64,000 nucleotides of DNA, taken from NCBI GenBank assembly GCA_022828125.1, contig JAJEJD010000018.1, positions 186,001-250,000 on the forward strand. Reading direction: 5' to 3'. This document shows positions 1-64,000 of the stretch, piece after piece. The notes under the pieces were generated by a model. The model had not been told where the DNA came from and did not search any database. It saw only the letters and a program-made list of their open reading frames with translations. Both the position numbers and the translations under genes were made by a program. This stretch comes from a bacterium. GTDB taxonomy: Bacteria > UBA8248. Every line of letters begins with the position of its first letter. Within the stretch, counting starts at the first letter, position 1.

Positions 1-1
1 C

Positions 2-172
2 GCGTACCTGCTTTTCAAGGAAAACGAGCTGGGCTCCATCGAGAAGGGCAAGCTGGCCGACCTCGTCGTGCTCGACCGCGATTACATGACGATTCCTGCG
101 GATCAAATCAAGGACATCAAGCCTCTCCTCACGATGGTCGGGGGAAGGGTGGTGTTCCGTTCGGGAATATGA
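2..172 (+). CDS. Amidohydrolase, C-terminal fragment
   Basis: The gene enters from the left edge; only the last 56 residues are visible, ending in TGA at 170-172. The segment contains GSIEKGKLADLVVLDRDY followed by a short tail with VGGRVVFRSG. This is the closing part of the metal-dependent amidohydrolase superfamily, where the chain returns to the small beta-sandwich after the TIM barrel. The wording is closest to the YtcJ-like amidohydrolase family 3. The catalytic barrel lies outside the window, so neither substrate nor active site can be judged. Confidence 0.8.
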   Translation, partial: AYLLFKENELGSIEKGKLADLVVLDRDYMTIPADQIKDIKPLLTMVGGRVVFRSGI

Positions 173-337
173 ATCGGAACAATCCCTGTATCTATTTGAA
201 AATAAATCTATTACAATTAACGTCTCCGGCAATGGAAAAATGCAATTTGACGGCAAGAATCGGATAGAAGGCTCCCGGCGTAGCGGTTACATTACCGATG
301 AATATGTAATTGCTCATGCCTTTTGGGAGGTTGGAAA
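173..337 (+). promoter_or_regulatory. Leader of ada with a possible Ada operator
   Basis: This A+T-rich leader separates the amidohydrolase stop from ada. At 244-256 it reads AATTTGACGGCAA, an exact match to the AAT-N6-GCAA pattern (A box and B box) bound by methylated E. coli Ada. It lies about 80 bp before the chosen ada start, a sensible place for autoregulation. The pattern has only seven fixed bases, so a chance match is possible. No convincing -35/-10 pair was found beside it. Confidence 0.35.
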
Positions 338-1381
338 ATGAACTCGAACGCTCGATGGGAAGCGATTCTCAAGCGCGACGCCAGGGCGGATGGACATTTC
401 GTATACGCTGTCCGCTCCACCGGGATTTACTGCCGCCCTTCCTGTGCAAGCCGTAAGCCCAGGAAAAATAACGTGTTGATATTCAAATTCCCGGAAATGG
501 CGGAAGCGCGCGGCTTCAGGCCCTGCCTGCGGTGCGCTCCGCAGGATGCGGGCTACGACCCTCGTCTCGACAAGGTGAGAAAAACGGTTCGCTATCTCGA
601 AGAACATGCCGATGAAAGCCCGACTCTCGCGGAGTTGGGGCGAATGGTGCGCCTGAGCCCCTATCACCTTCAGCGAAGCTTCAAGAGAGCTTTGGGCGTG
701 AGTCCCCGCCGGTATCTCGAATCTCTTAAAGCACAGAAATACAAGGAGTTGCTCAAAAGCGGGCGCGACCTGGCGGGCGCCGGCTACGAGGCCGGCTACG
801 GCTCGAGCAGGGGGATGTACGAGGGCGCATCGCGCTATCTGGGCATGACGCCGGCGACCTACAAAAAGGGTGGGGAGGGCGTCTCGATTCGCTACGGAAT
901 CGCCTCTTGCAGACTGGGGCGGCTGCTGGTGGCGGCCACCGAAAAGGGCGTGTGCCGCGTGAGCATCGCCGATACTGTCGGCGAACTCGCTCAGGATATT
1001 GAAAATGAGTATCCTCATGCGAATCTGAGTCGTAGCGATGATGAATTAAAGGAATACTTGAGAATTGTCACGACTCTCGCCGAGGGGGAGCAAACTTCCG
1101 AATCCTTGCCGCTCGACGTGCGCGCCAGCGCTTTCCAGTGCCGCGTGTGGGAGCGGCTGAAGGCCATTCCTCACGGAAAAACAATGACTTATAAAGATAT
1201 TGCCGAAGACTTGGGATTGCCGAACGGCGCGCGGGCGGTGGGAAGCGCGTGCGCAAAGAACCCGGTGGCGCTGCTGGTGCCCTGCCACAGGGCGGTTCGG
1301 GCCGACGGCGGCCTCGCGGGCTATCGCTGGGGCGTGGAGCGCAAGAGAAAACTCCTGGAGATGGAGAAGAAACAAAAGTAA
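338..1381 (+). CDS. ada: Bifunctional Ada: methylphosphotriester/O6-methylguanine repair and transcription activator
   Basis: Ada repairs alkylated DNA by moving methyl groups irreversibly onto its own cysteines, and after methylation acts as an activator. All three parts are visible in 347 residues. The N-terminal zinc domain has Cys32, Cys36, Cys63 and Cys66 (motifs YCRPSC and CLRC), Cys32 being the expected methyl acceptor. An AraC-type helix-turn-helix follows at about 75-175. The C-terminal methyltransferase carries PCHR with acceptor Cys316. The ATG at 338 is preferred over the upstream TTG at 323 because GGGAGG at 325-330 sits 7 bases before it. Length agrees with E. coli Ada (354 aa). 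It appears monocistronic. Confidence 0.95.
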   Translation: MNSNARWEAILKRDARADGHFVYAVRSTGIYCRPSCASRKPRKNNVLIFKFPEMAEARGFRPCLRCAPQDAGYDPRLDKVRKTVRYLEEHADESPTLAELGRMVRLSPYHLQRSFKRALGVSPRRYLESLKAQKYKELLKSGRDLAGAGYEAGYGSSRGMYEGASRYLGMTPATYKKGGEGVSIRYGIASCRLGRLLVAATEKGVCRVSIADTVGELAQDIENEYPHANLSRSDDELKEYLRIVTTLAEGEQTSESLPLDVRASAFQCRVWERLKAIPHGKTMTYKDIAEDLGLPNGARAVGSACAKNPVALLVPCHRAVRADGGLAGYRWGVERKRKLLEMEKKQK

Positions 1382-2089
1382 TTTCAACGGGTTGCCGGAT
1401 AAAACGAATCGAACGCATGAGCGAGTTCCGGAGTATCGGGCGGCGCCCCGATCAAGCGCGCAATTCCCCGCATTTGCCGCCGCGCGCACGCCTCCCGCAG
1501 CGTGTTATCCTCACGAAGTTTCTGGGGAGGGGGATTTTCACCCGCGCAACTCCCCGCATTTGCGCACGTTCAGGCCCCGAATTTCCCCGCAACTTCCTGC
1601 ATTTCCCCTGAAAAATTTTCAGCAATTTATCGAAAAACCCCGTGAATTTATCGATATTTATCGAATTTTTCGGAAATTCCCTCGGCTCCGTACGGGCCGG
1701 ATTGCGCCATCGCCATGCCGGTCGCGACCGGCTTCCGGCAAGCGCAAATGCGGGCAATTGCGGAGTCGATTACGAAGGAAGCAGGAATCGGTTTGCATAT
1801 GAGTGGAACGAGAGAACGGTTTTTGCAGGGTCGGGCATACATGCGGGGCTGTTGAGAAAGTCATCCTTGCGAGGGGGCAAAGGCAACCCCCCCTACCCCC
1901 CCTTATCAGGGGGGCAAGAAAACGCAAACCCCCTAGCCCGGCAGCGGGCAGAAAAAAGCAAAGCCTCTCCGCCCGGCGGCGGGCGTCGCCTTTTTTCATA
2001 TCCCCCACTTGCCGGAGCGTCGGTCTTTTTTACCCCCCTGACAAGGGGGGGTAGGGGGGGTTGCCTTTCAAGCCGAGGGGGGCGTCCCC
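1382..2089. other. Intergenic region with AT-rich repeat patch and a foldback repeat
   Basis: No convincing gene is seen; the open frames here are low-complexity and repeat-derived. A perfect hairpin (ATCGGG/CCCGAT, 1435-1452) follows ada but has no T-run. At 1608-1622 lies the palindrome CTGAAAAATTTTCAG, followed by near-repeats of AATTTATCGA at 1624, 1645 and 1655 and a degenerate one near 1664. The right half is filled by the foldback repeat described separately. GGGGCTGTTGAGAAAG at 1846 resembles the edge motif of other repeat cassettes in this window. Confidence 0.6.
1881..2068. repeat. Foldback G-tract repeat, copy A
   Basis: Left arm 1881-1915 (GGCAACCCCCCCTACCCCCC then CTTATCAGGGGGG) and right arm 2034-2066 (CCCCCCTGACAAGGGGGGGT then AGGGGGGGTTGCC) are inverted copies with about one mismatch. 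The roughly 120-bp interior contains smaller palindromes such as GCCCGGCAGCGGGC. The same arms recur at 3613-3727 and 15686-15797. There is no coding capacity. It is probably a small non-autonomous foldback element. Confidence 0.8.
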
Positions 2090-3442
2090 TCACCCCCCCG
2101 GACGCTCGACGGTCTCGCCGTATCCGGCTCTTCCTGTCACCTCGCCGTCTTCCATGACGACTTCGCCGCGCACGAGCGTCATCACGGGCGCGCCCTTCAT
2201 CGTCCACCCGTTGAACGGCGTCCACTTGCACTTGGAGACGATGTCCTCATCGCGCAGCGTTTCTTCCTGCTCCATGTCCACGACGATGAAGTCCGCATCC
2301 GCGCCCACCTGGATGCACCCCTTGCGGGGGTGGATGTTGAAGACGCGCGCGGGCTGCTCGCAGCATATGCGCACCATCTGGTTGAGCGTCAGCACGCCCT
2401 CGCTCACGGCGTTCAGCATCAGGCGCACCGTCGTCTCCACCCCCGGTATCCCGAAGGGCGCGTCGTGGATGTTCTCGAGGCCGTCCACCTTCCGCTGGCG
2501 GGGGAAGGGGCAGTGGTCGGTGCCGATGGTGTCCACCATGTCGCGCCCGAGCGCGACGCGCATCCCGTCGCGCGTCTCCGCCGAGCGGATGACCGGCGTG
2601 AATTTCACGAACGGCCCGAGTTCTTTTAGGTGCGAATGATCGAGATAGAAATACTGGGGGCAGCTTTCGGCAAAAATCCGCGCGCCGCGCCCGCGCGCCG
2701 CCTGGATGGCTTCGAGCAGGACGGGCTGGCTCACATGCGCCACCAGCACCTTGCAGCCCGTGAGTTCGGCGAGCGCCACGGCGTCCAGCGTCGCCACGTA
2801 TTCGCTCTCGGGGTTTCGCCAGTCGCTGATGCACATGTAGTCCGTCCGGTTGTCCGCGTCTATTTTTTCTTTCGATTTGCGGAGAATCGAGTCGCTCTCG
2901 CAGTGCAGCATCACCGTGCCGCCGAAGGAATTGACCTCGCGCATGATGTTCAGCAGCACCCCTTCGGAGAGATCGGGCACGCCGTGCAGATCGCACATGA
3001 AGCCCTTGAAGCCCAGCGCGCCGCCCTCCCACATGGGGCGCAGGTGTTCGAGGTTGTCGACGTCGAGGCCGCCGAGTTGGCCGAAATCCACGACCGAGCG
3101 CGAGTCGATGTAGGCCGTCTTGTCTTCGAGAATCTCCCGCGTGTAGACGAGCGGGTCGCTCCGGTGGTGGTCGATCACGGTGGTGATGCCGCCCCTGGCC
3201 GCCGCCTCGGTGCCCGTCGTCCAGTCCTCCCTGTCCGTGAAGCCCGGGTCCATCATGTGGACGTGCTCATCCACCATGCCCGGCAGGAGGTAGCGGCCCG
3301 CGGCGTCGATTTCGCGCGCGGCATTCGCCTCGGCCTTATGCGTGATGGCGGCGATCCGCCCCTCATCAACATAGACGCAGCCCTCGTAGGTGTCGGTCGG
3401 CGTCACGATTTTCGCGTTCTTGATCAAAAGGTCGGCGCTCAT
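2090..3442 (-). CDS. Allantoinase / dihydropyrimidinase-type cyclic amidohydrolase
   Basis: A 450-residue TIM-barrel amidohydrolase of the dihydroorotase/allantoinase/hydantoinase group, enzymes that open cyclic amide rings using two metal ions. The full ligand set is visible: His60 and His62 (DEHVHMMDPG), Lys146 in GFKGFMC as the carbamylated bridging lysine, His180 (MLHCES), His236 (VAHVSQ) and Asp309 (GTDHCPF). The ATG at 3442 is chosen because AGAGGG lies about 9 bases upstream; the frame extends further only into repeat DNA. It is monocistronic and flanked by foldback repeats. The exact substrate (allantoin, hydantoin or dihydropyrimidine) cannot be told from sequence alone. Confidence 0.85.
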   Translation of the reverse strand: MSADLLIKNAKIVTPTDTYEGCVYVDEGRIAAITHKAEANAAREIDAAGRYLLPGMVDEHVHMMDPGFTDREDWTTGTEAAARGGITTVIDHHRSDPLVYTREILEDKTAYIDSRSVVDFGQLGGLDVDNLEHLRPMWEGGALGFKGFMCDLHGVPDLSEGVLLNIMREVNSFGGTVMLHCESDSILRKSKEKIDADNRTDYMCISDWRNPESEYVATLDAVALAELTGCKVLVAHVSQPVLLEAIQAARGRGARIFAESCPQYFYLDHSHLKELGPFVKFTPVIRSAETRDGMRVALGRDMVDTIGTDHCPFPRQRKVDGLENIHDAPFGIPGVETTVRLMLNAVSEGVLTLNQMVRICCEQPARVFNIHPRKGCIQVGADADFIVVDMEQEETLRDEDIVSKCKWTPFNGWTMKGAPVMTLVRGEVVMEDGEVTGRAGYGETVERPGG

Positions 3443-3612
3443 GCGTATACCCTCTATGATTTGGTGTTTTTCTGTGAATCTGCATGTGAATCGAGAACGG
3501 CGCATTATGACGCATAAGAGCGCAGGGGGCCAAGGGGTTGAACGCGAGTGATGAAGGAGGGTTCGCCGACTGAGGAAGAGGCCGTTGAAAAGCCCTCTTT
3601 TCAGGGGATAAA

Positions 3613-3727
3613 GGCAACCCCCCCTACCCCCCCTTGTCAGGGGGGTAAAAAAAGGCGATGCGCCCCGCCGGGCTGAGGGGGTTTTGCTTTTTCTTGCCCC
3701 CCTGACAAGGGGGGGTAGGGGGGGTTG
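3613..3727. repeat. Foldback G-tract repeat, copy B
   Basis: Inverted arms at 3613-3646 and 3696-3727 carry the same AACCCCCCCTACCCCCCCTT / TCAGGGGGG core as copies A and C. The 50-base interior contains CCCCGCCGGGCTGAGGGGG. It is shorter than copy A, so the arms are conserved and the interior varies. Confidence 0.8.
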
Positions 3728-3847
3728 GTTTTCCAGGCGAGAGGCCGCGCCGCGGTTTTTACCCCTTCTGCCAGGAGGGTTTTTGGGGCGGCTCTTCTCC
3801 GGTCGGGTTCGACCCGTAGGAGCGGTTCGCGATCCGCCCCTACAGCC

Positions 3848-3988
3848 GTCATTCCGGCGAAAGCCGGAATCCATTCTAAAGCAGAATGACAATACGCCGG
3901 CTTTTCATTTCCTCGTCATTGGCGGGAAGAAATCAGGAAATAAAAAACAAAGGCAAAACAAATGGATTCCGGCTTTCGCCGGAATGAC
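3848..3988. repeat. Pair of inverted REP-like palindromes
   Basis: GTCATTCCGGCGAAAGCCGG (continuing AATCCATT) at 3848-3875 and its reverse complement at 3961-3988 face each other about 85 bp apart. Each unit is itself palindromic around CCGGCGAAAGCCGG. Units of this type (ATTCC-palindrome-GGAAT) are widespread REP-like intergenic elements in proteobacteria; the family assignment is from general knowledge. Confidence 0.75.
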
Positions 3989-4074
3989 GACCATTCTATT
4001 AACCCCGGCCAGTAAGGGGAGAGCGGCCGAAAGGCAGGGTTTCAGGAATATAGGAAAAAGAGACAAAGGAGTGT

Positions 4075-4100
4075 TAGGGACAGGTCGCGACCTGTCCCTA
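4075..4100. repeat. Perfect 26-bp palindrome with TAGGGAC ends
   Basis: TAGGGACAGGTCG followed by its exact reverse complement. It lies 7 bp past the stop of the TPR lipoprotein gene, where a terminator could be, but there is no T-run. The same TAGGGRC edge recurs on palindromes near 9440, 13498 and 13555, so it is better read as one member of a dispersed palindrome family. Confidence 0.75.
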
Positions 4101-4106
4101 CGGTTT

Positions 4107-5003
4107 CTAATTTGTTCCTTTCGCTTTCGGTGCGATCCCCAGCTCCCTTCTTTTCCGGATCACGCCCGAGAGGCGGTACCATTCCGCGCGGCCGGGGTCG
4201 ATTCTGGAGCCGCGCTCGATGAGGCGCGAGGCGAAGGCCGGCTCCTTGTTCAGATAGACGAGCAGGGAGGCGAGGTTCAGGAGCACGCCCGTGTCTTCGG
4301 GCGATAATTCCTCCGCCGCCTTGAGCACCTTCTCCGCCTCTTCGTAGCGGTACTGGGAGACCAGGTATCTGGCGTACCTGTTGGAGACGGCCGGGTTCTC
4401 GGGGGCGAGTTCGCGGGCCTTGTCATATGCGGCGAGTGTTTCTTCGAGATTCCCCGCCTCGTCCATCACCTTTGCCAGGGCGAGCCAGGCGTCCACGTTT
4501 CCAGGGTTGATCTCGAGATCGCGGCGGATGAGCGCAAGCGCGGCCTCGTCTTTCTTCTTCCCCATGAGCGCCAGGGCGCGTTCGTAATGCGCGCTCGTCG
4601 TTTTCTGGAGAATGGAAAACCCCTCGTCCGACTCGATGATTCTCGACGTTCCCCCGAGTTTCAAATCCCGCACCTCGGCCCGCACGCCGACGCTGAACTC
4701 CGAAGGCTCGGCCTTGCGGACGGCGACCGCCTTATCCCTGAACTCGAGGGCCACCTTGCGAAAGGGAATCCCGAGGATGGCCGTCTTGTCATGCGCCTCT
4801 TTCGCGGTATCGTAATCGGGAAGCGTCAGGACGCGGAAAAAATGCGGCTCTTCGGTTTTTTTCATCTGCGGTCGTTTTGTTTCAAGCGCCGGCTTCTTCT
4901 CTTCTTTGGGCAGGAAGAGGCCGCGGATGTTCGCGCAGCCCGCGAGTATCAGGAGGACCGCAAGGGCGGCGATAATTCTTGCAGTCCGGCCGCCTTCTCG
5001 CAT
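4107..5003 (-). CDS. TPR-repeat lipoprotein
   Basis: A 298-residue protein with a lipoprotein signal peptide: charged start, hydrophobic segment at 8-20 and lipobox LAGC with Cys23 as the lipidation site. The C-terminal half (about 140-280) is made of TPR helices (ALALIRRDLEINPGNVDAWL, AYDKARELAPENPAVSNRYA, VLKAAEELSPEDTGVLLNLA), which usually scaffold protein complexes. The middle part is unfamiliar. The ATG is only 7 bases after the stop of the upstream DsbA-like gene, so the two are very likely co-transcribed. Attachment to the inner or outer membrane is not decided by the sequence alone. Confidence 0.85.
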   Translation of the reverse strand: MREGGRTARIIAALAVLLILAGCANIRGLFLPKEEKKPALETKRPQMKKTEEPHFFRVLTLPDYDTAKEAHDKTAILGIPFRKVALEFRDKAVAVRKAEPSEFSVGVRAEVRDLKLGGTSRIIESDEGFSILQKTTSAHYERALALMGKKKDEAALALIRRDLEINPGNVDAWLALAKVMDEAGNLEETLAAYDKARELAPENPAVSNRYARYLVSQYRYEEAEKVLKAAEELSPEDTGVLLNLASLLVYLNKEPAFASRLIERGSRIDPGRAEWYRLSGVIRKRRELGIAPKAKGTN

Positions 5004-5010
5004 AGTGGGT

Positions 5011-5640
5011 TCAGGCTTCCTGATCGGCGAGGGCGCGCTCTAAGGCTTGTTCGAATATGGCCATGGGTTGCGCGCCGGTGATCCTGTATATGCCCGAAAA
5101 ATCGACCGTGGGCGTGGACTGAATACTTGAGTTCACGGCTTCCATGTGATCCGCCAGGACGCGCTTTTCCATATCCGGGTCGGCCATGACCTCGCGCATG
5201 ATCGCGGGCTCCGCTCCCAGCCGCTCGGCGGCGGCCACGAGTACGTCGGCGTCGTCGATGTTCAGGCACTCGACGAGATGCGTTCGCTCCACGGCTTCGA
5301 GATACTCGCCCTCCCGCTCGGGGAGCTGGGCGGCGAAGGCCTTGATGGCGACCGCGCCCGGCGTGGAATGAGGATAAGGAAATTCGCGGCGCGCCATGAG
5401 TTCGGGGTTGATCGCCTCGCCGCCGGGGTGGCTTTTCGCCATCGCCCAGTGGCCCATGATGGCCTCCTTGCGGGCCGGGCGATGGTCCGGCTCGGGCGAG
5501 AGCAGAAAGGCGCGGTATCGGATGGCGAGGCGCCCGCCCGCCTGCTCGCTCAGTGTTCGCAACCGCCCGGTCGCGATGAGACACCAGGCTCAGTGGACGC
5601 AATAGGTATACGTGGCTTCTACGACGGTTCCGTTCGGCAA
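5011..5640 (-). CDS. DsbA/FrnE-like thiol oxidoreductase, probable selenoprotein (in-frame TGA read as Sec)
   Basis: Read through the TGA at 5592-5590, this gives a 209-residue DsbA-family protein of the FrnE/2-hydroxychromene isomerase type, the usual length. The N-terminus reads MPNGTVVEATYTYCVH, then TGA, then AWCLIATGRL. The TGA falls exactly on the first Cys of the family's CPWC-type motif, giving U17-A-W-C20, a redox pair like other Sec-x-x-Cys selenoproteins. TTG at 5640 is chosen because AGGAG lies 6 bases upstream. A SECIS-like hairpin follows the TGA. Without readthrough only residues downstream could be made, lacking the first strand and catalytic motif. It sits between a DUF2064 gene and a TPR lipoprotein in one operon. 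The alternative is a nonsense mutation or base error. Confidence 0.75.
5558..5575 (-). promoter_or_regulatory. Candidate bacterial SECIS hairpin
   Basis: In the mRNA, CGCGACC pairs with GGUUGCG (7 bp including one G-U) around a GGGC loop. The stem begins 15 bases and the loop 22 bases after the UGA at 5592-5590. Known bacterial SECIS elements have a short stem with a small loop whose first positions include G, located roughly 16-37 bases after the UGA, so this fits. It lies inside the coding sequence, as bacterial SECIS must. Confidence 0.65.
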
Positions 5641-5719
5641 TGCGCGCTCCTCATCGTTCGGCGGACTGAGGCGCCAATCCTTTCATTTTGAGCTATGCGG
5701 CGCAAACGCCCCGGGCGGA

Positions 5720-6400
5720 TCAGCGCAGGTATTCCCGCGTGTGCCGGGCGCGCGAAGAATCCCGGGAGAGGCGGCCCTTGAGCGCCTCCAGATCATCCGC
5801 CTCGTCCACGTCGCGCCATTCGGGGAGGAGGGCAGTCCCGACCCCGAGTGCGGCGGCTTTCTCCATCGTGTGCGGGAACACCTCGCCCGTGCTCCAGGGG
5901 ATGCCGGTGAAAATTTCAGGCAGGAACCGGTTCATCCCGATCAGGTAGTAGCCCCCGTCGGCAGCGGGGCCGAGCGCGACCGTCGGTTCATCCCCGTACT
6001 CCAGCTTCTCGAACGCATCGATCAGAACCTCATGCGGGAGATCCGGGAAATCCGTGCCGATGAGTACGGCGCGTCTCCCGAAAGCCAGGCATCGCCCCAG
6101 CGCCGCCGCCATGCGCGCGCCCAGGTCCGCGCCCGTCTGCATCCGGTGGAGAAAGGCGCCGGGCAGGTAGTCTGCGAGCGGAAAGTCACCGAGCGACTCA
6201 GCCTCCTCCAGCGCCCATTCGCAGACGAGCGAGACGCCCGGTCTCGCATCGCAAAGCGCGCGCGCCGTCCCGGCGGCGTCTCGCAGGAAACATGCATACA
6301 GATGCGCGGCCCCCTCGCGCCCGAGGTTTTGGGCGAGGCGCGTCTTCACTCGGCCGGCGCGGGGCGGTTTGGCGAACAGGATGAGGGATTCGGCTGGCAT
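5720..6400 (-). CDS. TIGR04282-family (DUF2064) glycosyltransferase-like protein
   Basis: A 226-residue nucleotide-sugar-transferase-fold protein with the family signature at the start, ILFAKPPRAGRVKTRLAQ, and further family blocks VLIGTDFPDLP and GPAADGGYYLIGM. Members of this family are annotated from arsenosugar-biosynthesis contexts, but no arsM or arsS neighbour is seen here. It is the first gene of a likely three-gene minus-strand operon with the Sec-containing DsbA-like protein and the TPR lipoprotein; the gap to the next start is about 80 bases. Substrate unknown. Confidence 0.8.
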   Translation of the reverse strand: MPAESLILFAKPPRAGRVKTRLAQNLGREGAAHLYACFLRDAAGTARALCDARPGVSLVCEWALEEAESLGDFPLADYLPGAFLHRMQTGADLGARMAAALGRCLAFGRRAVLIGTDFPDLPHEVLIDAFEKLEYGDEPTVALGPAADGGYYLIGMNRFLPEIFTGIPWSTGEVFPHTMEKAAALGVGTALLPEWRDVDEADDLEALKGRLSRDSSRARHTREYLR

Positions 6401-6509
6401 CTACGTTCCTGAGAGATAGGGTCTGTGGAGTAAAGCCCGGCGTCTTGTTAGAATCATACCCTCGTTTGATTATCATTTCGCGTCACACTGAGCAAAAAGG
6501 ACACCCAAC

Positions 6510-6953
6510 ATGGAATTCAACCAGGAGATTACCGTCGCCGCCCCCCGGGAGAAGGTGTGGGACTTCATCTGGCAGGTCGAGGAGTTCGCCGCCTGCGTGC
6601 CCGGCGTGAAGGACGTCGAGAAAATAGACGACGCGACCTACGGCGTACGGGTCGAGCAAAAAGTGAGTTTCCTCAAGGCGAGCTTCCAGCTTCAGGTCAA
6701 CATCGAGGAGGTACGCGCGCCCGAGTACATCCGCACGGTGGGCGAGGGGAAGGACTCCAAAATCGCGGCGAGCCTCAAGCAGAAAAACGAGGTGACGCTC
6801 GAGGCCGTCTCAGAGAATGAGACGAAAGTGCGCATCGATTCGAGCGTCGACGTGTTCGGCAAGCTCGGTTCTCTCGGCTTCACCGTCATCAAGAACCAGG
6901 CGAACAAGATATTCGCCGAGTTCGCCAGGAACGTGAAGGCGAAAGTGGAGTAG
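6510..6953 (+). CDS. CoxG-like SRPBCC-fold protein
   Basis: A 147-residue START/SRPBCC-like protein. The N-terminal strand-helix MEFNQEITVAAPREKVWDFI and WQVEEFAACVPGVKDVEKID are typical of carbon monoxide dehydrogenase subunit G (CoxG), which helps anchor or mature Mo-hydroxylases at the membrane. A conserved VDVFGKLGSLGFTVIKNQA block sits in the last third. No coxMSL genes are nearby, so a general lipid- or ligand-binding role is equally possible. AAAGGACACCCAAC precedes the ATG. Confidence 0.8.
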   Translation: MEFNQEITVAAPREKVWDFIWQVEEFAACVPGVKDVEKIDDATYGVRVEQKVSFLKASFQLQVNIEEVRAPEYIRTVGEGKDSKIAASLKQKNEVTLEAVSENETKVRIDSSVDVFGKLGSLGFTVIKNQANKIFAEFARNVKAKVE

Positions 6954-7262
6954 ACTCGCAGGTTTCTCTCGCTCCCCGCTCCGCCTCCAGGCTCGTCATA
7001 CCCCGTGATTCCGGTGCCAGCCCCGACTGAGGAGATCAGTGACTCACTCCCCCCTTGAGGGGGAGTCAGTGAAGCCGAGCGGTTTGTGCGAAGGCTGAAC
7101 TGGTGGGGGGTGAAATGCGTTTTATCGCCATTCCGGATTATACCCCCCACCGAATCGCTTTCGGGCTCACGCCCTCAGCTCTTCGACTCCCCCTCAAGGG
7201 GGGAGTGAACTTCAAAAACGTGCGCTCAACCAAAATCGCTCCACGGGCTTTTCCCAACCCCC
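6954..7262. other. Intergenic region mostly occupied by a 163-bp MITE-like repeat
   Basis: No gene is seen between the converging CoxG-like and OsmC genes. The region holds MITE-like copy 1 (7045-7207) and short unassigned flanks. No rho-independent terminator was recognised apart from the repeat's own hairpins. Confidence 0.6.
7045..7207. repeat. MITE-like foldback element, copy 1 (163 bp)
   Basis: Bounded by perfect 23-bp terminal inverted repeats: CACTCCCCCCTTGAGGGGGA + GTC at the left and the reverse complement at the right. Inside, GGTGGGGGGT and ACCCCCCACC form a second inverted pair, so the whole element can fold back. A second copy of exactly the same length, about 94% identical, lies at 18503-18665. 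No clear target-site duplication was found. Confidence 0.88.
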
Positions 7263-7739
7263 TCACGGCCGCTTGATGATCCACTCCTCCACCAGTTCGC
7301 AGCCGCTCTCGCGGTAGAGCGCGGAGATGGGGCAGCGCCCGTGGTGCTGCCGCTTGAGCTCCTCCACCCGCTCCTCGGGCTCGTCGGTGGTCAGATGGAT
7401 TTTCGCTTCCACGTAATCGAAGTTCGGGCTGATGCCGTTGTCCGGGTCCTTCGCGCCTCTGGGGTCGGCCGTGCCGCGTACCTCCACCTCCTGGGCGATG
7501 ACGTTGAAGTCGAGCCCTTCGGCCACCTTGTTCGTGATGACCGTGATGCAGGCGGAAAGCGCGCCGAGCGCCAGTTCGCGCGGCGTGGGGCCCGTGTCGG
7601 TCCCGCCGCCCTGCGCCGGTTCATCGGCGACGAAGGCGTGCTTGCGCGCTTTCAGCTCCACCCGGCAGCCCTCCGCGCGCGTCGCCCGCACGCGGCGTTC
7701 CTGTTTGGCCATGACTTCCTTGTCTACGGATTCCACCAT
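7263..7739 (-). CDS. OsmC-family peroxiredoxin-like protein
   Basis: A 158-residue OsmC/Ohr-like protein, a family that reduces organic hydroperoxides with two cysteines. Both are visible: one in LGALSACITVITNKVAEG and one near the C-terminus in HHGRCPISALYRESGCE. The arrangement TPRELALGALSACI is classical. ATG 7739 is supported by AAGGAG about 7 bases upstream. It lies 51 bp after the alcohol dehydrogenase gene on the same strand, so they may be co-transcribed. Confidence 0.88.
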   Translation of the reverse strand: MVESVDKEVMAKQERRVRATRAEGCRVELKARKHAFVADEPAQGGGTDTGPTPRELALGALSACITVITNKVAEGLDFNVIAQEVEVRGTADPRGAKDPDNGISPNFDYVEAKIHLTTDEPEERVEELKRQHHGRCPISALYRESGCELVEEWIIKRP

Positions 7740-7790
7740 CGGTATTTCTCCTTGGGAATATGAAAACGAATGCGTCTCCGCGTATGAGAG

Positions 7791-8852
7791 CTAGTCGAAC
7801 ACCACCGCCGCGCGTCCGGTGACGCGGTTTTCCAAGAGCGCCTGGAAGGCGGTTTCGGTCTCTTCGAGCCGGTATGTCTCGGTGACGATGGGTTTGATTT
7901 TCCCCTGCCGTATCAGTTCAAGCGATTGTTTGAGCTCCTCCATCGAGCAATAGCGCGAGCCGTGGATCTCCTGCGCGTAGGTGAGCAGCTGGAGCGGGTC
8001 GACGGTGAAGTTGGGCGATACGTTGTCGTAGGCCGCCGCCGGGCGGTAGCCCACGATCACCAGCTTGCCCCCGCGCCCGATGCTGGCCACGCCGGCTTCG
8101 AGCGTCTCGCGCGACGCCACGTAGTCGATGTAGGCGTCCACCCCTCGGCCGTCGGTGAGGGAGAGGATTTCCTCCACGGTGTCGGTCTGCGCGGGGTTCA
8201 GGGTGGCGAAGGCCCCGAGCTGGGATACCATCTCGAGTTTTTTCTCCGACACGTCGATTCCGATCACGTGGCCGCCGCACACCTGCGCCATCTGCACCGC
8301 GTGAATCGCCACGCCGCCGCCCGCGCCCACGATCGCCACCACGTCGCCGGGCTTTATCTGGGCTTCCGCCACGCAGTTGTGGTAGGGCGTGCAGATGGCG
8401 TCCGCCGCCACGCAGGCGTCGAGCGAACTCACGCCGTCGGGAATCTTGCACAGGTTCACGGCGGGGACGGTCGTGTATTCGGCATAGCCTCCGTCGAGGA
8501 CCAGGCCGAAGTAGCCCCTGAAATACTCGCACAGCGTCTCGCGTCCGCTGCGGCAGTACCGGCAGTTGTGGCAGGTGAGGTAGAAGTGACACGTCACATG
8601 ATCGCCCACGCCCACGTTCGTGACGTGGGAACCTGTTTCGACGACCTCGCCCGCGATTTCGTGCCCCAGTATCCTCGGGTACTCATCCACCAGGCCCGGC
8701 GTGCTGCGCATGATGACCAGCGTGAGGCCCACGCCCGTGGCTTTTAATCGCACGAGCGCGTCGTTCGGCCCCGGCTGGGGCACGGGAACTTCTTCGAGCT
8801 GAAACGATCCGCCAAGCTCGTGAAGCCGCATTGCTTTCATCGTGGATGCCAT
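7791..8852 (-). CDS. Zinc-type alcohol dehydrogenase family protein (MDR superfamily)
   Basis: A 353-residue medium-chain dehydrogenase/reductase. The structural zinc site is complete (Cys94, Cys97, Cys100, Cys108 in CHNCRYCRSGRETLC), and GHEIAGEVV with His64-Glu65 is present. The nucleotide fold is seen in VAIVGAGGGVAIHAVQMAQ. The first catalytic zinc ligand is missing: the usual GVCxTD block reads ATGVGLTLVIM, with Gly42 where Cys is expected, so ordinary zinc-alcohol chemistry is doubtful. AAGGAGG precedes the ATG well. It is probably NAD(P)-dependent; substrate unknown. OsmC follows on the same strand. Confidence 0.85.
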   Translation of the reverse strand: MASTMKAMRLHELGGSFQLEEVPVPQPGPNDALVRLKATGVGLTLVIMRSTPGLVDEYPRILGHEIAGEVVETGSHVTNVGVGDHVTCHFYLTCHNCRYCRSGRETLCEYFRGYFGLVLDGGYAEYTTVPAVNLCKIPDGVSSLDACVAADAICTPYHNCVAEAQIKPGDVVAIVGAGGGVAIHAVQMAQVCGGHVIGIDVSEKKLEMVSQLGAFATLNPAQTDTVEEILSLTDGRGVDAYIDYVASRETLEAGVASIGRGGKLVIVGYRPAAAYDNVSPNFTVDPLQLLTYAQEIHGSRYCSMEELKQSLELIRQGKIKPIVTETYRLEETETAFQALLENRVTGRAAVVFD

Positions 8853-8973
8853 GTCTTCGCCTCCTTCCGTCTCATCGGTGTGATGGCCGCAGCGAGTGCA
8901 AATGTCGAAATGTCTTAAGGGACTTTATAAGGGTTTTTCACCTGTCCTGAAAAGAGGCGAGGGGTGTTGCCGG

Positions 8974-9306
8974 CTACCGGCCGGCGCCCGACACGGCCGC
9001 TTGTCCGCTTTGGCGTGCGTCGAGTTGGAGGGTAACCCGGATGCGCCCATCCAGGGCGGCGAGCATCTTCATCAGCCGATCCAGTGTGAAGCGCCCGAGA
9101 GCCGCGTTGCGTATGCGCGAGAAATCCGCCGCGGCGAAACCGGTCATGCTCGCGGCCTTTCGCACCGTAAGGTTGCGTTCGTCGAGCACCGCGATGATCC
9201 GGGCGGCGAGGATCGCTTTGGCCTGCTTCAAATCCGCATGGGGGTCGTCGAAGTCCCGAAAGACGTTTCCGCTTCCCCGAACCAATTCGAAATCGGTTTC
9301 ATTCAT
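8974..9306 (-). CDS. XRE-type antitoxin (COG5606-like)
   Basis: A 110-residue helix-turn-helix protein. The opening FELVRGSGNVFRDFDDPHAD is typical of the COG5606 antitoxins paired with Gp49/HigB-like RNase toxins; the HTH lies about residues 45-75 (RNLTVRKAASMTGFAAADFS). Its ATG overlaps by four bases (ATGA) with the stop of an upstream remnant that looks like the tail of such a toxin, so the gene was the second in a toxin-first operon. The promoter and toxin body appear broken by a repeat cassette, so expression is uncertain. Confidence 0.78.
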   Translation of the reverse strand: MNETDFELVRGSGNVFRDFDDPHADLKQAKAILAARIIAVLDERNLTVRKAASMTGFAAADFSRIRNAALGRFTLDRLMKMLAALDGRIRVTLQLDARQSGQAAVSGAGR

Positions 9307-9398
9307 TGCTGCAACTCCTTCCTCAGGCGGCCAAGTCTCGCCCGGATGAGATCGATCTCGGCGACGCTTGCAACACGGTAGGCGTCGCTACGGGGAGC
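9303..9398 (-). pseudogene. 3' remnant of a HigB/Gp49-like toxin gene
   Basis: About 30 codons ending VAEIDLIRARLGRLRKELQQ and a TGA that overlaps the antitoxin start. The ending resembles the last helix of Gp49-like RelE-superfamily toxins (a helix with repeated Arg/Lys after a KTP-type strand). Just upstream the frame runs into a TGTTGAAAAA-edged repeat cassette (9399 onward), so the toxin is truncated. The assignment rests mainly on the partner and the overlap. Confidence 0.5.
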
Positions 9399-9727
9399 TG
9401 TTGAAAAAATCCGCACGGGCCCCTGCAAATAGAGGGTTTGTAGGGACAGGCCCCCGTGCCTGTCCCCGCGAAGCGTAGTCACGGGGGTGAACATATCCGA
9501 TGCGGGCGGCCACGGGGGGCCGCCCCTACGGCGGTCCTCTTTCATACCGCGCAGGCGGCCACAAAACCTCACCCTGAGTAGCCGCCGTAGGCGGCGTATC
9601 GAAGGGCGAAGTTCGCGCCCGCCGGAGAGTTGCGCCTCCATCCTTCGATACGGCGCTTACGCGCCTACTCAGGATGAGGGTGTCAGGGCTTCTGTGAAGC
9701 CCGCTGCCGCAACAGGGTTTTTAACAA
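9399..9727. repeat. Repeat cassette edged by TGTTGAAAAA / TTTTTAACAA
   Basis: The outer edges are near-inverted copies (TGTTGAAAAA at 9399, TTTTTAACAA at 9718). Inside are several unrelated palindromes: GGGACAGGC/GCCTGTCCC (9443-9466), GGGCGGCC/GGCCGCCC (about 9506-9530), and a long pair CCCTGAGTAG...CGTATCGAAGG / CCTTCGATACG...CTACTCAGG (9581-9675). No coding gene is seen. Just outside, at 9732-9746, lies CTCAAGGGGGGAGTG, the right tip of the 163-bp MITE-like element. Together these sit inside the former toxin gene. Confidence 0.7.
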
Positions 9728-10011
9728 CCACCTCAAGGGGGGAGTGAATTCTCCTCTCTCGCCGGTCGGCTGCATATCCCGAACCATGAATTCCTGAGAT
9801 TTTCATCAGGCCCTACCGTATCGTCGTTCATCCGAAATGTTGTCATATATGACAAAATGCGTCAAGGGCGCTATCGGCGAGGGGTTGCTCCTCCTGACGA
9901 TTCTTCTCCTCCATCACCTGTTTTTCTCTTAACTCTGCATAAATCCCCATATACCCATCTCGCCTGTACTCATGCTAAAATCCGCGAAATGCACCGCCAA
10001 GGAGAGGCCTC
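9728..10011. other. Region upstream of fxsA, possibly holding the 5' end of the lost toxin gene
   Basis: No intact gene is seen. On the minus strand an ATG at 9806 begins a short frame (MKISGIHGSGYAADRR) that ends at the repeat debris and might be the toxin's original N-terminus. The candidate toxin-antitoxin promoter and operator lie at 9837-9865. The fxsA ribosome-binding site AAGGAGAGG is at the right end. Confidence 0.35.
9837..9865 (-). promoter_or_regulatory. Palindromic operator within a candidate promoter of the broken toxin-antitoxin operon
   Basis: TTGTCATATATGACAA at 9840-9855 is a perfect 16-bp palindrome. On the minus strand it falls between TTGACG (9865-9860) and CAACAT (9842-9837), spaced 17 bases, so a bound repressor would block the promoter. 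XRE-type antitoxins usually repress their own operon through such palindromes. The antitoxin is the nearest minus-strand DNA-binding gene. It could instead regulate fxsA on the other strand. Confidence 0.4.
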
Positions 10012-10404
10012 TTGATCTTCAAACTGTTCCTGCTCTTCACGCTCATCCCCATCATCGAACTGATGATTCTCATCGATCTGGGGACTTCCATCGGCCTGGC
10101 GCCGACGCTGGGTGTCGTCATCCTCACCGGCGCGCTCGGCGCATGGGCGGCGAGAACCCAGGGGTTCTACGTGGTGTCGCGCATCCAGGCGGAAATGGCG
10201 GAGGGGAGGCTTCCCGGCGCCGAGATGGTCGAGGGCGCGATGGTGCTCGTGGGCGGCGTGCTGCTCCTGACGCCCGGCCTCCTGACGGACGCCGCCGGTT
10301 TCGCCCTGATGGTCCCCGCCGTGCGGGTCGTGGTGCGCGGCTGGCTGATGAGAAAGTTCGAAAAGATGATCGAAGAGGGAAAGATCTATGTCCACCGCGG
10401 CTAG
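10012..10404 (+). CDS. fxsA: FxsA-family inner-membrane protein
   Basis: A 130-residue membrane protein with the FxsA signature: an N-terminal hydrophobic helix with PIIELMILIDLG, then GVVILTGALGAWAARTQG, and a second hydrophobic stretch VLLLTPGLLTDAAGFALMVP. In E. coli FxsA (YtfC) affects exclusion of phage T7 by F plasmids; its molecular role is not known. TTG 10012 is preceded by AAGGAGAGG at good spacing. It overlaps the next gene by 17 bases. Confidence 0.9.
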   Translation: MIFKLFLLFTLIPIIELMILIDLGTSIGLAPTLGVVILTGALGAWAARTQGFYVVSRIQAEMAEGRLPGAEMVEGAMVLVGGVLLLTPGLLTDAAGFALMVPAVRVVVRGWLMRKFEKMIEEGKIYVHRG

Positions 10405-11335
10405 GGTGGAGCGCATCGGGCCGGAGCACCGCCATTCCCTGACCGCCCTGGCGGCGGAGGCTTTCGGACTCTCGCCCGAGGAGGTGGATGCCGGTTTCGG
10501 CGCGCCGGGCACGAAGGTCTGGCTCGCCTGGCCAGGAGAGGGCGAAGGCGAGACCCCGGCGGGCTACTGCCGCATGGTGGTGAACAGGGAGGCGAGAGCG
10601 AGGAACAGGGCCTGCATCGACGCTCTCTATGTGCGGCCCGAAGCCCGCAAGGCGGGCTACGCACGTCATCTGCTGGAGGCGGCCCTCGCCGAGGCGCGCG
10701 AGAACGGCCTGGGCGGCATCTGGGCGTATCTGCCCGTATCGCTCCCGGGGCGTTTCATATATCTGAGCGGCGGGCGGAAAGTGCGCGACCTCCGCTTCCT
10801 GAAGCACGACGCGCTCGCGGAGTTGGGAGAACCGCGCCTGCCGGCGGGCTACCGGCTTCGCGCGGCGGCCCTGCCCGGCGATGCGCGATACCTCGCCGAT
10901 CTGTTCAACGGGATTTTCGAGAATATGTGGAACTTCATGCCGCATACGGCCGAGACGATCAGCGCCTGGTACGACGCGCCGGACACGGACCCGGAAAACT
11001 CGTTCATTCTCGAATTTCATAACGGCGAATCGGGAAGCCCCGAGGGCGCGGGGATGGCGATACTGGCCGTCGACCCGAACCGGTTGGCCTCGGGCGATAA
11101 AGCCGTCTACATCCCCGACATCGGCGTCATGCGCGGCCACCGGAGACGCGGCCTGGGCCGCCTGCTGCTCCAGGCGTCCGCCCGGAGGGCGCAGGCGTGC
11201 GGCGCAGAGGCGCTCGAACTCATCGTCTCCGCCGAAGATCAGGACGTGCGCGCGTTCTATCAGGATATGGGTTTCAGCGAGGTGGGGGTCATCAGCGTCT
11301 ATGAATGGCTCTGCAATAATCAAGAATCAACTTGA
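10388..11335 (+). CDS. Tandem GNAT-domain acetyltransferase
   Basis: A 315-residue protein with two GNAT folds. The first (about 5-140) has YVRPEARKAGYARHLLEAAL, a fair acetyl-CoA loop; the second (about 150-310) has the better loop MRGHRRRGLGRLLLQAS and the closing strand FYQDMGFSEVGVISVYEW. GNAT enzymes move acetyl groups from CoA to amines; substrate unknown here. It overlaps fxsA, indicating translational coupling, and converges with hisS across an AT-rich 29-bp gap. Confidence 0.8.
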   Translation: MSTAARVERIGPEHRHSLTALAAEAFGLSPEEVDAGFGAPGTKVWLAWPGEGEGETPAGYCRMVVNREARARNRACIDALYVRPEARKAGYARHLLEAALAEARENGLGGIWAYLPVSLPGRFIYLSGGRKVRDLRFLKHDALAELGEPRLPAGYRLRAAALPGDARYLADLFNGIFENMWNFMPHTAETISAWYDAPDTDPENSFILEFHNGESGSPEGAGMAILAVDPNRLASGDKAVYIPDIGVMRGHRRRGLGRLLLQASARRAQACGAEALELIVSAEDQDVRAFYQDMGFSEVGVISVYEWLCNNQEST

Positions 11336-11364
11336 ATAATAACTTGTAAATATATGTTATTTAA

Positions 11365-12627
11365 TCATAAATTATCTTTTATATAACCTGGCACCTCCTC
11401 TCGTTTCACCTCGGTCTGTCGGCTCTCATTCATGTGGCGGACGCTCACCACCCCCTTGGCGGCCTCGTCATCGCCCAGCAGCAAAACGAATCCGGCGCCC
11501 GAGCGGTCGGCGCGCCTCATCTGGCTTTTCATGCTGCCCCCGCCGAAGGAGCGTTCCGTCCGAATCCCCCCCGCGCGCAGTTCTGCGGCGAGTCCGAAGA
11601 CCTGGGCTTGCGCGGCGTCGCCGAGTGCTACGATGTAGGCTTGGATTTCCTCATTCTGCGCCGGGGCCTTTTCGCCCGCCAGCTGCAGGAGCCGCTCCAC
11701 GCCGACCGCGAAGCCGATGCCCGGCGTGGGCGGGCCGCCCAGCTCCTCCATGAGGCCGTCGTAGCGCCCGCCGCCGCACACCGCGTTCTGCGCTCCCAGG
11801 CTCTCGCTCGTCACCTCGAAGACGGTGAGGCAGTAGTAGTCGAGGCCGCGGACGAGCCTCGGGTTGATCTCATACGCGACGCCCGCGCTCTCGATGAGCC
11901 GGCATACGCTCTCCAGATGCGCCCGGCAGGCGTCGTTCCAGAACGCGTCTATCCTCGGCGCGCGCGCGATGATCTCCTGGTGGTCCGGGTTCTTGCTGTC
12001 CAGAAAACGCAGCGGGTTGCGCTCGATCCGCTCGGCGACTTCAGCGCCCAGGTGCTTCGTTTCTGCTCTGAGATATTCCTGGAGAGCGGCGGCGTAGGCC
12101 GGGCGGCATTCCGCATCGCCCAGGTTGTTGATCTGAAGCGCCAGGCCCTCGACTCCCATCGCGTCCAGATATTCCATGAGCATCACGATGAGTTCAGCGT
12201 CGACCGCCGGGTCCACCGAGCCGAAGACCTCGGCGTCTATCTGGTGAAACTGCCGCAGGCGGCCCGCCTGGGGACGCTCGTAGCGGAACATGGGGCCGAT
12301 GCAGAAGAGCTTGGAGACGCTCGCTCGGTTGTGGAGGCCGTTTTGCACGTAGGCGCGGCAGATCGAGGCGGTCGCCTCGGGGCGGAGGGTAATGGAATCG
12401 CCCCCCTTGTCTTCGAAGGTGTACATCTCCTTGGAGACGATGTCGGTCTCCTCGCCGATGCCGCGCGCGAAGAGTTCGGTGCGCTCGAACACGGGCACTC
12501 TTATCTCGCCGTAGCCGTAGCGCGCGAAAATCTCGCGCGCCAGTCGTTCGGCTCCCTGCCACCGCGAGGATTCTTCGGGCAGGACGTCTTTCACGCCGCG
12601 CACCGCCGTGAGTCTGGGCCGCGCCAT
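11365..12627 (-). CDS. hisS: Histidyl-tRNA synthetase
   Basis: A 420-residue class II synthetase that charges tRNA-His. Motif 2 lies in MFRYERPQAGRLRQFHQIDAE and the histidine-specific block in LVRGLDYYCLTVFEV; motif 3 is GGGRYDGL...PTPGIGFAVGVERL. The C-terminal anticodon-binding domain (about 325-420) follows. ATG 12627 is chosen because GGAGG sits 8 bases upstream. The gene starts 2 bases after the sirtuin stop on the same strand, an unusual operon pairing. Confidence 0.96.
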   Translation of the reverse strand: MARPRLTAVRGVKDVLPEESSRWQGAERLAREIFARYGYGEIRVPVFERTELFARGIGEETDIVSKEMYTFEDKGGDSITLRPEATASICRAYVQNGLHNRASVSKLFCIGPMFRYERPQAGRLRQFHQIDAEVFGSVDPAVDAELIVMLMEYLDAMGVEGLALQINNLGDAECRPAYAAALQEYLRAETKHLGAEVAERIERNPLRFLDSKNPDHQEIIARAPRIDAFWNDACRAHLESVCRLIESAGVAYEINPRLVRGLDYYCLTVFEVTSESLGAQNAVCGGGRYDGLMEELGGPPTPGIGFAVGVERLLQLAGEKAPAQNEEIQAYIVALGDAAQAQVFGLAAELRAGGIRTERSFGGGSMKSQMRRADRSGAGFVLLLGDDEAAKGVVSVRHMNESRQTEVKREEVPGYIKDNL

Positions 12628-12629
12628 CA

Positions 12630-13379
12630 CTATCCTCCAAGGGCCGCTTCGAGCAGGCGGGGCAGGGCGACGCCCGAGGGCTCCTGCACCGCCTCGCTCA
12701 TGTACGGGCTGATGTCCGTCGGCTCGGGGTTCACCTCGAGCACGAACGCGCCGCCCCGCGAGGCCGTCATGGGCATGGAGGCGGCCGGCTGCACCGCGGC
12801 GGACGTGCCCGCCACGATCAGGTAATCGCAATCATCCACCGCAACGAGCGCCCGGCGCAACTGCTCGGGGTCGAGCATCTCGCCGAACCACACCACGTGG
12901 GGTCGCAGGAGGCTCTCGCACGCCTCGCACTTTGGCGGCAGGGGATCGATCGGTACGTCGCGGTTCTCCCACGCGAGCGTGTAGCGCTCACAGCCTATGT
13001 TCGTGCAGCGAACGCGCCAGATGTTGCCGTGCAGCTCCACGATTTCCCTCGTCCCGGCGACGCGGTGTAAGTTGTCGATGTTCTGCGTGATGAGGGTAAA
13101 GCGCTCGAAGCGCTCCTCCAGCGAGGCGATGGCGTAGTGGCCCGGGTTGGGCGTCAGGGGCTCCAGCACCTCGCGGCGGTAGTCGTAAAACTCCCAGACG
13201 AGCTTCGGGTCGGCGCGAAAGGCTTCGGGCGTCGCCAGCGAGGTGGCGCTGTACTCGCGCCACAGGCCGCCCGCCCCCCGGAAGGTGGGCACGCCGCTCT
13301 CCGCGCTCACGCCCGCCCCGGTGAGGACGACCACCGATTCCGCCTCCTTGAGGGCGTCTATCGCCTGCTGGCTGAACAT
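12630..13379 (-). CDS. cobB: Sir2-family NAD-dependent protein deacylase
   Basis: A 249-residue sirtuin that removes acyl groups from lysines using NAD. Signatures: GAGVSAESGVPTFRG (21-35), TQNIDNLH (98-105), catalytic His117 in ELHGN, zinc cysteines 125, 130, 151 and 154, and GTSAAVQPA. Tyr65-x-x-Arg68 in FYDYRR matches the YxxR pair of E. coli CobB and human SIRT5 linked to desuccinylation/demalonylation, so it may act on acidic acyl groups. GGAGAAAGC precedes ATG 13379. It is probably transcribed with hisS. Confidence 0.92.
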   Translation of the reverse strand: MFSQQAIDALKEAESVVVLTGAGVSAESGVPTFRGAGGLWREYSATSLATPEAFRADPKLVWEFYDYRREVLEPLTPNPGHYAIASLEERFERFTLITQNIDNLHRVAGTREIVELHGNIWRVRCTNIGCERYTLAWENRDVPIDPLPPKCEACESLLRPHVVWFGEMLDPEQLRRALVAVDDCDYLIVAGTSAAVQPAASMPMTASRGGAFVLEVNPEPTDISPYMSEAVQEPSGVALPRLLEAALGG

Positions 13380-13469
13380 CGCTTTCTCCGTTCTGCGCCC
13401 GCCCGCCTGCTCGGGATGAGGGAGGCGGACCCGAGCCATGAGGGTCAAGCCCGATTGAAGGATGAGGGC

Positions 13470-13617
13470 TTGTTGAAAAACTCCCTGAACGGCGACCGTA
13501 GGGACAGGCCTCTGTGCCTGTCCGAAACCCTGCAAAGGACAACCACGGAGGGCAGGACAACCCCGAGGAGGGGTTGTCCCTACGGGGCCGCTCCCCCCCA
13601 AGAGGGCTTTTCAACAA
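13470..13617. repeat. Repeat cassette with inverted TGTTGAAAAA edges
   Basis: GGGCTTGTTGAAAAACTCCC at the left and GAGGGCTTTTCAACAACCCC at the right are imperfect inverted copies. Inside lie the palindromes GGGACAGGC/GCCTGTCC (13501-13523) and GGACAACCCC/GGGGTTGTCC (13555-13579), the latter with a CCCTAC edge. The architecture matches 9399-9727. Confidence 0.75.
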
Positions 13618-13746
13618 CCCCCACAAAGTCGGGTTTGTTCGCAACGAACCCCGGCAATCTCTACCGCCGCCTCCCGCCATGTGCGCCCGTATGAATCAGT
13701 CGAGAAGGTAGTCCATCCCCCCCGCGCGCGCAAACGGGTATGGAAG

Positions 13747-13775
13747 TTGACACGCGCGCGGATGCCGCCTAGCTT
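13747..13775 (+). promoter_or_regulatory. Candidate sigma-70 promoter of the TPP enzyme gene
   Basis: TTGACA (13747-13752) is followed after 17 bases by TAGCTT (13770-13775). The -35 is perfect, the -10 weak (3 of 6). The implied transcript start, about 13782, leaves room for the GGAGGAG ribosome-binding site at 13804-13810 and supports the GTG start at 13817. Confidence 0.45.
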
Positions 13776-13816
13776 TGGCGGGCTTTCTTTCCATGAGGGA
13801 ACCGGAGGAGTTACAG

Positions 13817-15520
13817 GTGGCGCGAAACGGATCGCAGGTCCTTCTCGATGCGCTTCAGGCGGGGGGCGCGGAATACATCTTCGGCATTCCGGGCACGCTC
13901 ACGCTGCCGGTCTACGACGCGATGATAGACGGCGCGGGCGCGACGCCGGTCGTCACGCGCCACGAGCAGGGGGCGGGCTTCGCGGCGGACGGCTACGCCA
14001 AGGTGTCCGGGAAGACGGGCGTGGTTTTCACCGTGCCGGGTCCCGGCGGCACGAACGTCGCCACCGCGCTCCGCTCCGCGTACGAGGACGCTGTTCCCGT
14101 CGTCGCGGTGACGGCCACGCTCGCCGACAACATGCGGAACAGGAGCGCCATCCACGACGTGGACATGGAAAAGGCGCTCGCCGGCTGCGTCAAAAAAGCG
14201 TTCACGCCCGATTCAGTCGAAGGCATCGCGCCCGCTATTGAGGCTGCTTTCGATTGGGCGGCGGCGGGAAGGCCGGGACCTGTGCAGGTGGTGATGAAGG
14301 CGGACCTGTTCCAGGCCGAAGAGGAGCGGGTGATCATCAAACCCGAATTCGAGGGGCCGCCGCCCCCGCCGCCCGTCGATGAGCGCGCGCTCGATGAAAT
14401 CGCGCAAATGCTCCTGGCGGCCAGACGCCCCGTGATCTATGCGGGGAACGGCGTAGTGAGTGCGCACTGTGAGAGGCAGGTGCAGCTTCTGGCTTCCAGG
14501 CTGGGCGCGCCCGTCGTCACCTCCGTGAAAGGGCGGGGGATTTTGTCGGAAGCAGACCCGCTCTCCTTCGGCCTGGTGCATTTCCTGGGCTGTGAGGAGA
14601 TGCTCGAGGAGGCGGATTTGTGTCTGGCCTTAGGGACGGGTTTCGGGCAGTTCGCCACTTTCTACTTCAAGGCGCCGATGCCGAAGAACCTCGTGCAGAT
14701 AGACATCGACCCCACTCGCATCGGCCGGAACTACTCCGCATCCATAGGCCTGGTGAGTGATCTCAAGCCCGCGCTCGATGGCCTGCTCAGGAGAATCGCA
14801 GACGCGGATGACGCCGCTCTTTCCGAAGGACACGTCCGCGTGCGCGAGGGGAAGAGGCGCTATGAGGAAAGGCTGCGCTCGTTTTTGGCAGAACCGGCCG
14901 AGCCGCCCTTCCACGGTCTTTTCGTGATGAAGACGCTGCGCGAGAACACCTCGCCCGATACGATTTTCGTCTCCGATTCCTCCGCCACCCAGAGCTGGCT
15001 CATGGAGCAGGCGTTCGTGATTCACCGTCCCAGGAGCATCCTGCTATCGGAAGCCTACCAGTCGATGGGCTACGCCGTGGGCGCGGCGGTCGGTGCGAAA
15101 CTCGGCGCGCCCGAGAGGCCGGTGTGCGCTATCGTGGGGGACGGCAGTTTCACGATGACCTGCGGCGAACTGGCCACGGCGACAGCGCTCGGTTTGTCCG
15201 TCACATACCTCATCTTCAACGACGGGGAATACAACGCGCTCAGGCACTCGCAAAAGCACGTGTTCAATGAGCGCTACATCGCCACCTCGCTGAACAATCC
15301 CGATTTTACGGCCCTGGCGCGCGCGTTCGGCGCACATGGGCATCGCGTGGAATCGGCGGAGGCGTTGGGGAGCGCCATCCGGGATGCGCAGTCGCAGGGC
15401 GGCGTGCACGTCATCGACTGCCCGATCGACCGGGACGTGCTCTCCTCCCGGTGGACGCGGACGGTGAAATCCTTCCGGGGAGGGGCCGCCACCGCGCCGC
15501 CGCCCGATGCGGGCGACTGA
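13817..15520 (+). CDS. Thiamine pyrophosphate-dependent enzyme (acetolactate synthase/benzoylformate decarboxylase family)
   Basis: A 567-residue TPP enzyme with the usual three domains: N-terminal PYR domain containing catalytic Glu50 (TRHEQGAGFAADGYA), a central domain (about 190-330), and the C-terminal PP domain with the metal/diphosphate motif GDGSF...NDGEYN. GTG 13817 is preferred because GGAGGAG ends 6 bases upstream; a TTG and an ATG further up lack this. No small regulatory subunit or branched-chain genes are adjacent, so it is not clearly the biosynthetic acetolactate synthase. A 2-oxo-acid decarboxylase or carboligase role is likely; substrate not assignable. Confidence 0.82.
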   Translation: MARNGSQVLLDALQAGGAEYIFGIPGTLTLPVYDAMIDGAGATPVVTRHEQGAGFAADGYAKVSGKTGVVFTVPGPGGTNVATALRSAYEDAVPVVAVTATLADNMRNRSAIHDVDMEKALAGCVKKAFTPDSVEGIAPAIEAAFDWAAAGRPGPVQVVMKADLFQAEEERVIIKPEFEGPPPPPPVDERALDEIAQMLLAARRPVIYAGNGVVSAHCERQVQLLASRLGAPVVTSVKGRGILSEADPLSFGLVHFLGCEEMLEEADLCLALGTGFGQFATFYFKAPMPKNLVQIDIDPTRIGRNYSASIGLVSDLKPALDGLLRRIADADDAALSEGHVRVREGKRRYEERLRSFLAEPAEPPFHGLFVMKTLRENTSPDTIFVSDSSATQSWLMEQAFVIHRPRSILLSEAYQSMGYAVGAAVGAKLGAPERPVCAIVGDGSFTMTCGELATATALGLSVTYLIFNDGEYNALRHSQKHVFNERYIATSLNNPDFTALARAFGAHGHRVESAEALGSAIRDAQSQGGVHVIDCPIDRDVLSSRWTRTVKSFRGGAATAPPPDAGD

Positions 15521-15851
15521 TTCGAGGCCTTTTGCGGGATTGTTGAAAAACCCCCGGTCCCGCGATTCGGCGTAGGGTCAGACATATATGTCTGACTATG
15601 TGTTCTCCCGTTTTTCCGCGTTCTCGTCCGAACGATTGGGCGGACACCCAAGTCCGCCCCTACGAGAAAACACGCCATCCTGCCGAACCCCCCCTACCCC
15701 CCCTTGTCAGGGGGGTATAAAAAGGCAACGCCCACCGCCGATAGAAGGGCTTTTGTTTTTTCTTGCCCCCCTGACAAGGGGGGGTAGGGGGGGTTGCTTT
15801 TATCCCCCGAAAAGGGGACTTATCAATAGCCCCTAGACGCGCGGGTTCGCT
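15521..15851. other. Intergenic repeat region between converging genes
   Basis: No gene is seen. TGTTGAAAAACCCCC at 15541 marks the left edge of a repeat cassette whose degenerate right edge (CTTATCAATAGCCCC) is near 15820. Within are a palindrome GGGCGGAC/GTCCGCCC with CCTACG edge (15638-15663) and foldback copy C (15686-15797). Confidence 0.65.
15686..15797. repeat. Foldback G-tract repeat, copy C
   Basis: Arms 15686-15717 and 15765-15797 repeat the AACCCCCCCTACCCCCCCTT...TCAGGGGGG core of copies A and B in inverted orientation around a 47-base interior. Copies B and C are alike in length and interior layout; copy A is larger. Confidence 0.8.
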
Positions 15852-18383
15852 TCACCGGTAGTAAACAGCTCTACGCTTCATCTTTACGCGGCTCGAAAAT
15901 TCAGGCGCGAGACTCCTGCGAAACGCACGCCACCCGGCCGTCTCGCTGCCGGGCCAGGCTTCAGCGGCGCGGAACCGCTCGACGGAAAAGTGTTTTCCAT
16001 CGGGGTCGTCGCCCGCATGGACGCGGAGCATCCCGCCGCGCCAGGGGCGATACACCCCCAGCCTTCTCTGCCTCCTGCTCGTCTCCCGCCAGAGGTCGGC
16101 TTTCATCCATTTCACCCTCTGGGGAGCGGCTACGACGGCGCGGGGCGGACGCGCCTCGAGCCAGTCGAGGACTTCCCGCTTTCTGAGCAGGCCCTCGGGC
16201 AGGCGCACGAGGTCGTATCTCTTCCCCCGGAACCACCTGGCGTCGAAAGTCGGGTATCTCGATCGCAGCATGAGCAGCCAGCGCGAGCGGGCGTTTTCGA
16301 CCTCGAATCCCGTCGCGCCTCCTCCCCAGGAACGCAAGGAAACCCGCACTCCGCCTCCGCTCATCCGCCAGATGGTGCGGGGAGAATTGCGCCGCCTCCT
16401 GGAGCGGGAGCGATAAGGCGCCGAAGCGCCGAGGTCGCTGATGCGAAGCAAGCTATCGACCCGTATTCCTGAGGCGAACGCATTCGCGGCGAGTCGGTCT
16501 TTGGGATACCTGGAGAGGCTGAGCATCGCGCGCCAGGTCAACTCGTTCTCCCGGCGCATCAGGGGAGCGAGCACGTTTCCCCAGGCGTTGAAGCCGCCGG
16601 CCCGGCTTCCGGAACCATCCACCACCAAGCCCTTTCCATCGGGGAGGCGCAAGAATAAGGCGTCCGTGCCTCCGGCGTCGGGCAGGAGCAGCGTGGTGCG
16701 CTTTGGCATTACGGGCCGCGCGCCGGCGTCGGGGAGGAGCAGGAAAAACGTGAGGCCGCACACGCCCGCCCAGGCGGTCCGCCGCCGCCGCGCGCGCCTT
16801 GAGCGCAGTGCGAAAGCCATGAGGGCGTAGATCGAGGCGACGAGCCAGACCTGGGGACTCGGCGCGACGATGGAGGACCAGGGGATTTCTGCGGAATACG
16901 TCGATACGAAGATCATGAATTGCGCGAGAGCGCCGGTGAGCCACGTGGCGGGGAGCAGGAGCGCGACTCCGAGCGCTGGTATGACGGCGGCGAGAGCGCT
17001 CGTTACAAAGGAGAGAGGCACGAGGAGCGAGGCGACGGGAATGAGCAGGAAGTTCACGAGCAGGCCGATGGGATGCGCCTGATGGAAATGGAGCGCCGTG
17101 AGCGGCGTGACCGCGGCGGTGACGACCAGTTGGATGACGGCGAGTTGATGCGCCCGCGCGAGCCACCACGCTTTCTCCCATATCCTCAGGCGCGCCTCGG
17201 GCCGCGGGAGCCTGTCCGCCGCCAGGACGATGGCGCTCACCGCCACGAAGGAGAGCTGGAAACCCACGTCCCAGATGAAGCCGGGCTCGACCAGCAGGAT
17301 AAGCAGGGCGGCGAGCAGGACGGAGTGGATCGCGCTTCCCGGCCGCTCCAGGAGCCGGGTGAGGAGGTAGGCGACGATCATGATCGTGGCGCGCACCGTC
17401 GATATCCGGGCGCCGCTCAGAAGCGCAAAGAGAATCACGAGGGGGATGACGCCGAGCGATGCGAGTTTGGACGGCGTGAGCACGAACGGGCGCAGGGGAA
17501 AAACCCGGGGCGGGAGTCTGCGCAGAACGCCTTGCAGGGCGAAGAAGAAAAATGCGGCGATGAAGCCCACGTGCAGGCCGCTGATGGCGAGCAGATGCGC
17601 CGCGCCCGACCTCCTGAAGGCGTCTTTGAGTTCGGTGCCGATGCCATCTCGCAATCCGACGGTCATCGCTTCGATGAGACCGGCGGCGCGCTCGGGGTAG
17701 ACGGCGTTCATGTGGGCGCTCATGCGCTCGCGGAACTGAAACAAGAGCCGCCGCCAGCCCCATTTTTCCCTTGGTTCCAAAAGGTGAAGGTTGCGCACGG
17801 AACTGTATCCGACGGCGTGGACGCCTCTCAGGCGCAGGAATTCGCGGTAGTCGAACGCGCCGGGGTTCTTGAAGCGCTCGGGAGGTCTCAGGCGCACGCG
17901 CCGAATGAGCAGCCTGTCGCCGACTTCGGGTGTTTTTTCGAGCCGCGAGGCCAGCGTGATCCGCACGACGCCGGTCATGGGAACCTCGACGCCGCGTATG
18001 AGGGCGCGTTCCACGTCGATGTATATCCTCGGTCTGGGCGTCTCGCCGTCGTTTCGCTCCACGGGCCGGGAGAGATGGCCCGTGACGTTCATGTGCTCGT
18101 AGGGGATGTGCCGCAGCAGGTGATGTGCGGGCGTGGCGCCGCGATGGAGCGCGGGGGCGGCGAAAGATGCGGCGAATCCCAGGATCAGGAGGAGCGCCGC
18201 GAGGACGCCCTGCCTCTTCCCCCGGATGCGGCGGCTCATGGCGAGCATGACCGAGAAGGCCAATACAAGCGCAGCGGTGAGGGTGGAGGCGGCCTCTCCC
18301 CGCTCGAAGTCGAAGGAAAGCCCGCCCGTCAACAGACCCGCGATGTAGCCGACCGCCAGCAGATGCAGGGGGTGCACGTTCAC
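15852..18383 (-). CDS. comEC: ComEC/Rec2-family DNA-uptake channel protein
   Basis: An 843-residue polytopic protein. ComEC carries single-stranded DNA across the inner membrane during transformation. Seen: N-terminal helices, a soluble OB-like domain (about 90-200), then the competence domain with the hallmark HLLAISGLHVGF followed by multiple hydrophobic helices up to about 550. The C-terminal domain begins like the usual metallo-beta-lactamase-like domain (LVVDGSGS near 589) but the HxDxDH-type motif is replaced by LSLSRYPKDR near 621-630. Start: GTG 18383 or GTG 18377, the latter better spaced from GGAG. It stands alone, converging with the TPP enzyme. Confidence 0.88.
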   Translation of the reverse strand: MNVHPLHLLAVGYIAGLLTGGLSFDFERGEAASTLTAALVLAFSVMLAMSRRIRGKRQGVLAALLLILGFAASFAAPALHRGATPAHHLLRHIPYEHMNVTGHLSRPVERNDGETPRPRIYIDVERALIRGVEVPMTGVVRITLASRLEKTPEVGDRLLIRRVRLRPPERFKNPGAFDYREFLRLRGVHAVGYSSVRNLHLLEPREKWGWRRLLFQFRERMSAHMNAVYPERAAGLIEAMTVGLRDGIGTELKDAFRRSGAAHLLAISGLHVGFIAAFFFFALQGVLRRLPPRVFPLRPFVLTPSKLASLGVIPLVILFALLSGARISTVRATIMIVAYLLTRLLERPGSAIHSVLLAALLILLVEPGFIWDVGFQLSFVAVSAIVLAADRLPRPEARLRIWEKAWWLARAHQLAVIQLVVTAAVTPLTALHFHQAHPIGLLVNFLLIPVASLLVPLSFVTSALAAVIPALGVALLLPATWLTGALAQFMIFVSTYSAEIPWSSIVAPSPQVWLVASIYALMAFALRSRRARRRRTAWAGVCGLTFFLLLPDAGARPVMPKRTTLLLPDAGGTDALFLRLPDGKGLVVDGSGSRAGGFNAWGNVLAPLMRRENELTWRAMLSLSRYPKDRLAANAFASGIRVDSLLRISDLGASAPYRSRSRRRRNSPRTIWRMSGGGVRVSLRSWGGGATGFEVENARSRWLLMLRSRYPTFDARWFRGKRYDLVRLPEGLLRKREVLDWLEARPPRAVVAAPQRVKWMKADLWRETSRRQRRLGVYRPWRGGMLRVHAGDDPDGKHFSVERFRAAEAWPGSETAGWRAFRRSLAPEFSSRVKMKRRAVYYR

Positions 18384-18837
18384 TCCATGTAAGGAATACG
18401 CCTATCCTACATCAAAATGCGCCGCGCGCGCATTCCGGGGTTGTTGAAAAACCCTGGAACCCTGGATTTGTCGTATTTAACCGACCGACGAGAGAGAAAA
18501 ATCACTCCCCCCTTGAGGGGGAGTCGAGGAAGCCGAGCGGTTTGTGCGAAGGCTGACTCGGTGGGGGGTAAAATGCGTTTTATCGCTATTCCGGATCATA
18601 CCCCCCACCGAATCGCTTTCGGGCTTACGCCCTCAGCTCTTCGACTCCCCCTCAAGGGGGGAGTGGTTGGTTGGCGCTCTGCAAGGTAGGAGTAAAGTTT
18701 CATTCCTTTATGGTCGACTCCACCGCCGAACCACGAAATCATGACTTATTCAACAACCGCATTCTCCTTCGCCTTCTCGCCCGCTCGTGGTAGGCTTCGC
18801 CCCGGGCGAATGGAAGGGTTCTTTTCAGAGGATGACG
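18384..18837. other. Intergenic repeat cassette containing the second MITE-like copy
   Basis: No gene is seen between the divergent comEC and aldo/keto reductase genes. TTGTTGAAAAACCC (18441) and TTATTCAACAACC (18747-18758) form the outer edges; the 163-bp element lies inside. Promoters for both genes should be here, but none was recognised with confidence. Confidence 0.6.
18503..18665. repeat. MITE-like foldback element, copy 2 (163 bp)
   Basis: The same length, orientation and perfect 23-bp terminal inverted repeats as copy 1 at 7045-7207; by hand comparison about 10 differences lie between them, all internal. It is nested in a TGTTGAAAAA-edged cassette. It is too short to encode a transposase, so mobilisation would need one in trans. 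Confidence 0.88.
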
Positions 18838-19836
18838 ATGCGCAGGCGCACCCTGGGGAATACGGGCATCTCGGTGTCCGAGATAGGTTTCGGCACGGGC
18901 GGCATCAGCCGCCTGATGGTGGGCGACGACGGCGAGGCGCAGCTACGCGCGGTGCGCGGCGCGCTGGACGGGGGTGTGAACTTCTTCGATACGGCGATGG
19001 GCTACGGGAGCGGAAAGTCCGAAGCCAACCTGGGCGCCGCGCTCAAGAGATTGGGGGCGGAGGTTGTTCTCACGACGAAGATCCGCCTCACCGCCGGGGA
19101 GCGCGAAGCGCCCGAAGCGGCGGTGGTCGCTTCGGTGGAGAAGAGTCTCGAGCGGCTGGGCCGCTCCCACGTCGACCTGATTCAGATCCATAACTACGTG
19201 GCTCCCGAGCGGAACTGGCCGGTGGGGGAGGTGGCCTTCGATCTCGACGATATATATCGCGCAGGCGGCGTGCTCGATGGTTTCAGGGAATTACGCGACC
19301 GCGGACTCGTGCGTTTTTTCGGGTTCACCGGCATCGGGCATCCCGCCTCGCTGGCCGAGATGGTCGACAGCGGCGAGTTCCACACGGTGCAGGCGTATTT
19401 CAACCTGCTCAACCCGAGCGCGGCGTATTCGGTGCCCGAGGGTTTCAGCGCGGTGGACTATAAGCTGCTCATCGAACGCGCAGCATCCATCGGGATGGGG
19501 GTGCTGGCGATTCGCGCCCTGGCGCTCGGCGCGCTGACCGCCGAGCCGAACCTGCTGGGGTTTCTGGACGAGCGCCCGCCGGTTCTCTCGCTGGGTTCTG
19601 AATACGACGAAGACGTGGCGCGCGCGGAGAAGCTCGCGTTCCTCGTTCGCGAGGGATGCACGCTGGCGCAGGCGGCGATGCGGTTCGTCCTGATGCGCGA
19701 TGAGGTCTCCTGCGCGCTGGTGGGTTTCTCGGGAGAGGAGCAGCTCGCAGAAGCCCTCAACGGTGCGGACGCTGGTCCACTGACGGGAGATGAAATGCAG
19801 GAGCTCAAGAAGATTTGGGCAAACGATTTCGCCTAG
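18838..19836 (+). CDS. Aldo/keto reductase
   Basis: A 332-residue NADPH-dependent TIM-barrel oxidoreductase. The catalytic set is visible: Asp and Tyr in VNFFDTAMGYGSGKSE, Lys in VVLTTKIRL, His in LIQIHNYV. The opening RRRTLGNTGISVSEIGFGTG is typical. ATG 18838 is chosen as AGAGG lies 6 bases upstream; ATG 18832 is an alternative. A gap of 27 bases to the MFS transporter suggests co-transcription, perhaps uptake and reduction of one compound; the substrate is unknown. Confidence 0.88.
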   Translation: MRRRTLGNTGISVSEIGFGTGGISRLMVGDDGEAQLRAVRGALDGGVNFFDTAMGYGSGKSEANLGAALKRLGAEVVLTTKIRLTAGEREAPEAAVVASVEKSLERLGRSHVDLIQIHNYVAPERNWPVGEVAFDLDDIYRAGGVLDGFRELRDRGLVRFFGFTGIGHPASLAEMVDSGEFHTVQAYFNLLNPSAAYSVPEGFSAVDYKLLIERAASIGMGVLAIRALALGALTAEPNLLGFLDERPPVLSLGSEYDEDVARAEKLAFLVREGCTLAQAAMRFVLMRDEVSCALVGFSGEEQLAEALNGADAGPLTGDEMQELKKIWANDFA

Positions 19837-19863
19837 CCAGAGAACGAACCGATCGCTGAATTC

Positions 19864-21111
19864 ATGGACACTCCCCCGAAAGCGCGCATGAGCCAGGCGT
19901 CCCTGTGGGTGCTGAGCTTCTCCCAGTTACCCATCATGTTCGTCTACGCCAACTACCCGACCGCCATCCCGATACTGAAGGCGGAATGGTCCCTCACCAA
20001 TGCGGACGCCGGCGTTATTTATTTTGCCTTTTACGTGGGCTACGTCGTCGCCTCCGCCGTGCTCACCGGGGCGACCGACTATTTCAGTGCGAGAACGATT
20101 TTTCTTTTCTCGGCCGCCTGGCTCGGCCTCACCAACCTCATGTTCCCCTTCTTCGCCGAGGGTCTCTGGACGGCCGCCCTGCTGCGGTGCGCGTGCGGCG
20201 TGGGGCTTGCGGGCGTGTTCGGACCGGGATTGCGCCTCGTGGCCGAGAACGCCTCGCCGGGAATGCGTGCGAAGACGGTGTCCGGTTACGCTTTCTTCTT
20301 CAGCTTCAGCGTTTCGGTTTCGATGTTCCTGACAGGCTACCTGCTTCCCGATTTCGGCTGGCGCTTCACCTTCGCCGCGGGTTCGCTCGGCCCGGTTGTC
20401 GGCATCCTGATGGTGTTGCTCGGGGTGCCCGACCCCGGAAGGGAGGAACCGGAAAGTGGTGAGAAATTCACCTTTCCCCGCCTGCCGCTCAGGTGCTGGG
20501 TGCTCATCGGCTCCTACGTCATGCACCGCTGGGAGTTGTTCGCATTCAGGGGGTGGGGCGTCACGTTCCTGGCTTCGGCGTTCGTCGCTCACGGACTTCC
20601 GAGAGGTGACGCCGTGGACAACGCAGCAACGGCCCTGGCGTTCATGATCGCGATATCCGCTTTTTCGAACTTCATCGGCGCATGGTCGGCCGACAGGTTC
20701 GGAAGGCTTCCGAGCATCGGGTGGAGTATGTTCTTGAGCGGCGCGATGACGTACGGAGTAGGGTATCTCTTTCACGCGCCGATTCCGCTTTTGCTTGTCG
20801 TGTTGCTTGTCTGGGCGGTAACGATGGCCGTCGATGCGACGGTATTCCTGGTCGTGATGAGCGAAATCGCGCCCAAGCGCCACCTCGGCACGGCGCTGGG
20901 CTGCCTCACCGGGTTCGGCTTTCTGTTCGGTGCGCTCTCCTCGATCGAAGTGGGCTACATTCTGGACGTCACGAACCCCGGTTCGCGGGGCGAGGTTCTG
21001 CCCACCGAATGGACGGCGGCCTGGGCTTCGGTGGGCGTGGCCGTCTGGATCGGCCTGGGCGGAATCGTCTGGCTTTCCCGTATAATGAAGAGGCGGACGC
21101 AGGATGCTTGA
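19864..21111 (+). CDS. Major facilitator superfamily transporter
   Basis: A 415-residue membrane protein with about 12 hydrophobic segments in two halves, e.g. AGVIYFAFYVGYVVASAVL and FGFLFGALSSIEVGYILDV. ADRFGRLPSIGW in the cytoplasmic loop matches the MFS DRxGR motif. Secondary transporters of this family move small solutes with protons or other ions. It directly follows the aldo/keto reductase. Substrate not identifiable. Confidence 0.85.
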   Translation: MDTPPKARMSQASLWVLSFSQLPIMFVYANYPTAIPILKAEWSLTNADAGVIYFAFYVGYVVASAVLTGATDYFSARTIFLFSAAWLGLTNLMFPFFAEGLWTAALLRCACGVGLAGVFGPGLRLVAENASPGMRAKTVSGYAFFFSFSVSVSMFLTGYLLPDFGWRFTFAAGSLGPVVGILMVLLGVPDPGREEPESGEKFTFPRLPLRCWVLIGSYVMHRWELFAFRGWGVTFLASAFVAHGLPRGDAVDNAATALAFMIAISAFSNFIGAWSADRFGRLPSIGWSMFLSGAMTYGVGYLFHAPIPLLLVVLLVWAVTMAVDATVFLVVMSEIAPKRHLGTALGCLTGFGFLFGALSSIEVGYILDVTNPGSRGEVLPTEWTAAWASVGVAVWIGLGGIVWLSRIMKRRTQDA

Positions 21112-21197
21112 ATTCCGGTTGCGAAGCCGATACGCTCCCGCGCCAGTGAAGTGGATTCACATATACAAGCGCGGAAATGAATGAGGGATAAGAAATC

Positions 21198-22982
21198 TTG
21201 AGCGAGCTTTTGGAAAAAGGAAGAACCCACGACTGCGGAGCGCTTCGCGCATCAGACGTCGGCAGCGAAGTCGTCCTGATGGGCTGGGCGGGGTCGAACC
21301 GCGACCACGGCGGGCTGATTTTCATCGACTTGCGCGACCGCTACGGCGTCACCCAGGTGGTGGCCGATCCCTCCTATGACGAGGCGTCCCACGCCCTCGC
21401 CGAGCGGGTGCGCGGCGAATGGGTGCTCGCCGTTCAGGGGGTGGTCATCGAGCGCCCCGAGGGGATGGCGAACCCGAGTCTCGACACCGGCGAAATCGAG
21501 GTTCGTATAACGAAACTCGAAGTCCTGAGCGAGGCGAGAACGCCGCCTTTCGAGATAGAGGACGACTCCGACGCGGGTGAAGCGCTGCGCCTCCAGTACC
21601 GCTATCTCGACCTGAGGCGCGCTTCCTTACGCGATAATTTCATCCGGCGCCATCAGGCGACACAGGTGATTCGCAATTTCCTGACGGAAAACCACTTCGT
21701 CGACGTCGAGACCCCGGTGCTTACGAGAAGCACCCCCGAGGGGGCGAGGGATTATCTGGTGCCCAGCCGGCTCGCTCGCGGGAGTTTCTTTGCGCTTCCC
21801 CAGAGTCCCCAGATGTTCAAGCAGATTCTCATGGTCGCGGGTTTCGATCGCTACTACCAGATCGTCAAATGCTTCCGGGACGAGGACTTGCGCGCCGACA
21901 GGCAGCCCGAGTTCACGCAGATCGACGTCGAATGCTCCTTCCTGAACCGCGATACCTTCTTCGGACTCATGGAGGGTCTGGTGGCCAGGATTTGGAAAGA
22001 GGTGGGCGGGATCGAGATCGACACGCCTTTCGAGCGCGTCCCCTACGCGGAGGCGATAGCGCAATACGGGACCGACAGGCCGGACAGGCGCTTTGGCATG
22101 AAGCTGGCCACGTTCACCGACGTGGCGCAGGCGAGCGAGTTCAAGGTGTTCAAGGGGGCGGTGGAAAAAGGGGGCGTGGCGCGCGCCATGGCGGGGCCGG
22201 GCATGGCGTCGGCCTCGCGAAAAGAGATAGACGACATCATCGCGCGCGCGCAGGAGCTGGGCGCGGGCGGCCTCGCCTGGGCGAAGCGCACCGAAAACGG
22301 GTATGAGTCGAACATCACGAAGTTCTTCCTGGACGGCCAGTTGGAGGAGATAGGCGCGCGGGCGGGAGTCGAAGTCGGCGATCTGTTGATGATGGTGGCC
22401 GATGCCCCGGCGGTGAGCGCATCGGTGCTGGGCCAATTACGCGAAGAAATCGGCAAGCGTCTGGGACTCGTCTCCCGCGGCGATGGAGAATTCGATTTCT
22501 GCTGGGTCGTGGACTTCCCGCTTCTCGAATACGACGAGGCGGAGAAGAGGTTCCACGCGCTGCACCACCCCTTCACGGCGCCCGTGCCCGAGGACGTCAG
22601 TCTGTTCGATTCCGACCCCGGCGCCATCCGCTCCCAGGCCTACGACATGGTGGTGAACGGGAACGAGATCGGCGGCGGCAGTCAGCGTATCCACCAGCGC
22701 GAGGTGCAGCAGAAGATGTTCGCCGCCCTGGACATGGACGAAGAAGAGGCGCAGCGGCGCTTCGGCTTCTTCATGGAGGCGCTCGAGTTCGGCACGCCGC
22801 CTCACGGGGGAATCGCGTTCGGCCTGGACCGGATCATGATGCTGCTGACGGGCGCTCCCTCCATCCGCGACGTCATCGCGTTTCCCAAGACCCAGAAGGC
22901 CACCTGCCTGATGACCGGCGCGCCGGCCTCTGTCGAGCGTCTCCAGCTCCGGGAGCTGGGCATCGACGGGTCGTTCCGGTAG
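21198..22982 (+). CDS. aspS: Aspartyl-tRNA synthetase
   Basis: A 594-residue bacterial-type AspRS. N-terminal OB anticodon-binding domain with MGWAGSNRDHGGLIFIDLRD, class II catalytic core with QSPQMFKQILMVAGFDRYYQ and FRDEDLRADRQPEFTQIDVE, the bacteria-specific GAD insertion (about 290-410), and motif 3 GGIAFGLDRIMMLL. It starts at TTG 21198. It is followed after 9 bases by era. Whether it also charges tRNA-Asn cannot be judged, as no asnS or gatCAB is in view. Confidence 0.96.
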   Translation: MSELLEKGRTHDCGALRASDVGSEVVLMGWAGSNRDHGGLIFIDLRDRYGVTQVVADPSYDEASHALAERVRGEWVLAVQGVVIERPEGMANPSLDTGEIEVRITKLEVLSEARTPPFEIEDDSDAGEALRLQYRYLDLRRASLRDNFIRRHQATQVIRNFLTENHFVDVETPVLTRSTPEGARDYLVPSRLARGSFFALPQSPQMFKQILMVAGFDRYYQIVKCFRDEDLRADRQPEFTQIDVECSFLNRDTFFGLMEGLVARIWKEVGGIEIDTPFERVPYAEAIAQYGTDRPDRRFGMKLATFTDVAQASEFKVFKGAVEKGGVARAMAGPGMASASRKEIDDIIARAQELGAGGLAWAKRTENGYESNITKFFLDGQLEEIGARAGVEVGDLLMMVADAPAVSASVLGQLREEIGKRLGLVSRGDGEFDFCWVVDFPLLEYDEAEKRFHALHHPFTAPVPEDVSLFDSDPGAIRSQAYDMVVNGNEIGGGSQRIHQREVQQKMFAALDMDEEEAQRRFGFFMEALEFGTPPHGGIAFGLDRIMMLLTGAPSIRDVIAFPKTQKATCLMTGAPASVERLQLRELGIDGSFR

Positions 22983-22991
22983 GTCGCCCGG

Positions 22992-23981
22992 GTGTCGAGG
23001 AAAAAGAAGGCGCGCGGGACCCGGGGCGACGCGCGCACGCTCGACCTCGAGAAAATCCTGAGAAGCGGCGATGCGCACGATGAGACGCCCGAGGGGTTTC
23101 GTTCCGGCTTCATCGCCATCATCGGCCGTCCGAACGTGGGCAAATCCACCCTGCTCAACCGCATCCTGGGCGAAAAACTCGCCATCGTCACACGAAAGCC
23201 CGGAACCACGAGGCGCAGACTTCTCGGCGTGCTGAACACGGATGACGCGCAGGCGGCTTTTTTCGATACGCCGGGCCTCGAGCGACCTGCCTCGAAACTC
23301 GGGCGCTTTCTGCTCGAAGAGGTGAAGGCCGCCTGCGCAGGTGCGGACCTCGCCCTGTTCATGACGGATGACGCGGAAGGGGAGGTGGAGGAAAACGCGC
23401 TCGCGCTGATAGAGGATGCGGGCGTGCCCGCGTTTCTCGTCATCAACAAGGTGGACCGCTTGAAGGACAAGACGAAGCTCCTGCCCGTTCTGGCGAAACA
23501 CGCCGAAGGCGAGGGGTTCAAGAGTGCCTATCCGATTTCGGCGCTCAAGGGGGACAACGTGGAGCCGCTGGTGGAAGACATCATCGAGGCGCTTCCGGAA
23601 GGCCCCAGATATTTCTCTCCCGACATGACGACGGACGTGAGCGAAGCGCTCCTGATAGAGGAGTTCGTGCGCGAGCAGGTGTACCGCCTGCTGCACAAGG
23701 AGATCCCCTACGCCGTGGCGGTGAAGGTGCGCGAGATGGAGCGCGCCGAGCGTTCCGGCCTGTTGCACGTCGAGGCGGAAATCTACGTGGAGCGCAAGAG
23801 CCAGCGGGGCATTCTGGTGGGCAAGGGAGGCAGCCGGATCAAGAAGATCGGGGAATTATCGAGAAAGGAGATCGAACGGCGCCTCGGCGAGCAGATATAT
23901 CTCGGCTTGAAAGTAGGCATCAAGCCGAACTGGCGGCAAAAGGATGCCGCGCTTTCCGAACTCGGGTATGAGAATGTCTAG
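22992..23981 (+). CDS. era: GTPase Era
   Basis: A 329-residue GTPase that chaperones 16S rRNA maturation and 30S assembly. G-motifs: GRPNVGKST (G1), PGTTRRR (G2), DTPG (G3), NKVD (G4), SALKGDN (G5). The KH RNA-binding domain at the C-terminus contains GILVGKGGSRIKKIGELSRK. An extra basic stretch of about 35 residues precedes the G domain. It is coupled to aspS and converges with rpsU with only 2 bases between stops, so there is no room for a separate terminator. Confidence 0.95.
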   Translation: MSRKKKARGTRGDARTLDLEKILRSGDAHDETPEGFRSGFIAIIGRPNVGKSTLLNRILGEKLAIVTRKPGTTRRRLLGVLNTDDAQAAFFDTPGLERPASKLGRFLLEEVKAACAGADLALFMTDDAEGEVEENALALIEDAGVPAFLVINKVDRLKDKTKLLPVLAKHAEGEGFKSAYPISALKGDNVEPLVEDIIEALPEGPRYFSPDMTTDVSEALLIEEFVREQVYRLLHKEIPYAVAVKVREMERAERSGLLHVEAEIYVERKSQRGILVGKGGSRIKKIGELSRKEIERRLGEQIYLGLKVGIKPNWRQKDAALSELGYENV

Positions 23982-23983
23982 GC

Positions 23984-24172
23984 TTAGCGGTTCTGGGCGC
24001 GCATGCGCTTTTTGTGTGCGGCGAGTATCTTTCTCTTGCGCTTTACGCTGGGCTTCTCATAGTATTCGCGCTTTTTGATCTCGGTGAGAATGCCTGATTT
24101 TTCGCATTGTTTCTTGAATTGCTTCAAAGCCTTGTCGATGGATTCACCCTCGTGTACTTTTACTCCCGGCAT
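23984..24172 (-). CDS. rpsU: 30S ribosomal protein S21
   Basis: A 62-residue, highly basic protein with the S21 pattern [20 protein letters not shown] near the start and [16 protein letters not shown] in the middle. S21 binds the 30S platform and helps initiation. The frame extends much further upstream, but ATG 24172 is clearly right because the family starts here and GGGAGGAAC precedes it. It is divergent from recO. Confidence 0.95.
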
Positions 24173-24299
24173 ATTGGTTTCGTTCCTCCCGTTTGCGGTA
24201 ACTGGCGTTAGAAAATAGAATCGTTCCGGTCGCAAACTATCTCTCATCCGCCCGGTTTCGTCAAGACCCCCAAAAGAAGACCTGTCGGGAGGCGTTTTC

Positions 24300-25052
24300 T
24301 TGGCCATTCTGAACGACGAAGCCATCGTCCTGGGCGCAAGCCCGTTCTCGAACACGAGCCTGATCGTGACGTTCCTGACCAAAGAGCAGGGAAAGGTGCG
24401 CCTGGTGGCCAAGGGCGCGCGATCGGCGAAATCGAGGATGGGCGTGGGACTTGAACCGGCGAGCGAGAATCACCTCGAGTGGAGCCGGCGCACGGGTTCC
24501 GGTTTGGGGACGATGCGAAAATGCGAGACGACACGGGTTTATCAAAGACTCTGGAAGAACTATGAGGCCATGCGGATGGCGTCGCGTCTATTGAAGATAC
24601 TCGATGCGGTGTTGGGCGTGGACGAGGGCGAGAGCGCGCACTTTTGGTTGCTCCGCTCCTCGCTCGAAGCGCTCGAAGCAGGCGCGGGCGCGGCGAGCAT
24701 GGAGGGGGTCTTCCTCCTCATGCTGCTCAAGACGATGGGTCTCGACCCGAGCCTCGATTATTGCGCGGCGTGCGAAAAAAGACCGGGGAGTGAGACGACG
24801 CGTTTCGATATCGCCACGGGCGAGCTCCGTTGCGCGAGGTGTCCGGAGCCGACTGCGCGCGAGATGCACCTGCGCGCCGGCGCCGTCGCCGCGATGAAAG
24901 AGGTTTTTCGCCTGACGCCTGAGAAGTGTTTTTCCATCCGGTTCGCCGCGCCCCTGGAACGTGAGATCATCGGGTGCGCGGAGGCGTTTCTGCAATATCA
25001 CGGTGGAAAGAGCCTGCCGAGACGCTCCGGCCAAACCTCCGTTTCGCGTTGA
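24300..25052 (+). CDS. recO: DNA repair protein RecO
   Basis: A 250-residue RecF-pathway mediator that helps load RecA on SSB-coated DNA. N-terminal OB fold ([37 protein letters not shown]), helical middle, and a zinc pair of cysteines CAAC and CARC around residues 160-180. TTG 24300 has GGGAGG 8 bases upstream. RecO next to era is a common bacterial arrangement. Confidence 0.93.
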
Positions 25053-25115
25053 CGGAATCCCGCCGGAGGAGTATTTGTTCCCTCGTTCCGGGGGTGATTT
25101 TCTGATGAGGTTGAT

Positions 25116-26789
25116 GTGCTGAAGCAATTGATGGTTCCCATATTCGAGAACGCGTTCGAAAGCGCGCGCGCGGCGGGCGACCTGACTTCGGAGGAGAAGC
25201 CCGCGGTCGTCATCGAGACGCCGCCGAACGAGGCGTTCGGCGATTTTTCCTGCAACATCGCGATGACGCTGGCGAAGGCCGAGCGCAAGGCGCCCATGGT
25301 GATTGCTGAGCAGATCGTAAAACACTTCGAGGCGCCTGAGGGGTTTTTCACCGACGTTCGGATCGAAAAGCCCGGCTTCATCAACCTGTACCTCGATGGC
25401 GATTACCTGTGCGCGAAGCTCAGGAAGATACTGTCCGCACCGGATGATTTTGGAAAAAACGAATCGGGAGCGGAAAAATCGGTTCACCTGGAGTTCGTGA
25501 GCGCGAACCCCACGGGGCCGCTTCACGTCGGCCACGGCCGGGGCGCCGCGCTGGGCGACGTTCTGGGGCGCGTGCTGGAGGCTTCCGGCTTTCGCGTGCA
25601 CCGGGAGTATTACATCAACGACGCGGGCAACCAGATAGAGACGCTGGCGAAATCGGCCTGCGCGCGTTATCTGCAGGACGTGAAGGGGGAAGATGTTCCC
25701 TTTCCCGAGGACGGCTACCAGGGGGAGTACATTCGCGAGATCGTGAAATCCCGGAAGTTCCGCGAGGGCCTCGAGACGCCGGAGGATGAGGAAGCGCTCC
25801 TCTCGCAAGCGGGCGTCATCGCCAAGGATTTGATACTGGAGGACATCGAAAAATCCCTCGACGGGTTCCGGGTTCACTTCGATGAATGGTTCAGCGAGTC
25901 TTCTTTGTTCACGGAAAACGGGAATAAGGTCGAGGAGGCGATCGCCGCGCTCGAAGCGAACGAAAAACTCTACGAGAAAGACGGGGCCAGGTGGCTCGCA
26001 TCGAGCGCGTATGGCGATGAGAAGGACCGCGTCGTCGTGCGGGATGACGGCCGCCCGACCTATCTGGCGTCGGACATCGCTTATCACCACTTGAAATATG
26101 AGCGAGGCTTCGATCGCTACATCAACATCTGGGGGGCGGATCACCACGGGTATCTGCCCCGGGTGCGCGCGTCGATGGAGATGCTCGGCCATGACCCCGA
26201 AAAGCTCGACGTTCTCTTCGTTCAGTTCGTGAGCCTGCGCCGCGGCGGCGAGGCGGTGCAGATGAGCACGCGCTCGGGCGAGTTCGAGGAGTTGTCCACG
26301 GTGGTGGATGAGGTGGGCGTGGACGCGGCGCGTTTTTTCTTCCTGATGCGGAGCGCGGACGCGGCGCTCGAGTTTGATCTCGATCTGGCGAAAGAGCAAA
26401 GCAGCGAGAACCCGGTCTATTACGTGCAATACGCCCATGCGCGCGTATGCAGTATATTCAGGCAGGCGGCGGAGGAGGGCGTGCCGCTCGATGGTCTCGA
26501 TGCCCTGCCGCCCGGCGTGCTCGTGTCGGCCGAGGAGCGCCAACTCATGAAGAATCTTCTCGAGTGGCCCGACGTGGTGCGGACCGCGGCGGAGAGACTC
26601 GAGCCCCATCACGTTACATTCGGTCTCGTCGCCCTCGCCAAACAATTCCATGCCTACTATAATCGCAACCGTATATTGGGGCAGGACGAGGAACTCACCC
26701 GCGCCCGTCTGTGCCTTGCCAGGTGCGTGCAGGTCGTCTTGAGGAACGGTTTGAATTTGCTGGGAGTCTCCGCTCCCGAGAAGATGTAG
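25116..26789 (+). CDS. argS: Arginyl-tRNA synthetase
   Basis: A 557-residue class I synthetase. The Add1 domain at the N-terminus ends near residue 110; then SANPTGPLHVGHGRG (HIGH motif) and YINDAGNQIETL. The KMSKS-type loop reads VQMSTRSGEF, with Gln in place of the first Lys, as tolerated in ArgRS. The all-helical anticodon-binding domain follows, ending NGLNLLGVSAPEKM. Start is GTG 25116. A SPOR-domain gene follows after 29 bases. Confidence 0.95.
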   Translation: MLKQLMVPIFENAFESARAAGDLTSEEKPAVVIETPPNEAFGDFSCNIAMTLAKAERKAPMVIAEQIVKHFEAPEGFFTDVRIEKPGFINLYLDGDYLCAKLRKILSAPDDFGKNESGAEKSVHLEFVSANPTGPLHVGHGRGAALGDVLGRVLEASGFRVHREYYINDAGNQIETLAKSACARYLQDVKGEDVPFPEDGYQGEYIREIVKSRKFREGLETPEDEEALLSQAGVIAKDLILEDIEKSLDGFRVHFDEWFSESSLFTENGNKVEEAIAALEANEKLYEKDGARWLASSAYGDEKDRVVVRDDGRPTYLASDIAYHHLKYERGFDRYINIWGADHHGYLPRVRASMEMLGHDPEKLDVLFVQFVSLRRGGEAVQMSTRSGEFEELSTVVDEVGVDAARFFFLMRSADAALEFDLDLAKEQSSENPVYYVQYAHARVCSIFRQAAEEGVPLDGLDALPPGVLVSAEERQLMKNLLEWPDVVRTAAERLEPHHVTFGLVALAKQFHAYYNRNRILGQDEELTRARLCLARCVQVVLRNGLNLLGVSAPEKM

Positions 26790-26818
26790 TCAGAATCCGC
26801 CCAGGAAACGAGAACCCC

Positions 26819-27616
26819 ATGAAGCCCCGGCAGCGCGCATCCGCGAAACCCTACAGGATCGTTTTCGGCAAAGCGCAGGCCGGTGTTTTTGCGCTCGTTA
26901 TCTGCGCGGGAATGGGAGCGTCCTTCGGCTTCGGCTACCTCTGGGGCACCAGCGGCGCGTCGAGCAAAAAGGTTATGGCTGAGGCCAAGCCTGAACCGGA
27001 GGCCGGGCAAAAGGGCGAGAGAAAAGAGGCGGAACGCGAGACGGTCGCCGCGCTGATAAAAACGCACGAGCGCGAAGCGCAGACAGGGACGGCGAAGAAG
27101 CCCGCAGATGTCATCAAGCCGAAATTCTACCAGGACCTCCTCAAGGAGGACCAGGAAAACAAGCAGCCCATCGAACCCATCAAGCTGCCGGAGGTGAAAA
27201 AGGAAATACCCCCGAAGCCGGCACCCCCGCCCGCAGCGGCGGTGGAGGAACCTCCCGAGAGGGAAAAGCCTATCGAGGAGAAAGCTGACGAGAAGAAAGA
27301 AAATACAAACGGTGTCGGCAACGAAACCCCGAGGCGGGCAGAGGCGGATGCAGGCGCTTCGAAACCCTGGACGAAGGCGAGCGGGTATACGATTCAGGTG
27401 GTTTCGGTCCAAAAATTCGACGAGGCGCTCCGGGTCGTCCGAAAGCTGAGGGACGCGGGTTTTCAGCCTTTTATCAAGAATGTCGATCTCGGCGCCAGGG
27501 GCAAGTGGTACCGCGTCCGGGTGGGGCACTACCGGGACAAGGCGGAGGCCCAAAAGACGCTCTCCGAGATGCGGGCGCGGACAAAGCTGCAACGGGCCAG
27601 AATTATGGCAATATAA
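26819..27616 (+). CDS. SPOR-domain cell-division-type membrane protein
   Basis: A 265-residue protein with a single N-terminal transmembrane helix (about 20-42, AGVFALVICAGMGASFGFGY), a long Lys/Glu/Pro-rich linker (about 50-180), and a C-terminal SPOR domain (about 185-262: YTIQVVSVQKFDEALRVVRK; KWYRVRVGHYRDKAEAQKTL). SPOR domains bind peptidoglycan stripped of stem peptides at the septum, so it likely acts at division, like FtsN or DedD. ATG 26819 is chosen as the membrane anchor starts there. It commonly follows argS in Deltaproteobacteria-like genomes. Confidence 0.9.
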   Translation: MKPRQRASAKPYRIVFGKAQAGVFALVICAGMGASFGFGYLWGTSGASSKKVMAEAKPEPEAGQKGERKEAERETVAALIKTHEREAQTGTAKKPADVIKPKFYQDLLKEDQENKQPIEPIKLPEVKKEIPPKPAPPPAAAVEEPPEREKPIEEKADEKKENTNGVGNETPRRAEADAGASKPWTKASGYTIQVVSVQKFDEALRVVRKLRDAGFQPFIKNVDLGARGKWYRVRVGHYRDKAEAQKTLSEMRARTKLQRARIMAI

Positions 27617-27669
27617 AGTATATTAGAATACAATGTTTTGTGGTTTATTTGCTATAAATAACTTTAAGC

Positions 27670-27698
27670 TTGACACCCGCGCTTTGCGTTCCTAAGAT
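27670..27698 (+). promoter_or_regulatory. Sigma-70 promoter of lipA
   Basis: TTGACA (27670-27675), exactly 17 bases, then TAAGAT (27693-27698). The -35 is perfect and the -10 matches 4 of 6. Transcription would start near 27705, 28 bases before the ATG at 27733, and GGAGG at 27721-27725 supplies the ribosome-binding site. This rules out the TTG at 27670 as start codon. Confidence 0.7.
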
Positions 27699-27732
27699 GA
27701 GCCTCCCGATTCCCGGGACTGGAGGCAATTCG

Positions 27733-28716
27733 ATGGCTTCTCGACGCTTTCCGCCATGGCTCGTAAAGCGGCTGCCGAACCCGAGCCGCTCACACGAAGT
27801 CAAGGCGCTGATGCGCAACAAGCATCTGCACACCGTGTGCGAGGAAGCCCGTTGCCCGAACCTGTTCGAGTGTTTTTCCCGCAATACGGCCACCTTCATG
27901 ATTGGCGGGGACGTCTGCACGAGAACTTGCGGTTATTGCGCCGTCACGAAGGGCGCGCCCGAGCCTTTGGACGTAGACGAGCCGCGGCACGTGGCGGAGG
28001 CCGCGAAAAACCTAGGCTTAAAGCACGTAGTCGTCACGATGGTGAATCGCGACGATTTGCCCGATGGCGCAGCCGGCCATGTCGTGGCGACGATTGAGGC
28101 GATTCGCGAATTGCTGCCCCAGACCACGGTGGAAGTGCTGGTGAGTGATTTCATGGGCGATTTCGACGCGGTTGAGCGGGTGGTTCGCGCGGCGCCCGAT
28201 GTTTTCAACCATAACATCGAGACGGTTCGTAGGCTATTCAAGAGCACGCGCCCGAACGGCGACTACGAGCGCTCGCTGCGCGTCATCGGCATGGCGAGGG
28301 AGATCGACCCGGAAATGGTGACGAAAAGCGGCGTGATGGTCGGCATGGGTGAAACCGAAGAGGACGTGCTCTCCTTGATGGATGATTTGAGGGATGAAAG
28401 GGTCGATTGCCAGATAATGACGATCGGGCAGTATCTCTCACCCAGGAAAAAGGCGATTCCCGTTCGCGAATACATTCACCCGGACGTCTATGCGCGCTAC
28501 CGTCTGGCGGGCGAGGCGAGGGGTTTTGCGCACGTGTTCGCCGGCCCTTTCGTGAGAAGCTCCTACAATGCGGAGGAGGCCCTGCACGCCTCCCAGGGAT
28601 TGAGGGAGGGGAATTTACAGGGAGATCCCGAGGGCCGCGCTTTTATGACGAGCGACGGCTCGGGCCGGAACGTCCCGGCGCCCTCCCGTCACCTGATATC
28701 CTTACCGGTCAGTTGA
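27733..28716 (+). CDS. lipA: Lipoyl synthase
   Basis: A 327-residue radical-SAM enzyme inserting two sulfurs into octanoyl groups on lipoyl proteins. The auxiliary 4Fe-4S cluster uses Cys36, Cys41 and Cys47 (CEEARCPNLFEC); the radical-SAM cluster uses Cys62, Cys66 and Cys69 (CTRTCGYC). The conserved RSSYNAEE near the C-terminus supplies the serine ligand. About 35 extra residues follow it. ATG 27733 is set by GGAGG and by the promoter upstream. No lipB is adjacent. Confidence 0.95.
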   Translation: MASRRFPPWLVKRLPNPSRSHEVKALMRNKHLHTVCEEARCPNLFECFSRNTATFMIGGDVCTRTCGYCAVTKGAPEPLDVDEPRHVAEAAKNLGLKHVVVTMVNRDDLPDGAAGHVVATIEAIRELLPQTTVEVLVSDFMGDFDAVERVVRAAPDVFNHNIETVRRLFKSTRPNGDYERSLRVIGMAREIDPEMVTKSGVMVGMGETEEDVLSLMDDLRDERVDCQIMTIGQYLSPRKKAIPVREYIHPDVYARYRLAGEARGFAHVFAGPFVRSSYNAEEALHASQGLREGNLQGDPEGRAFMTSDGSGRNVPAPSRHLISLPVS

Positions 28717-28728
28717 GGATTTTTGAAC

Positions 28729-29925
28729 ATGCATGAGTTCCAGCGCATTACCCGCCTGCCGCCCTATGTCTTCGCCGGCGTTGACGAGTTGAAGATCGAG
28801 GCCCGCCGCCGGGGCGACGACATCATCGATTTCGGTATGGGGAACCCCGACCTCGCCACCCCGCCGCACATCGTGGAAAAACTCGTGGAGGCGGCGACGA
28901 ACCCCAGGAACCATCGCTACAGCGCCTCGCGCGGCATCACCCGGCTGCGAGCGGCCATCGCCGATTGGTATGGCCGCCGCTATGACGTGAATATCGACCC
29001 CGAAGAGGAGTCCATCGTCACCATCGGCGTGAAGGAGGGGCTCTCGCATCTGGCGCTGGCCATCACGAACCCGGGCGACCTGGTCATGGTGCCGAGCCCG
29101 ACATACCCCATCCATACCTACGCCATGGTGCTGGCGAACGGCAACGTGGTTCACGTGCCGCTCTCCCAGGGGGATGATTTCTTCGAGAACATGACCGACA
29201 TCATCCGGCCGATATGGCCGAGGCCGAAAATCCTCGTATTGAGCTTTCCGCACAACCCCACCACGGTTTGCGTGGACCTCGATTTTTTCGAAAAAGTCGT
29301 CGCCTTCGCGAAAGAATACAACCTCATCGTGGTCCATGATTTCGCCTATGCCGACTTGGGGTTCGACGGCTACGAGCCGCCCAGCATACTGCAGGTGAAG
29401 GGTGCGAAGGATGTGAGCGTGGAATTTTTCTCGCTCTCCAAGAGCTACTCCATGCCGGGATGGCGGATAGGTTTCGCCGTGGGGAACCGCGACATTATCG
29501 GCGCGCTCAGGCGCATCAAGAGCTATCTCGACTACGGCGCGTTCCAGCCCATCCAGATTGCTTCCATCATCGCGCTCAACGGCTCTCAGGAGTGCGTCGA
29601 GGAGATTCGCCAGATTTATGAGAATCGCCGGGATGCGTTGTGCAACGGGTTGGAGAGAATCGGCTGGCCCGTTCAGAAGCCCAAGGGCACGATGTTCGTA
29701 TGGGCGGAGATTCCTCAACAGTACAGGGAGATGGGCTCTCTGGAGTTTTCCAAATTCCTGTTGAAGAAAACCGAGGTGGCCGTCTCGCCCGGGATTGGTT
29801 TCGGCGAACTGGGCGACGGGCACGTTCGCTTCGCTCTCGTGGAGAATGAGCACCGGACACGTCAGGCGCTCAGAAACCTCCGTTCCCTGTTTCAGGAGAA
29901 AGCGCCCAGGCGGGCGGCGAGCTAG
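28729..29925 (+). CDS. Class I/II aminotransferase, AlaC-like (probable alanine/branched 2-oxo-acid transaminase)
   Basis: A 398-residue PLP enzyme of fold type I. Start motif [20 protein letters not shown] and [20 protein letters not shown] are typical of the AlaC/alanine-transaminase group; the PLP lysine lies in [15 protein letters not shown]. Two starts are possible, TTG 28723 and ATG 28729; GAGG is 10 bases before the ATG. It heads an amino-acid block with hom, an ApgM-like gene and lysC, a conserved order in related bacteria, which suggests a role around aspartate-family amino acids. Lipoate gene lipA precedes by 12 bases. Confidence 0.88.
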
Positions 29926-29951
29926 TCCGCCGTCCCCGGGGCCAAGAAGAC

Positions 29952-31280
29952 ATGAAGAAAATTTGCGTCGGCATATTGGGTTTGGGCACAGTCGGAAGCG
30001 GCGTGGTGAATTTGCTCGATGAGCAGCGGGAGTTGATCAAAAGACGCCTCGGCATAGAGGTGTGCGTTTCCAGAATTGCGGATCGCAGCGTTTTCACCAA
30101 GAAAAAGACGGCGCGCGGGGTGGCTCCCGAAAATATGGGTACGGACTTCGAAGCCGTGATCGACGCGCCGGAGGTACACGTGGTCGCGGAACTTATCGGC
30201 GGTACAGACGATGCCAGACGCCACATCCTGCGGGCGATCGACAGGAAAAAGCCGGTGGTGACCGCGAACAAGGCGGTGCTCGCCATTCACGGGGAAGAGA
30301 TATTCGCCGCGGCGGAGAAGGCGGGTTGCCCACTGGGTTTCGAGGCGTCCGTCGCGGGCGGCATTCCGATCGTCAGAAATCTGCGCGAGGCTTTCGCGGC
30401 GGATAAAATCGAGAGGCTCGCCGGTATCCTGAACGGCACATGCAACTACATTCTCAGCCGCATGACGGAGGCGGGCGCAGATTTCGGCGAAACGCTCAAG
30501 AGCGCCCAGGAACTCGGCTACGCAGAAGCCGACCCGGCATTTGACATCGACGGCGTCGATGCCTCGCATAAGATAGCGATTCTGGCGAACCTGGCCTATG
30601 GCACGCCCGTGGATGTCGAGGGATATCATACCGAGGGGATACGCCACATCACTTCCGTCGACATCGACATCGCCCAGGAGCTCGGCTTCCGAATCAAGCT
30701 CATCGCCATGGCCCGGGAGAAGGACGGGAAGCTCGATATCCGCGTTCATCCGATGATGCTTCCCGAAAGCCATCCCCTCTCTCAGGTGGGCGGGGTCTAC
30801 AACGCGGTGGCCGTCTCGGGGGTGAATGCCGGGCCGCAGGTTTTCATCGGCAAGGGTGCGGGTTCGGAGGCGACGGCTTCCGCCGTGGTGAGTGACATCA
30901 TCGAGGTGGCGAGGTGGCTGAAGAACGGAGGCGACTCGCGAATTCCCGCCGCCGCTTTTTTGCCGGACCAGCGCGCGCGCCTCGACATCCTGACTCCCCG
31001 GGAAATTTCTACGCGTTTTTACGTTCGCTTTGCGGCTTTGGACAAGCCGGGGGTATTGAGCCGCATCTCCGGCGTTTTCGGCGAGCACGACATCAGCCTC
31101 GAAACCGTCGTTCAGAAGGGCCGCGCCGGCGAAGACGGCTATGCCCGTCTGGTGTTGCTCACCCACAAGGCGACGGAGGAAAACATGCAAAACGCGCTCG
31201 GGGTAATTTCCCGCCTCGACGTGGTGCAGCCTTCTTACGCGCTCGTGCGTGTGGAATCGGACGGCATGGCGTTCATGTGA
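29952..31280 (+). CDS. hom: Homoserine dehydrogenase
   Basis: A 442-residue enzyme reducing aspartate semialdehyde to homoserine. NAD(P)-binding GILGLGTVGSGVV opens the protein; the catalytic region has LNGTCNYILSRMTEAGADF and AYAEADPAFDIDGVDASHKI-type blocks (here LGYAEADPAFDIDG). A C-terminal ACT domain (from about 350, FAALDKPGVLSRISGVFGEH) would sense threonine. It lies between the aminotransferase and the ApgM-like gene with short gaps, so threonine feedback and operon control are likely. Confidence 0.95.
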   Translation: MKKICVGILGLGTVGSGVVNLLDEQRELIKRRLGIEVCVSRIADRSVFTKKKTARGVAPENMGTDFEAVIDAPEVHVVAELIGGTDDARRHILRAIDRKKPVVTANKAVLAIHGEEIFAAAEKAGCPLGFEASVAGGIPIVRNLREAFAADKIERLAGILNGTCNYILSRMTEAGADFGETLKSAQELGYAEADPAFDIDGVDASHKIAILANLAYGTPVDVEGYHTEGIRHITSVDIDIAQELGFRIKLIAMAREKDGKLDIRVHPMMLPESHPLSQVGGVYNAVAVSGVNAGPQVFIGKGAGSEATASAVVSDIIEVARWLKNGGDSRIPAAAFLPDQRARLDILTPREISTRFYVRFAALDKPGVLSRISGVFGEHDISLETVVQKGRAGEDGYARLVLLTHKATEENMQNALGVISRLDVVQPSYALVRVESDGMAFM

Positions 31281-31305
31281 TCGAGCAGACAAGGGTTCAT
31301 CCCTG

Positions 31306-32556
31306 ATGCGGAAAATCGTAATGGTTCTCGCACGCGGCCTCGCCGACAGGCCGGTGGCGGACTTTGGTGGTGAAACGCCTTTACAGAAGGCGCGCACGCC
31401 TGCGCTGGATCGCCTGGCCGATACGGGGTTTTCTGGACTGTGGTCTCCAACGCCTGAAGATGCGTATCCCTCTCTGGATGGATTTCTCAAGAATTTTTAC
31501 GGCTCCTCCGGCGCACTCTCTTCCGGTTTGATGATGGCCGCCGCCGCCGGCCACCTCCCAGAAACGGGGGAGGCCGTGTTCCGGCTCAATTTCGTGTGCT
31601 TAAGGCCCGGCGCTACGAGCGTCGTCATGCTCGACCCGACGGGCTTCGGCGTCACGGACGAGGAGAACCGCGAACTCATCGCTTACCTGGAGCGGCAGAT
31701 GCCGCCGGATGAGGGGGAATCTTTCCGCTACGAATCCCTGGGCGGTTGTGAGGCGCTTCTCTTTTACAAGCGTGCGGGTGCGACGCTTCCGCAAGAATCT
31801 TTTCGTGGCTTCTCGCCCCCATATGCGATTACCGGAAGCCCCATTGGAGACCATATGCCGGTGGCGGAGGCGGCTCGGCGCTTCGTTCATTTCGTCAACG
31901 ATTCCCAGATGGTGCTCTCCACCCATGCGGGTTTGAGGGAAAAGGCGCAAACCCGCATGTTCGCGGCAAACTCCGTATGGCTTTGGGGAGGCGGCCTCGC
32001 CGAAGAGGTCGAGCGGATGTCGGAGAAAACGGGAGGCAGGAATTCAGCGCTGATAACAGACTCGCAACTCGCAAAGGGTTTTGCCAAACTAGGCGGCGCG
32101 GATGTATATGAGCCGGGGGAGGAGGTGTCCGCCACGGTGAGCGAGGTGCTTTCTGGTCATGATTTCGTCTGCTTGATAGAGGATGTGGACAGTATGTCCC
32201 CATGGCGCGAACCCGAGGAGAAAATCGAGGCCATCGAGAAGTTCGACGCCGGGGTCATCTCGCCCCTGCTGGAGAGGCTGCGCGAGCCTTGCCGCATACT
32301 CGTGGCGGTGGATCATGGGTTCAGCGCGGAATCCCAGGAATGGACTGCCGATGCCGTCCCGTTCACCATCGCGGATTTCGATGGAGAAAATCTCACGCCG
32401 CCGAAGCGCCCGGGAGGGTTGGCCGCTCTTTGGGAGTTGATGCGTGGCGGAGAGGGAAAACAAAGAAATTCGGCCGTCGGTTTTTCTGAAGAACTCGGGG
32501 GGACGGGGCGCGTCCATTCGCTGGATGCAGTGAAAAAGCGGTTGTTCGCTGGATGA
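31306..32556 (+). CDS. ApgM-like phosphoglycerate mutase homologue, apparently catalytically degenerate
   Basis: A 416-residue protein of the alkaline-phosphatase superfamily, closest to archaeal-type cofactor-independent phosphoglycerate mutase (ApgM): GGETPLQKARTPALDRLADT and EKIEAIEKFDAGVISPLLER match well. The metal and nucleophile sites look lost: the usual DGxxD start reads VLARGLADRP, the GSDxxxLxxLGYD block reads YPSLDGFLKNFYG, and the later His in DEAGH and the tHt-PVPF block are changed (VDSMSPW; EWTADAVPF). In related genomes ApgM paralogues beside hom have been proposed as homoserine-kinase substitutes; that is a prediction only. It is flanked by hom and lysC. Confidence 0.75.
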   Translation: MRKIVMVLARGLADRPVADFGGETPLQKARTPALDRLADTGFSGLWSPTPEDAYPSLDGFLKNFYGSSGALSSGLMMAAAAGHLPETGEAVFRLNFVCLRPGATSVVMLDPTGFGVTDEENRELIAYLERQMPPDEGESFRYESLGGCEALLFYKRAGATLPQESFRGFSPPYAITGSPIGDHMPVAEAARRFVHFVNDSQMVLSTHAGLREKAQTRMFAANSVWLWGGGLAEEVERMSEKTGGRNSALITDSQLAKGFAKLGGADVYEPGEEVSATVSEVLSGHDFVCLIEDVDSMSPWREPEEKIEAIEKFDAGVISPLLERLREPCRILVAVDHGFSAESQEWTADAVPFTIADFDGENLTPPKRPGGLAALWELMRGGEGKQRNSAVGFSEELGGTGRVHSLDAVKKRLFAG

Positions 32557-32566
32557 TGGGGATAAA

Positions 32567-33771
32567 ATGAGTCTGGTCGTAAAAAAATTCGGCGGCACCT
32601 CGGTCGCGAACCTGGAAAAGATTCGCGGCGTGGTGAAGCGGGTCTCGGCGGCGAGGGGTTCCTGGAAGCGCATCATCGTCGTGGTGAGCGCGATGGCGGG
32701 AGAGACCGATAAGCTGATTCGCCTCGCGCATGCGCTTTCGCCTCAGCCGGTGGGGCGGGAGATGGATTTGCTGCTCACCTCGGGGGAGCGCATTGCGAGT
32801 TCGCTGCTGGCCATCGCCCTCGATGCGGTCGGGATACCGGCCATATCCTTGACGGGCGGGCAGGCGGGCATTCTGACGGAAGGCGCCCATACCCGCGCCC
32901 GCGTGCGCTCCATCCGCCCGGAGAGGATTGTAAAGGAACTCGACGAGGGGAAGGTGGTCGTCGCCGCGGGCTTTCAAGGGGTCGACGCGTTCGATGAGGA
33001 GACGACGCTGGGACGCGGGGGTTCCGACCTCACCGCCGTGGCGTTGGCTGCGGCACTTGAAGCGGACCGCTGTGAGATTTATACCGATGTGGACGGAGTG
33101 TACACGGCCGACCCGCGCCTTGTGCCCGACGCGAAGCGCATGGAGCAGATATCGTTCGAGGAGATGATGGAGCTCGCATCCCTCGGCGCGAAAGTGCTGC
33201 AGGCGCGCTCTGTGGATCTGGCGGCAAAGTATGGCCTGCCGCTCGTCGTCCGATCCGCGTTTGATGAAGGAGAAGGAACGTTGATCATTCCAGAGTCGAC
33301 GGGAATCGAATCCCCCGCCGTTCGCGGCGTGAGCTGCGATTCGAAGCAATCGAAACTCACGATTAGCGCCGTGCCCGACAGGCCCGGAATCGCCGCCGCT
33401 CTCTTCGGCCAGTTGGCCGAAAAATCCATCATGGTGGACATGATTGTCCAGAACGTGAGCGAAAACGGCCTGACCGACATCTCCATCACCGTGAACAGCG
33501 ACATGGCGCATCAGGCCGAGCAAATCATGGTGGAGTCGAATGAATCCTTCGGCGGGGCCACCATCTCCCGCGATGACGACATCGCGAAAGTCTCCGTCGT
33601 GGGCGTGGGCATGAAGAGCCAGGCCGGCGTGGCGGCGCGCGTTTTCTCCGCATTGGCGAGAAGCCGCATCAACATCATGATGATCTCGACTTCCGAGATT
33701 TCCATATCCGTCGTGGTTAGCCAGGCGGATTCCGAGAATTCGGTGCGCGTACTGCATAAGGAGTTTATCGG

Positions 33772-33775
<4 letters not shown>
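32567..33775 (+). CDS. lysC: Aspartate kinase
   Basis: A 402-residue aspartokinase, first step to lysine, methionine and threonine. Opening [16 protein letters not shown] is the kinase signature; [17 protein letters not shown] and [15 protein letters not shown] follow. Two ACT domains at the C-terminus (from about 265: [40 protein letters not shown]) would carry feedback inhibition. It ends overlapping the glyQ TTG start by 4 bases. Confidence 0.95.
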
Positions 33776-34749
<974 letters not shown>

Positions 34750-34760
34750 AGGGTTTCAGT

Positions 34761-36959
34761 TTGGGCAAGGAACTGCTTTTTGAAATCGGGACCGAGGAAA
34801 TCCCCTCGACCTACATGCCGGGGATGATAGCTGCGCTCAGAGAGCGGGCGGAGGCGGCGTTCGGCGAGGCGCGCCTTGATTACGAAGGTCTGGAGACGTT
34901 CGGGACGCCCAGAAGGCTCGTCTTGCATGTAGCCGATTTATCGGAGCGCCAGAAACCGCTCCAAGAGGAGATACTGGGCCCTCCCGTCAGAAACGCGTTC
35001 GATGAAGACGGGAATCCAACGAAAGCGGCTCTCGGCTTCGCCCGGACGAATGAGGTGGAGGTGTCCGAACTCAAGCAGGTGGATACGCCCAAGGGTGCGC
35101 GCCTGATGTATTTCCGAGAAGACTTAGGGGATGAGACCAAAGCCGTTTTGGGGTCTTTACTGACGAAAGTGATCCAGGAGTTGCCGTCTCCTAAATCCAT
35201 GCGCTGGGGAGCGGGCAAGTTTTCCTTTGTTCGGCCTGTGCAATGGATTTTGGCCCTTTATGGGCAAGAAGGCATCGATGGTCCTGCATCGGATGAGGAT
35301 ACATCGCTCCCGCTGTTTTCCTCGGTCACCTACGGACATAGGTTTCATAAAAATAAACAATTAAATATCAATAATTACCAGGAATATATTCATGTATTGC
35401 ATGAGAGCACTGTGGAGCCTGTCGTCGATGACGGAAAGGGCGGCGGGCGGGTTCCCATGGTGCGAGCGGACGTCCTGGAAGTAGCCGGGTCCCTGGACGC
35501 CGAACCGGCGGCGGACCCGGAGGCCGTGGAGCGTTTGGTGGAGAAGGTGGCGCATCTGGTGGAGTGGCCGTTTCCTGTGGCATGCGGCTTCGATGATAAA
35601 TTTCTCGATCTCCCGAGTGAAGTCATCATCTCCACCCTGGAGGTGCACCAGAGATGTTTTGCGCTCAGGGAGAAGGGGGGAGAGAGGCTCATTCCCTCCT
35701 TCATCGGCGTGAGCAATACGCATGCGAAGGACATGAGCGTCGTTCGGAAAGGATATGAACGTGTCGTGCGCGCGAGGTTGGAGGATGCGGAATTTTATTG
35801 GCGACAGGACCTGGCGACGCCCCTCGCCGACATGGCGGAGGAGTTGAAGGGCGTAGTCTATCACCCGAGGCTGGGCACGAGTTGGGACAAGGTGGAGCGG
35901 TTCAGACGCCTGGGCGCATGGCTTTGCGGGAAGCTCGCGCCGGGAGACGGCGCGTTGGCGAAAACCGTGGACGAGGCGGCATATCTCTGCAAGGCGGATT
36001 TAACCAGCGGCATGGTGTATGAATTCCCGGAGCTTCAGGGCGTCATGGGCCGGCGCTATGCCGAGCGCGAGGGCAGGAGCGAGGCGGTATCCCGCGCCAT
36101 ATACGAGCATTATCTCCCCAGGGGCGAGGGTGATGATCTCCCCGAAGATAGTGCGGGCGCCATCGTGGGGCTCGCAGACCGCATGGACACCATCGTCGGC
36201 ATGCTGGGGTTGGGCTACCTGCCCAGCGGTTCGGAAGACCCTTATGCACTGAGGCGCGCGGCGAATGCGATTTTGCTCATTCTGGAGGATCGGGGTTTCA
36301 GAATCTCGCTGCCCGAATGGGTGAAGGTCGCGAGCGAGCCTCTCGCGGATAAGTTCAAGGGAGATTCCGCCGAGGCGGCTGAAAGAATTCTGGGCTTTCT
36401 GCGCAACCGGGTGTCCGCCTATCTTTCGCGCGGCGGCGCGCGCGGCGACCTGGTGGAGGCGGTGCTCGCTGCGGGAGAGGATTCCGGCTGGCGAAACGTG
36501 TTGGACGCGCGCGCGAGGCTTCGCGCACTGGAGCGGCTGGCCTCGAGCGAAGAGACCTTCGAGCCGCTCACGACGACCTTCAAGCGGGTGAGCAACATCA
36601 TCCGGCAGGCGAAAGAGGGCGGTGAGCATGATGAGGCGGCCGGCCTGGATGAGCGTCTTCTCGTGGATGACGCCGAGAAGAAGCTGAACGCATCTTTGGG
36701 CGCGGTCTCAGAAGCGGTGGAGAAAGCGTTGGCGAACGTGCAGGCGGGAGACGCCGCCTCTCTGGAAGAAGCCTATGTTTCGGCGAACAACTCCATTGCG
36801 GAAATTCGTCCGGTGGTGGATGATTTTTTCGATGAGGTGATGGTGATGGCCGAGGACGCCGCCTTGCGGAAAAACCGCCTTGCGTTGATGGCCGGCGTGG
36901 GGGAGCTGTTTTCGGCGAATGCGGATTTCACGAAAATACAATTAAGGGCGACGAAATGA
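34761..36959 (+). CDS. glyS: Glycyl-tRNA synthetase beta subunit
   Basis: A 732-residue subunit that binds tRNA-Gly. It opens LLFEIGTEEIPSTYMPGMIA, the standard GlyS start, and has VIISTLEVHQRCFALREKGG and FIGVSNTHAKD in the middle. The C-terminal part is the DALR-type anticodon domain. It starts at TTG 34761, adjacent to glyQ, as usual for the separate-subunit bacterial enzyme. Confidence 0.96.
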   Translation: MGKELLFEIGTEEIPSTYMPGMIAALRERAEAAFGEARLDYEGLETFGTPRRLVLHVADLSERQKPLQEEILGPPVRNAFDEDGNPTKAALGFARTNEVEVSELKQVDTPKGARLMYFREDLGDETKAVLGSLLTKVIQELPSPKSMRWGAGKFSFVRPVQWILALYGQEGIDGPASDEDTSLPLFSSVTYGHRFHKNKQLNINNYQEYIHVLHESTVEPVVDDGKGGGRVPMVRADVLEVAGSLDAEPAADPEAVERLVEKVAHLVEWPFPVACGFDDKFLDLPSEVIISTLEVHQRCFALREKGGERLIPSFIGVSNTHAKDMSVVRKGYERVVRARLEDAEFYWRQDLATPLADMAEELKGVVYHPRLGTSWDKVERFRRLGAWLCGKLAPGDGALAKTVDEAAYLCKADLTSGMVYEFPELQGVMGRRYAEREGRSEAVSRAIYEHYLPRGEGDDLPEDSAGAIVGLADRMDTIVGMLGLGYLPSGSEDPYALRRAANAILLILEDRGFRISLPEWVKVASEPLADKFKGDSAEAAERILGFLRNRVSAYLSRGGARGDLVEAVLAAGEDSGWRNVLDARARLRALERLASSEETFEPLTTTFKRVSNIIRQAKEGGEHDEAAGLDERLLVDDAEKKLNASLGAVSEAVEKALANVQAGDAASLEEAYVSANNSIAEIRPVVDDFFDEVMVMAEDAALRKNRLALMAGVGELFSANADFTKIQLRATK

Positions 36960-37026
36960 TCGGAGCTGTTTTCAGCTACCCATATCTATTGCACAGACGC
37001 GCGAGGGGCGCGGGAGGATGCAGGTG

Positions 37027-39675
37027 ATGACGGAGAAGATGATTTATTCCTTTGGGGCCGGGCGAACCGACGGCAGCGCCGATATGCGCAATCTGTTGGG
37101 TGGCAAGGGCGCGAATCTCGCGGAGATGGCGAGTCTGGACATACCCGTGCCGCCGGGCTTTACCATCACCACGCAGGTTTGCGTCGATTACCTGAAACAA
37201 AACGCGTTTCCCGAGAGCCTCTGGGAGGGCGTGAGGGAGCAGATGGCGCGTCTGGAAGAGGCGATGGGGGCGCAATTCGGCGGCGATGAGAATCCGCTTT
37301 TGGTGAGCGTGCGCTCGGGCGCGCGCGATTCTATGCCGGGCATGATGGATACCGTCCTGAATCTCGGGATGAACGACAAGACGGTCGCCGCCCTCGAGAA
37401 AAGATCGGGCAACCGACGCTTCGCATACGACAGCTATCGCAGGTTCATCAACATGTTCGGCAACGTGGTTCTCGAAATGGAGCACCACGACTTCGAATCG
37501 AAGATCGAGGCCATGAAACAGCGCAAGGGAGTCGAGTCCGATCTGGACCTGACGGCGGACGACCTGGTCGAACTGGTGAATGAATACGCCGCCCTTGTCG
37601 AAGAAAAAACGGGTGCGGGTTTCCCCCAGGACCCCTACGAGCAACTCCGGCTGGCCATCGAGGCGGTGTTCAAATCCTGGAACAACGATCGCGCCTTCAC
37701 CTACCGCAGGCTGTACCACATTCCCCATGACTGGGGCACCGCCGTGAACGTGCAGTGCATGGTGTACGGCAACATGGGGGAGGATTGCGGCACCGGGGTC
37801 GCTTTCTCGCGCAACCCCGCGACGGGCGAGCATGTCCTCTATGGGGAAATTCTCTTCAACGCCCAGGGCGAAGACGTGGTGGCCGGCATCAGGACGCCCG
37901 AGCCCATCGAAAGCCTCAAGGCGAAGATGCCCGAATGCTACGAAGAGTTCGAAAGCATCACCGAGAAGCTCGAAGCCCATTACAAAGACATGCAGGACAT
38001 GGAGTTCACGATTCAGAACGGGCGTCTTTTCATGCTCCAGACGAGAAACGGCAAGCGTACGGCGGCGGCGGCCGTGCGAATCGCCATCCAACTGGTGAGG
38101 GAAGGTGTGGTAGACAGGCGAACCGCCTTGAAAATGGTGGACCCCGACAGCCTGGATCAGCTGCTGCATCCCATGATCGACGCCGAGGGGGAATTGAAAG
38201 TAGTGGCCACGGGTCTGGCCGCGTCGCCCGGGGCCGCGGTGGGCCGGGTGGTCTTCAGCGCGGCGGATGCGGTGGAGCGGGCCGAAGCGGGGGACCCCGT
38301 GATTCTCGTGCGGCAGGAGACGAGCCCCGAAGACATCAACGGGATGAACGTATCTCAGGGCATTCTCACGGCGCGGGGCGGACTCACCTCGCACGCGGCC
38401 GTCGTTGCGAGGCAGATGGGGAAGTGCTGCGTGACGGGCTGCAGCGCCCTGGACGTGAAGGCGAGCGAGAAAGTGATGCGCGTGAACGGCGAGACGGTAT
38501 TGGAAGGCGATTTTATTTCCTTGAACGGTACGAGCGGTGAGGTGATTCTGGGTGAGGCGAAACTCAAGCAGCCCGAGCTTTCGGGGGATTTCGCCACCCT
38601 GATGGAATGGGCGGACGAGATCAGAACTCTGGGAGTACGCGCCAACGCCGATACGGTGACGGATAGCGAGGCGGCCATCAAATTCGGCTGCGAGGGAATC
38701 GGCCTGTGCCGCACGGAACACATGTTCTTCGAGGGGGAGCGCATCGACTACGTGCGCGCGATGATCCTGGCGTCTACCGAGGAAGGGAGGCGGGATGCGC
38801 TTGATCACCTCCTGCCCATGCAGCGAAAGGATTTCATCGGTATCTTCGAGGTGATGAAAGAAAGGCCCGTGACGATCAGGCTGCTGGACCCGCCGCTTCA
38901 CGAGTTCTTGCCCAAAACGGAAGAAGACATGGAGCAGGTGGCCAGGCTGCTGGGCGTGGGTCTCGACGCGGTGCGCCACGCCACCGAGGCAACCGAAGAG
39001 CAGAATCCCATGCTGGGCCACCGGGGTTGTCGCCTGGTGGTCACCTATCCTGAAATCGCCGAAATGCAGGTGCGCGCCATCATCGAGGCGGCTTGCGAGA
39101 TGAAATCGCGGGGCGTGGACGTGTTGCCTGAAATCATGATTCCTCTCACCTCGGGCATAGGGGAGTGGGAGTTCAACCGCGACATCGTGCACGACATCGC
39201 CGGAAAGGTGATCGAGGAAAAAGGCGTCACGCCCCGATATCTCACGGGCACGATGATCGAAATTCCCAGGGCTTGCCTCCTGGCGGGAGAGATTGCCGAC
39301 AGCGCGGAATTCTTCAGTTTCGGCACGAACGATCTGACGCAGTTGACCTATGGCTTGAGTCGTGATGACGCGGGCTGGTTCCTGCCCAAATACATCGAAA
39401 AAGAGCTGATTCCCAGAGATCCGTTCGTGGCCGTCGATCGCGAAGGAGTGGGGGAGATGGTGCAAATCGGCATCGAGCGCGGCCGTGCGAGACGGGAGAA
39501 TCTCGAGGTGGGCATCTGCGGGGAGCATGGCGGGGAACCCACCTCGGTCGAGTTTTGTCACATGATGAAAATGGATTACGTCTCCTGCGCGCCGTACCGG
39601 GCCCCGATCGCGAGGCTCGCCGCCGCCCAGGCGGCCATCACGCACGGCTCATACCAGACGGTCGAAATCCATTGA
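37027..39675 (+). CDS. ppdK: Pyruvate, phosphate dikinase
   Basis: An 882-residue enzyme interconverting pyruvate, ATP and phosphate with PEP, AMP and pyrophosphate. ATP-grasp N-terminal domain (GGKGANLAEMASLDIPVPPG; VRSGARDSMPGMMDTVLNLG), central phosphohistidine domain (GGLTSHAAVVARQMGK), and C-terminal PEP-binding TIM barrel (CEGIGLCRTEHMFF; FSFGTNDLTQLTYG; EVGICGEHGG). ATG 37027 (or GTG 37024) is preferred over ATG 37018, which directly abuts GGGAGG with no spacing. It probably supports gluconeogenesis or PPi-linked glycolysis. Confidence 0.95.
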   Translation: MTEKMIYSFGAGRTDGSADMRNLLGGKGANLAEMASLDIPVPPGFTITTQVCVDYLKQNAFPESLWEGVREQMARLEEAMGAQFGGDENPLLVSVRSGARDSMPGMMDTVLNLGMNDKTVAALEKRSGNRRFAYDSYRRFINMFGNVVLEMEHHDFESKIEAMKQRKGVESDLDLTADDLVELVNEYAALVEEKTGAGFPQDPYEQLRLAIEAVFKSWNNDRAFTYRRLYHIPHDWGTAVNVQCMVYGNMGEDCGTGVAFSRNPATGEHVLYGEILFNAQGEDVVAGIRTPEPIESLKAKMPECYEEFESITEKLEAHYKDMQDMEFTIQNGRLFMLQTRNGKRTAAAAVRIAIQLVREGVVDRRTALKMVDPDSLDQLLHPMIDAEGELKVVATGLAASPGAAVGRVVFSAADAVERAEAGDPVILVRQETSPEDINGMNVSQGILTARGGLTSHAAVVARQMGKCCVTGCSALDVKASEKVMRVNGETVLEGDFISLNGTSGEVILGEAKLKQPELSGDFATLMEWADEIRTLGVRANADTVTDSEAAIKFGCEGIGLCRTEHMFFEGERIDYVRAMILASTEEGRRDALDHLLPMQRKDFIGIFEVMKERPVTIRLLDPPLHEFLPKTEEDMEQVARLLGVGLDAVRHATEATEEQNPMLGHRGCRLVVTYPEIAEMQVRAIIEAACEMKSRGVDVLPEIMIPLTSGIGEWEFNRDIVHDIAGKVIEEKGVTPRYLTGTMIEIPRACLLAGEIADSAEFFSFGTNDLTQLTYGLSRDDAGWFLPKYIEKELIPRDPFVAVDREGVGEMVQIGIERGRARRENLEVGICGEHGGEPTSVEFCHMMKMDYVSCAPYRAPIARLAAAQAAITHGSYQTVEIH

Positions 39676-39688
39676 GCGGGATTTCCCT

Positions 39689-40849
39689 TTGACGGTACAC
39701 CTCTCCGCCGAGCGGAAAAACGAGTTGATGGGCCAGGCCCTCTCTCTTGCGGCGCGCGCGGAGGGAATGACGAGCCCCAACCCGCTCGTCGGGGCCATTG
39801 TTCTTGACGCCGACGGAGAGATAGCGGGCCGGGGCTGGCATCAAAAGGCGGGGGAGCCGCACGCAGAAGTTCTGGCGCTTCAGGAAGCGGGCGATCGTGC
39901 GCGAGGCGGCATCTTGATCGTTACACTGGAGCCCTGTTCTCACCAGGGCAGAACGCCCCCTTGCGCGCCTTTCGTGGTGGAGGCGGGCGTCGCTCGCGTC
40001 ATCGCCGCCGTTTCGGACCCGAATCCGCAAGTACAGGGAAAGGGATTTGAGCACCTGCGCGCGCATGGGGTCGGGGTGGAAACCGGTATAATGGCCGAGG
40101 AGGCTGTGCGCTGTAATGAAGCCTATTTTCTCTGGTGGCGGCGTGGTCGGCCTTTTCTGACGCTTAAGGCCGCGGCGAGTCTGGACGGAAAAATCGCCAC
40201 CCGGAGCGGGCAGAGCAGGTGGATAACGGGTGAGGCGGCGAGAGACGCGGGCCATCAACTCAGGAACAAGGTGGACGCCATCCTGGTCGGCGTGGAGACA
40301 GTACTGAAGGACGACCCGTTGTTGACCGCACGGCCAGGTGGTGTTGCCGGCAAGCCGCTGACGAGGGTTGTGCTGGACTCAAGACTCAGGACGCCTTCCC
40401 ATGCCCGCATACTGGCGCCCCGGTCGGGGAGTTCCACCATCCTTGCGGCTACGGACGCGGCGCCCCCGGCCAGGGAAAAGGCGTTGCGCGAAGCGGGTGC
40501 GGAAATCATTCGAGGGGAAGCAGACCCCCAGGACCGGGTGTCGCTCGCTCCGCTCCTGGAGTTGTTGGGAAGCCGCGGCGTTCGCCATATCCTTGTGGAG
40601 GGCGGCGGACGGGTGCACGGTTCCTTCATTCAGGAAGGCTTGGCGGATAGGCTCTTTTATTTTCTGGCGCCCCTGGTGGTGGGGGACCATGAGGCGCCGG
40701 GCGCGGTTTCAGGCCTTGATGAAGAGAAATTGCAATCTCTGCCCGGGTTATTTAATGTAACACATGAAGTTTTGGGGGATGATTTGTTGATTCAAGGATA
40801 TTTCAAAAGACCGATTTGGAAAGATGCGAAGGACTGGACAGGTGTTTAG
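39689..40849 (+). CDS. ribD: Bifunctional riboflavin deaminase/reductase RibD
   Basis: A 386-residue protein with both halves of RibD. The deaminase domain has zinc ligands in PHAEVLALQEA and PCSHQGRTPPC; the reductase domain (from about 150) has LKAAASLDGKIATRSGQSRW and ILVEGGGRVHGSFIQEG. It converts the GTP-derived pyrimidine to the ribitylamino form. The TTG start at 39689 has a weak ribosome-binding site; the first conserved block TSPNPLVGAIV begins at residue 30. First gene of the rib-nusB cluster. Confidence 0.93.
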   Translation: MTVHLSAERKNELMGQALSLAARAEGMTSPNPLVGAIVLDADGEIAGRGWHQKAGEPHAEVLALQEAGDRARGGILIVTLEPCSHQGRTPPCAPFVVEAGVARVIAAVSDPNPQVQGKGFEHLRAHGVGVETGIMAEEAVRCNEAYFLWWRRGRPFLTLKAAASLDGKIATRSGQSRWITGEAARDAGHQLRNKVDAILVGVETVLKDDPLLTARPGGVAGKPLTRVVLDSRLRTPSHARILAPRSGSSTILAATDAAPPAREKALREAGAEIIRGEADPQDRVSLAPLLELLGSRGVRHILVEGGGRVHGSFIQEGLADRLFYFLAPLVVGDHEAPGAVSGLDEEKLQSLPGLFNVTHEVLGDDLLIQGYFKRPIWKDAKDWTGV

Positions 40850-41492
40850 CGGAATTGTTGAGGCCATCGGCGCGATTCGTTCATTGCAAAAAGACGCCAA
40901 GGGCGCGCGGATCACCATCGAGGCGCCGGGCGTTTTGAGCGGCGTGCGGCTCGGCGATTCGATTGCGCTAAATGGCGTCTGCATAACGGTTGTTGATTTT
41001 GACGACCGGAAGTTTGAAGCCGATTTGTCCGTCGAGACGCTGAGGCGTACGAATCTGGGAGAACTGGTTGTCGGCGACCGATGCAACCTGGAGCGCGCCA
41101 TGGCGCTGGGAGAACGCCTCGGCGGGCATCTCGTGAGCGGTCATGTGGACGGCGTGGGGAGGATAAAGGGCAGAAAGAATGAGGGTGACTCGATTTGGCT
41201 CACATTCGAGGCTCCGGTGGAGGTGATGCGCTATGTCGTCTATAAAGGTTCTATTGCGGTCGATGGAATCAGCTTGACGGTGGCGGCGTGTGATGGTGAG
41301 ACTTTTTCGGTGTCGATTATTCCGCATACGAGCGAGCAAACGACGCTCACGGAGAAGGAAGACGGCGCCGCTGTGAACCTGGAGGCGGATTTGATCGGGA
41401 AATACGTGGAGAAGCTGCTCGCGCCCCACGCGGAATCGAGGTCTCGCGACGGCATCACGATGGAAAAATTAAAGGAGCAAGGCTATGCCTGA
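40842..41492 (+). CDS. ribE: Riboflavin synthase alpha chain
   Basis: A 216-residue protein, dismutating two lumazines to riboflavin. GTG 40842 gives the canonical start MFSGIVEAIG; the two lumazine-binding repeats are visible (SIALNGVCITVVDFDDRKFE and GSIAVDGISLTVAACDGETF). The C-terminus has TLTEKEDGAAVNLEADLIGKY. It overlaps the ribD end by 8 bases. The ribBA-like gene begins within the last codons. Confidence 0.94.
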   Translation: MFSGIVEAIGAIRSLQKDAKGARITIEAPGVLSGVRLGDSIALNGVCITVVDFDDRKFEADLSVETLRRTNLGELVVGDRCNLERAMALGERLGGHLVSGHVDGVGRIKGRKNEGDSIWLTFEAPVEVMRYVVYKGSIAVDGISLTVAACDGETFSVSIIPHTSEQTTLTEKEDGAAVNLEADLIGKYVEKLLAPHAESRSRDGITMEKLKEQGYA

Positions 41493-42717
41493 GCCGGGGG
41501 AGGAAAAAAACTTCGACGAAAATCCTTTCTCGACGATTGAAGAGGCAATCGGCGATATTCGCGAGGGGCGCATCGTCGTCCTCGTGGATGATGAGGATCG
41601 TGAAAACGAGGGTGATTTCATCCTCGCGGCCGAGAAGGTGACTCCGGAAGTAATCAACTTCATGACGAAACACGCGCGCGGTCTGGTTTGTCTCGCGCTC
41701 ACGCCCGAGAAAGTGGAATCTCTGGGGCTTCCGATGATGGTGCCCAGCGGCGAGAACGGCTCCGCTTTCGGCACGGCTTTTACGGTTTCCATCGAGGCTC
41801 GCGAAGGCGTTACGACGGGCATCAGCGCTTTCGACCGGGCCCACACCATACAAACCGCGATACAGCAAGACGCCAGGCCGTCGGACCTGGTGACGCCCGG
41901 CCACGTTTTCCCGCTTCGGGCGCAGCCGGGTGGCGTACTCCGGCGAGCGGGCCACACGGAGGGCACGGTGGATTTGGCCCGCCTGGCCGGCCTGCAGCCC
42001 GCGGGTGTTCTCTGCGAAGTCTTGAATGAAGACGGCTCGATGGCGCGTCTGCCCAACCTGCGGAAGATAGCGAAAAAAAATAATCTCTCCCTCGTAACCA
42101 TCAAGGATCTCATCGCTTACCGCATGCGGCACGATCGTCTCGTGGAGCGTGTGGAGGAGGCTGAGATGCCGACGGCGTTCGGCACTTTCAAGGTATATGC
42201 GTACCACAATCAAAGCAGCGGCAGGATTCACGCCGCTTTGGTGATGGGCGAGTTGAACCCGGACGAGCCCACCCATATTCGGGTGCAGCCGGTGAACGCC
42301 ATCTGGGACTTGCTGGCGCTTTTGCGCTCTGATTGCCCGGACAGAATCAGAAACGCGCTGGCCAAAATTCAGGAGGCGGGCAAGGGGGTGTTGGTTTTTT
42401 TACAACCCGATTCGATGGGAGAAGAATTCTCCAGAAAAGAGAAGGTTTCTCCAGGACCGCGTGAAGTGGAGCAGAAAATCGGAATCAAGAGCGCGCCGCT
42501 GGAAGGGTTGCGCGATTACGGCATCGGCGCCCAAATCCTTGTCGATTTGGGCTTGCGGCGGATTCGAATCATGACGAACGACGAGCGCAGGATAGTGGCG
42601 CTCGAAGGCTATGGCCTCGAACTCGAGGACAGGGTGACGGTGGGGATGGAGCCGCCCTTGCCGTCTTTGCAAAAGAAGAGGAAAGATGGCAGGGAATCAT
42701 TCTTGCAGCGTCCGTAA
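41485..42717 (+). CDS. ribBA: DHBP synthase (RibB) fused to a degenerate GTP cyclohydrolase II-like domain
   Basis: A 410-residue RibBA-length protein. The N-terminal RibB half (1-215) is intact: LVDDEDRENEGDFILAAEKV, SIEAREGVTTGISAFDRAH and PGHVFPLRAQPGGVLRRAGH, making the 4-carbon unit of riboflavin. The C-terminal RibA-like half keeps its fold (DYGIGAQILVDLGLRRIRIM) but not its chemistry: HSECLTGD becomes QPVNAIWD, RCDCG becomes RSDCP (281-285), and RQEGRGIGL becomes QPDSMGEEF. Two of three zinc cysteines and the catalytic loop are gone, so GTP cyclohydrolase II activity is unlikely and must come from elsewhere. Confidence 0.93.
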   Translation: MPEPGEEKNFDENPFSTIEEAIGDIREGRIVVLVDDEDRENEGDFILAAEKVTPEVINFMTKHARGLVCLALTPEKVESLGLPMMVPSGENGSAFGTAFTVSIEAREGVTTGISAFDRAHTIQTAIQQDARPSDLVTPGHVFPLRAQPGGVLRRAGHTEGTVDLARLAGLQPAGVLCEVLNEDGSMARLPNLRKIAKKNNLSLVTIKDLIAYRMRHDRLVERVEEAEMPTAFGTFKVYAYHNQSSGRIHAALVMGELNPDEPTHIRVQPVNAIWDLLALLRSDCPDRIRNALAKIQEAGKGVLVFLQPDSMGEEFSRKEKVSPGPREVEQKIGIKSAPLEGLRDYGIGAQILVDLGLRRIRIMTNDERRIVALEGYGLELEDRVTVGMEPPLPSLQKKRKDGRESFLQRP

Positions 42718-42737
42718 CATAGGAATGTGGAGAGGAA

Positions 42738-43238
42738 ATGGATAATCCGGTGGCGGGCGATCTGAACGGACGGGGACTGCAGATCGGTCTCGTCTCGTCG
42801 CGTTTTAACGATTTCATCGTGACGCACCTCGTCCGGGGGGCCGAGACGGCTTTGCGGCAATGCGGCGTATCCGGGACCGATATCGCGCACGTGCAGGTGC
42901 CGGGTTCGTTCGAGCTTCCGGCGGCTGCGATGAGGATGGCGAAATCGCAGAAATACGATGCCATCGTATGCCTGGGCTGCGTGATACGGGGCGCAACATC
43001 TCACTATGATCTGGTATGCGCCGAGGCGACGAAGGGCATCGCCCTGGTGGGCGCCCAGACGGGAGTGCCGACCATTTTCGCCGTCGTCACGACGGACACG
43101 ATTGAGCAGGCCATCGAGCGCTCGGGAACGAAGATGGGAAACAAGGGATACGAGGGCGCACTGGCGGCCGTGGAGATGGCGAACTTGTTTTCGAAAATGG
43201 ATGAGGATGGAAACGACGCCCCCGAAGAGGGAAAGTGA
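42738..43238 (+). CDS. ribH: 6,7-dimethyl-8-ribityllumazine synthase
   Basis: A 166-residue subunit of the icosahedral or pentameric lumazine synthase. QIGLVSSRFNDFIVTHLVRG, VQVPGSFELPAAA and CLGCVIRGATSHYDLVCAEA are the conserved substrate-binding blocks, including the His in TSHYD. It overlaps nusB by 4 bases (ATGATG), so translation is coupled. This gene completes the local riboflavin set apart from a working GTP cyclohydrolase II. Confidence 0.95.
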   Translation: MDNPVAGDLNGRGLQIGLVSSRFNDFIVTHLVRGAETALRQCGVSGTDIAHVQVPGSFELPAAAMRMAKSQKYDAIVCLGCVIRGATSHYDLVCAEATKGIALVGAQTGVPTIFAVVTTDTIEQAIERSGTKMGNKGYEGALAAVEMANLFSKMDEDGNDAPEEGK

Positions 43239-43651
43239 TGGTGGAGAACAGAAAGGCGGGACGAGAGCTTGCGTTTCAAATCCTGTATCACACTGACCGC
43301 CTCGGAAGTCTTACGCCGGAAGAGGTGGAGCGTTATTGGCGGTTGCATCCGGCGGATGAGAGTTCAAAAATGTTCGCCGACAGGTTGATGGCACTCATTC
43401 TGGAGAAAGACCGGCAGATTAACGATTTGCTCAACGAAGCGAGCGAGAGTTGGTCGCTGGAGCGCATGGATGCCGTATCGAGGAGCATACTGCGCTTGGG
43501 CGTTTGTGAAATGTACTTTGTTCTGGATATTCCGCCCGCGGTCACGATGGATGAAGCGATTCGCCTGGCCAAACGATACGGACCGGAAAATGCTCCCGGC
43601 TTCGTGAACGGTATTCTGGATCGTCTCTATCAAGAGAAAACGGCGGTATAA
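43235..43651 (+). CDS. nusB: Transcription antitermination factor NusB
   Basis: A 138-residue all-helical RNA-binding protein that joins NusE at boxA in rRNA antitermination. NRKAGRELAFQILYHTDRLG at the start and MDEAIRLAKRYGPENAPGFV and NGILDRL at the end are diagnostic. ribH-nusB adjacency is widespread. The next gene starts 1 base after the stop. Confidence 0.94.
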   Translation: MMVENRKAGRELAFQILYHTDRLGSLTPEEVERYWRLHPADESSKMFADRLMALILEKDRQINDLLNEASESWSLERMDAVSRSILRLGVCEMYFVLDIPPAVTMDEAIRLAKRYGPENAPGFVNGILDRLYQEKTAV

Positions 43652-43652
43652 G

Positions 43653-44207
43653 GTGATACGACTTCGCTTGTTTCCTCAGGGACTGCACGAGGTAAAAAGT
43701 TTTGCCGCCGTTTGCATGTTCGCAGTCGAGCATTTTCCGTTTCAAGGGCGATTGCGACAAATCGACGGCTTGCTGGAGTGCGAGGTGAGCGGTCTCGTAG
43801 AGCAGGGCAAATTGAGTGGCGCTTGGGAGTCGCAAGCCATGTTTGCCTCGAAGGGGCGGCTCGCACCGGAGTATGTGTTGTTCGCAGGTGTCGGTTCTGT
43901 GGAGGACTTGACCCTCACACAGCTCTACCGGCATGCGAAGGATATTTTTGGAAGAATGATGAGGGCATCGGCGAAGAATTTATCGATGCAGGTTTCCGGT
44001 TTCGCGCAGGTTCCCGATGACTTCGCTCCCGTGGCTACAGAGATTATGAACGGTGCGATACGAGGCGTCATCGGAAATCCCTGGGATGTCGATATTCTTG
44101 TTTGCGAACCGGATGACGAGAAATATGACGAATTGGTTATGCTGAGTGAGCAAATCGCTTTTAGCAGTGTGAAGAACCGTGAACTCTCCTTGGAGGTTTT
44201 GATTTGA
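43653..44207 (+). CDS. Stand-alone leucyl aminopeptidase N-terminal-like domain protein
   Basis: A 184-residue protein resembling only the non-catalytic N-terminal macro-like domain of M17 leucyl aminopeptidases: EYVLFAGVGSVEDLTLTQLY matches the family's LVGLGK-type block, followed by helix and strand pattern RHAKDIFGRMMRASAKNLSM. The metallopeptidase domain is absent, and the gene does not end at a frameshift: it stops cleanly at 44207, overlapping lptE by 4 bases. It starts at GTG 43653, 1 base after nusB. Function unknown; macro-like folds often bind nucleotides. Confidence 0.7.
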   Translation: MIRLRLFPQGLHEVKSFAAVCMFAVEHFPFQGRLRQIDGLLECEVSGLVEQGKLSGAWESQAMFASKGRLAPEYVLFAGVGSVEDLTLTQLYRHAKDIFGRMMRASAKNLSMQVSGFAQVPDDFAPVATEIMNGAIRGVIGNPWDVDILVCEPDDEKYDELVMLSEQIAFSSVKNRELSLEVLI

Positions 44208-44740
44208 GTGGGGCGCCTTTGAGGACAGTTCACAATATCCGTTTCGCTCTGCTGCTGAGCATTTTTCTATTAGTGGGCTGTGGCTACGAACTCGAAGGAA
44301 CCTTACGTCCCAAGAAACTCGAAGCGGTGCAGACCATTTCGATATCACCATTCCAGAACCATACCAACGAACCGGGCCTTGGGCGCGCCGTTACGAAAGC
44401 GATGAGGGGAAGATTCTTGCGGGACGGCCGCCTCCGGATTTCCGACTCCCCCGATGCGGACATCGCTCTCGAAGGTGTTGTGCGCGAATATCGTCTCTCT
44501 CCGATTGGCTTCACCCAGGCTGACAGAGTTCAGCAATACCGCGTCGTCGTGCGCACCCGAATACGTCTACATGACAAAGGGCGGAGGAAATTACTCATCA
44601 ATCAGGATTTGGAGTCCTATGCCGAATTCGCCATTTCATCATCGATAGCGCAAAGCGACACGAGCCGCTCGAACGCCAATCAACAAGCGGCCGATTCTTT
44701 ATCGAAAGACGTCGTCAGCCTCGTGTTAGAGGGCTTTTAG
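44204..44740 (+). CDS. lptE: LPS-assembly lipoprotein LptE
   Basis: A 178-residue lipoprotein: signal helix at 13-24 and lipobox LVGCGYELEG with Cys26. The body matches LptE/RlpB-like proteins (TISISPFQNHTNEPGLGRAV; ALEGVVREYRLSPIGF). LptE plugs the LptD barrel in the outer membrane and helps deliver LPS. Its place directly before holA is the usual one. The TTG start overlaps the upstream stop. Confidence 0.85.
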   Translation: MSGAPLRTVHNIRFALLLSIFLLVGCGYELEGTLRPKKLEAVQTISISPFQNHTNEPGLGRAVTKAMRGRFLRDGRLRISDSPDADIALEGVVREYRLSPIGFTQADRVQQYRVVVRTRIRLHDKGRRKLLINQDLESYAEFAISSSIAQSDTSRSNANQQAADSLSKDVVSLVLEGF

Positions 44741-44741
44741 A

Positions 44742-45785
44742 TTGGCCCGGAGCCGCAAAAAGCCGAAGAGTTCCCTGGCAGCGCTCTCCAATGTCCAAAA
44801 CGCGCCGACGCAACCCATATACCTTTTGGAAGGCGAAGACTCTTTTTTACGGGATGCATACCTGCGCGTCATTCGACTCAAGGTTCTTGGTGATGGGCCG
44901 GATGATTTCAACCATGACCGTTTCGACTGGGCCGAGGCCGGTGCGCCCACCATCATCACCACTGCCCAGACGATGCCATTCATGGCGGAGAAGCGCCTCA
45001 TCGAAATCCTCAATTTCACCAGACCGGGTGAGAAGGATGAATCCATCTTTCTCTCTTACCTCGACCACCCATCCGCGTCCACGGCTCTGGTATTTTGCGT
45101 GGAAAACGTCGACATGCGTACCACTTTCTTCCAACGCCTCTCGAAGGCGAGTCTGGTTTGTCGGGTCGATACCCTGGAGGGGGAGGAATTAAAGAAATGG
45201 CTTCACGGGCGCGCCGTGGAGTTGGGGTTCGAGTTGCGGCCGGAGGCCGCCGATATGTTGGTCGCCATGGTCAAACCTTCCATGATGAGGCTCAGTACCG
45301 AGCTCGAGAAGATCGCCTCATATGTGATGCCGGGAACGCTCGCCGGTGAGGAGGAGATTCGCGAAATCGTCGGCCACTCCAAAGAAGAATTGCTCTATAA
45401 GCTGGGTGATTCACTCAGCCAGGGGAGTTTGGGTGGGACGCTCGTTCTCTTGCGCCGGATGATGGAAACCGAACACCCCGTCATGTTCATCGGGTTGTTG
45501 CGCAATCTGATTCGGCGTTGGACGATTTCAAAGGCCTTGCTCAGAAGTGGCCGGGGCGCCCAGGAAATCTCTCAGGTGCTGGGTCTGCAGCCCTTCGTGG
45601 CGAGGAGGCTTGAAAGTCAGGTCAGGGGATTGCGTTCCGCTTACTTGCGCGAGTTATACGGGAAACTGCTTCAAGTGGATCGCAAGCTCAAGCGGACGAG
45701 CGACATGAAGGTCGCCCGTCAGACGCTGGAATTGTTTTTGGTGGATGTGCGGTCCTCCAGAAGCGGGACGCACAAGGTTGTTTAG
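44742..45785 (+). CDS. holA: DNA polymerase III delta subunit
   Basis: A 347-residue clamp-loader subunit that opens the beta clamp. PIYLLEGEDSFLRDAYLRVI near the start and TAQTMPFMAEKRLIEILNF are typical; the AAA-like domain is followed by the lid and collar helices, with IREIVGHSKEELLYKLGDSL and LELFLVDVRS near the end. TTG start at 44742, 1 base after lptE. It converges on rpsT with stops directly adjacent. Confidence 0.93.
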   Translation: MARSRKKPKSSLAALSNVQNAPTQPIYLLEGEDSFLRDAYLRVIRLKVLGDGPDDFNHDRFDWAEAGAPTIITTAQTMPFMAEKRLIEILNFTRPGEKDESIFLSYLDHPSASTALVFCVENVDMRTTFFQRLSKASLVCRVDTLEGEELKKWLHGRAVELGFELRPEAADMLVAMVKPSMMRLSTELEKIASYVMPGTLAGEEEIREIVGHSKEELLYKLGDSLSQGSLGGTLVLLRRMMETEHPVMFIGLLRNLIRRWTISKALLRSGRGAQEISQVLGLQPFVARRLESQVRGLRSAYLRELYGKLLQVDRKLKRTSDMKVARQTLELFLVDVRSSRSGTHKVV

Positions 45786-46043
45786 TTATTTCGAAGAGGC
45801 CGCATGAACTCGCTTGGCCAATCTTCCCGCATGTCTCGACGCTGTTTTTTTGTGGATAATTCCTTTGGTGGCTGCGCGATCCAATTGCGACTGGGCTTTT
45901 TTCAGCAACTCTTCGGGGTTTTCTTCACTATTCACCAAGACTTGTTTGATGGTATTGCGAAATTGAGTCCGAATAGCGCGGTTTCTGGCGCGGCGAACGA
46001 TATTCTGGCGATTGCGCTTCTTGGCCGAACGAATATGTGGCAA
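45786..46043 (-). CDS. rpsT: 30S ribosomal protein S20
   Basis: An 85-residue basic helical protein: MPHIRSAKKRNRQNIVRRAR and KGIIHKKTASRHAGRLAKRV are the S20 signatures. It binds 16S rRNA early in assembly. It is transcribed alone from its own promoter at about 46134-46107 and ends exactly where holA ends, an isolated minus-strand gene in a plus-strand region. Confidence 0.96.
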   Translation of the reverse strand: MPHIRSAKKRNRQNIVRRARNRAIRTQFRNTIKQVLVNSEENPEELLKKAQSQLDRAATKGIIHKKTASRHAGRLAKRVHAASSK

Positions 46044-46106
46044 TTTGTTTCATTCTCCGTAAAGATGGTTGAAAAGTCTCTCTTGAGGCTGTTCCACAGC
46101 CCCGGT

Positions 46107-46134
46107 AAAATACCACGGAACAAAGGGTTGTCAA
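46107..46134 (-). promoter_or_regulatory. Sigma-70 promoter of rpsT
   Basis: On the minus strand TTGACA (46134-46129), 16 bases, then TATTTT (46112-46107). The -35 is perfect and the -10 matches 4 of 6. The leader would be about 55 bases to the ATG at 46043. S20 is often autoregulated through its leader, but no specific element was identified. Confidence 0.65.
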
Positions 46135-46161
46135 GCTCACCGCCCTGGTGTCAGGAACTCT

Positions 46162-47841
46162 GTGACCACGCCACCTGAATCCTCTAATCCGGGACGAGAA
46201 GAAAATGCTTTTGCCGCTGCGCCGGTAGGGAATGGCGATTCCCCGACGGAGGAGAGTATTTCCAGGTTTGCGGGTCCAGTCAGCCTGGCGACTCTCATCA
46301 GTCGCGTTGCGGGTTTTTTCCGGGATTTGCTCATCGCCAAATTCTTTGGCGCCGCGATGATGGCCGATGCTTTTTTCGTCGCATTTGCGATTCCCAATCT
46401 TTTCAGGCGCATGTTTATGGAAGGGGCGCTGAGTTCCTCGTTTCTTCCCGTTTACTCCGACGTGCGTGAGCAATCCGGGCCCAAAGAGGCAAAAAAATTC
46501 GCCGGCGGCATGTTGGTGTTTCTCATCTTCGCGGGAAGCGCGGGTTGCGCTATAGGGATCTGGTTTGCTGACCCTTTGATGAGAGCGCTGGCGCCTGGTT
46601 TTTCGAGTAACCCGGAAAAACTGGAACTCGCGGCGCAACTCACCAGAATCATGTTTCCGTTCATCGTTTTTATCGGCCTGTGGGCGGTCGCAGCCGGTAT
46701 GTTGAACGCGGCGCGCCGCTTCTTCGTGCCTGCTCTTGCGCCCGCGCTCCAGAACGTGGTCATCATCATCGCCCTTTTATTGGCGGGTTATTTCTTGAGC
46801 AGGGCGGAGGCAATCCGCTGGCTCGCCTGGGCCGTCGTAATTGGCGGAGCGGCGCAGTTTTTCTTCCAGCTCCCCTTCATGGGGAAGTTGCGAATTTTAC
46901 CGCTTCCCTCTATTCCCTGGAGGGTGGAGGGTGTCGGTAGATGCTTGGCGCTGATGGGACCGGCGGCTCTTGGAGGCGCTATTTTTCAAATCAACGTTCT
47001 CGTCGACAGGTGGCTGGCTTCGTTCCTCGCGGAAGGCTCCATTTCTTATCTCTACTATGCGAACCGATTGGTTCAGCTCCCTCATGGCATATTGAGTCTC
47101 GCGGTGGTGTCCGCCGTTTTGCCGGTATTGTCTGATTATGCGGCGCAAAACAGGGAAAATTCCGCATCTGGAGATTCCGAGCGCAACGCCATGCTCGAGG
47201 CGGGGCGCCTGACGCTGTTCATCACCATTCCCTCTACATTCGGACTGATGGTTTTAGCCCATCCGATCATGGAAGTTATTTTCGAGCGGGGCGCCTTTAC
47301 GCAAAACCATACCGTTGCGAGCGCAGCCGCTCTGCGGGCGTACGCGGCGGGGTTGATGTTTTTCGGGATCACGAGACTTTTGGCCGGGGTGTTTCACGCT
47401 CGATTGAACACGAGTTTTCCGGTGAAGTGCGCCAATTTCGCTGTCCTCGCCAACGTGGTCCTCAGCGTCGCCCTGATGTTCCCTCTTGGGTTCGTCGGCC
47501 TCGCGCTCGCCACGTCGTGCTCGAGCGCCTTGAACGCGGTGCTGTTATTGAGAGGTGTTATGCGGGAGTGGAGCGGTTTTCCGAAAAGGGAGTTGGCTCA
47601 TTCCCTGAGCAGGCTTCTGGCGCTTGGAATCTTGACGGGAGTCCTCGCATATTTCGTTCACCTTCAACTCGTTCATCTGCAATTGTGGGATGCGGAGCGC
47701 TCGTCGGCCCTCAAATTGGCGATGATGATGCTCGAGGTATCCCTGGCTGCCTGCTTCTATATTTTCATGGCGAAAAAGATCGACGCTTCTTCTTATGAAA
47801 CCTGGCGCCGTTTCACTCGCCTCACATGGAGAAAATCCTGA
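46162..47841 (+). CDS. murJ: Lipid II flippase MurJ
   Basis: A 559-residue MOP-superfamily protein with about 14 hydrophobic segments that flips lipid II to the periplasm. The family block SRVAGFFRDLLIAKFFGAAM followed by ADAFFVAFAIPNLFRRMFME and EGALSSSFLPVY is unmistakable. A roughly 35-residue soluble leader precedes the first helix. The GTG start at 46162 is about 30 bases beyond the divergent rpsT promoter. The end overlaps xerD by 16 bases. Confidence 0.95.
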   Translation: MTTPPESSNPGREENAFAAAPVGNGDSPTEESISRFAGPVSLATLISRVAGFFRDLLIAKFFGAAMMADAFFVAFAIPNLFRRMFMEGALSSSFLPVYSDVREQSGPKEAKKFAGGMLVFLIFAGSAGCAIGIWFADPLMRALAPGFSSNPEKLELAAQLTRIMFPFIVFIGLWAVAAGMLNAARRFFVPALAPALQNVVIIIALLLAGYFLSRAEAIRWLAWAVVIGGAAQFFFQLPFMGKLRILPLPSIPWRVEGVGRCLALMGPAALGGAIFQINVLVDRWLASFLAEGSISYLYYANRLVQLPHGILSLAVVSAVLPVLSDYAAQNRENSASGDSERNAMLEAGRLTLFITIPSTFGLMVLAHPIMEVIFERGAFTQNHTVASAAALRAYAAGLMFFGITRLLAGVFHARLNTSFPVKCANFAVLANVVLSVALMFPLGFVGLALATSCSSALNAVLLLRGVMREWSGFPKRELAHSLSRLLALGILTGVLAYFVHLQLVHLQLWDAERSSALKLAMMMLEVSLAACFYIFMAKKIDASSYETWRRFTRLTWRKS

Positions 47842-48818
47842 GCAATGGGGATCATGCGGTGACAAAGGAAAAAATATCGGCTGAAGAGCACGAAAAAAAG
47901 AATCAGGTTTCGCTGGATACGAGCCTGGTCGATATCTTAGGAACTTTCAGGGATTTCCTTCTTATCGAGCGTCGCCGCGCGGTGAATACCGTCGAGAGTT
48001 ACGGGCGCGACGTCGAATCGTTTTTCTGCTGGCTCCAGGAAAAAGAGGACGTTTCACCGGCGAATTGGTCGAAGAGCAGCGTCATCGATTATCTCAAGGA
48101 TAAACGGGAGAAGGGAAAATCGGACACCACGCTGCGGCGGCACCTGGCGTCCATCCGCGCGCTTGTCAGGTTGTTGGTTCGCGACGGATACGTAAAGGAG
48201 GATTTTACGGCGGACATCATGCAGCCCTCGAAATGGAAGCGTTTGCCCAAGACGCTTTCGCAGGAAGATATGTCCAAGATTTTGCTTGCGCCTGACGACA
48301 AAACACCACAGGCGGTGCGGGACAGGGCGATGCTCGAGCTTTTGTATGCCACCGGCATGCGCGTCAGTGAGATCATTCGACTCAAACTCAACCAAGTTGA
48401 ACTTGAATCGGGTTTTTGCATTGTTCACGGAAAGGGGGATAAATCCCGCCTTGTTCCCATAGGAGATGCAGCGAAAGATATGCTTGCGGATTATCTTGGC
48501 GCCGCTAGACAGAGTCTGCTGCGCGCCCGGAAATCGGATTATGTGTTTCTCACGGGCCGGGGAGGACCCATGACCCGCCAAGCCTTTTGGGCGCGGGTGA
48601 AGAGATGGGCCAAAGAAGCAGGTGTGGACAAAAGCGTGAGCCCCCATGTGTTTCGACACAGCTTTGCGACTCATTTGCTCAATCACGGGGCCGATCTGCG
48701 GGCCGTTCAGGCGATGCTCGGACATTCGGATATTTCCACCACCGAGGTCTACACGCATGTAGATAGGCAAAAACTGCGGGGACTCTTGGACAAGAGCCAC
48801 CCGAGGGGTAGGGAATAA
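47826..48818 (+). CDS. xerD: XerC/XerD-type tyrosine recombinase
   Basis: A 330-residue recombinase with the full catalytic set: Arg179 (ATGMRVSEI), Lys203 (GKGDKSR), His274 and Arg277 (HVFRHSFATH), His300 (MLGHSD) and Tyr309 (TTEVYTHVD). An N-terminal SAM-like core-binding domain lies at about 35-125. Full length and coupling to murJ suggest housekeeping chromosome-dimer resolution rather than a mobile integrase. XerC versus XerD cannot be settled without a dif site. The first 30 residues are extra. Confidence 0.9.
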   Translation: MEKILSNGDHAVTKEKISAEEHEKKNQVSLDTSLVDILGTFRDFLLIERRRAVNTVESYGRDVESFFCWLQEKEDVSPANWSKSSVIDYLKDKREKGKSDTTLRRHLASIRALVRLLVRDGYVKEDFTADIMQPSKWKRLPKTLSQEDMSKILLAPDDKTPQAVRDRAMLELLYATGMRVSEIIRLKLNQVELESGFCIVHGKGDKSRLVPIGDAAKDMLADYLGAARQSLLRARKSDYVFLTGRGGPMTRQAFWARVKRWAKEAGVDKSVSPHVFRHSFATHLLNHGADLRAVQAMLGHSDISTTEVYTHVDRQKLRGLLDKSHPRGRE

Positions 48819-48940
48819 AAGGCGAAATAAAAATAGAGTTCTTTTGTTGACGCCTGAAATTCTGGGGCGTACGATCGAATGGCGTATGGAGCTTGGGTTT
48901 TCGAAAGCCGACACATGCAAATACGGGGAGCCTGAATCTT

Positions 48941-49897
48941 TTGGCGACGAGGATGTCTGCAAGCCCGCTGGCCGGGCCGGATAGGCTGGTTCATATCATT
49001 GGAAATCAGGATGAATCCCTCAAGGCCGTAGAGAGGGCGTTTGACGTAAAAATCAGAATTGCATCAGAGGGGTTCGTGGTTGAAGGCCCGCCCGATGCCG
49101 CCGAGAAGGCCCGACTGTTCCTGGATGAGTTGACGGAATGCGTGGAGGAGGGATTTCGGTTCGACCCGTTGAACGTCAAGACGCTGGCCCAGGCCGTTGC
49201 GCTTGAACAAGACGTTACGCTTCGTTCCCTGGTGACGAATCGGATATCGGTTTCATCGAAGAAACGGTACGTCGTTCCCAAGGGCCCGGTCCAGAGTGAA
49301 TACATCAGGGCGATTCGTGAAAAGGGAGTGACATTCGGAATCGGGCCGGCCGGAACGGGGAAAACCTATCTGGCCATGGCTTTGGCGGTTTCCGGGTTGC
49401 TGGAGAAGGCATACGCCCGCATTGTGTTGACGAGGCCGGTTGTGGAGGCAGGCGAGAAGCTCGGGTTTTTGCCTGGTGATTTGCAGGAGAAGGTGAACCC
49501 ATATCTCAGGCCGCTGTTTGACGCGCTGAACGATATGGTGGAATTCGAGCGGGTGGAGCGTTTCATTCAAAGGGGTGAGATAGAGATCGCGCCACTCGCA
49601 TATATGAGAGGTCGTTCGCTGAATGATTCTTTCATCATATTGGATGAGGCGCAGAACACGACGCCCGAGCAGATGAAAATGTTCCTCACCCGCCTCGGCA
49701 CCCGGAGCAAAGCGGTCGTAACGGGGGACATTACGCAAATCGATTTGCCCGAAACCTCCGGCTGCGGGCTGATTCACGCTCAAGACGTCTTGGGAGATTT
49801 AGGGGAAGTTTCTTTCGTCTATTTCAGTGAACGAGATGTGGTTCGCACGCAATTGGTGAGAAAAATCGTTTCTGCATACGAGGCCCACAGTTTATAG
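48941..49897 (+). CDS. PhoH-family ATPase
   Basis: A PhoH-like protein of about 318 residues (the frame can begin as early as TTG 48893). An N-terminal KH-like segment (about 15-85: LVHIIGNQDESLKAVERAFD) precedes the P-loop GIGPAGTGKTYLAMALAV, then VLTRPVVEAGEKLGFLPGDL, Walker B FIILDEAQNTTPEQMKMFLT and TRLGTRSKAVVTGDITQIDL. TTG 48941 is favoured by GGGGAG 10 bases upstream; ATG 48953 is an alternative. PhoH next to PgpH and YbeY is a conserved cluster linked with RNA processing. Confidence 0.92.
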   Translation: MATRMSASPLAGPDRLVHIIGNQDESLKAVERAFDVKIRIASEGFVVEGPPDAAEKARLFLDELTECVEEGFRFDPLNVKTLAQAVALEQDVTLRSLVTNRISVSSKKRYVVPKGPVQSEYIRAIREKGVTFGIGPAGTGKTYLAMALAVSGLLEKAYARIVLTRPVVEAGEKLGFLPGDLQEKVNPYLRPLFDALNDMVEFERVERFIQRGEIEIAPLAYMRGRSLNDSFIILDEAQNTTPEQMKMFLTRLGTRSKAVVTGDITQIDLPETSGCGLIHAQDVLGDLGEVSFVYFSERDVVRTQLVRKIVSAYEAHSL

Positions 49898-49996
49898 GCG
49901 AGTTCTCCGAAGAGTGCTTGCAATGCCGGGGGCGTTCACATATAGCCGATACGTCCACGATCCCTTCGTTGCGGAAGGATTCTGGAGGTTGATCGC

Positions 49997-52483
49997 GTGA
50001 TCCATCGAGCCGGCGTCGGGAAAACTGCCGGAAAACCCAAAAACATCTTTTTGCGTCTACTGGCGTCGGCGGGACGCTCGCTCACGGATTGCGCCCTGGC
50101 GTTTGCAGACACCAGGGCTTATCCATGGATTCTGGGCGGAACGCTCGCCGTTGTGCTCTCTTTTCTGCTCACAACCGATCTTTCGGCGCCACGCGTGTCT
50201 TTCGAGGTGGGTGATGTCGTTCCCAGGGACATTAAAGCCCCGCAGGATATGCGCGTGGTCGATCCCATCGCCACGAATGCGAAACGCCAGGCAGCCAGAG
50301 ATAAAGTCCTGCCCCGTTACGATATAGATACCCAACTGTCAAAAGTCGTTTTGAGCAGATTGAACGGCGCTTTTGAGTCAATACAGCGGACGGTAGACAA
50401 AGAGCTCGAGAGGGTGAAAACCGAGCGGTTGGCTATACGGGCCAAACAGAAGAGTCCGCCGCTTTTCTCCGAGTCGGAAGCTTACCGGGAAATGTATGCT
50501 GCACCCGCCTTTATCAAGGCGGAGGGTGCGTTTCATAAGCTTGTGGGCGGTACGGTTCCAAAGAAATTCTCGGATTGGTTGAGAGAGCAGAGATTTGCAA
50601 ACTGGGTACAGGAGGATATCGCCAAGCTGTTGCGGGTAGCATATTCAAACCAAATTGTGAGCGATAAGCGTTTATACGCCACCCATGCGGCGAAAGGGAT
50701 CACGGCGCGCGATATTCGAACGGGGAATCGCGTCTCCGTCAGCCCGTCCATGAATCCTCTGGAACTCAGGCAGGTCGATAAACTGCTCAAGCAGGAAACT
50801 CGCAAGATGTCCCTCAGGGTTCCACTGCGTGTTCGGGCTCTGCTGGTCTCCCAGGTTTTAAAGATGGTTCAGCCAACGTTGACGTTCAACAACAGGGCGA
50901 CTCTGGAGAGCAGGGAAAAGACCGCGGCCTCCGTCCTTCCTGTTTCCGAGGTGCTAAAACAAGGGGAGATGATCGTTCGCGAGGGAGAACGGTTGAGCGA
51001 AGGACAAATTGTAAAACTCAAGAGTTTGGAGAAAATCTACCGACAAAGCCATGTGATCGGCAATTTCACCGGCACGGCTTTGGTGATTTTCATTCTGCTC
51101 ATCTTGGCATGGATTTGTGTGCAGAAATACGATGTGAGTTTCTTGTCATCGCAAAACAACGTCACACTTTTTGTAATACTGCTTTTGAGCCAGGTTGTTT
51201 TGCTGAAATTGGGCATTCTCTTCTCCGAAGTATTGCATGAAACTTTCCGGGGGATCCCGCTCCATTCGTTTTACTATGTTATTCCATTTTGCTCTGCTTC
51301 TCTTCTTGCAGCTGTTTTGCTGGGACGCTCATCGGCGGTATTGATGGCGATTTTCTCCGCCGTTCTGACCGGACTGATTTTGCCGAATCACATCAATTTC
51401 AGCATCGTCGCTCTCGGTGGCGGCGTACTGGCGGCCATCCGGTGGAAAGAATACCGGCGCAGGACTTCCGTGCTCATCGTAGCGTTCATGCTGGGTTTGT
51501 TGGGCGCTGCGCTCGCCCTGGGTTTCAATATGCAAGAGGGTTTCAGCGCCGCAATCATGCAGTGGACGGATATTCCCATCGCCTTGCTCGGCGGCCTTTC
51601 GAACGTCATCATCGTCGCGGGGGCCATGCCCCTGCTCGAGTCGATTTTCAAACTCACGACCGACATGCGTCTTCTGGAGTTGGCCGACCAGAATCACCCG
51701 CTATTGAGAAAGATGGTCGTCAGCGCGCCGGGCACCTATCACCACAGCCTTCTCGTAGGCAACCTGGCGGAGGAGGCGTCCGAGGCGACCGGCGCGAATC
51801 CGCTACTAACCCGTGTAGGTGCGTATTTCCACGATATCGGTAAGATGATGAAGCCGGAATATTTCATCGAAAACCAGGGGCGGGAGAACCGTCACGATAA
51901 ACTGAAACCCAACATGAGCGCGCTCATCCTTATCAGCCATGTAAAAGAGGGAGTAGAACTTGCCAAAAGCCATCAACTGCCCAAAGAAATTATCGATTTG
52001 ATTCAGCAACATCATGGCACATCCTTGATTCGGTTCTTTTACGAGAAAGCGAAGAACCAAAATGGGGATGGCGTGACAGAAGAGTTTTTTCGCTATCCGG
52101 GGCCAAGACCTCAGACGAAAGAGGCGGGCATCCTGATGTTGGCCGATATGGTGGAGGCATCGTCGCACTCGCTTTCGGATCATTCTCATGGGCGCCTCAG
52201 CGCTTTGGTGGATAGAATCGTCCAGAGTGCTTTTGCAGAGGGGCAGTTGGATAATTGCAGCCTCACGCTCAGGGATTTGAGCAACATTCAGAACGCTTTC
52301 ATGCGCGTTTTGGTAGGCATTCATCATCACCGGATTCATTATCCAGGGCAGGAAGACGCTCCTAAGAAAGGAGCTGCGAATGGAAGTCCTCATCAAAAAC
52401 CAGCAAAAGCTGTTCGCGCTGGATCGCAAAGCGCTGAAGCAACGTTTGGAAGTCATACGGAAAGCTCTCCAGTCCGAAGATGA
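49997..52483 (+). CDS. pgpH: 7TM-HD cyclic-di-AMP phosphodiesterase, PgpH-like
   Basis: An 828-residue membrane phosphohydrolase. One helix at about 45-60, an extracytoplasmic 7TMR-HDED domain (about 65-345), seven hydrophobic helices (about 350-530), and a cytoplasmic HD domain with YHHSLLVGNLAEEASEAT, the HD pair in AYFHDIGKMMKPEYFIENQ and QQHHGTS. Homologues hydrolyse c-di-AMP. The last 35 residues (after about 793) are encoded entirely inside ybeY in another frame and look like a read-on tail. GTG start at 49997, upstream of ybeY as usual. Confidence 0.9.
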   Translation: MIHRAGVGKTAGKPKNIFLRLLASAGRSLTDCALAFADTRAYPWILGGTLAVVLSFLLTTDLSAPRVSFEVGDVVPRDIKAPQDMRVVDPIATNAKRQAARDKVLPRYDIDTQLSKVVLSRLNGAFESIQRTVDKELERVKTERLAIRAKQKSPPLFSESEAYREMYAAPAFIKAEGAFHKLVGGTVPKKFSDWLREQRFANWVQEDIAKLLRVAYSNQIVSDKRLYATHAAKGITARDIRTGNRVSVSPSMNPLELRQVDKLLKQETRKMSLRVPLRVRALLVSQVLKMVQPTLTFNNRATLESREKTAASVLPVSEVLKQGEMIVREGERLSEGQIVKLKSLEKIYRQSHVIGNFTGTALVIFILLILAWICVQKYDVSFLSSQNNVTLFVILLLSQVVLLKLGILFSEVLHETFRGIPLHSFYYVIPFCSASLLAAVLLGRSSAVLMAIFSAVLTGLILPNHINFSIVALGGGVLAAIRWKEYRRRTSVLIVAFMLGLLGAALALGFNMQEGFSAAIMQWTDIPIALLGGLSNVIIVAGAMPLLESIFKLTTDMRLLELADQNHPLLRKMVVSAPGTYHHSLLVGNLAEEASEATGANPLLTRVGAYFHDIGKMMKPEYFIENQGRENRHDKLKPNMSALILISHVKEGVELAKSHQLPKEIIDLIQQHHGTSLIRFFYEKAKNQNGDGVTEEFFRYPGPRPQTKEAGILMLADMVEASSHSLSDHSHGRLSALVDRIVQSAFAEGQLDNCSLTLRDLSNIQNAFMRVLVGIHHHRIHYPGQEDAPKKGAANGSPHQKPAKAVRAGSQSAEATFGSHTESSPVRR

Positions 52484-52862
52484 CGGGTTCAGCATCGTAT
52501 TTATCCGAGACGAGGAGATGCGAGCGTTAAATTCTCGATATCGGCGGGAAGATGAAACAACGGATGTGTTGGCTTTTCCGCCGGCGGATTTCTTTCCGTT
52601 CGTGGGTGAACAAAAGGGGGAAGAGACATTTTTAGGAGAAGTAGTCATCTGCGTGGATGAGGTGCTTCGCCAAGCGGAGGCCGAAGCGGTGGATTACGGA
52701 GTCTTGGCGGAGCGTCTGCTCGTACATGGTCTTCTGCACCTCAAGGGGTTTGACCATTACACGGAGTCTGAATCTGCGCGCATGGGTGAGGAAGAAAAAA
52801 GAATGGCCTTTCTGCTTGATGGAGAGTGGCTCTATCGGCAAAAGCGTGAAAATTTCGAATAG
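52380..52862 (+). CDS. ybeY: Endoribonuclease YbeY (rRNA maturation factor)
   Basis: A 160-residue metalloprotein with zinc ligands His116, His120 and His126 (HGLLHLKGFDH) and the conserved RYRREDETTDVLAFP block. It takes part in 16S 3'-end maturation and ribosome quality control. ATG 52380 has AAAGGAG upstream at good spacing, so the 104-base overlap with pgpH is probably real. Followed by a LapA-like gene after a 181-bp gap in which nothing was recognised. Confidence 0.93.
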   Translation: MEVLIKNQQKLFALDRKALKQRLEVIRKALQSEDDGFSIVFIRDEEMRALNSRYRREDETTDVLAFPPADFFPFVGEQKGEETFLGEVVICVDEVLRQAEAEAVDYGVLAERLLVHGLLHLKGFDHYTESESARMGEEEKRMAFLLDGEWLYRQKRENFE

Positions 52863-53043
52863 ATAATTGTGGGTGCCATGACGCAGGAATTTGGAGTCAT
52901 TTGCACATTGTTTCTCGTTGGAGAGAACATAATCTCTTGCCCGTTCTCGCTGGCGTGCGGGTGATTTCTGGGAATTTAGAAACGACCTGCAATCAAATCC
53001 GCCCCGATTTTGAAATCTGAAACCTGATAGGCTTGGTAGTGAT

Positions 53044-53442
53044 ATGGGTAGCCTTCGACTCATCATCGGCTTGATTTTGGCATTGGCGATATCGAGCTTC
53101 GGCGTCATCAACATGAAGCCGGTGACCGTTGCCTACTATCAGGGCAGCGTCAACTTGCCTCTTTTTTATGTTCTGCTGGCTGTGTTTGTATGCGGGTTCA
53201 TGGTGGCATGGCTTGGCGGGGTATTGGACAGATTGAAGTTCAGGGGTCAGATAGGAAAATTAAAGCGGGAAGTCAAGACGTTAGAGAGTAATCTGGATGA
53301 GGTGCGGGAGCAAAGCGGCAAGCTTCTTACGATGGGAAATACACAAGACGATGAATCCGTTGCCGCACGTGATGAACCCACGTCAAAAACGGATCCGAAG
53401 TCTCAGATCAGCCTGTCCCCCCGCGAATCGAAGGCGGAGTAG
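53044..53442 (+). CDS. LapA-domain (DUF1049) membrane protein
   Basis: A 132-residue protein with two transmembrane helices (about 3-22 and 39-60) in the LapA/YciS pattern: LRLIIGLILALAISSFGVIN and PLFYVLLAVFVCGFMVAWLG, followed by a coiled-coil stretch with GQIGKLKREVKTLESNLDEV and a polar tail. In E. coli LapA/LapB take part in regulating LPS synthesis through LpxC turnover, which is notable given the lpxC fusion 6 kb downstream; no lapB TPR protein is adjacent. mutS follows after 2 bases. Confidence 0.82.
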   Translation: MGSLRLIIGLILALAISSFGVINMKPVTVAYYQGSVNLPLFYVLLAVFVCGFMVAWLGGVLDRLKFRGQIGKLKREVKTLESNLDEVREQSGKLLTMGNTQDDESVAARDEPTSKTDPKSQISLSPRESKAE

Positions 53443-53444
53443 GC

Positions 53445-56129
53445 ATGTCCCCCCCTAAAGGCGCCCTGCAAGCCAGGAAAGAAAAAAATACATCCGGCAA
53501 AAATAGCCAAGGTCCTTCTCCTGCGATGCGCCAATATCTGGAGATGAAAAGACGCTATCCCGACGCGATACTGTTTTTCCAGTTGGGTGATTTCTTCGAA
53601 ATGTTCTATGAAGATGCCAAACTCGGGGCGAAGGTGTTGGAACTCGCGTTAACATCGCGCCAGAGTGATGACAAGGGTCCTATCCCGATGTGCGGTGTGC
53701 CTTGCCATTCGGCCTCCTCATATTGTGGGCGATTACTGGAAGCCGGTCATAAAGTCGCCATATGTGAGCAGGTGGAAGACGCGAGAGAAAGTAAGGGGGT
53801 TGTAAAACGCGAGGTAACCCGAGTCCTGACCCCGGGCACTTCGATTGCCGACCTTGAGTTGCTGGACAGCAAGGAATCTCAATACCTGGCGGGGATCACC
53901 GTATCGGCCGGAGCAGGAGAGACGCTTTGGGGAATGGCGTGGCTCGATAGCTCGACCGGTGAGTTTTGTGCGACGCAGGTGGAAGGCGATGCCGCAGAGA
54001 CGCTGATTTGCAACCAATTGGAGAGGCTCTCTCCTCGTGAACTTATTTTCCCGGATGTATTTTCCCTTTCGGATGGGTTGAAAAACAAAATTGATGAACT
54101 GAGTATTCATGTCGAAAAAAGGCCGGCCGCCACTTTTTGCGAGCCGCTTGATTTCAATAGCAGGGACACCATATTTCCGGATGAAGCGAATGTTCTGGCG
54201 TATCCGGTAGCAGCAGGTTCCGCCGTAGGTGTTTTAACGTATCTCAAAGAAAACCAGCCTGGCGATTTTCCTCATCTCAAGCCTGTCTTTTTTTCCCGAC
54301 TCTCCGATTCCATGATTCTCGATGCCGCCACGTTGCGAAATTTGGAAATTACCCGTTCGGCGGTGGATCGGGGGAAAAGGGGCACTCTGCTCGGTTTGTT
54401 GGATGAAACGTTGACGGGCATGGGAGGACGTCTGCTGAAAAAATGGGTGCTTTCCCCATTGATTCAAGAAAAAGCCATCGAATATCGCGCCGAATCAGTA
54501 GAAGAACTCGTGAACAATTCTGAAATTCTGAATACACTCAAAAAAGCCCTCGAACCCATTCAGGATATCGAGCGGCTCCTGGGACGTGTGGGTTCCCAGA
54601 CTGCGAATGCCCGAGATGTAGCCGGATTAGGCGTATCTTTGGCCATGTTGCCCGAAGTTTGTGAGGCGCTCAAAGGGATGGCGTCTGAATTGTTTTGTTC
54701 CATCCTGTCGGGCTGGGATTCTCTCGAAGACGTAGCGTTGGAACTGAAGAACGCGATTGTAGATGATCCGCCCGTTTCCATTCGAGAAGGTGGAATATTT
54801 CGCACTGATTACGACCAGGAACTTGCCCGCTTGAGAAAGGCGCAGCAAGAGGGTGATTCGTGGCTCAGGAATTATGAAAGCGGGGAAAAAGAACGAACGG
54901 GGCTGCCTCTGAAAATCGGGTTCAATCGCGTTTTTGGATATTATCTGGAGATACCCAAACGATTCAGTGAGCAGGCGCCGATGGAATATACGCGCAAGCA
55001 GACCCTCGTTTCCGCTGAACGATACATCACTTCCGAGTTGAAAAAGATGGAAGAAGACTTACTCGGCGCAGAGGAAAAAGCCCATCATCTCGAGTTCATG
55101 CTTTTTGGACGCTTAAGAACGCAAATATCTCAACAGGCCAAGCGCATACTTGCCGCCGCCGAGAGGATAGCGATTCTGGATGCCGTTTTGTCCCTGGCGC
55201 TCGTTGCGCGCAAATTCGGATATGTCAGACCCCGAATTATGGATTCTACCGCTCTGGAAATCATGGATGGGAGGCATCCCGTCATAGAGGCGGAGAATCC
55301 CGGCCTCTCTTTCGTGCCGAACGATTTGTCGATCCGTGACGACCGCCGAATACTCATTATTACAGGGCCGAATATGGCCGGCAAATCCACTTACCTGCGT
55401 CAAACGGCGCTTATCATTCTCATGGCGCAGATTGGTAGTTTCGTCCCAGCCAAGAGCGCGAAAATCGGTTTGGTTGATAGGGTGTTCACTCGCGTTGGTG
55501 CGCATGATCGACTTTTGGAGGGGCAAAGCACCTTCATGGTGGAGATGGTGGAAACGGCTACCATATTAAGAGAGTCGACCCAGAAGAGTTTCATCGTCCT
55601 GGACGAGGTCGGGCGAGGTACGAGTACCTATGACGGAGTCAGCATTGCATGGTCAATTGTCGAGTATCTTCATAACAAGGTCCAGCACAGGGCGAGGACT
55701 TTGTTTGCGACCCATTATCATGAGTTGGCCGAACTCTCAAAAGAGCTCACATGTGTGAAAAACTTAACGGTCGAGGTTCGGGAGTGGGGTGATGAAATCG
55801 TTTTCTTGCGAAAAGTAACCGATGGTAGTTGCGACAGAAGCTACGGCATTCAGGTTGGCAGGCTGGCAGGACTTCCGGAAGAGGTTATCGACCGAGCAAA
55901 GACATTGCTCTCCAGGTTTGAGAGTACGGAGACGGTCTCCCGTTCCAGCGCCGAAAAATCTGATTTGGAAAATCGTCGGGGCAATGGGCAATTGCCTTTG
56001 TTTTCAGGAACAGAACCGAAAATCGAAAATTTGTTAAAAAGCGTTGATCCGGATTCCATGACACCTCGCCAAGCTCTCGAAACCCTATATGAACTCAGGG
56101 AAATCATGGCAAACATTGAGCAGCGATAA
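53445..56129 (+). CDS. mutS: DNA mismatch repair protein MutS
   Basis: An 894-residue mismatch-recognition ATPase. The mismatch-wedging motif is in LFFQLGDFFEMFYEDAKL (Phe-x-Glu), the ATPase has GPNMAGKSTYLRQTALI, DEVGRGTSTYDGVSIAWSIV and FATHYHELAEL. A C-terminal beta-clamp-like peptide QLPLFSG is present near residue 845. About 25 extra basic residues precede the PAMRQYLEMKRRYPDAI start block. Full length, intact. Confidence 0.96.
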   Translation: MSPPKGALQARKEKNTSGKNSQGPSPAMRQYLEMKRRYPDAILFFQLGDFFEMFYEDAKLGAKVLELALTSRQSDDKGPIPMCGVPCHSASSYCGRLLEAGHKVAICEQVEDARESKGVVKREVTRVLTPGTSIADLELLDSKESQYLAGITVSAGAGETLWGMAWLDSSTGEFCATQVEGDAAETLICNQLERLSPRELIFPDVFSLSDGLKNKIDELSIHVEKRPAATFCEPLDFNSRDTIFPDEANVLAYPVAAGSAVGVLTYLKENQPGDFPHLKPVFFSRLSDSMILDAATLRNLEITRSAVDRGKRGTLLGLLDETLTGMGGRLLKKWVLSPLIQEKAIEYRAESVEELVNNSEILNTLKKALEPIQDIERLLGRVGSQTANARDVAGLGVSLAMLPEVCEALKGMASELFCSILSGWDSLEDVALELKNAIVDDPPVSIREGGIFRTDYDQELARLRKAQQEGDSWLRNYESGEKERTGLPLKIGFNRVFGYYLEIPKRFSEQAPMEYTRKQTLVSAERYITSELKKMEEDLLGAEEKAHHLEFMLFGRLRTQISQQAKRILAAAERIAILDAVLSLALVARKFGYVRPRIMDSTALEIMDGRHPVIEAENPGLSFVPNDLSIRDDRRILIITGPNMAGKSTYLRQTALIILMAQIGSFVPAKSAKIGLVDRVFTRVGAHDRLLEGQSTFMVEMVETATILRESTQKSFIVLDEVGRGTSTYDGVSIAWSIVEYLHNKVQHRARTLFATHYHELAELSKELTCVKNLTVEVREWGDEIVFLRKVTDGSCDRSYGIQVGRLAGLPEEVIDRAKTLLSRFESTETVSRSSAEKSDLENRRGNGQLPLFSGTEPKIENLLKSVDPDSMTPRQALETLYELREIMANIEQR

Positions 56130-56255
56130 CAGTAGGACTAGGTCACAGGGCACAATCTGGAAGTGCTTCATGGGCGTGAAGCCGGGGATGTCAAAAAGGT
56201 ATTGAGAGCTTTTTTCATATGCGATAGCATTGAACTTCAAGGCAAAGGAGAACAT

Positions 56256-56861
56256 ATGTTATCTAACTCCCGGGAAACATTTGTTCTTAGGAAACTTGCC
56301 ATAGCCATCTGTATGATTTTCGCTTTGGCGGGGCCGGCGATTTCCGCAACGGATAACCAGGACGGAATCCGGATAAAAGATATTATTGTTATCAAGAAGA
56401 ATGGGCAGTTGCTTGTTTTTGGTTCTCTTTTGGGTGCATTTTCGCCGAAATTGTTGGAAGCTATTCATAGCGGTGTGACTACGAAGTTCATCTTTGATGT
56501 AAGTCTCTTTCGCTCTCGCAAGCTGATTTATGATTCGGAAGTCACCTCGCGGCAGTTGCATCACCAAGTGAAATATAGCGCCTTGAAAAAAACATACACT
56601 TTTCATCTCAAAGAAGGGGAGAAAGAGATCGAAAGAAAAGTGACGAAAAGCCAAGGCGAAATGACGGACTGGATGCGCGAGTTGAACGGCGCACCCATTG
56701 TCCCTGGTAAGATATTGCCCCCCAATAGTCGATACTATGTGAAAATCAGAGCGCGGCTGAATCATGTGGACTTTGTCTTCCCCTTTAATTACTTGCTTGC
56801 TTTTTGGGGGAAGCAGTCTGATTGGAGCTATTCCCAGATATTTAGTTCTGAAGGGATGTGA
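56256..56861 (+). CDS. DUF4390 protein
   Basis: A 201-residue exported protein: a signal peptide ends near ISA (residue 28). The rest matches DUF4390, proteins of unknown function usually coded directly before ntrY-like kinases, as here (gap of 3 bases). Conserved-looking segments are SLFRSRKLIYDSEVTSRQLH and KYSALKKTYTFHLKEGEKEI. ATG 56256 is set by AAGGAG 6 bases upstream; the frame further up lacks a site. Likely periplasmic, perhaps linked to signalling by NtrY. Confidence 0.85.
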   Translation: MLSNSRETFVLRKLAIAICMIFALAGPAISATDNQDGIRIKDIIVIKKNGQLLVFGSLLGAFSPKLLEAIHSGVTTKFIFDVSLFRSRKLIYDSEVTSRQLHHQVKYSALKKTYTFHLKEGEKEIERKVTKSQGEMTDWMRELNGAPIVPGKILPPNSRYYVKIRARLNHVDFVFPFNYLLAFWGKQSDWSYSQIFSSEGM

Positions 56862-56864
56862 ATT

Positions 56865-59129
56865 GTGCATCCAACGCGACTGAAAAATCAGGATATTTCT
56901 TCGCGCCGACGAAGAACACTTCTGCGATCCTTCATCGCTTTGATCATCATTGCGACTCTCTCGTTTACGGCTTGGATTTACTTCAAAGAGCTTGAGCCGG
57001 GAGTCCCCCTGCTAAACAATGTAGTCGTATTTGCGCTAGTGAATCTGAGTATCATTCTGCTCATGGTGGTTATTCTTTTGGTCGCAAAGCACTTGGTGCG
57101 TCTTTACTACGAGGGGAGAACGGGCGCCGGTCGTTCACGCTTGCAATTAAAACTCGTATTGGCGTTTGTCGGATTTACGCTCATCCCTGTAGTGGCTCTT
57201 TTCGTGGTGGCCAGCGGCTTGATAAACCAAAGCTTTAACGCTTTGTTCAGCATGAATGTGGAGCGCGCGCTTAAAGGGTCCTTCGAGGTGGCTCAAACCT
57301 ATTATCGTGAGGTGGAGCGAAACGCGCTATTTAGTGCGAGTCGACTTGCGCTTATGCTGGAGAAAGCGCACCCCGGGACGTTGGAAAACCCTAAGGCGAT
57401 TGAAAAAATATTGGAGTCCGAGAGAAAGAGCTTGGGAGTGGATTTCATTCAACTCTACGATAGAGAGCGGCAGGAGCTCGTATCGGTCAGGCGTCCTGGG
57501 TTAGAACGATCCGCGATGTTCTCGCCACTGGTGGGATACGTGGATCAAGTGATTGATGGGGAGTCGCGCTCAAGTATAGAGAATTGGGAAAAAGGAGATG
57601 TCATCTATGGCGTGGCGCCTTTGAAGATAGAAAAAAAAGTGGTGGGATTTGTCGTTGTATCCAAATATGTGCCGGATCGACTTGTGGAGAAGGTCAGAGG
57701 CATATCGGACTCCTTTGTGAATTATAAAGAGTTGGAACTGTCCAAGAATCCAATCAAGGCAAACTACATCATCACCTTTTTGGTGGTCACTTTGCTCATT
57801 CTCTTCGCGGCCATATGGTTTGGCTTCTACCTCGCTCGAGGGATTACGGTTCCCATCGAGAAATTAGCGGAAGCTACGAGGGCGGTATCAGATGGCGATC
57901 TCGAACATCGCGTGGATGCGCAGGCAGATGGCGAAGTGGGGATTTTGGTCAACGCATTTAACAGCATGACGGAAGAATTGTCGGCGAACAAAGAAAAAAT
58001 CGAAGAATCTTCTGAAATCTTGAGCCGTTCCAACCTGGAAATCGACAGAAGACGCAGGTATATGGAGGCGATGCTCGAAAATATCGGAGCGGGTGTAATA
58101 TCAATCAATCGCCGAGGGCGCGTTACTATCCTCAACAAAGCAGCCGGGGAGTTGCTGAGGATCGAACCGCAGAATGCCGTAGGGCAAATGTTCAGGGAGG
58201 TTTTCGAAAGCACACATCTTGAGCCTGTTCGTCAGTTGATGCGTTCTATGCGAGCCCGAGAACACCAAAGCGCTTCGGAGCAAGTTGAGGTCATGATTGA
58301 TGGCCGCGTACTGACACTACGCGCGAGCTTGACTCTGCTGAAGAGCGCAGATGGTGGCAGGCTTGGTGCCGTCATTGTGTTTGATGATATGACGGCTTTG
58401 ATACGGGCTCAAAAAGTGGCCGCATGGCAGGAGGTGGCCCGTGGCATCGCGCACGAGATCAAAAATCCACTTACGCCGATTCAACTTTCTGCCCAGAGAA
58501 TGAGACGGAAATTTGATAATGAGGCCTATGATTTTGCCGAAGTATTCGAATCTTGCACGGATACCATTATCAATCAGGTAACAAGCCTGATTGATATGGT
58601 GGATGAATTCAGCCGATTCGCTCGCATGCCGGAGCCCAGATTGAGGCTTTGCGGGTTTGTACCCCTTATTGAGGATGTTGCAAATTTATATCGTGGCAGG
58701 AAGGGAGATGTGAAATTCTCGATTCATATCGATGTTGGGAATGCTGCTGTCATGGCGGATCCCGAGCAGTTGCAGCGCGTATTTATCAATTTGTTGGAAA
58801 ATGCCTTTGAATCCCACGAGGTCAAGGGCGAGATTGATTTGCAAGCGTGGAGTGATAAAGACAGAAATATGATAGTTGTTGAAGTGGCCGACCAAGGGCA
58901 GGGTATATCGGAAGATGTGAAAGGCCATATATTCTCGCCTTACTTTTCGACCAAGGATAGAGGCACCGGGTTGGGTTTGGCTATATGTCACCGTATTGTG
59001 GCGGATCACAATGGAACAATAGGCGTGCGAGATAATCATCCGTCTGGTTCCATTTTTCGCGTAACGTTGCCACTGGCGCCTGCTGTGGACATCACGCCCG
59101 AAAAGCAAAGGACGGCTTCCATTGGATAA
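56865..59129 (+). CDS. NtrY-like sensor histidine kinase
   Basis: A 754-residue membrane kinase. Three N-terminal transmembrane helices (about 20-40, 48-70, 95-120), an extracytoplasmic sensor (about 125-300), a fourth helix at about 305-325, HAMP (about 325-380, ARGITVPIEKLAEATRAVSD), PAS (about 405-510), HisKA with the phospho-His in VARGIAHEIKNPLTPIQLSA, and the ATPase with KDRGTGLGLAICHRIVADHN. GTG start at 56865. Its end overlaps the regulator-LpxC gene by 8 bases, so they are translationally coupled and presumably a signalling pair. Confidence 0.92.
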   Translation: MHPTRLKNQDISSRRRRTLLRSFIALIIIATLSFTAWIYFKELEPGVPLLNNVVVFALVNLSIILLMVVILLVAKHLVRLYYEGRTGAGRSRLQLKLVLAFVGFTLIPVVALFVVASGLINQSFNALFSMNVERALKGSFEVAQTYYREVERNALFSASRLALMLEKAHPGTLENPKAIEKILESERKSLGVDFIQLYDRERQELVSVRRPGLERSAMFSPLVGYVDQVIDGESRSSIENWEKGDVIYGVAPLKIEKKVVGFVVVSKYVPDRLVEKVRGISDSFVNYKELELSKNPIKANYIITFLVVTLLILFAAIWFGFYLARGITVPIEKLAEATRAVSDGDLEHRVDAQADGEVGILVNAFNSMTEELSANKEKIEESSEILSRSNLEIDRRRRYMEAMLENIGAGVISINRRGRVTILNKAAGELLRIEPQNAVGQMFREVFESTHLEPVRQLMRSMRAREHQSASEQVEVMIDGRVLTLRASLTLLKSADGGRLGAVIVFDDMTALIRAQKVAAWQEVARGIAHEIKNPLTPIQLSAQRMRRKFDNEAYDFAEVFESCTDTIINQVTSLIDMVDEFSRFARMPEPRLRLCGFVPLIEDVANLYRGRKGDVKFSIHIDVGNAAVMADPEQLQRVFINLLENAFESHEVKGEIDLQAWSDKDRNMIVVEVADQGQGISEDVKGHIFSPYFSTKDRGTGLGLAICHRIVADHNGTIGVRDNHPSGSIFRVTLPLAPAVDITPEKQRTASIG

Positions 59130-61254
59130 GGGACATGTGCTTATCGTCGATGATGAGCGTGAAATACTCGTGAGCCTGGAAGATGTCTTGCTGGATGAAG
59201 GATATCGCGTAGAACGGGCCGAGTCCGGAGAAACTGCTCTTCAGTTGGTCCGGACCGAAGCTCCCGATGTGGTTCTGGTTGATGTGTGGATGCCCGGCAT
59301 TGATGGAATCAAGACTTTACAAGCAGTAAAAGAGTCCAACGCAGATATCGAAGTCGTCCTGATGTCGGGCCACGGCAACATTGAGACCGCAGTGGCGGCA
59401 ACAAAGTCGGGTGCTTTCAATTTCATCGAAAAACCTCTGTCCATTGATACGGTTTTGCGCATAGTCGATTCCGCCGTTCAAGCGCGAAGGGCTAAGGATC
59501 TCAAGGCGAATAATGTTGGCGACGTGATACTTGACGGTGCCAGCAAGCATATTCAGAGGGTTCGAAGAGCTATCAGGAGAGCGGCGAAAGATACTGGCCC
59601 CTTGCTGATCGCAGGTGAAAGAGGAACCGGCAAGCGTTTTATCGCAAGGGCAATTCACGAGAACGGCGACGGAAAAGAAGAAGGCTTTCGGCCTGTTCAT
59701 TGCCGTTCGCTGTTTCCGGTATCGGGAGAAAAAGGATGGGGAGAGGTGCTGGAGCGGCTGGCGCCCGCTACCTTCCAGGGGACGGTATATCTTGATGGCC
59801 TGGAGCAGTTGCCCATGGTGGAGGGAGAGGAATTTCTCACTCGATTCCTTGCGCATACAAAGGGGGCGATACGTTTAATGGCATCCGTTGAGCATGTGGG
59901 AACTTCGAAAGACAAGGCCAACGTGCGAGCCCTGTCCGCAAAAATAGGCGCTGATGCAATACATTTGCCCCCTCTGCGCGAATGCAAAGAGGATATTTTG
60001 CCTTTGGCTAACAGATTTTTGAGTGAATGTGTTGAAATTGGCAGGCATGAAAAAGAATTTTCTGAGGATGTCATTGCGGTCCTGGAAGACTATGACTGGC
60101 CGGGCAATATTGCTGAACTAAAAGGTGCAGTGACCAAAGCGGCATCTACATCGCAGGGACCGGAGATTCACATTGACCACTTGCCGTACGCGATACGCGA
60201 GGCTTCTGATTTCGATGTGAGCACATCAAAAAACGATACCCCGTCTAATTTTAATGTGGCCAGAACTCAGTGGGAGCGACAGTACCTTGCCTTCCATTTG
60301 GAGGAGCACGACTGGAATATCGATGAGACCGCCCGGGCGGTGGGCATGACGAAACCTGCTTTAATACGAAAAATTAAAGCATACAATATAGAGCCCATTT
60401 TGCCGGCATCGACGGTGCCGAGGGAAACAAATCAAAGGAGCATTTCGAAAAGTGTCGTATTGTATGGCCGGGGGCTTCACTCGGGACTAAAAACCGGACT
60501 GATCATCGAGCCCCTGCCGCCGGGGAGCGGGATACAGTTCGGCAACCTGACAAGCCCCGATACTGTGAGGGCGAGTGTCGATTTCGTGGATGGCACCAAC
60601 CATGCGACAAACTTGCGCAATGGAACTGTGACTGCTCGAACGATTGAGCATCTCATGAGCGCGCTGCACGCATACAAGATAAGCAATATACTCATCAAAA
60701 TGAGTGAGGAAGTGCCCGTCATGGATGGGTCGGCAGTGGAGTTTTGTCGCTTGCTTGAAGAAGCAGGCATTGAGGATCAGAAAGAAAAACGCGAGGACTT
60801 GTGGATTGATAAGGTATATGAGGTAGGTGAACCGAATGACGGAAAGGGTTACGTTCGTATCGAGCCGGCGGATTCTTTTTCGGTTTCATACCTTATTGAT
60901 TATCCCAAACCGATTGGGAAGCAAACCTACGTTTATGAACACAAGAATGCATTGGGTTTTCAGGAAGAAATCGCACCGGCCCGTACTTTTGGTTTCGTCA
61001 ATGAGTTGGAGTCGCTCGAAAAAATGGGCTTGGCCGAGGGAGGTCGTTGGGATAACGTAATTCTTGTGGACAAAGCTCGTGTCGTGAATACCCAATTGCG
61101 ATTTCCCAATGAATTCGTTCGCCACAAAATTCTTGACGTCATCGGAGATCTATATTTAGCCGGTCGTCCTGTCCGAGGAAAAGTAACCGCTGAGAGAAGT
61201 GGACACCGACATAATGTAGCTTTGGTCAAGAAATTGATGGAAGTCCATGGCTGA
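59122..61254 (+). CDS. lpxC: NtrX-like response regulator fused to LpxC (UDP-3-O-acyl-GlcNAc deacetylase)
   Basis: One 710-residue frame without interruption. Receiver domain (1-120): Asp10-Asp11, phospho-acceptor Asp54 (LVDVWMPG), Ser82, Lys104. AAA+ domain (about 135-355): Walker A GERGTGK (165-171), but no GAFTGA loop, Walker B ends LDGLEQ (Glu replaced by Gly226), and WPGNIAEL replaces WPGNxREL; sigma-54 activation is therefore doubtful. Fis-type HTH (381-422). After a 15-residue linker a full-length LpxC (438-710) begins at QRSISKSVVLYGRGLHSG with Glu509-His510, His668, Asp672 and His695, the complete zinc and catalytic set of the committed lipid A step. TTG start, overlapping ntrY by 8 bases. 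No stand-alone lpxC start was found inside. Confidence 0.93.
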   Translation: MDKGHVLIVDDEREILVSLEDVLLDEGYRVERAESGETALQLVRTEAPDVVLVDVWMPGIDGIKTLQAVKESNADIEVVLMSGHGNIETAVAATKSGAFNFIEKPLSIDTVLRIVDSAVQARRAKDLKANNVGDVILDGASKHIQRVRRAIRRAAKDTGPLLIAGERGTGKRFIARAIHENGDGKEEGFRPVHCRSLFPVSGEKGWGEVLERLAPATFQGTVYLDGLEQLPMVEGEEFLTRFLAHTKGAIRLMASVEHVGTSKDKANVRALSAKIGADAIHLPPLRECKEDILPLANRFLSECVEIGRHEKEFSEDVIAVLEDYDWPGNIAELKGAVTKAASTSQGPEIHIDHLPYAIREASDFDVSTSKNDTPSNFNVARTQWERQYLAFHLEEHDWNIDETARAVGMTKPALIRKIKAYNIEPILPASTVPRETNQRSISKSVVLYGRGLHSGLKTGLIIEPLPPGSGIQFGNLTSPDTVRASVDFVDGTNHATNLRNGTVTARTIEHLMSALHAYKISNILIKMSEEVPVMDGSAVEFCRLLEEAGIEDQKEKREDLWIDKVYEVGEPNDGKGYVRIEPADSFSVSYLIDYPKPIGKQTYVYEHKNALGFQEEIAPARTFGFVNELESLEKMGLAEGGRWDNVILVDKARVVNTQLRFPNEFVRHKILDVIGDLYLAGRPVRGKVTAERSGHRHNVALVKKLMEVHG

Positions 61255-61281
61255 TTTTGAATATATCCCGAGTGATTCCGC

Positions 61282-62361
61282 TTGCTAAATCATGGAACAT
61301 CACCTTTGAATGAGGAACGTCTGACATACCGCGACGCGGGCGTCGATATCGAGTTGGGCGAGGGTTTCGTTCAGGCTATCGCCCAAATTGTAAAATCCAC
61401 CCATTCTAGTCAAAGTGGCCGTATTCTGAAGGGGACGACGGATTTTGCAGGTTTGTTCCGTCTCGGCGGAGAATATGAAGATCCAGTCCTTGTATCAGGC
61501 ACCGACGGTGTCGGCACGAAATTGCTCTTGGCCCAAGAGTACGAGCGTCATGATTCCATAGGGGTCGACTTGGTGGCCATGTGTGTCAACGATATCCTGA
61601 CCATGGGGGCAGAACCGCTTTTTTTTCTTGACTACATTGCAACGGATAAGATTGACCAAGGCGTATTGGAGGCAGTCGTATCCGGGATTGCCAGTGGATG
61701 CCGGGAGGCTGGGTGCGCGCTCCTTGGGGGCGAGACGGCCGAGATGCCAGACATGTATAGGCCGGGCATGTACGACCTTGCTGGATTCGCTGTGGGGGTG
61801 GTTGAACGGGAAAATTTGGACAAGCAAACACCTGTGAAAACTGGCGACGCCATACTCGCACTTCCTTCTTCAGGAATTCATAGCAACGGATATTCCTTGG
61901 TGCGAAAAATATTCGAATCGCAAGAAACACGGGATGTGGCGGCGCAAAAGCTAGGCGTTCCCATTGAAGATCTCTTATTGGAGCCGACTCGGATTTACGC
62001 CAAAGGGGTCCATTCCGTTCGAAGTGAAGAGGGTATTAGCGGCATCGCGCACATCACGGGAGGCGGAATTCCGGGAAACGTAAACCGTGTGATGCCAGAT
62101 GAATTGCAGGCGAAATTTTATCCTGAAAAATGGGTGACGCCCGCGATATTCTCATTGATTCAAGAATTCGGCCCGGTTGAGAGTGCGGAGATGTATCGCA
62201 TTTTTAACATGGGCTTGGGTTTTGTCTTTCTCGTGAGATCGGAGCGAGCCGAGTCTTTGCTCGGATGTTTGAAAAATGCGGGAGAACAAGCCATGTTTGT
62301 TGGCGAAGTCACCAACAAACCGAAGGGCGGCCAATCCGTTGTCATTGAGGGCGTATTATAG
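61282..62361 (+). CDS. purM: Phosphoribosylaminoimidazole synthetase (AIR synthetase)
   Basis: A 359-residue ATP-dependent enzyme closing the imidazole ring in purine synthesis. YRDAGVDIELG at the start, DGVGTKLLLAQEY, VDLVAMCVNDILTMGAEPLF, GCALLGGETAEMPDMY and HITGGGIPGN are the standard blocks. The start is unsure: TTG 61282 or TTG 61306 (GGAAC upstream). purN follows, sharing one base. Confidence 0.95.
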   Translation: MLNHGTSPLNEERLTYRDAGVDIELGEGFVQAIAQIVKSTHSSQSGRILKGTTDFAGLFRLGGEYEDPVLVSGTDGVGTKLLLAQEYERHDSIGVDLVAMCVNDILTMGAEPLFFLDYIATDKIDQGVLEAVVSGIASGCREAGCALLGGETAEMPDMYRPGMYDLAGFAVGVVERENLDKQTPVKTGDAILALPSSGIHSNGYSLVRKIFESQETRDVAAQKLGVPIEDLLLEPTRIYAKGVHSVRSEEGISGIAHITGGGIPGNVNRVMPDELQAKFYPEKWVTPAIFSLIQEFGPVESAEMYRIFNMGLGFVFLVRSERAESLLGCLKNAGEQAMFVGEVTNKPKGGQSVVIEGVL

Positions 62362-63014
62362 TGCATTCAGGAACACGATTGCGTGTGGGTGTTTTGGCCT
62401 CGGGTCGTGGGTCCAACTTGCAAGCCCTAATTGACGCCGGGGGGAACGCGAATTTCCCGGCGGAAGTTGTATTGGTGCTGAGCGACAAAAAAAATGCGTA
62501 TGCGCTTGAGCGCGCCTCGATGGCCGGCATACGAGCCAGACATCTGGCGCCGAAAGAGGAGGGCTTTTATCGAAAGGTGGGCGATGAGATTGAAAATCAC
62601 GGAATCGAACTCGTCTGTTGCGCTGGTTTCATGCGCATTTTACCGCCGGAGTTTGTGAGCCGTTTCTCGGGAAGAATCATCAACATTCATCCCTCGCTTC
62701 TGCCGAGTTTCCCGGGTCTGCACGCACAAAAAAAAGCCTTGGATGCCGGTGTGAGAGTGACCGGCTGCACGGTCCACTTTGTGGACGAGGGGGTGGATAC
62801 GGGACCGATTATTTTGCAAGCCGCTGTACCGATTCTGCCCCGTGACGATGAAGGAACCCTTTCGGAGAGGATTCTCGCTTATGAGCACCGCATCTACCCA
62901 CTGGCGGTGCGACTCATCGCCGAGGGGAATGTTCGCTGTATTGATGGCATCGTGCAATTTTCAGAAAATGCTTTTCCAGGTCATAAAGGATTCATCTCAC
63001 CCGTTTCGGAGTAG
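62361..63014 (+). CDS. purN: Phosphoribosylglycinamide formyltransferase
   Basis: A 217-residue enzyme adding formyl from 10-formyl-THF to GAR. RVGVLASGRGSNLQALIDA, catalytic INIHPSLLPSFPGLHAQKKA with Asn and His, and GCTVHFVDEGVDTGPIILQA are diagnostic. The GTG start shares a base with the purM stop codon (TAGTG), so the two are translated together. Confidence 0.95.
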   Translation: MHSGTRLRVGVLASGRGSNLQALIDAGGNANFPAEVVLVLSDKKNAYALERASMAGIRARHLAPKEEGFYRKVGDEIENHGIELVCCAGFMRILPPEFVSRFSGRIINIHPSLLPSFPGLHAQKKALDAGVRVTGCTVHFVDEGVDTGPIILQAAVPILPRDDEGTLSERILAYEHRIYPLAVRLIAEGNVRCIDGIVQFSENAFPGHKGFISPVSE

Positions 63015-63038
63015 TCATCTACAAAGGACTTCGAGAGC

Positions 63039-63767
63039 TTGCGCAAATCATATCTCTTCATACTGGTATTTGGTTCCTTGTTTTTCTCGTTTTTACAAAC
63101 CTCCGTTTTCGGCGCGTCTATAGCGGAAGAGTCGCGTCAAAAGACGGAGAAAATCATCACCGCGCTCCAAAAAAAATATGAGACTCTAGGATCTCTGCAA
63201 GCCTCATTTGATCAGAAAAATGAATTGAAATCTCTTGGGCGAACGACGAAGTCGAGCGGAACCCTGTTGTGGAAGAAACCCGGCAGATTGCGCATGGAGT
63301 ACGTCGAACCTGAAAAGCAACTCCTGGTTTCAGATGGCCGTACGTTTTGGCTCTACACCGCTCGCTTCAAACAGGTGATGGTTTCCAAAACCGGAGGCTT
63401 TGGGGCCGGCGCCACTCCTTTGTTATTCCTGGCGGGCAAGGGGGATTTGAAGGAGAATTTTCATGTAACCATAGAAGAGATTGGAATTGCCAAACGAAGC
63501 GGGGGGATTTGGAGGGCCGGACAGCCCCATCGCATTCGCTTGGAGCCGAAGGCTGCGAGCGCCACGTTTCGCCGAATGTGGATCGAGGTGGAGCCTGAAA
63601 ATTTTAGAATCCTCACTCTGGCTTATGTTGATAACATCGGCAACAAAAGCCATCTGCGGTTTTCAAATATCAAAGAAAACGTCAGAATCACAGGAGAGGA
63701 ATTTCGGTTCATCGTGCCGCCGAACGTAGAAGTTCTGCAAATGCCGTCTCACAGTGGCCAGCAATAA
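63039..63767 (+). CDS. lolA: Outer-membrane lipoprotein carrier LolA-like protein
   Basis: A 242-residue periplasmic protein: signal peptide 1-25 (SYLFILVFGSLFFSFLQTSV), then a LolA fold with LGSLQASFDQKNELKSLGRT, SSGTLLWKKPGRLRMEYVEP and LLVSDGRTFWLYTARFKQVM. LolA ferries lipoproteins from LolCDE to LolB. The TTG start at 63039 follows purN by 24 bases. rseP follows after 15 bases. Confidence 0.88.
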   Translation: MRKSYLFILVFGSLFFSFLQTSVFGASIAEESRQKTEKIITALQKKYETLGSLQASFDQKNELKSLGRTTKSSGTLLWKKPGRLRMEYVEPEKQLLVSDGRTFWLYTARFKQVMVSKTGGFGAGATPLLFLAGKGDLKENFHVTIEEIGIAKRSGGIWRAGQPHRIRLEPKAASATFRRMWIEVEPENFRILTLAYVDNIGNKSHLRFSNIKENVRITGEEFRFIVPPNVEVLQMPSHSGQQ

Positions 63768-63782
63768 AGGATTCTTTCAAGA

Positions 63783-64000
63783 ATGGCGATGCAAGTCATA
63801 AACTGGGTAATGAGTTTTGGACAGACGATCTTCTGGGCCGTGCTGGTTCTCGGATTGCTCATCTTTATCCATGAGTTGGGTCATCATCTCGTCGCGAAAT
63901 GCCTTAAAATCGGCGTTTCTACATTTTCCCTGGGTTTTGGTCGTCGCATCTGGGGTTTTCAGCGAGGAGAGACTGAATATCGCGTGTCTCTGATCCCCTT
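63783..64000 (+). CDS. rseP: Site-2 protease RseP, N-terminal fragment
   Basis: The gene runs off the right edge; 72 residues are visible. A first transmembrane helix carries LIFIHELGHHLVAKCLKIGV with the zinc-protease motif HELGH, followed by the typical STFSLGFGRRIWGFQRGETE. RseP cleaves anti-sigma factors and remnant signal peptides within the membrane. ATG 63783 is the first in-frame start. Confidence 0.93.
   Translation, partial: MAMQVINWVMSFGQTIFWAVLVLGLLIFIHELGHHLVAKCLKIGVSTFSLGFGRRIWGFQRGETEYRVSLIP

Follow-up and report, generated by a model that had tools for sequence, protein, structure and literature searches.

Genes and features at the locus

Within the window, by which we mean the whole 64,000-nucleotide stretch of DNA that was analysed, the minus strand carries a candidate selenoprotein gene of the DsbA/FrnE family, together with a glycosyltransferase gene upstream and two further genes downstream (Table 1). 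The N-terminal part of the predicted protein reads MPNGTVVEATYTYCVH-U-AWCLIATGRL, where U (residue 17) corresponds to an in-frame TGA. The initial annotation had placed this TGA at 5592-5590 within TYCVH-U-AWCLIATGRL, an AGGAG six bases ahead of a TTG start at 5640, and a further cysteine, Cys14, three residues ahead of the Sec; all of these are present, the AGGAG at 5651-5647, and the TGA is kept in all eight orthologues that we identified. The same annotation had foreseen that automated gene calling would truncate the protein, and mechanical ORF calling does return a 183-aa ORF that begins at TTG 5562.

Table 1. Coordinates of the candidate selenoprotein gene, its functional elements and its neighbours in the window
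Feature	Position	Strand	Basis or remark
DsbA/FrnE-family candidate selenoprotein gene	5640-5011	minus	209 aa; Sec = residue 17; TTG start, TGA stop
AGGAG, ribosome-binding-like site	5651-5647	minus	sequence; six bases 5′ of TTG
TTG start codon	5640-5638	minus	non-coding/coding boundary in codon changes falls here
Cys14, three residues before Sec17 (CxxU)	5601-5599	minus	invariant in 8/8 orthologues; Asp in other homologues
In-frame TGA for putative Sec17, at the head of UAWC	5592-5590	minus	TGA in 8/8 orthologues
Cys20, usual resolving Cys of UxxC	5583-5581	minus	invariant in 8/8 orthologues
SECIS-like hairpin: 8-bp stem 5576-5569 / 5564-5557, loop GGGC 5568-5565	5576-5557	minus	model fit, conservation
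Cys125	5268-5266	minus	sole Cys besides Cys14 and Cys20; invariant in 8/8 orthologues
Thr176-Pro177, likely cis-Pro loop of thioredoxin fold	5115-5110	minus	invariant in 8/8 orthologues; aligned to FrnE/SCO1869 Val-Pro
Terminal TGA stop	5013-5011	minus	sequence
TIGR04282 arsenosugar-biosynthesis-type glycosyltransferase, upstream neighbour	6400-5720	minus	174.4 bits, cut-off 134
TPR-repeat lipoprotein-like protein, downstream neighbour	5003-4107	minus	context
Hydantoinase/dihydroorotase-type amidohydrolase	3892-2090	minus	in G007, immediately 3′ of the orthologue

The TIGR04282 gene lies directly upstream of the focal gene in all seven genomes of the genus. A functional link to arsenosugar synthesis was considered and not adopted, because this neighbour was not found in the stretch from G007, a genome of another genus, which covers only ~1.5 kb of upstream sequence. 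Not far from the focal gene an OsmC-family protein is encoded at 7739-7263 on the minus strand; it scores 56.6 bits against the NF041052 cut-off of 95, and the match contains no in-frame TGA. Three other OsmC-like genes of the focal genome, which lie above that cut-off, carry a TGA.

The window was also scanned twice for further conserved in-frame TGAs against the syntenic stretches of two relatives (G003 and G002), both scans being noisy. The first was uninformative because the DNA was too similar, leaving coding and non-coding frames inseparable. In the second, 22 of 999 TGAs passed the filters, all on the minus strand, and we read these as lying antisense to plus-strand genes. With an upstream score of 0.33 the focal gene itself failed the filter, as its start codon lies inside the 20-codon stretch; since the scan missed this gene it is insensitive, and the window may hold a further selenoprotein gene.

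Conservation of the in-frame TGA

Our search for orthologues covered 61 genomes, 18 of which make up the phylum set. All seven genus genomes have an orthologue, at 87-100% identity, and so does one genome of another genus (G007, 59-60% protein identity), while the remaining ten of the 18 phylum-set genomes gave paralogue-level matches or none. Four of the orthologue contigs are JAJDYR010000022.1, JAPOYD010000029.1, MPNJ01000003.1 and JAPPHK010000092.1; the contig labels are those of Nitrospinota/Nitrospinae MAGs, except for JAJDYR010000022.1, which is labelled 'bacterium'. The source of MPNJ (bin107) is given as the sponge Aplysina aerophoba (PMC5649159).

Each of the eight orthologues contains exactly one internal stop, always TGA, whereas the terminal stop is TGA in three (the focal gene included), TAA in two and TAG in three. 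The initial annotation had asked whether sequence data might show a sense codon at this site; eight separate assemblies all show TGA. Among the seven genus genomes, the ten codons 5′ of the TGA gave 47 synonymous to 6 non-synonymous sequence pairs, as opposed to 18 to 140 for the 14 codons 5′ of the TTG. Judged by these codon changes, the codons directly before the TGA are constrained at the protein level and those 5′ of the TTG are unconstrained. In the orthologue alignment, T10-H16 and A18-C20 are nearly all invariant down to 60% identity. On either side of the TGA, where homology had been noted, the frame is intact and under constraint.

A SECIS-like hairpin downstream of the TGA

The hairpin, UCGCGACC-GGGC-GGUUGCGA, has a stem that begins 13 nt 3′ of the TGA and a TGA-to-loop spacing of 21 nt. 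The 7-bp GGGC-loop stem originally proposed begins at the 15th base past the TGA and is extended to 8 bp by an extra U-A pair. The hairpin is kept in all eight orthologues, the loop being GGUC in G007. All 56 cells of the alignment (7 distinct rows by 8 pairs) are paired, with one-sided changes at two pairs only (G-U to A-U and U-A to U-G); two-sided covariation was not found in these rows.

The bacterial SECIS model published in a 2026 review calls for a loop of 3-9 nt with G in its first two positions, a stem of 4-16 bp, a distance of 16-37 nt from the UGA and a stability of -7.5 kcal/mol or below (PMC13188914). Scored with a simple script of this model, the focal hairpin fits, with a 4-nt loop, 8 bp, 21 nt and -11.8 kcal/mol. 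As a control, 122 of the 1955 TGA trinucleotides on both strands of the window have a model hairpin at or below -7.5 kcal/mol, and 54 of the 1955 have one at or below -10 kcal/mol. None of 200 shuffles was as stable as the hairpin alone (z -2.55), and 5 of 200 were as stable as the 57-nt stretch (z -2.52). The focal hairpin is more than a chance structure. The corresponding 57-nt stretch of G007 showed no extra stability over shuffles (z -0.13), although the apical part of the hairpin has an intact sequence there. At codons +4 to +11, which span the hairpin, synonymous change is low without being exceptional, at rank 34 of 195 codon windows, and a search of Rfam gave no match at the hairpin site.

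Selenocysteine machinery and other candidate selenoproteins of the genome

The initial annotation had pointed to the Sec machinery as a check, and all four components are found above their cut-offs in the focal genome, on a single contig (C30): tRNA-Sec (75.9 bits, cut-off 47) with the anticodon tca (UCA), selA (575.9 bits), selB (384.5 bits) and selD (334.9 bits), the last with an in-frame TGA of its own. Across the 18 phylum-set genomes, tRNA-Sec was found above cut-off in 16 and selA, selB and selD in 14 each, and all 14 selD matches contain one TGA. The misses concern G014 and G015 for tRNA-Sec; G004, G014, G015 and G016 for selA; G004, G013, G014 and G015 for selB; and G004, G010, G011 and G014 for selD. 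Several of them are likely due to genome incompleteness; for G016, G013, G010 and G011, which are rated fairly complete (98%, 91%, 91% and 96%), fragmentation and real absence are both possible explanations. Sec use in sponge symbionts had already been hinted at, since selA and selB are reported to co-occur in most sponge symbiont bins (PMC5649159).

Six families were sampled in the focal genome, and 27 of their 53 matches contain an in-frame TGA: 5 of 6 for PF01323 DsbA, 4 of 7 for OsmC-like (NF041052), 1 of 1 for Rdx/SelW, 7 of 13 for AhpC-TSA, 9 of 20 for CMD/AhpD and 1 of 6 for SelD. The DsbA count includes the focal gene, whose PF01323 match there began past the TGA, and the same 5 of 6 is seen in all seven genus genomes. 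When the 27 TGAs were inspected in context, the matched stretches contained no other type of stop. A model hairpin at or below -7.5 kcal/mol follows 19 of the 27 candidates, compared with 122 of the 1955 control TGAs (Fisher p 6e-17 with the focal TGA in the control set, 6e-16 once it is omitted). The script is not fully sensitive, since 8 of the 27, selD among them, miss the threshold. Conservation in relatives was followed for the DsbA groups and selD. The candidates correspond to loci L037, L050, L071, L101-L103, L105 and L107-L125 of the focal genome (G000). Two of these loci, L111 and L112 (G000:C17:112984-114025), are tandem AhpC-TSA-family genes, each encoding UPYC by way of an in-frame TGA.

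The five DsbA selenoprotein candidates of the genome fall into separate groups in a small FastTree phylogeny, several deep nodes of which are weakly supported, and an origin by one recent expansion was rejected on these grounds. For scale, a 2016 survey called organisms with at least six selenoproteins 'selenoprotein-rich', gave 39 as the largest set known and described such organisms as mostly anaerobes (PMC5029168).

Family assignment and cysteine-containing homologues

The 'DsbA/FrnE-like' label of the initial annotation holds. The focal protein matches PF01323 over residues 15-200 (43.9 bits, cut-off 25.6), as do all eight orthologues, and its best solved relatives by sequence profile are SCO1869 (3gl5, E 3.8e-9) and FrnE (5cnw and 5cp1, E 8.1e-7), 5cnw being the FrnE of Deinococcus radiodurans. 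The profile alignment spans residues 15-207 and sets U-A-W-C opposite C-x-W-C, so that FrnE (PDB 5cnw) and SCO1869 (PDB 3gl5) have Cys where the focal protein has Sec. Thr176-Pro177 is the likely cis-Pro of the family. The expected fold, a thioredoxin fold with an inserted helical domain, is assigned tentatively from these profiles, since AlphaFold2 gave a failed model (mean pLDDT 38) from an input of five sequences, all nearly alike.

According to PMC8945050, FrnE is a DsbA-family thiol oxidoreductase of the cytoplasm, and its C-terminal CX4C aids regeneration. Unlike D. radiodurans FrnE, the focal protein has no CX4C, its only Cys residues being C14, C20 and C125 in addition to Sec17; with regard to the traits of the FrnE subfamily cd03024, namely CP(W/F)C and a frequent C-terminal CX4C, it has UAWC and lacks the CX4C. 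In NCBIfam the only match is below threshold (NF041057, 22 bits against a cut-off of 190). This family, the Rcas_1661 family of thioredoxin-like (seleno)lipoproteins, shows weak C-terminal similarity to the focal protein, which is not a member.

The best matches outside the family come from G228 (109 bits), G053 (105.5) and G097 (92.8), with G235 at 55.7 bits. A motif pattern caught 8 of 15 homologue loci, six with Cys at the Sec column (four CAWC and two CPWC) and two with TGA; the other seven, including that of G097, lie outside the pattern. Cysteine was thus found at the column where the initial annotation had suggested looking for it. In a small FastTree phylogeny the CAWC proteins of G228, G053 and G235 form the sister group of the focal group (support 0.93); they differ from it in having Cys for Sec and Asp for Cys14. 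In two genomes outside the family of the focal genome, L087 (G065) and L032 (G041) are DsbA-family loci with an in-frame TGA before PWC.

Position -3 relative to the Sec is Cys in all eight orthologues, giving an invariant CxxUxxC, and Asp in the eight motif-caught homologues. Three other DsbA groups carry the putative Sec in different surroundings: SDFL-U-PWC (17 members) has Asp at -3, HEYH-U-PWA (3 members) has Glu, and NCYV-U-PYAY, a group of the same lineage present in 12 of 12 genomes examined, has Cys at -3 and Ala in place of the resolving Cys. Taken as a sequence motif, the last of these suggests that a Cys at -3 may be able to partner Sec. The NCYV-U-PYAY loci are L108 (G000:C23:249425-249877) and, in relatives, L126-L136.

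Alternative readings and probable function

Given the Sec machinery, the Cys homologues and the TGA in eight assemblies, the reading as a selenoprotein put forward in the initial annotation is well supported at the sequence level, and the focal gene very probably encodes a cytoplasmic DsbA/FrnE-family selenoenzyme; its location is judged from the lack of an N-terminal extension ahead of the first strand. If the TGA were instead a true stop, a truncated protein without the redox motif would restart downstream, for example at TTG 5562, as the 183-aa ORF and a 192-aa ORF that starts likewise in G007 would allow. The protein-level constraint 5′ of the TGA (47:6) and the near-invariance of T10-H16 and A18-C20 down to 60% identity speak against such a restart, and a neutral stop would hardly be TGA throughout the eight orthologues when the terminal stop varies among them; we regard this reading as very unlikely. 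Reading of UGA as an ordinary amino acid, through a reassigned code or a suppressor tRNA, would match the many genes of the focal genome in which UGA is open in frame. However, TGA also serves as the terminal stop in three of the eight orthologues, including the focal gene, and a sense-recoded TGA could not act as a stop elsewhere; moreover, the in-frame TGAs fall in redox motifs, most with a SECIS-model hairpin (19 of 27 against 122 of 1955 controls), in a genome with the full Sec machinery, which leaves this reading highly improbable.

The genomes are metagenome-assembled and individual ones could contain sequencing or assembly errors, yet such an error, or a pseudogene in decay, is next to negligible as an explanation in view of an identical codon in eight genomes and an intact frame with constraint on either side. 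The ratio of 47:6 against 18:140, the internal TGA in 8 of 8 orthologues and the drifting terminal stop together argue against a plain stop, a pseudogene and a sense-recoded TGA alike.

As a selenoenzyme, the protein would perform thiol/selenol-disulfide exchange through a Sec17-Cys20 pair in the thioredoxin fold; its probable activity is that of a disulfide reductase or isomerase, in line with what has been proposed for FrnE. Cys14 may, speculatively, resolve a Sec-substrate adduct or form a Cys14-Sec17 selenenylsulfide. More tentatively, and with rather less than even confidence, CxxUxxC could mark a dual-partner candidate selenoenzyme, in which Sec17 pairs with either Cys14 or Cys20 as a step from UxxC to CxxU within the DsbA fold, in a previously unreported, sponge-associated and selenoprotein-rich lineage most of whose DsbA-family proteins are Sec-encoded.

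The focal gene adds to an already known type, since the literature on DsbA-like UxxC selenoproteins goes back to 2005: nine sequences were described in the Sargasso Sea set (PMC1088965), the 2008 GOS set comprised DsbA 1-3 with UxxC, UxxC and UxxV (PMC2398784), and the 2026 review lists a DsbA-like form 1 (UxxC) and form 2 (DxxUP) (PMC13188914). Form 1 shares with the focal protein the Pfam family (PF01323), the Sec at the first Cys of CxxC and a SECIS just downstream; the focal protein differs in its extra invariant Cys at -3, and no CxxUxxC motif is listed in the accessible portions of these three papers. Full-text literature searches for 'CxxUxxC', for selenoprotein with Nitrospinota and for selenocysteine with Nitrospinae found no earlier report, most subscription papers lying outside their coverage. 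What stands out here is the unusual CxxUxxC motif and the notable genomic setting, which appears rich in selenoprotein genes.

The focal case adds a well-supported candidate Sec gene, accompanied by orthologues and by a matching sister group with Cys, for which annotation pipelines would give a 183-aa protein without the active site, or no gene at all. Its lineage counts 27 or more candidate selenoprotein genes in the six families sampled, and, with CxxUxxC and CxxU occurring in one fold, simple mutants could test the choice of redox partner by Sec.

Follow-up and report, generated by a model that had tools for sequence, protein, structure and literature searches.

A response regulator fused to LpxC in at least five bacterial phyla and its possible role in the control of lipid A synthesis

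LpxC catalyses the committed step in the synthesis of lipid A and lipopolysaccharide, and the locus described here raises the question of why this enzyme should form the end of a response regulator. The analysed window, a stretch of 64,000 nucleotides from a bacterium of the lineage UBA8248, carries on its forward strand an uninterrupted frame of 710 codons with zero internal stops (59122..61254), in which Pfam recognizes an NtrX-type receiver, a degenerate AAA+ domain with its lid, a Fis-type HTH and a complete LpxC, in this order. The single frame described in the first-pass annotation is therefore confirmed. Translation begins with TTG, preceded by the sequence AAAGGA, and the frame of the relative L042 likewise opens at this Leu, with a stop immediately before it, so that the start must lie at about this position. 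The fused gene is kept in the genus, in the family and in other phyla.

The receiver (aa 6-114; 59137..59463, forward strand) matches Response_reg (PF00072, 2.6e-28) and possesses the residues that characterize such domains, i.e., the phospho-acceptor Asp54 (59281-59283), the acidic pair Asp10/Asp11, Ser82 and Lys104. The AAA+ core (aa 139-285) and lid (aa 286-364), which together occupy 59536..60213 on the same strand, were detected by Sigma54_activ_2 (4.9e-10) and AAA_lid_14 (2.3e-18), respectively. The core retains Walker A (GERGTGK) but lacks the Walker B Glu and the GAFTGA motif, and the relatives inspected exhibit the same pattern, such that neither the window protein nor these relatives possess the GAFTGA and Walker B D-E of the NtrC class of sigma-54 activators. 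The original view that this AAA+ part is unsuited to sigma-54 activation thus holds, whereas the loss of GAFTGA cannot serve as a mark of the fusion, since the aligned NtrX of Brucella also lacks it. The Fis-type HTH (aa 383-421; 60268..60384, forward strand; HTH_8, PF02954, 4.5e-6) is joined by a linker (aa 422-437; 60385..60432, forward strand) to the LpxC deacetylase domain (aa 438-706; 60433..61239, forward strand), which covers positions 1-267 of the 268 in PF03331 (1.5e-83) and scores 241 bits, above the TIGR00325 equivalog cut-off of 187.25 in NCBIfam. Thr507, Glu509, His510, His668, Lys669, Asp672 and His695 are all present in this domain, and the equivalent positions are invariant in 156 of 156 distinct relatives, in keeping with the five catalytic residues (Glu509, His510, His668, Asp672 and His695) listed in the first reading of the gene. 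For the regulator half, the best NCBIfam response-regulator model is NtrX (NF051870), with 238 bits against a cut-off of 600; judged by its sequence, this half is NtrX-derived, yet it is not filed as NtrX.

The arrangement of the locus also resembles that of NtrX, in that a receiver-AAA+-HTH protein adjoins an NtrY. All of the genes concerned lie on the forward strand and were assigned by Pfam, with synteny in support of the neighbours: mutS (53445..56129), a conserved syntenic marker, a conserved DUF4390 gene (56163..56861), the gene for an NtrY-like membrane sensor kinase with NtrY_N, HAMP, PAS, HisKA and HATPase_c domains (56865..59129), and, downstream of the fusion, the conserved purM (61282..62361), purN (62361..63014) and lolA (63039..63767), the last coding for an outer-membrane lipoprotein carrier. 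The order mutS-DUF4390-ntrY-[fusion]-purM-purN-lolA is fixed in the phylum of the window, and the fusion is present in every genome of this phylum whose lpxC escapes a contig end. The kinase gene ends at 59129 and the fusion starts at 59122, an overlap of 8 bases as first noted, and an NtrY-like kinase is encoded directly upstream of every own-phylum fusion with context, and in several other lineages, which upholds its proposed role as the likely partner. Across phyla, a kinase gene directly adjoins the fusion in only about 19 of the 87 loci examined with context, and in many of the others no kinase gene occurs within approximately 5 kb; these loci may depend on other kinases or on an NtrY encoded elsewhere. 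In some Desulfobacterota-type loci (L107, L109, L113, L118 and L135) the fusion is preceded, at a distance of some 600-715 bases, by a kinase gene of about 2.6-2.7 kb, whose product is a possible alternative partner. The DUF4390 gene upstream of ntrY, conserved in the own phylum and in some other fused loci (such as L072), may likewise code for a partner of the kinase. When searched, the genome of the window (97% complete, 3.9 Mb) yielded no second lpxC, leaving the fusion as the only lpxC detected. As lpxD was found in 18 of 18 genomes of the phylum, these bacteria are expected to make lipid A.

The fusion is not unique to this genome, and its lineage range proved to be that of a family which spans at least five bacterial phyla. 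The loci collected contain 197 LpxC frames of the subfamily, and a receiver is present in all 185 that are uncut by a contig end, while the eight frames that lack a receiver are all cut in this manner. Some loci represent one genome sampled twice; the distinct LpxC domains number 156, of which 146 are complete. Within the named genome collection, the best 80 relatives all carry the receiver wherever the contig permits a view, and they include Nitrospinota, Tectomicrobia, Entotheonella, Syntrophaceae and Desulfomonile, as well as Thermoanaerobaculia, Holophagae, Aminicenantes and assorted 'Deltaproteobacteria' MAGs. The range thus covers the own phylum, Nitrospinota, Tectomicrobia/Entotheonella, part of the Desulfobacterota, a minority of the Acidobacteriota, Aminicenantes and another 'delta' phylum. 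The fused subfamily was found in 65 of the 77 genomes with lpxC in the Nitrospinota sample, where frames are nearly all of 670-797 aa or about 460 aa, and in 40 of 46 in the sample of the phylum of G025 (labelled 'delta' at NCBI), where they are mostly of 412-496 aa. Within the Desulfobacterota sample it occurs in 32 of 140 genomes, at 343-433 bits and in frames of at least 418 aa, while unfused LpxC reaches at most 253 bits in frames of less than 400 aa; in the Acidobacteriota sample it occurs in 4 of 126 and is likewise set apart from ordinary LpxC. In both phyla a gap of approximately 90-100 bits, with zero intermediates, separates fused from ordinary LpxC. Sixteen named genomes were examined singly, and each codes for exactly one lpxC, which is fused.

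Several observations at the margins of the family may be added. The Desulfobacterota genome G449 codes for both a fused LpxC (L225) and an ordinary unfused one (G449:C302:4643-5455), which could be a natural test case, a gene transfer or a contamination. Five Acidobacteriota genomes (G200, G269, G239, G233 and G228) contain LpxC of other subfamilies in unusually long open frames of 499-706 aa, which could be other fusions or GC-rich read-through. Further N-terminal fusions were considered in the very long frames L119, L104, L227, L101, L111 and L124 and rejected, since their N-terminal parts appear to be of low complexity or out of frame. A plasmid search returned no record that spans most of the fusion, and the best matches listed cover the regulator half only.

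The family comprises two forms. Among the 146 distinct complete fusions, 64 have the receiver-AAA+-HTH-LpxC arrangement of the window protein, and 82 consist of a receiver, a linker of 28-71 residues and LpxC; in the window's own family, both forms share a single syntenic locus. The conserved unit of the family is the receiver together with LpxC. Of 148 receivers, 147 retain the phospho-acceptor D54, and 149 of 150 retain K104, while D11 and S/T82 are kept in all. The individual deviations are D54T in L229, the sole receiver-LpxC in which the phospho-acceptor Asp is replaced, K104R in L087, and D10E in four receivers (L089, L099, L142 and L143). Within the genus, dN/dS (pairwise Nei-Gojobori estimates from non-independent pairs) is similarly low in the receiver (0.05) and in LpxC (0.04), compared to 0.20 for the AAA+ core, 0.14 for the lid, 0.10 for the HTH and 0.79 for the very short linker that precedes the HTH. 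By this measure, constraint among the folded domains of the fusion is weakest in the AAA+ core, and the values of 0.10-0.14 indicate that the HTH and the lid are still under purifying selection and may retain a function in this genus.

As to the origin of the fusion, one branch of the LpxC tree, with an SH-aLRT support of 99, parts fused from unfused sequences; since this was a quick tree with long unfused branches, it allows a single fusion event, as support rather than proof. Distances between receivers and between LpxC domains correlate (Mantel r 0.83; permuted maximum 0.08), as expected if both domains have been inherited as a unit. In five short fusions from different lineages the receiver also has NtrX as its top response-regulator model, which suggests that the fusion probably arose with NtrX or with its receiver. 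The tree requires at least nine changes between long and short forms, and 12 in either direction under one-way models. It fits either direction equally, and repeated loss of the AAA+/HTH, rather than gain, is probable on grounds of plausibility only.

How these features may be assembled into a function depends on which part of the chain is considered to act. The simplest objection, that there are really two proteins, a separate NtrX and LpxC produced by internal initiation, processing or a missed frameshift, would find its start codons in the in-frame TTG at 60400 and GTG at 60415, shortly 5' of the LpxC domain. Neither of these is accompanied by a ribosome-binding site, the whole linker is devoid of a ribosome-binding-site-plus-start, and over the 146 fusions such signals are rarer before LpxC (1.4%) than in control stretches (4.3%). 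Independently assembled genomes from different phyla show the frame uninterrupted, and the same junction recurs in independent assemblies of the genus. An internal start and a missed frameshift, about which the first-pass annotation had cautioned, were accordingly not borne out, nor was a faulty assembly join, and we regard this explanation as very improbable. It may also be proposed that the protein is mainly a DNA-binding transcription factor which carries LpxC as a passenger and thereby couples the abundance of LpxC, or the state of its substrate, to expression. Standalone NtrX is an established transcription factor, the genus conserves both the HTH and the lid, and the full-length form predominates in Nitrospinota, with its frames mostly of 670-797 aa. 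Nevertheless, the missing Walker B Glu and GAFTGA and the weakly constrained AAA+ core speak against such a role, and the 82 fusions without AAA+/HTH keep receiver and LpxC together. A function shared by the whole family cannot lie in transcription, as the DNA-binding part is absent from more than half of the distinct members; the earlier suggestion of an enzyme riding on a DNA-binding protein is therefore abandoned for the family, and this explanation appears improbable.

If transcription is set aside, the receiver may still have no regulatory effect on LpxC, serving as a solubility or stoichiometry tag or as a phosphate sink. The predicted linker is long and disordered, and kinase genes are often not adjacent, as would suit a neutral fusion. 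Such an appendage should decay, yet the receiver is constrained to nearly the same extent as the enzyme, its phospho-site residues are kept nearly everywhere, and it was never seen missing from a member with a complete N-terminus, which leaves the neutral tag with little likelihood. Somewhat more credible, though still unlikely, is a receiver that acts as an RssB-like or degron-like handle, whereby phosphorylation steers delivery to a protease (FtsH, Lon or Clp) and sets the abundance rather than the activity of LpxC. The LpxC of E. coli is known to be controlled by regulated proteolysis (PMC12444477), and the predicted flexible tether suits an adaptor as much as an allosteric unit. The LapB zinc-ribbon model is unmatched in the own genome, a possible sign that the adaptor known from E. 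coli is absent, although this model is only 28 residues long, also rings in unrelated genomes and was scored on 150 of 180 candidates. No degron was identified.

The absence of the AAA+/HTH from about half of the family, even from close relatives at the same locus, suggests that the receiver acts on the enzyme and not on transcription, and direct phospho-control of LpxC, as originally envisaged, remains the leading idea. The main reading, to which we assign a probability of about 0.6 on the basis of the sequences, is that NtrY-like kinases control lipid A synthesis post-translationally via LpxC's own receiver. LpxC would be the output of its own response regulator chain: a membrane kinase of the NtrY type, which in the window's lineage is the product of the overlapping gene, would phosphorylate Asp54, and the phosphorylated receiver would either dimerise via its alpha4-beta5-alpha5 face or release or contact the active-site face of LpxC across the flexible tether. 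The activity or lifetime of LpxC would be raised or lowered as a result, and an envelope or redox signal would thereby set lipid A synthesis post-translationally. The AAA+/HTH would represent an inherited NtrX remnant, unneeded for the control of LpxC and probably dispensed with repeatedly. AlphaFold predicts for a short relative two confident domains connected by a disordered tether (mean pLDDT 86, pTM 0.67), and the modelled LpxC part shares 37% identity with solved structures of A. aeolicus LpxC; the model of the window protein has a mean pLDDT of 78.7 and a pTM of 0.48, with low pLDDT at residues 426-432. Domain placement is of low confidence overall in both models, as reflected in these pTM values, and neither demonstrates a contact between receiver and LpxC. 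As for the sign of the effect, we would guess, by analogy with alphaproteobacterial NtrYX, that the phosphorylated form lowers LpxC output. NtrYX is known there to control the envelope and LPS (PMC7240162), and in both R. sphaeroides and C. crescentus it acts as a repressor of lpxC transcription (PMC7240162, PMC12444477); deletion of ntrYX in R. sphaeroides raises lpxC mRNA 8.8-fold and LPS approximately twofold (PMC7240162), and binding of NtrX at lpxC was not found in this species (PMC7240162, PMC12444477).

The broader proposal, that several phyla govern LPS synthesis through direct two-component phosphorylation of its committed-step enzyme, LpxC itself being the response regulator, is favoured slightly less strongly, at somewhat better than even odds. 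If true, it would represent a widespread post-translational control of lipid A, distinct from both FtsH/LapB proteolysis and transcriptional NtrYX. The presence of the fusion in at least five phyla suggests that in these bacteria a sensor kinase acts directly as the switch of outer-membrane synthesis, and such control would also bear on why NtrYX is tied to the envelope. As the fusion is the sole lpxC in nearly all genomes checked, in several phyla, the question of whether phosphorylation of the receiver alters LpxC is testable with one soluble protein. According to a 2025 review of lipid A control, knowledge outside Proteobacteria is very scarce; the review cites NtrYX solely as a transcriptional influence, and mentions neither a receiver on LpxC nor an LpxC fusion (PMC12444477). 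No published description of a receiver-LpxC was found, although a mention in subscription journals or database entries is possible.

Comparison with known systems places the fusion between several of them. Its receiver and AAA+/HTH match NtrX best, with a further match to PDB 5m7n, and its gene is overlapped by that of an NtrY-like kinase with NtrY_N, PAS and HAMP domains, as in NtrYX; unlike NtrX, it bears a C-terminal LpxC, and the approximately half of its relatives without AAA+/HTH cannot act as NtrX transcription factors. The LpxC domain (TIGR00325, PF03331) appears from its sequence to be a complete enzyme with all catalytic and zinc residues, yet it follows a receiver, forms its own subfamily and shows no sign of the known C-terminal or FtsH/LapB-type control. 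In D. vulgaris, too, LpxC is the target of a two-component system, whose response regulator DVU2934 binds the lpxC promoter, but as a separate protein that acts on transcription (PMC3333781). LpxC-FabZ (PRK13188) is likewise a natural LpxC fusion, but it joins two enzymes, with FabZ at the C-terminus, and includes no signalling domain. Response regulators with enzymatic output include CheB, PleD (GGDEF), RpfG (HD-GYP) and PorX, and in these, as in the fusion, a catalytic domain is tethered behind an N-terminal receiver whose phosphorylation is expected to govern it. Their outputs are signalling or accessory enzymes, whereas the output here is the single committed-step enzyme of an essential pathway. 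What appears to be new is a response regulator with enzymatic output in which that output is an essential biosynthetic enzyme, and it is such a regulator that control of LpxC through its own receiver would supply.
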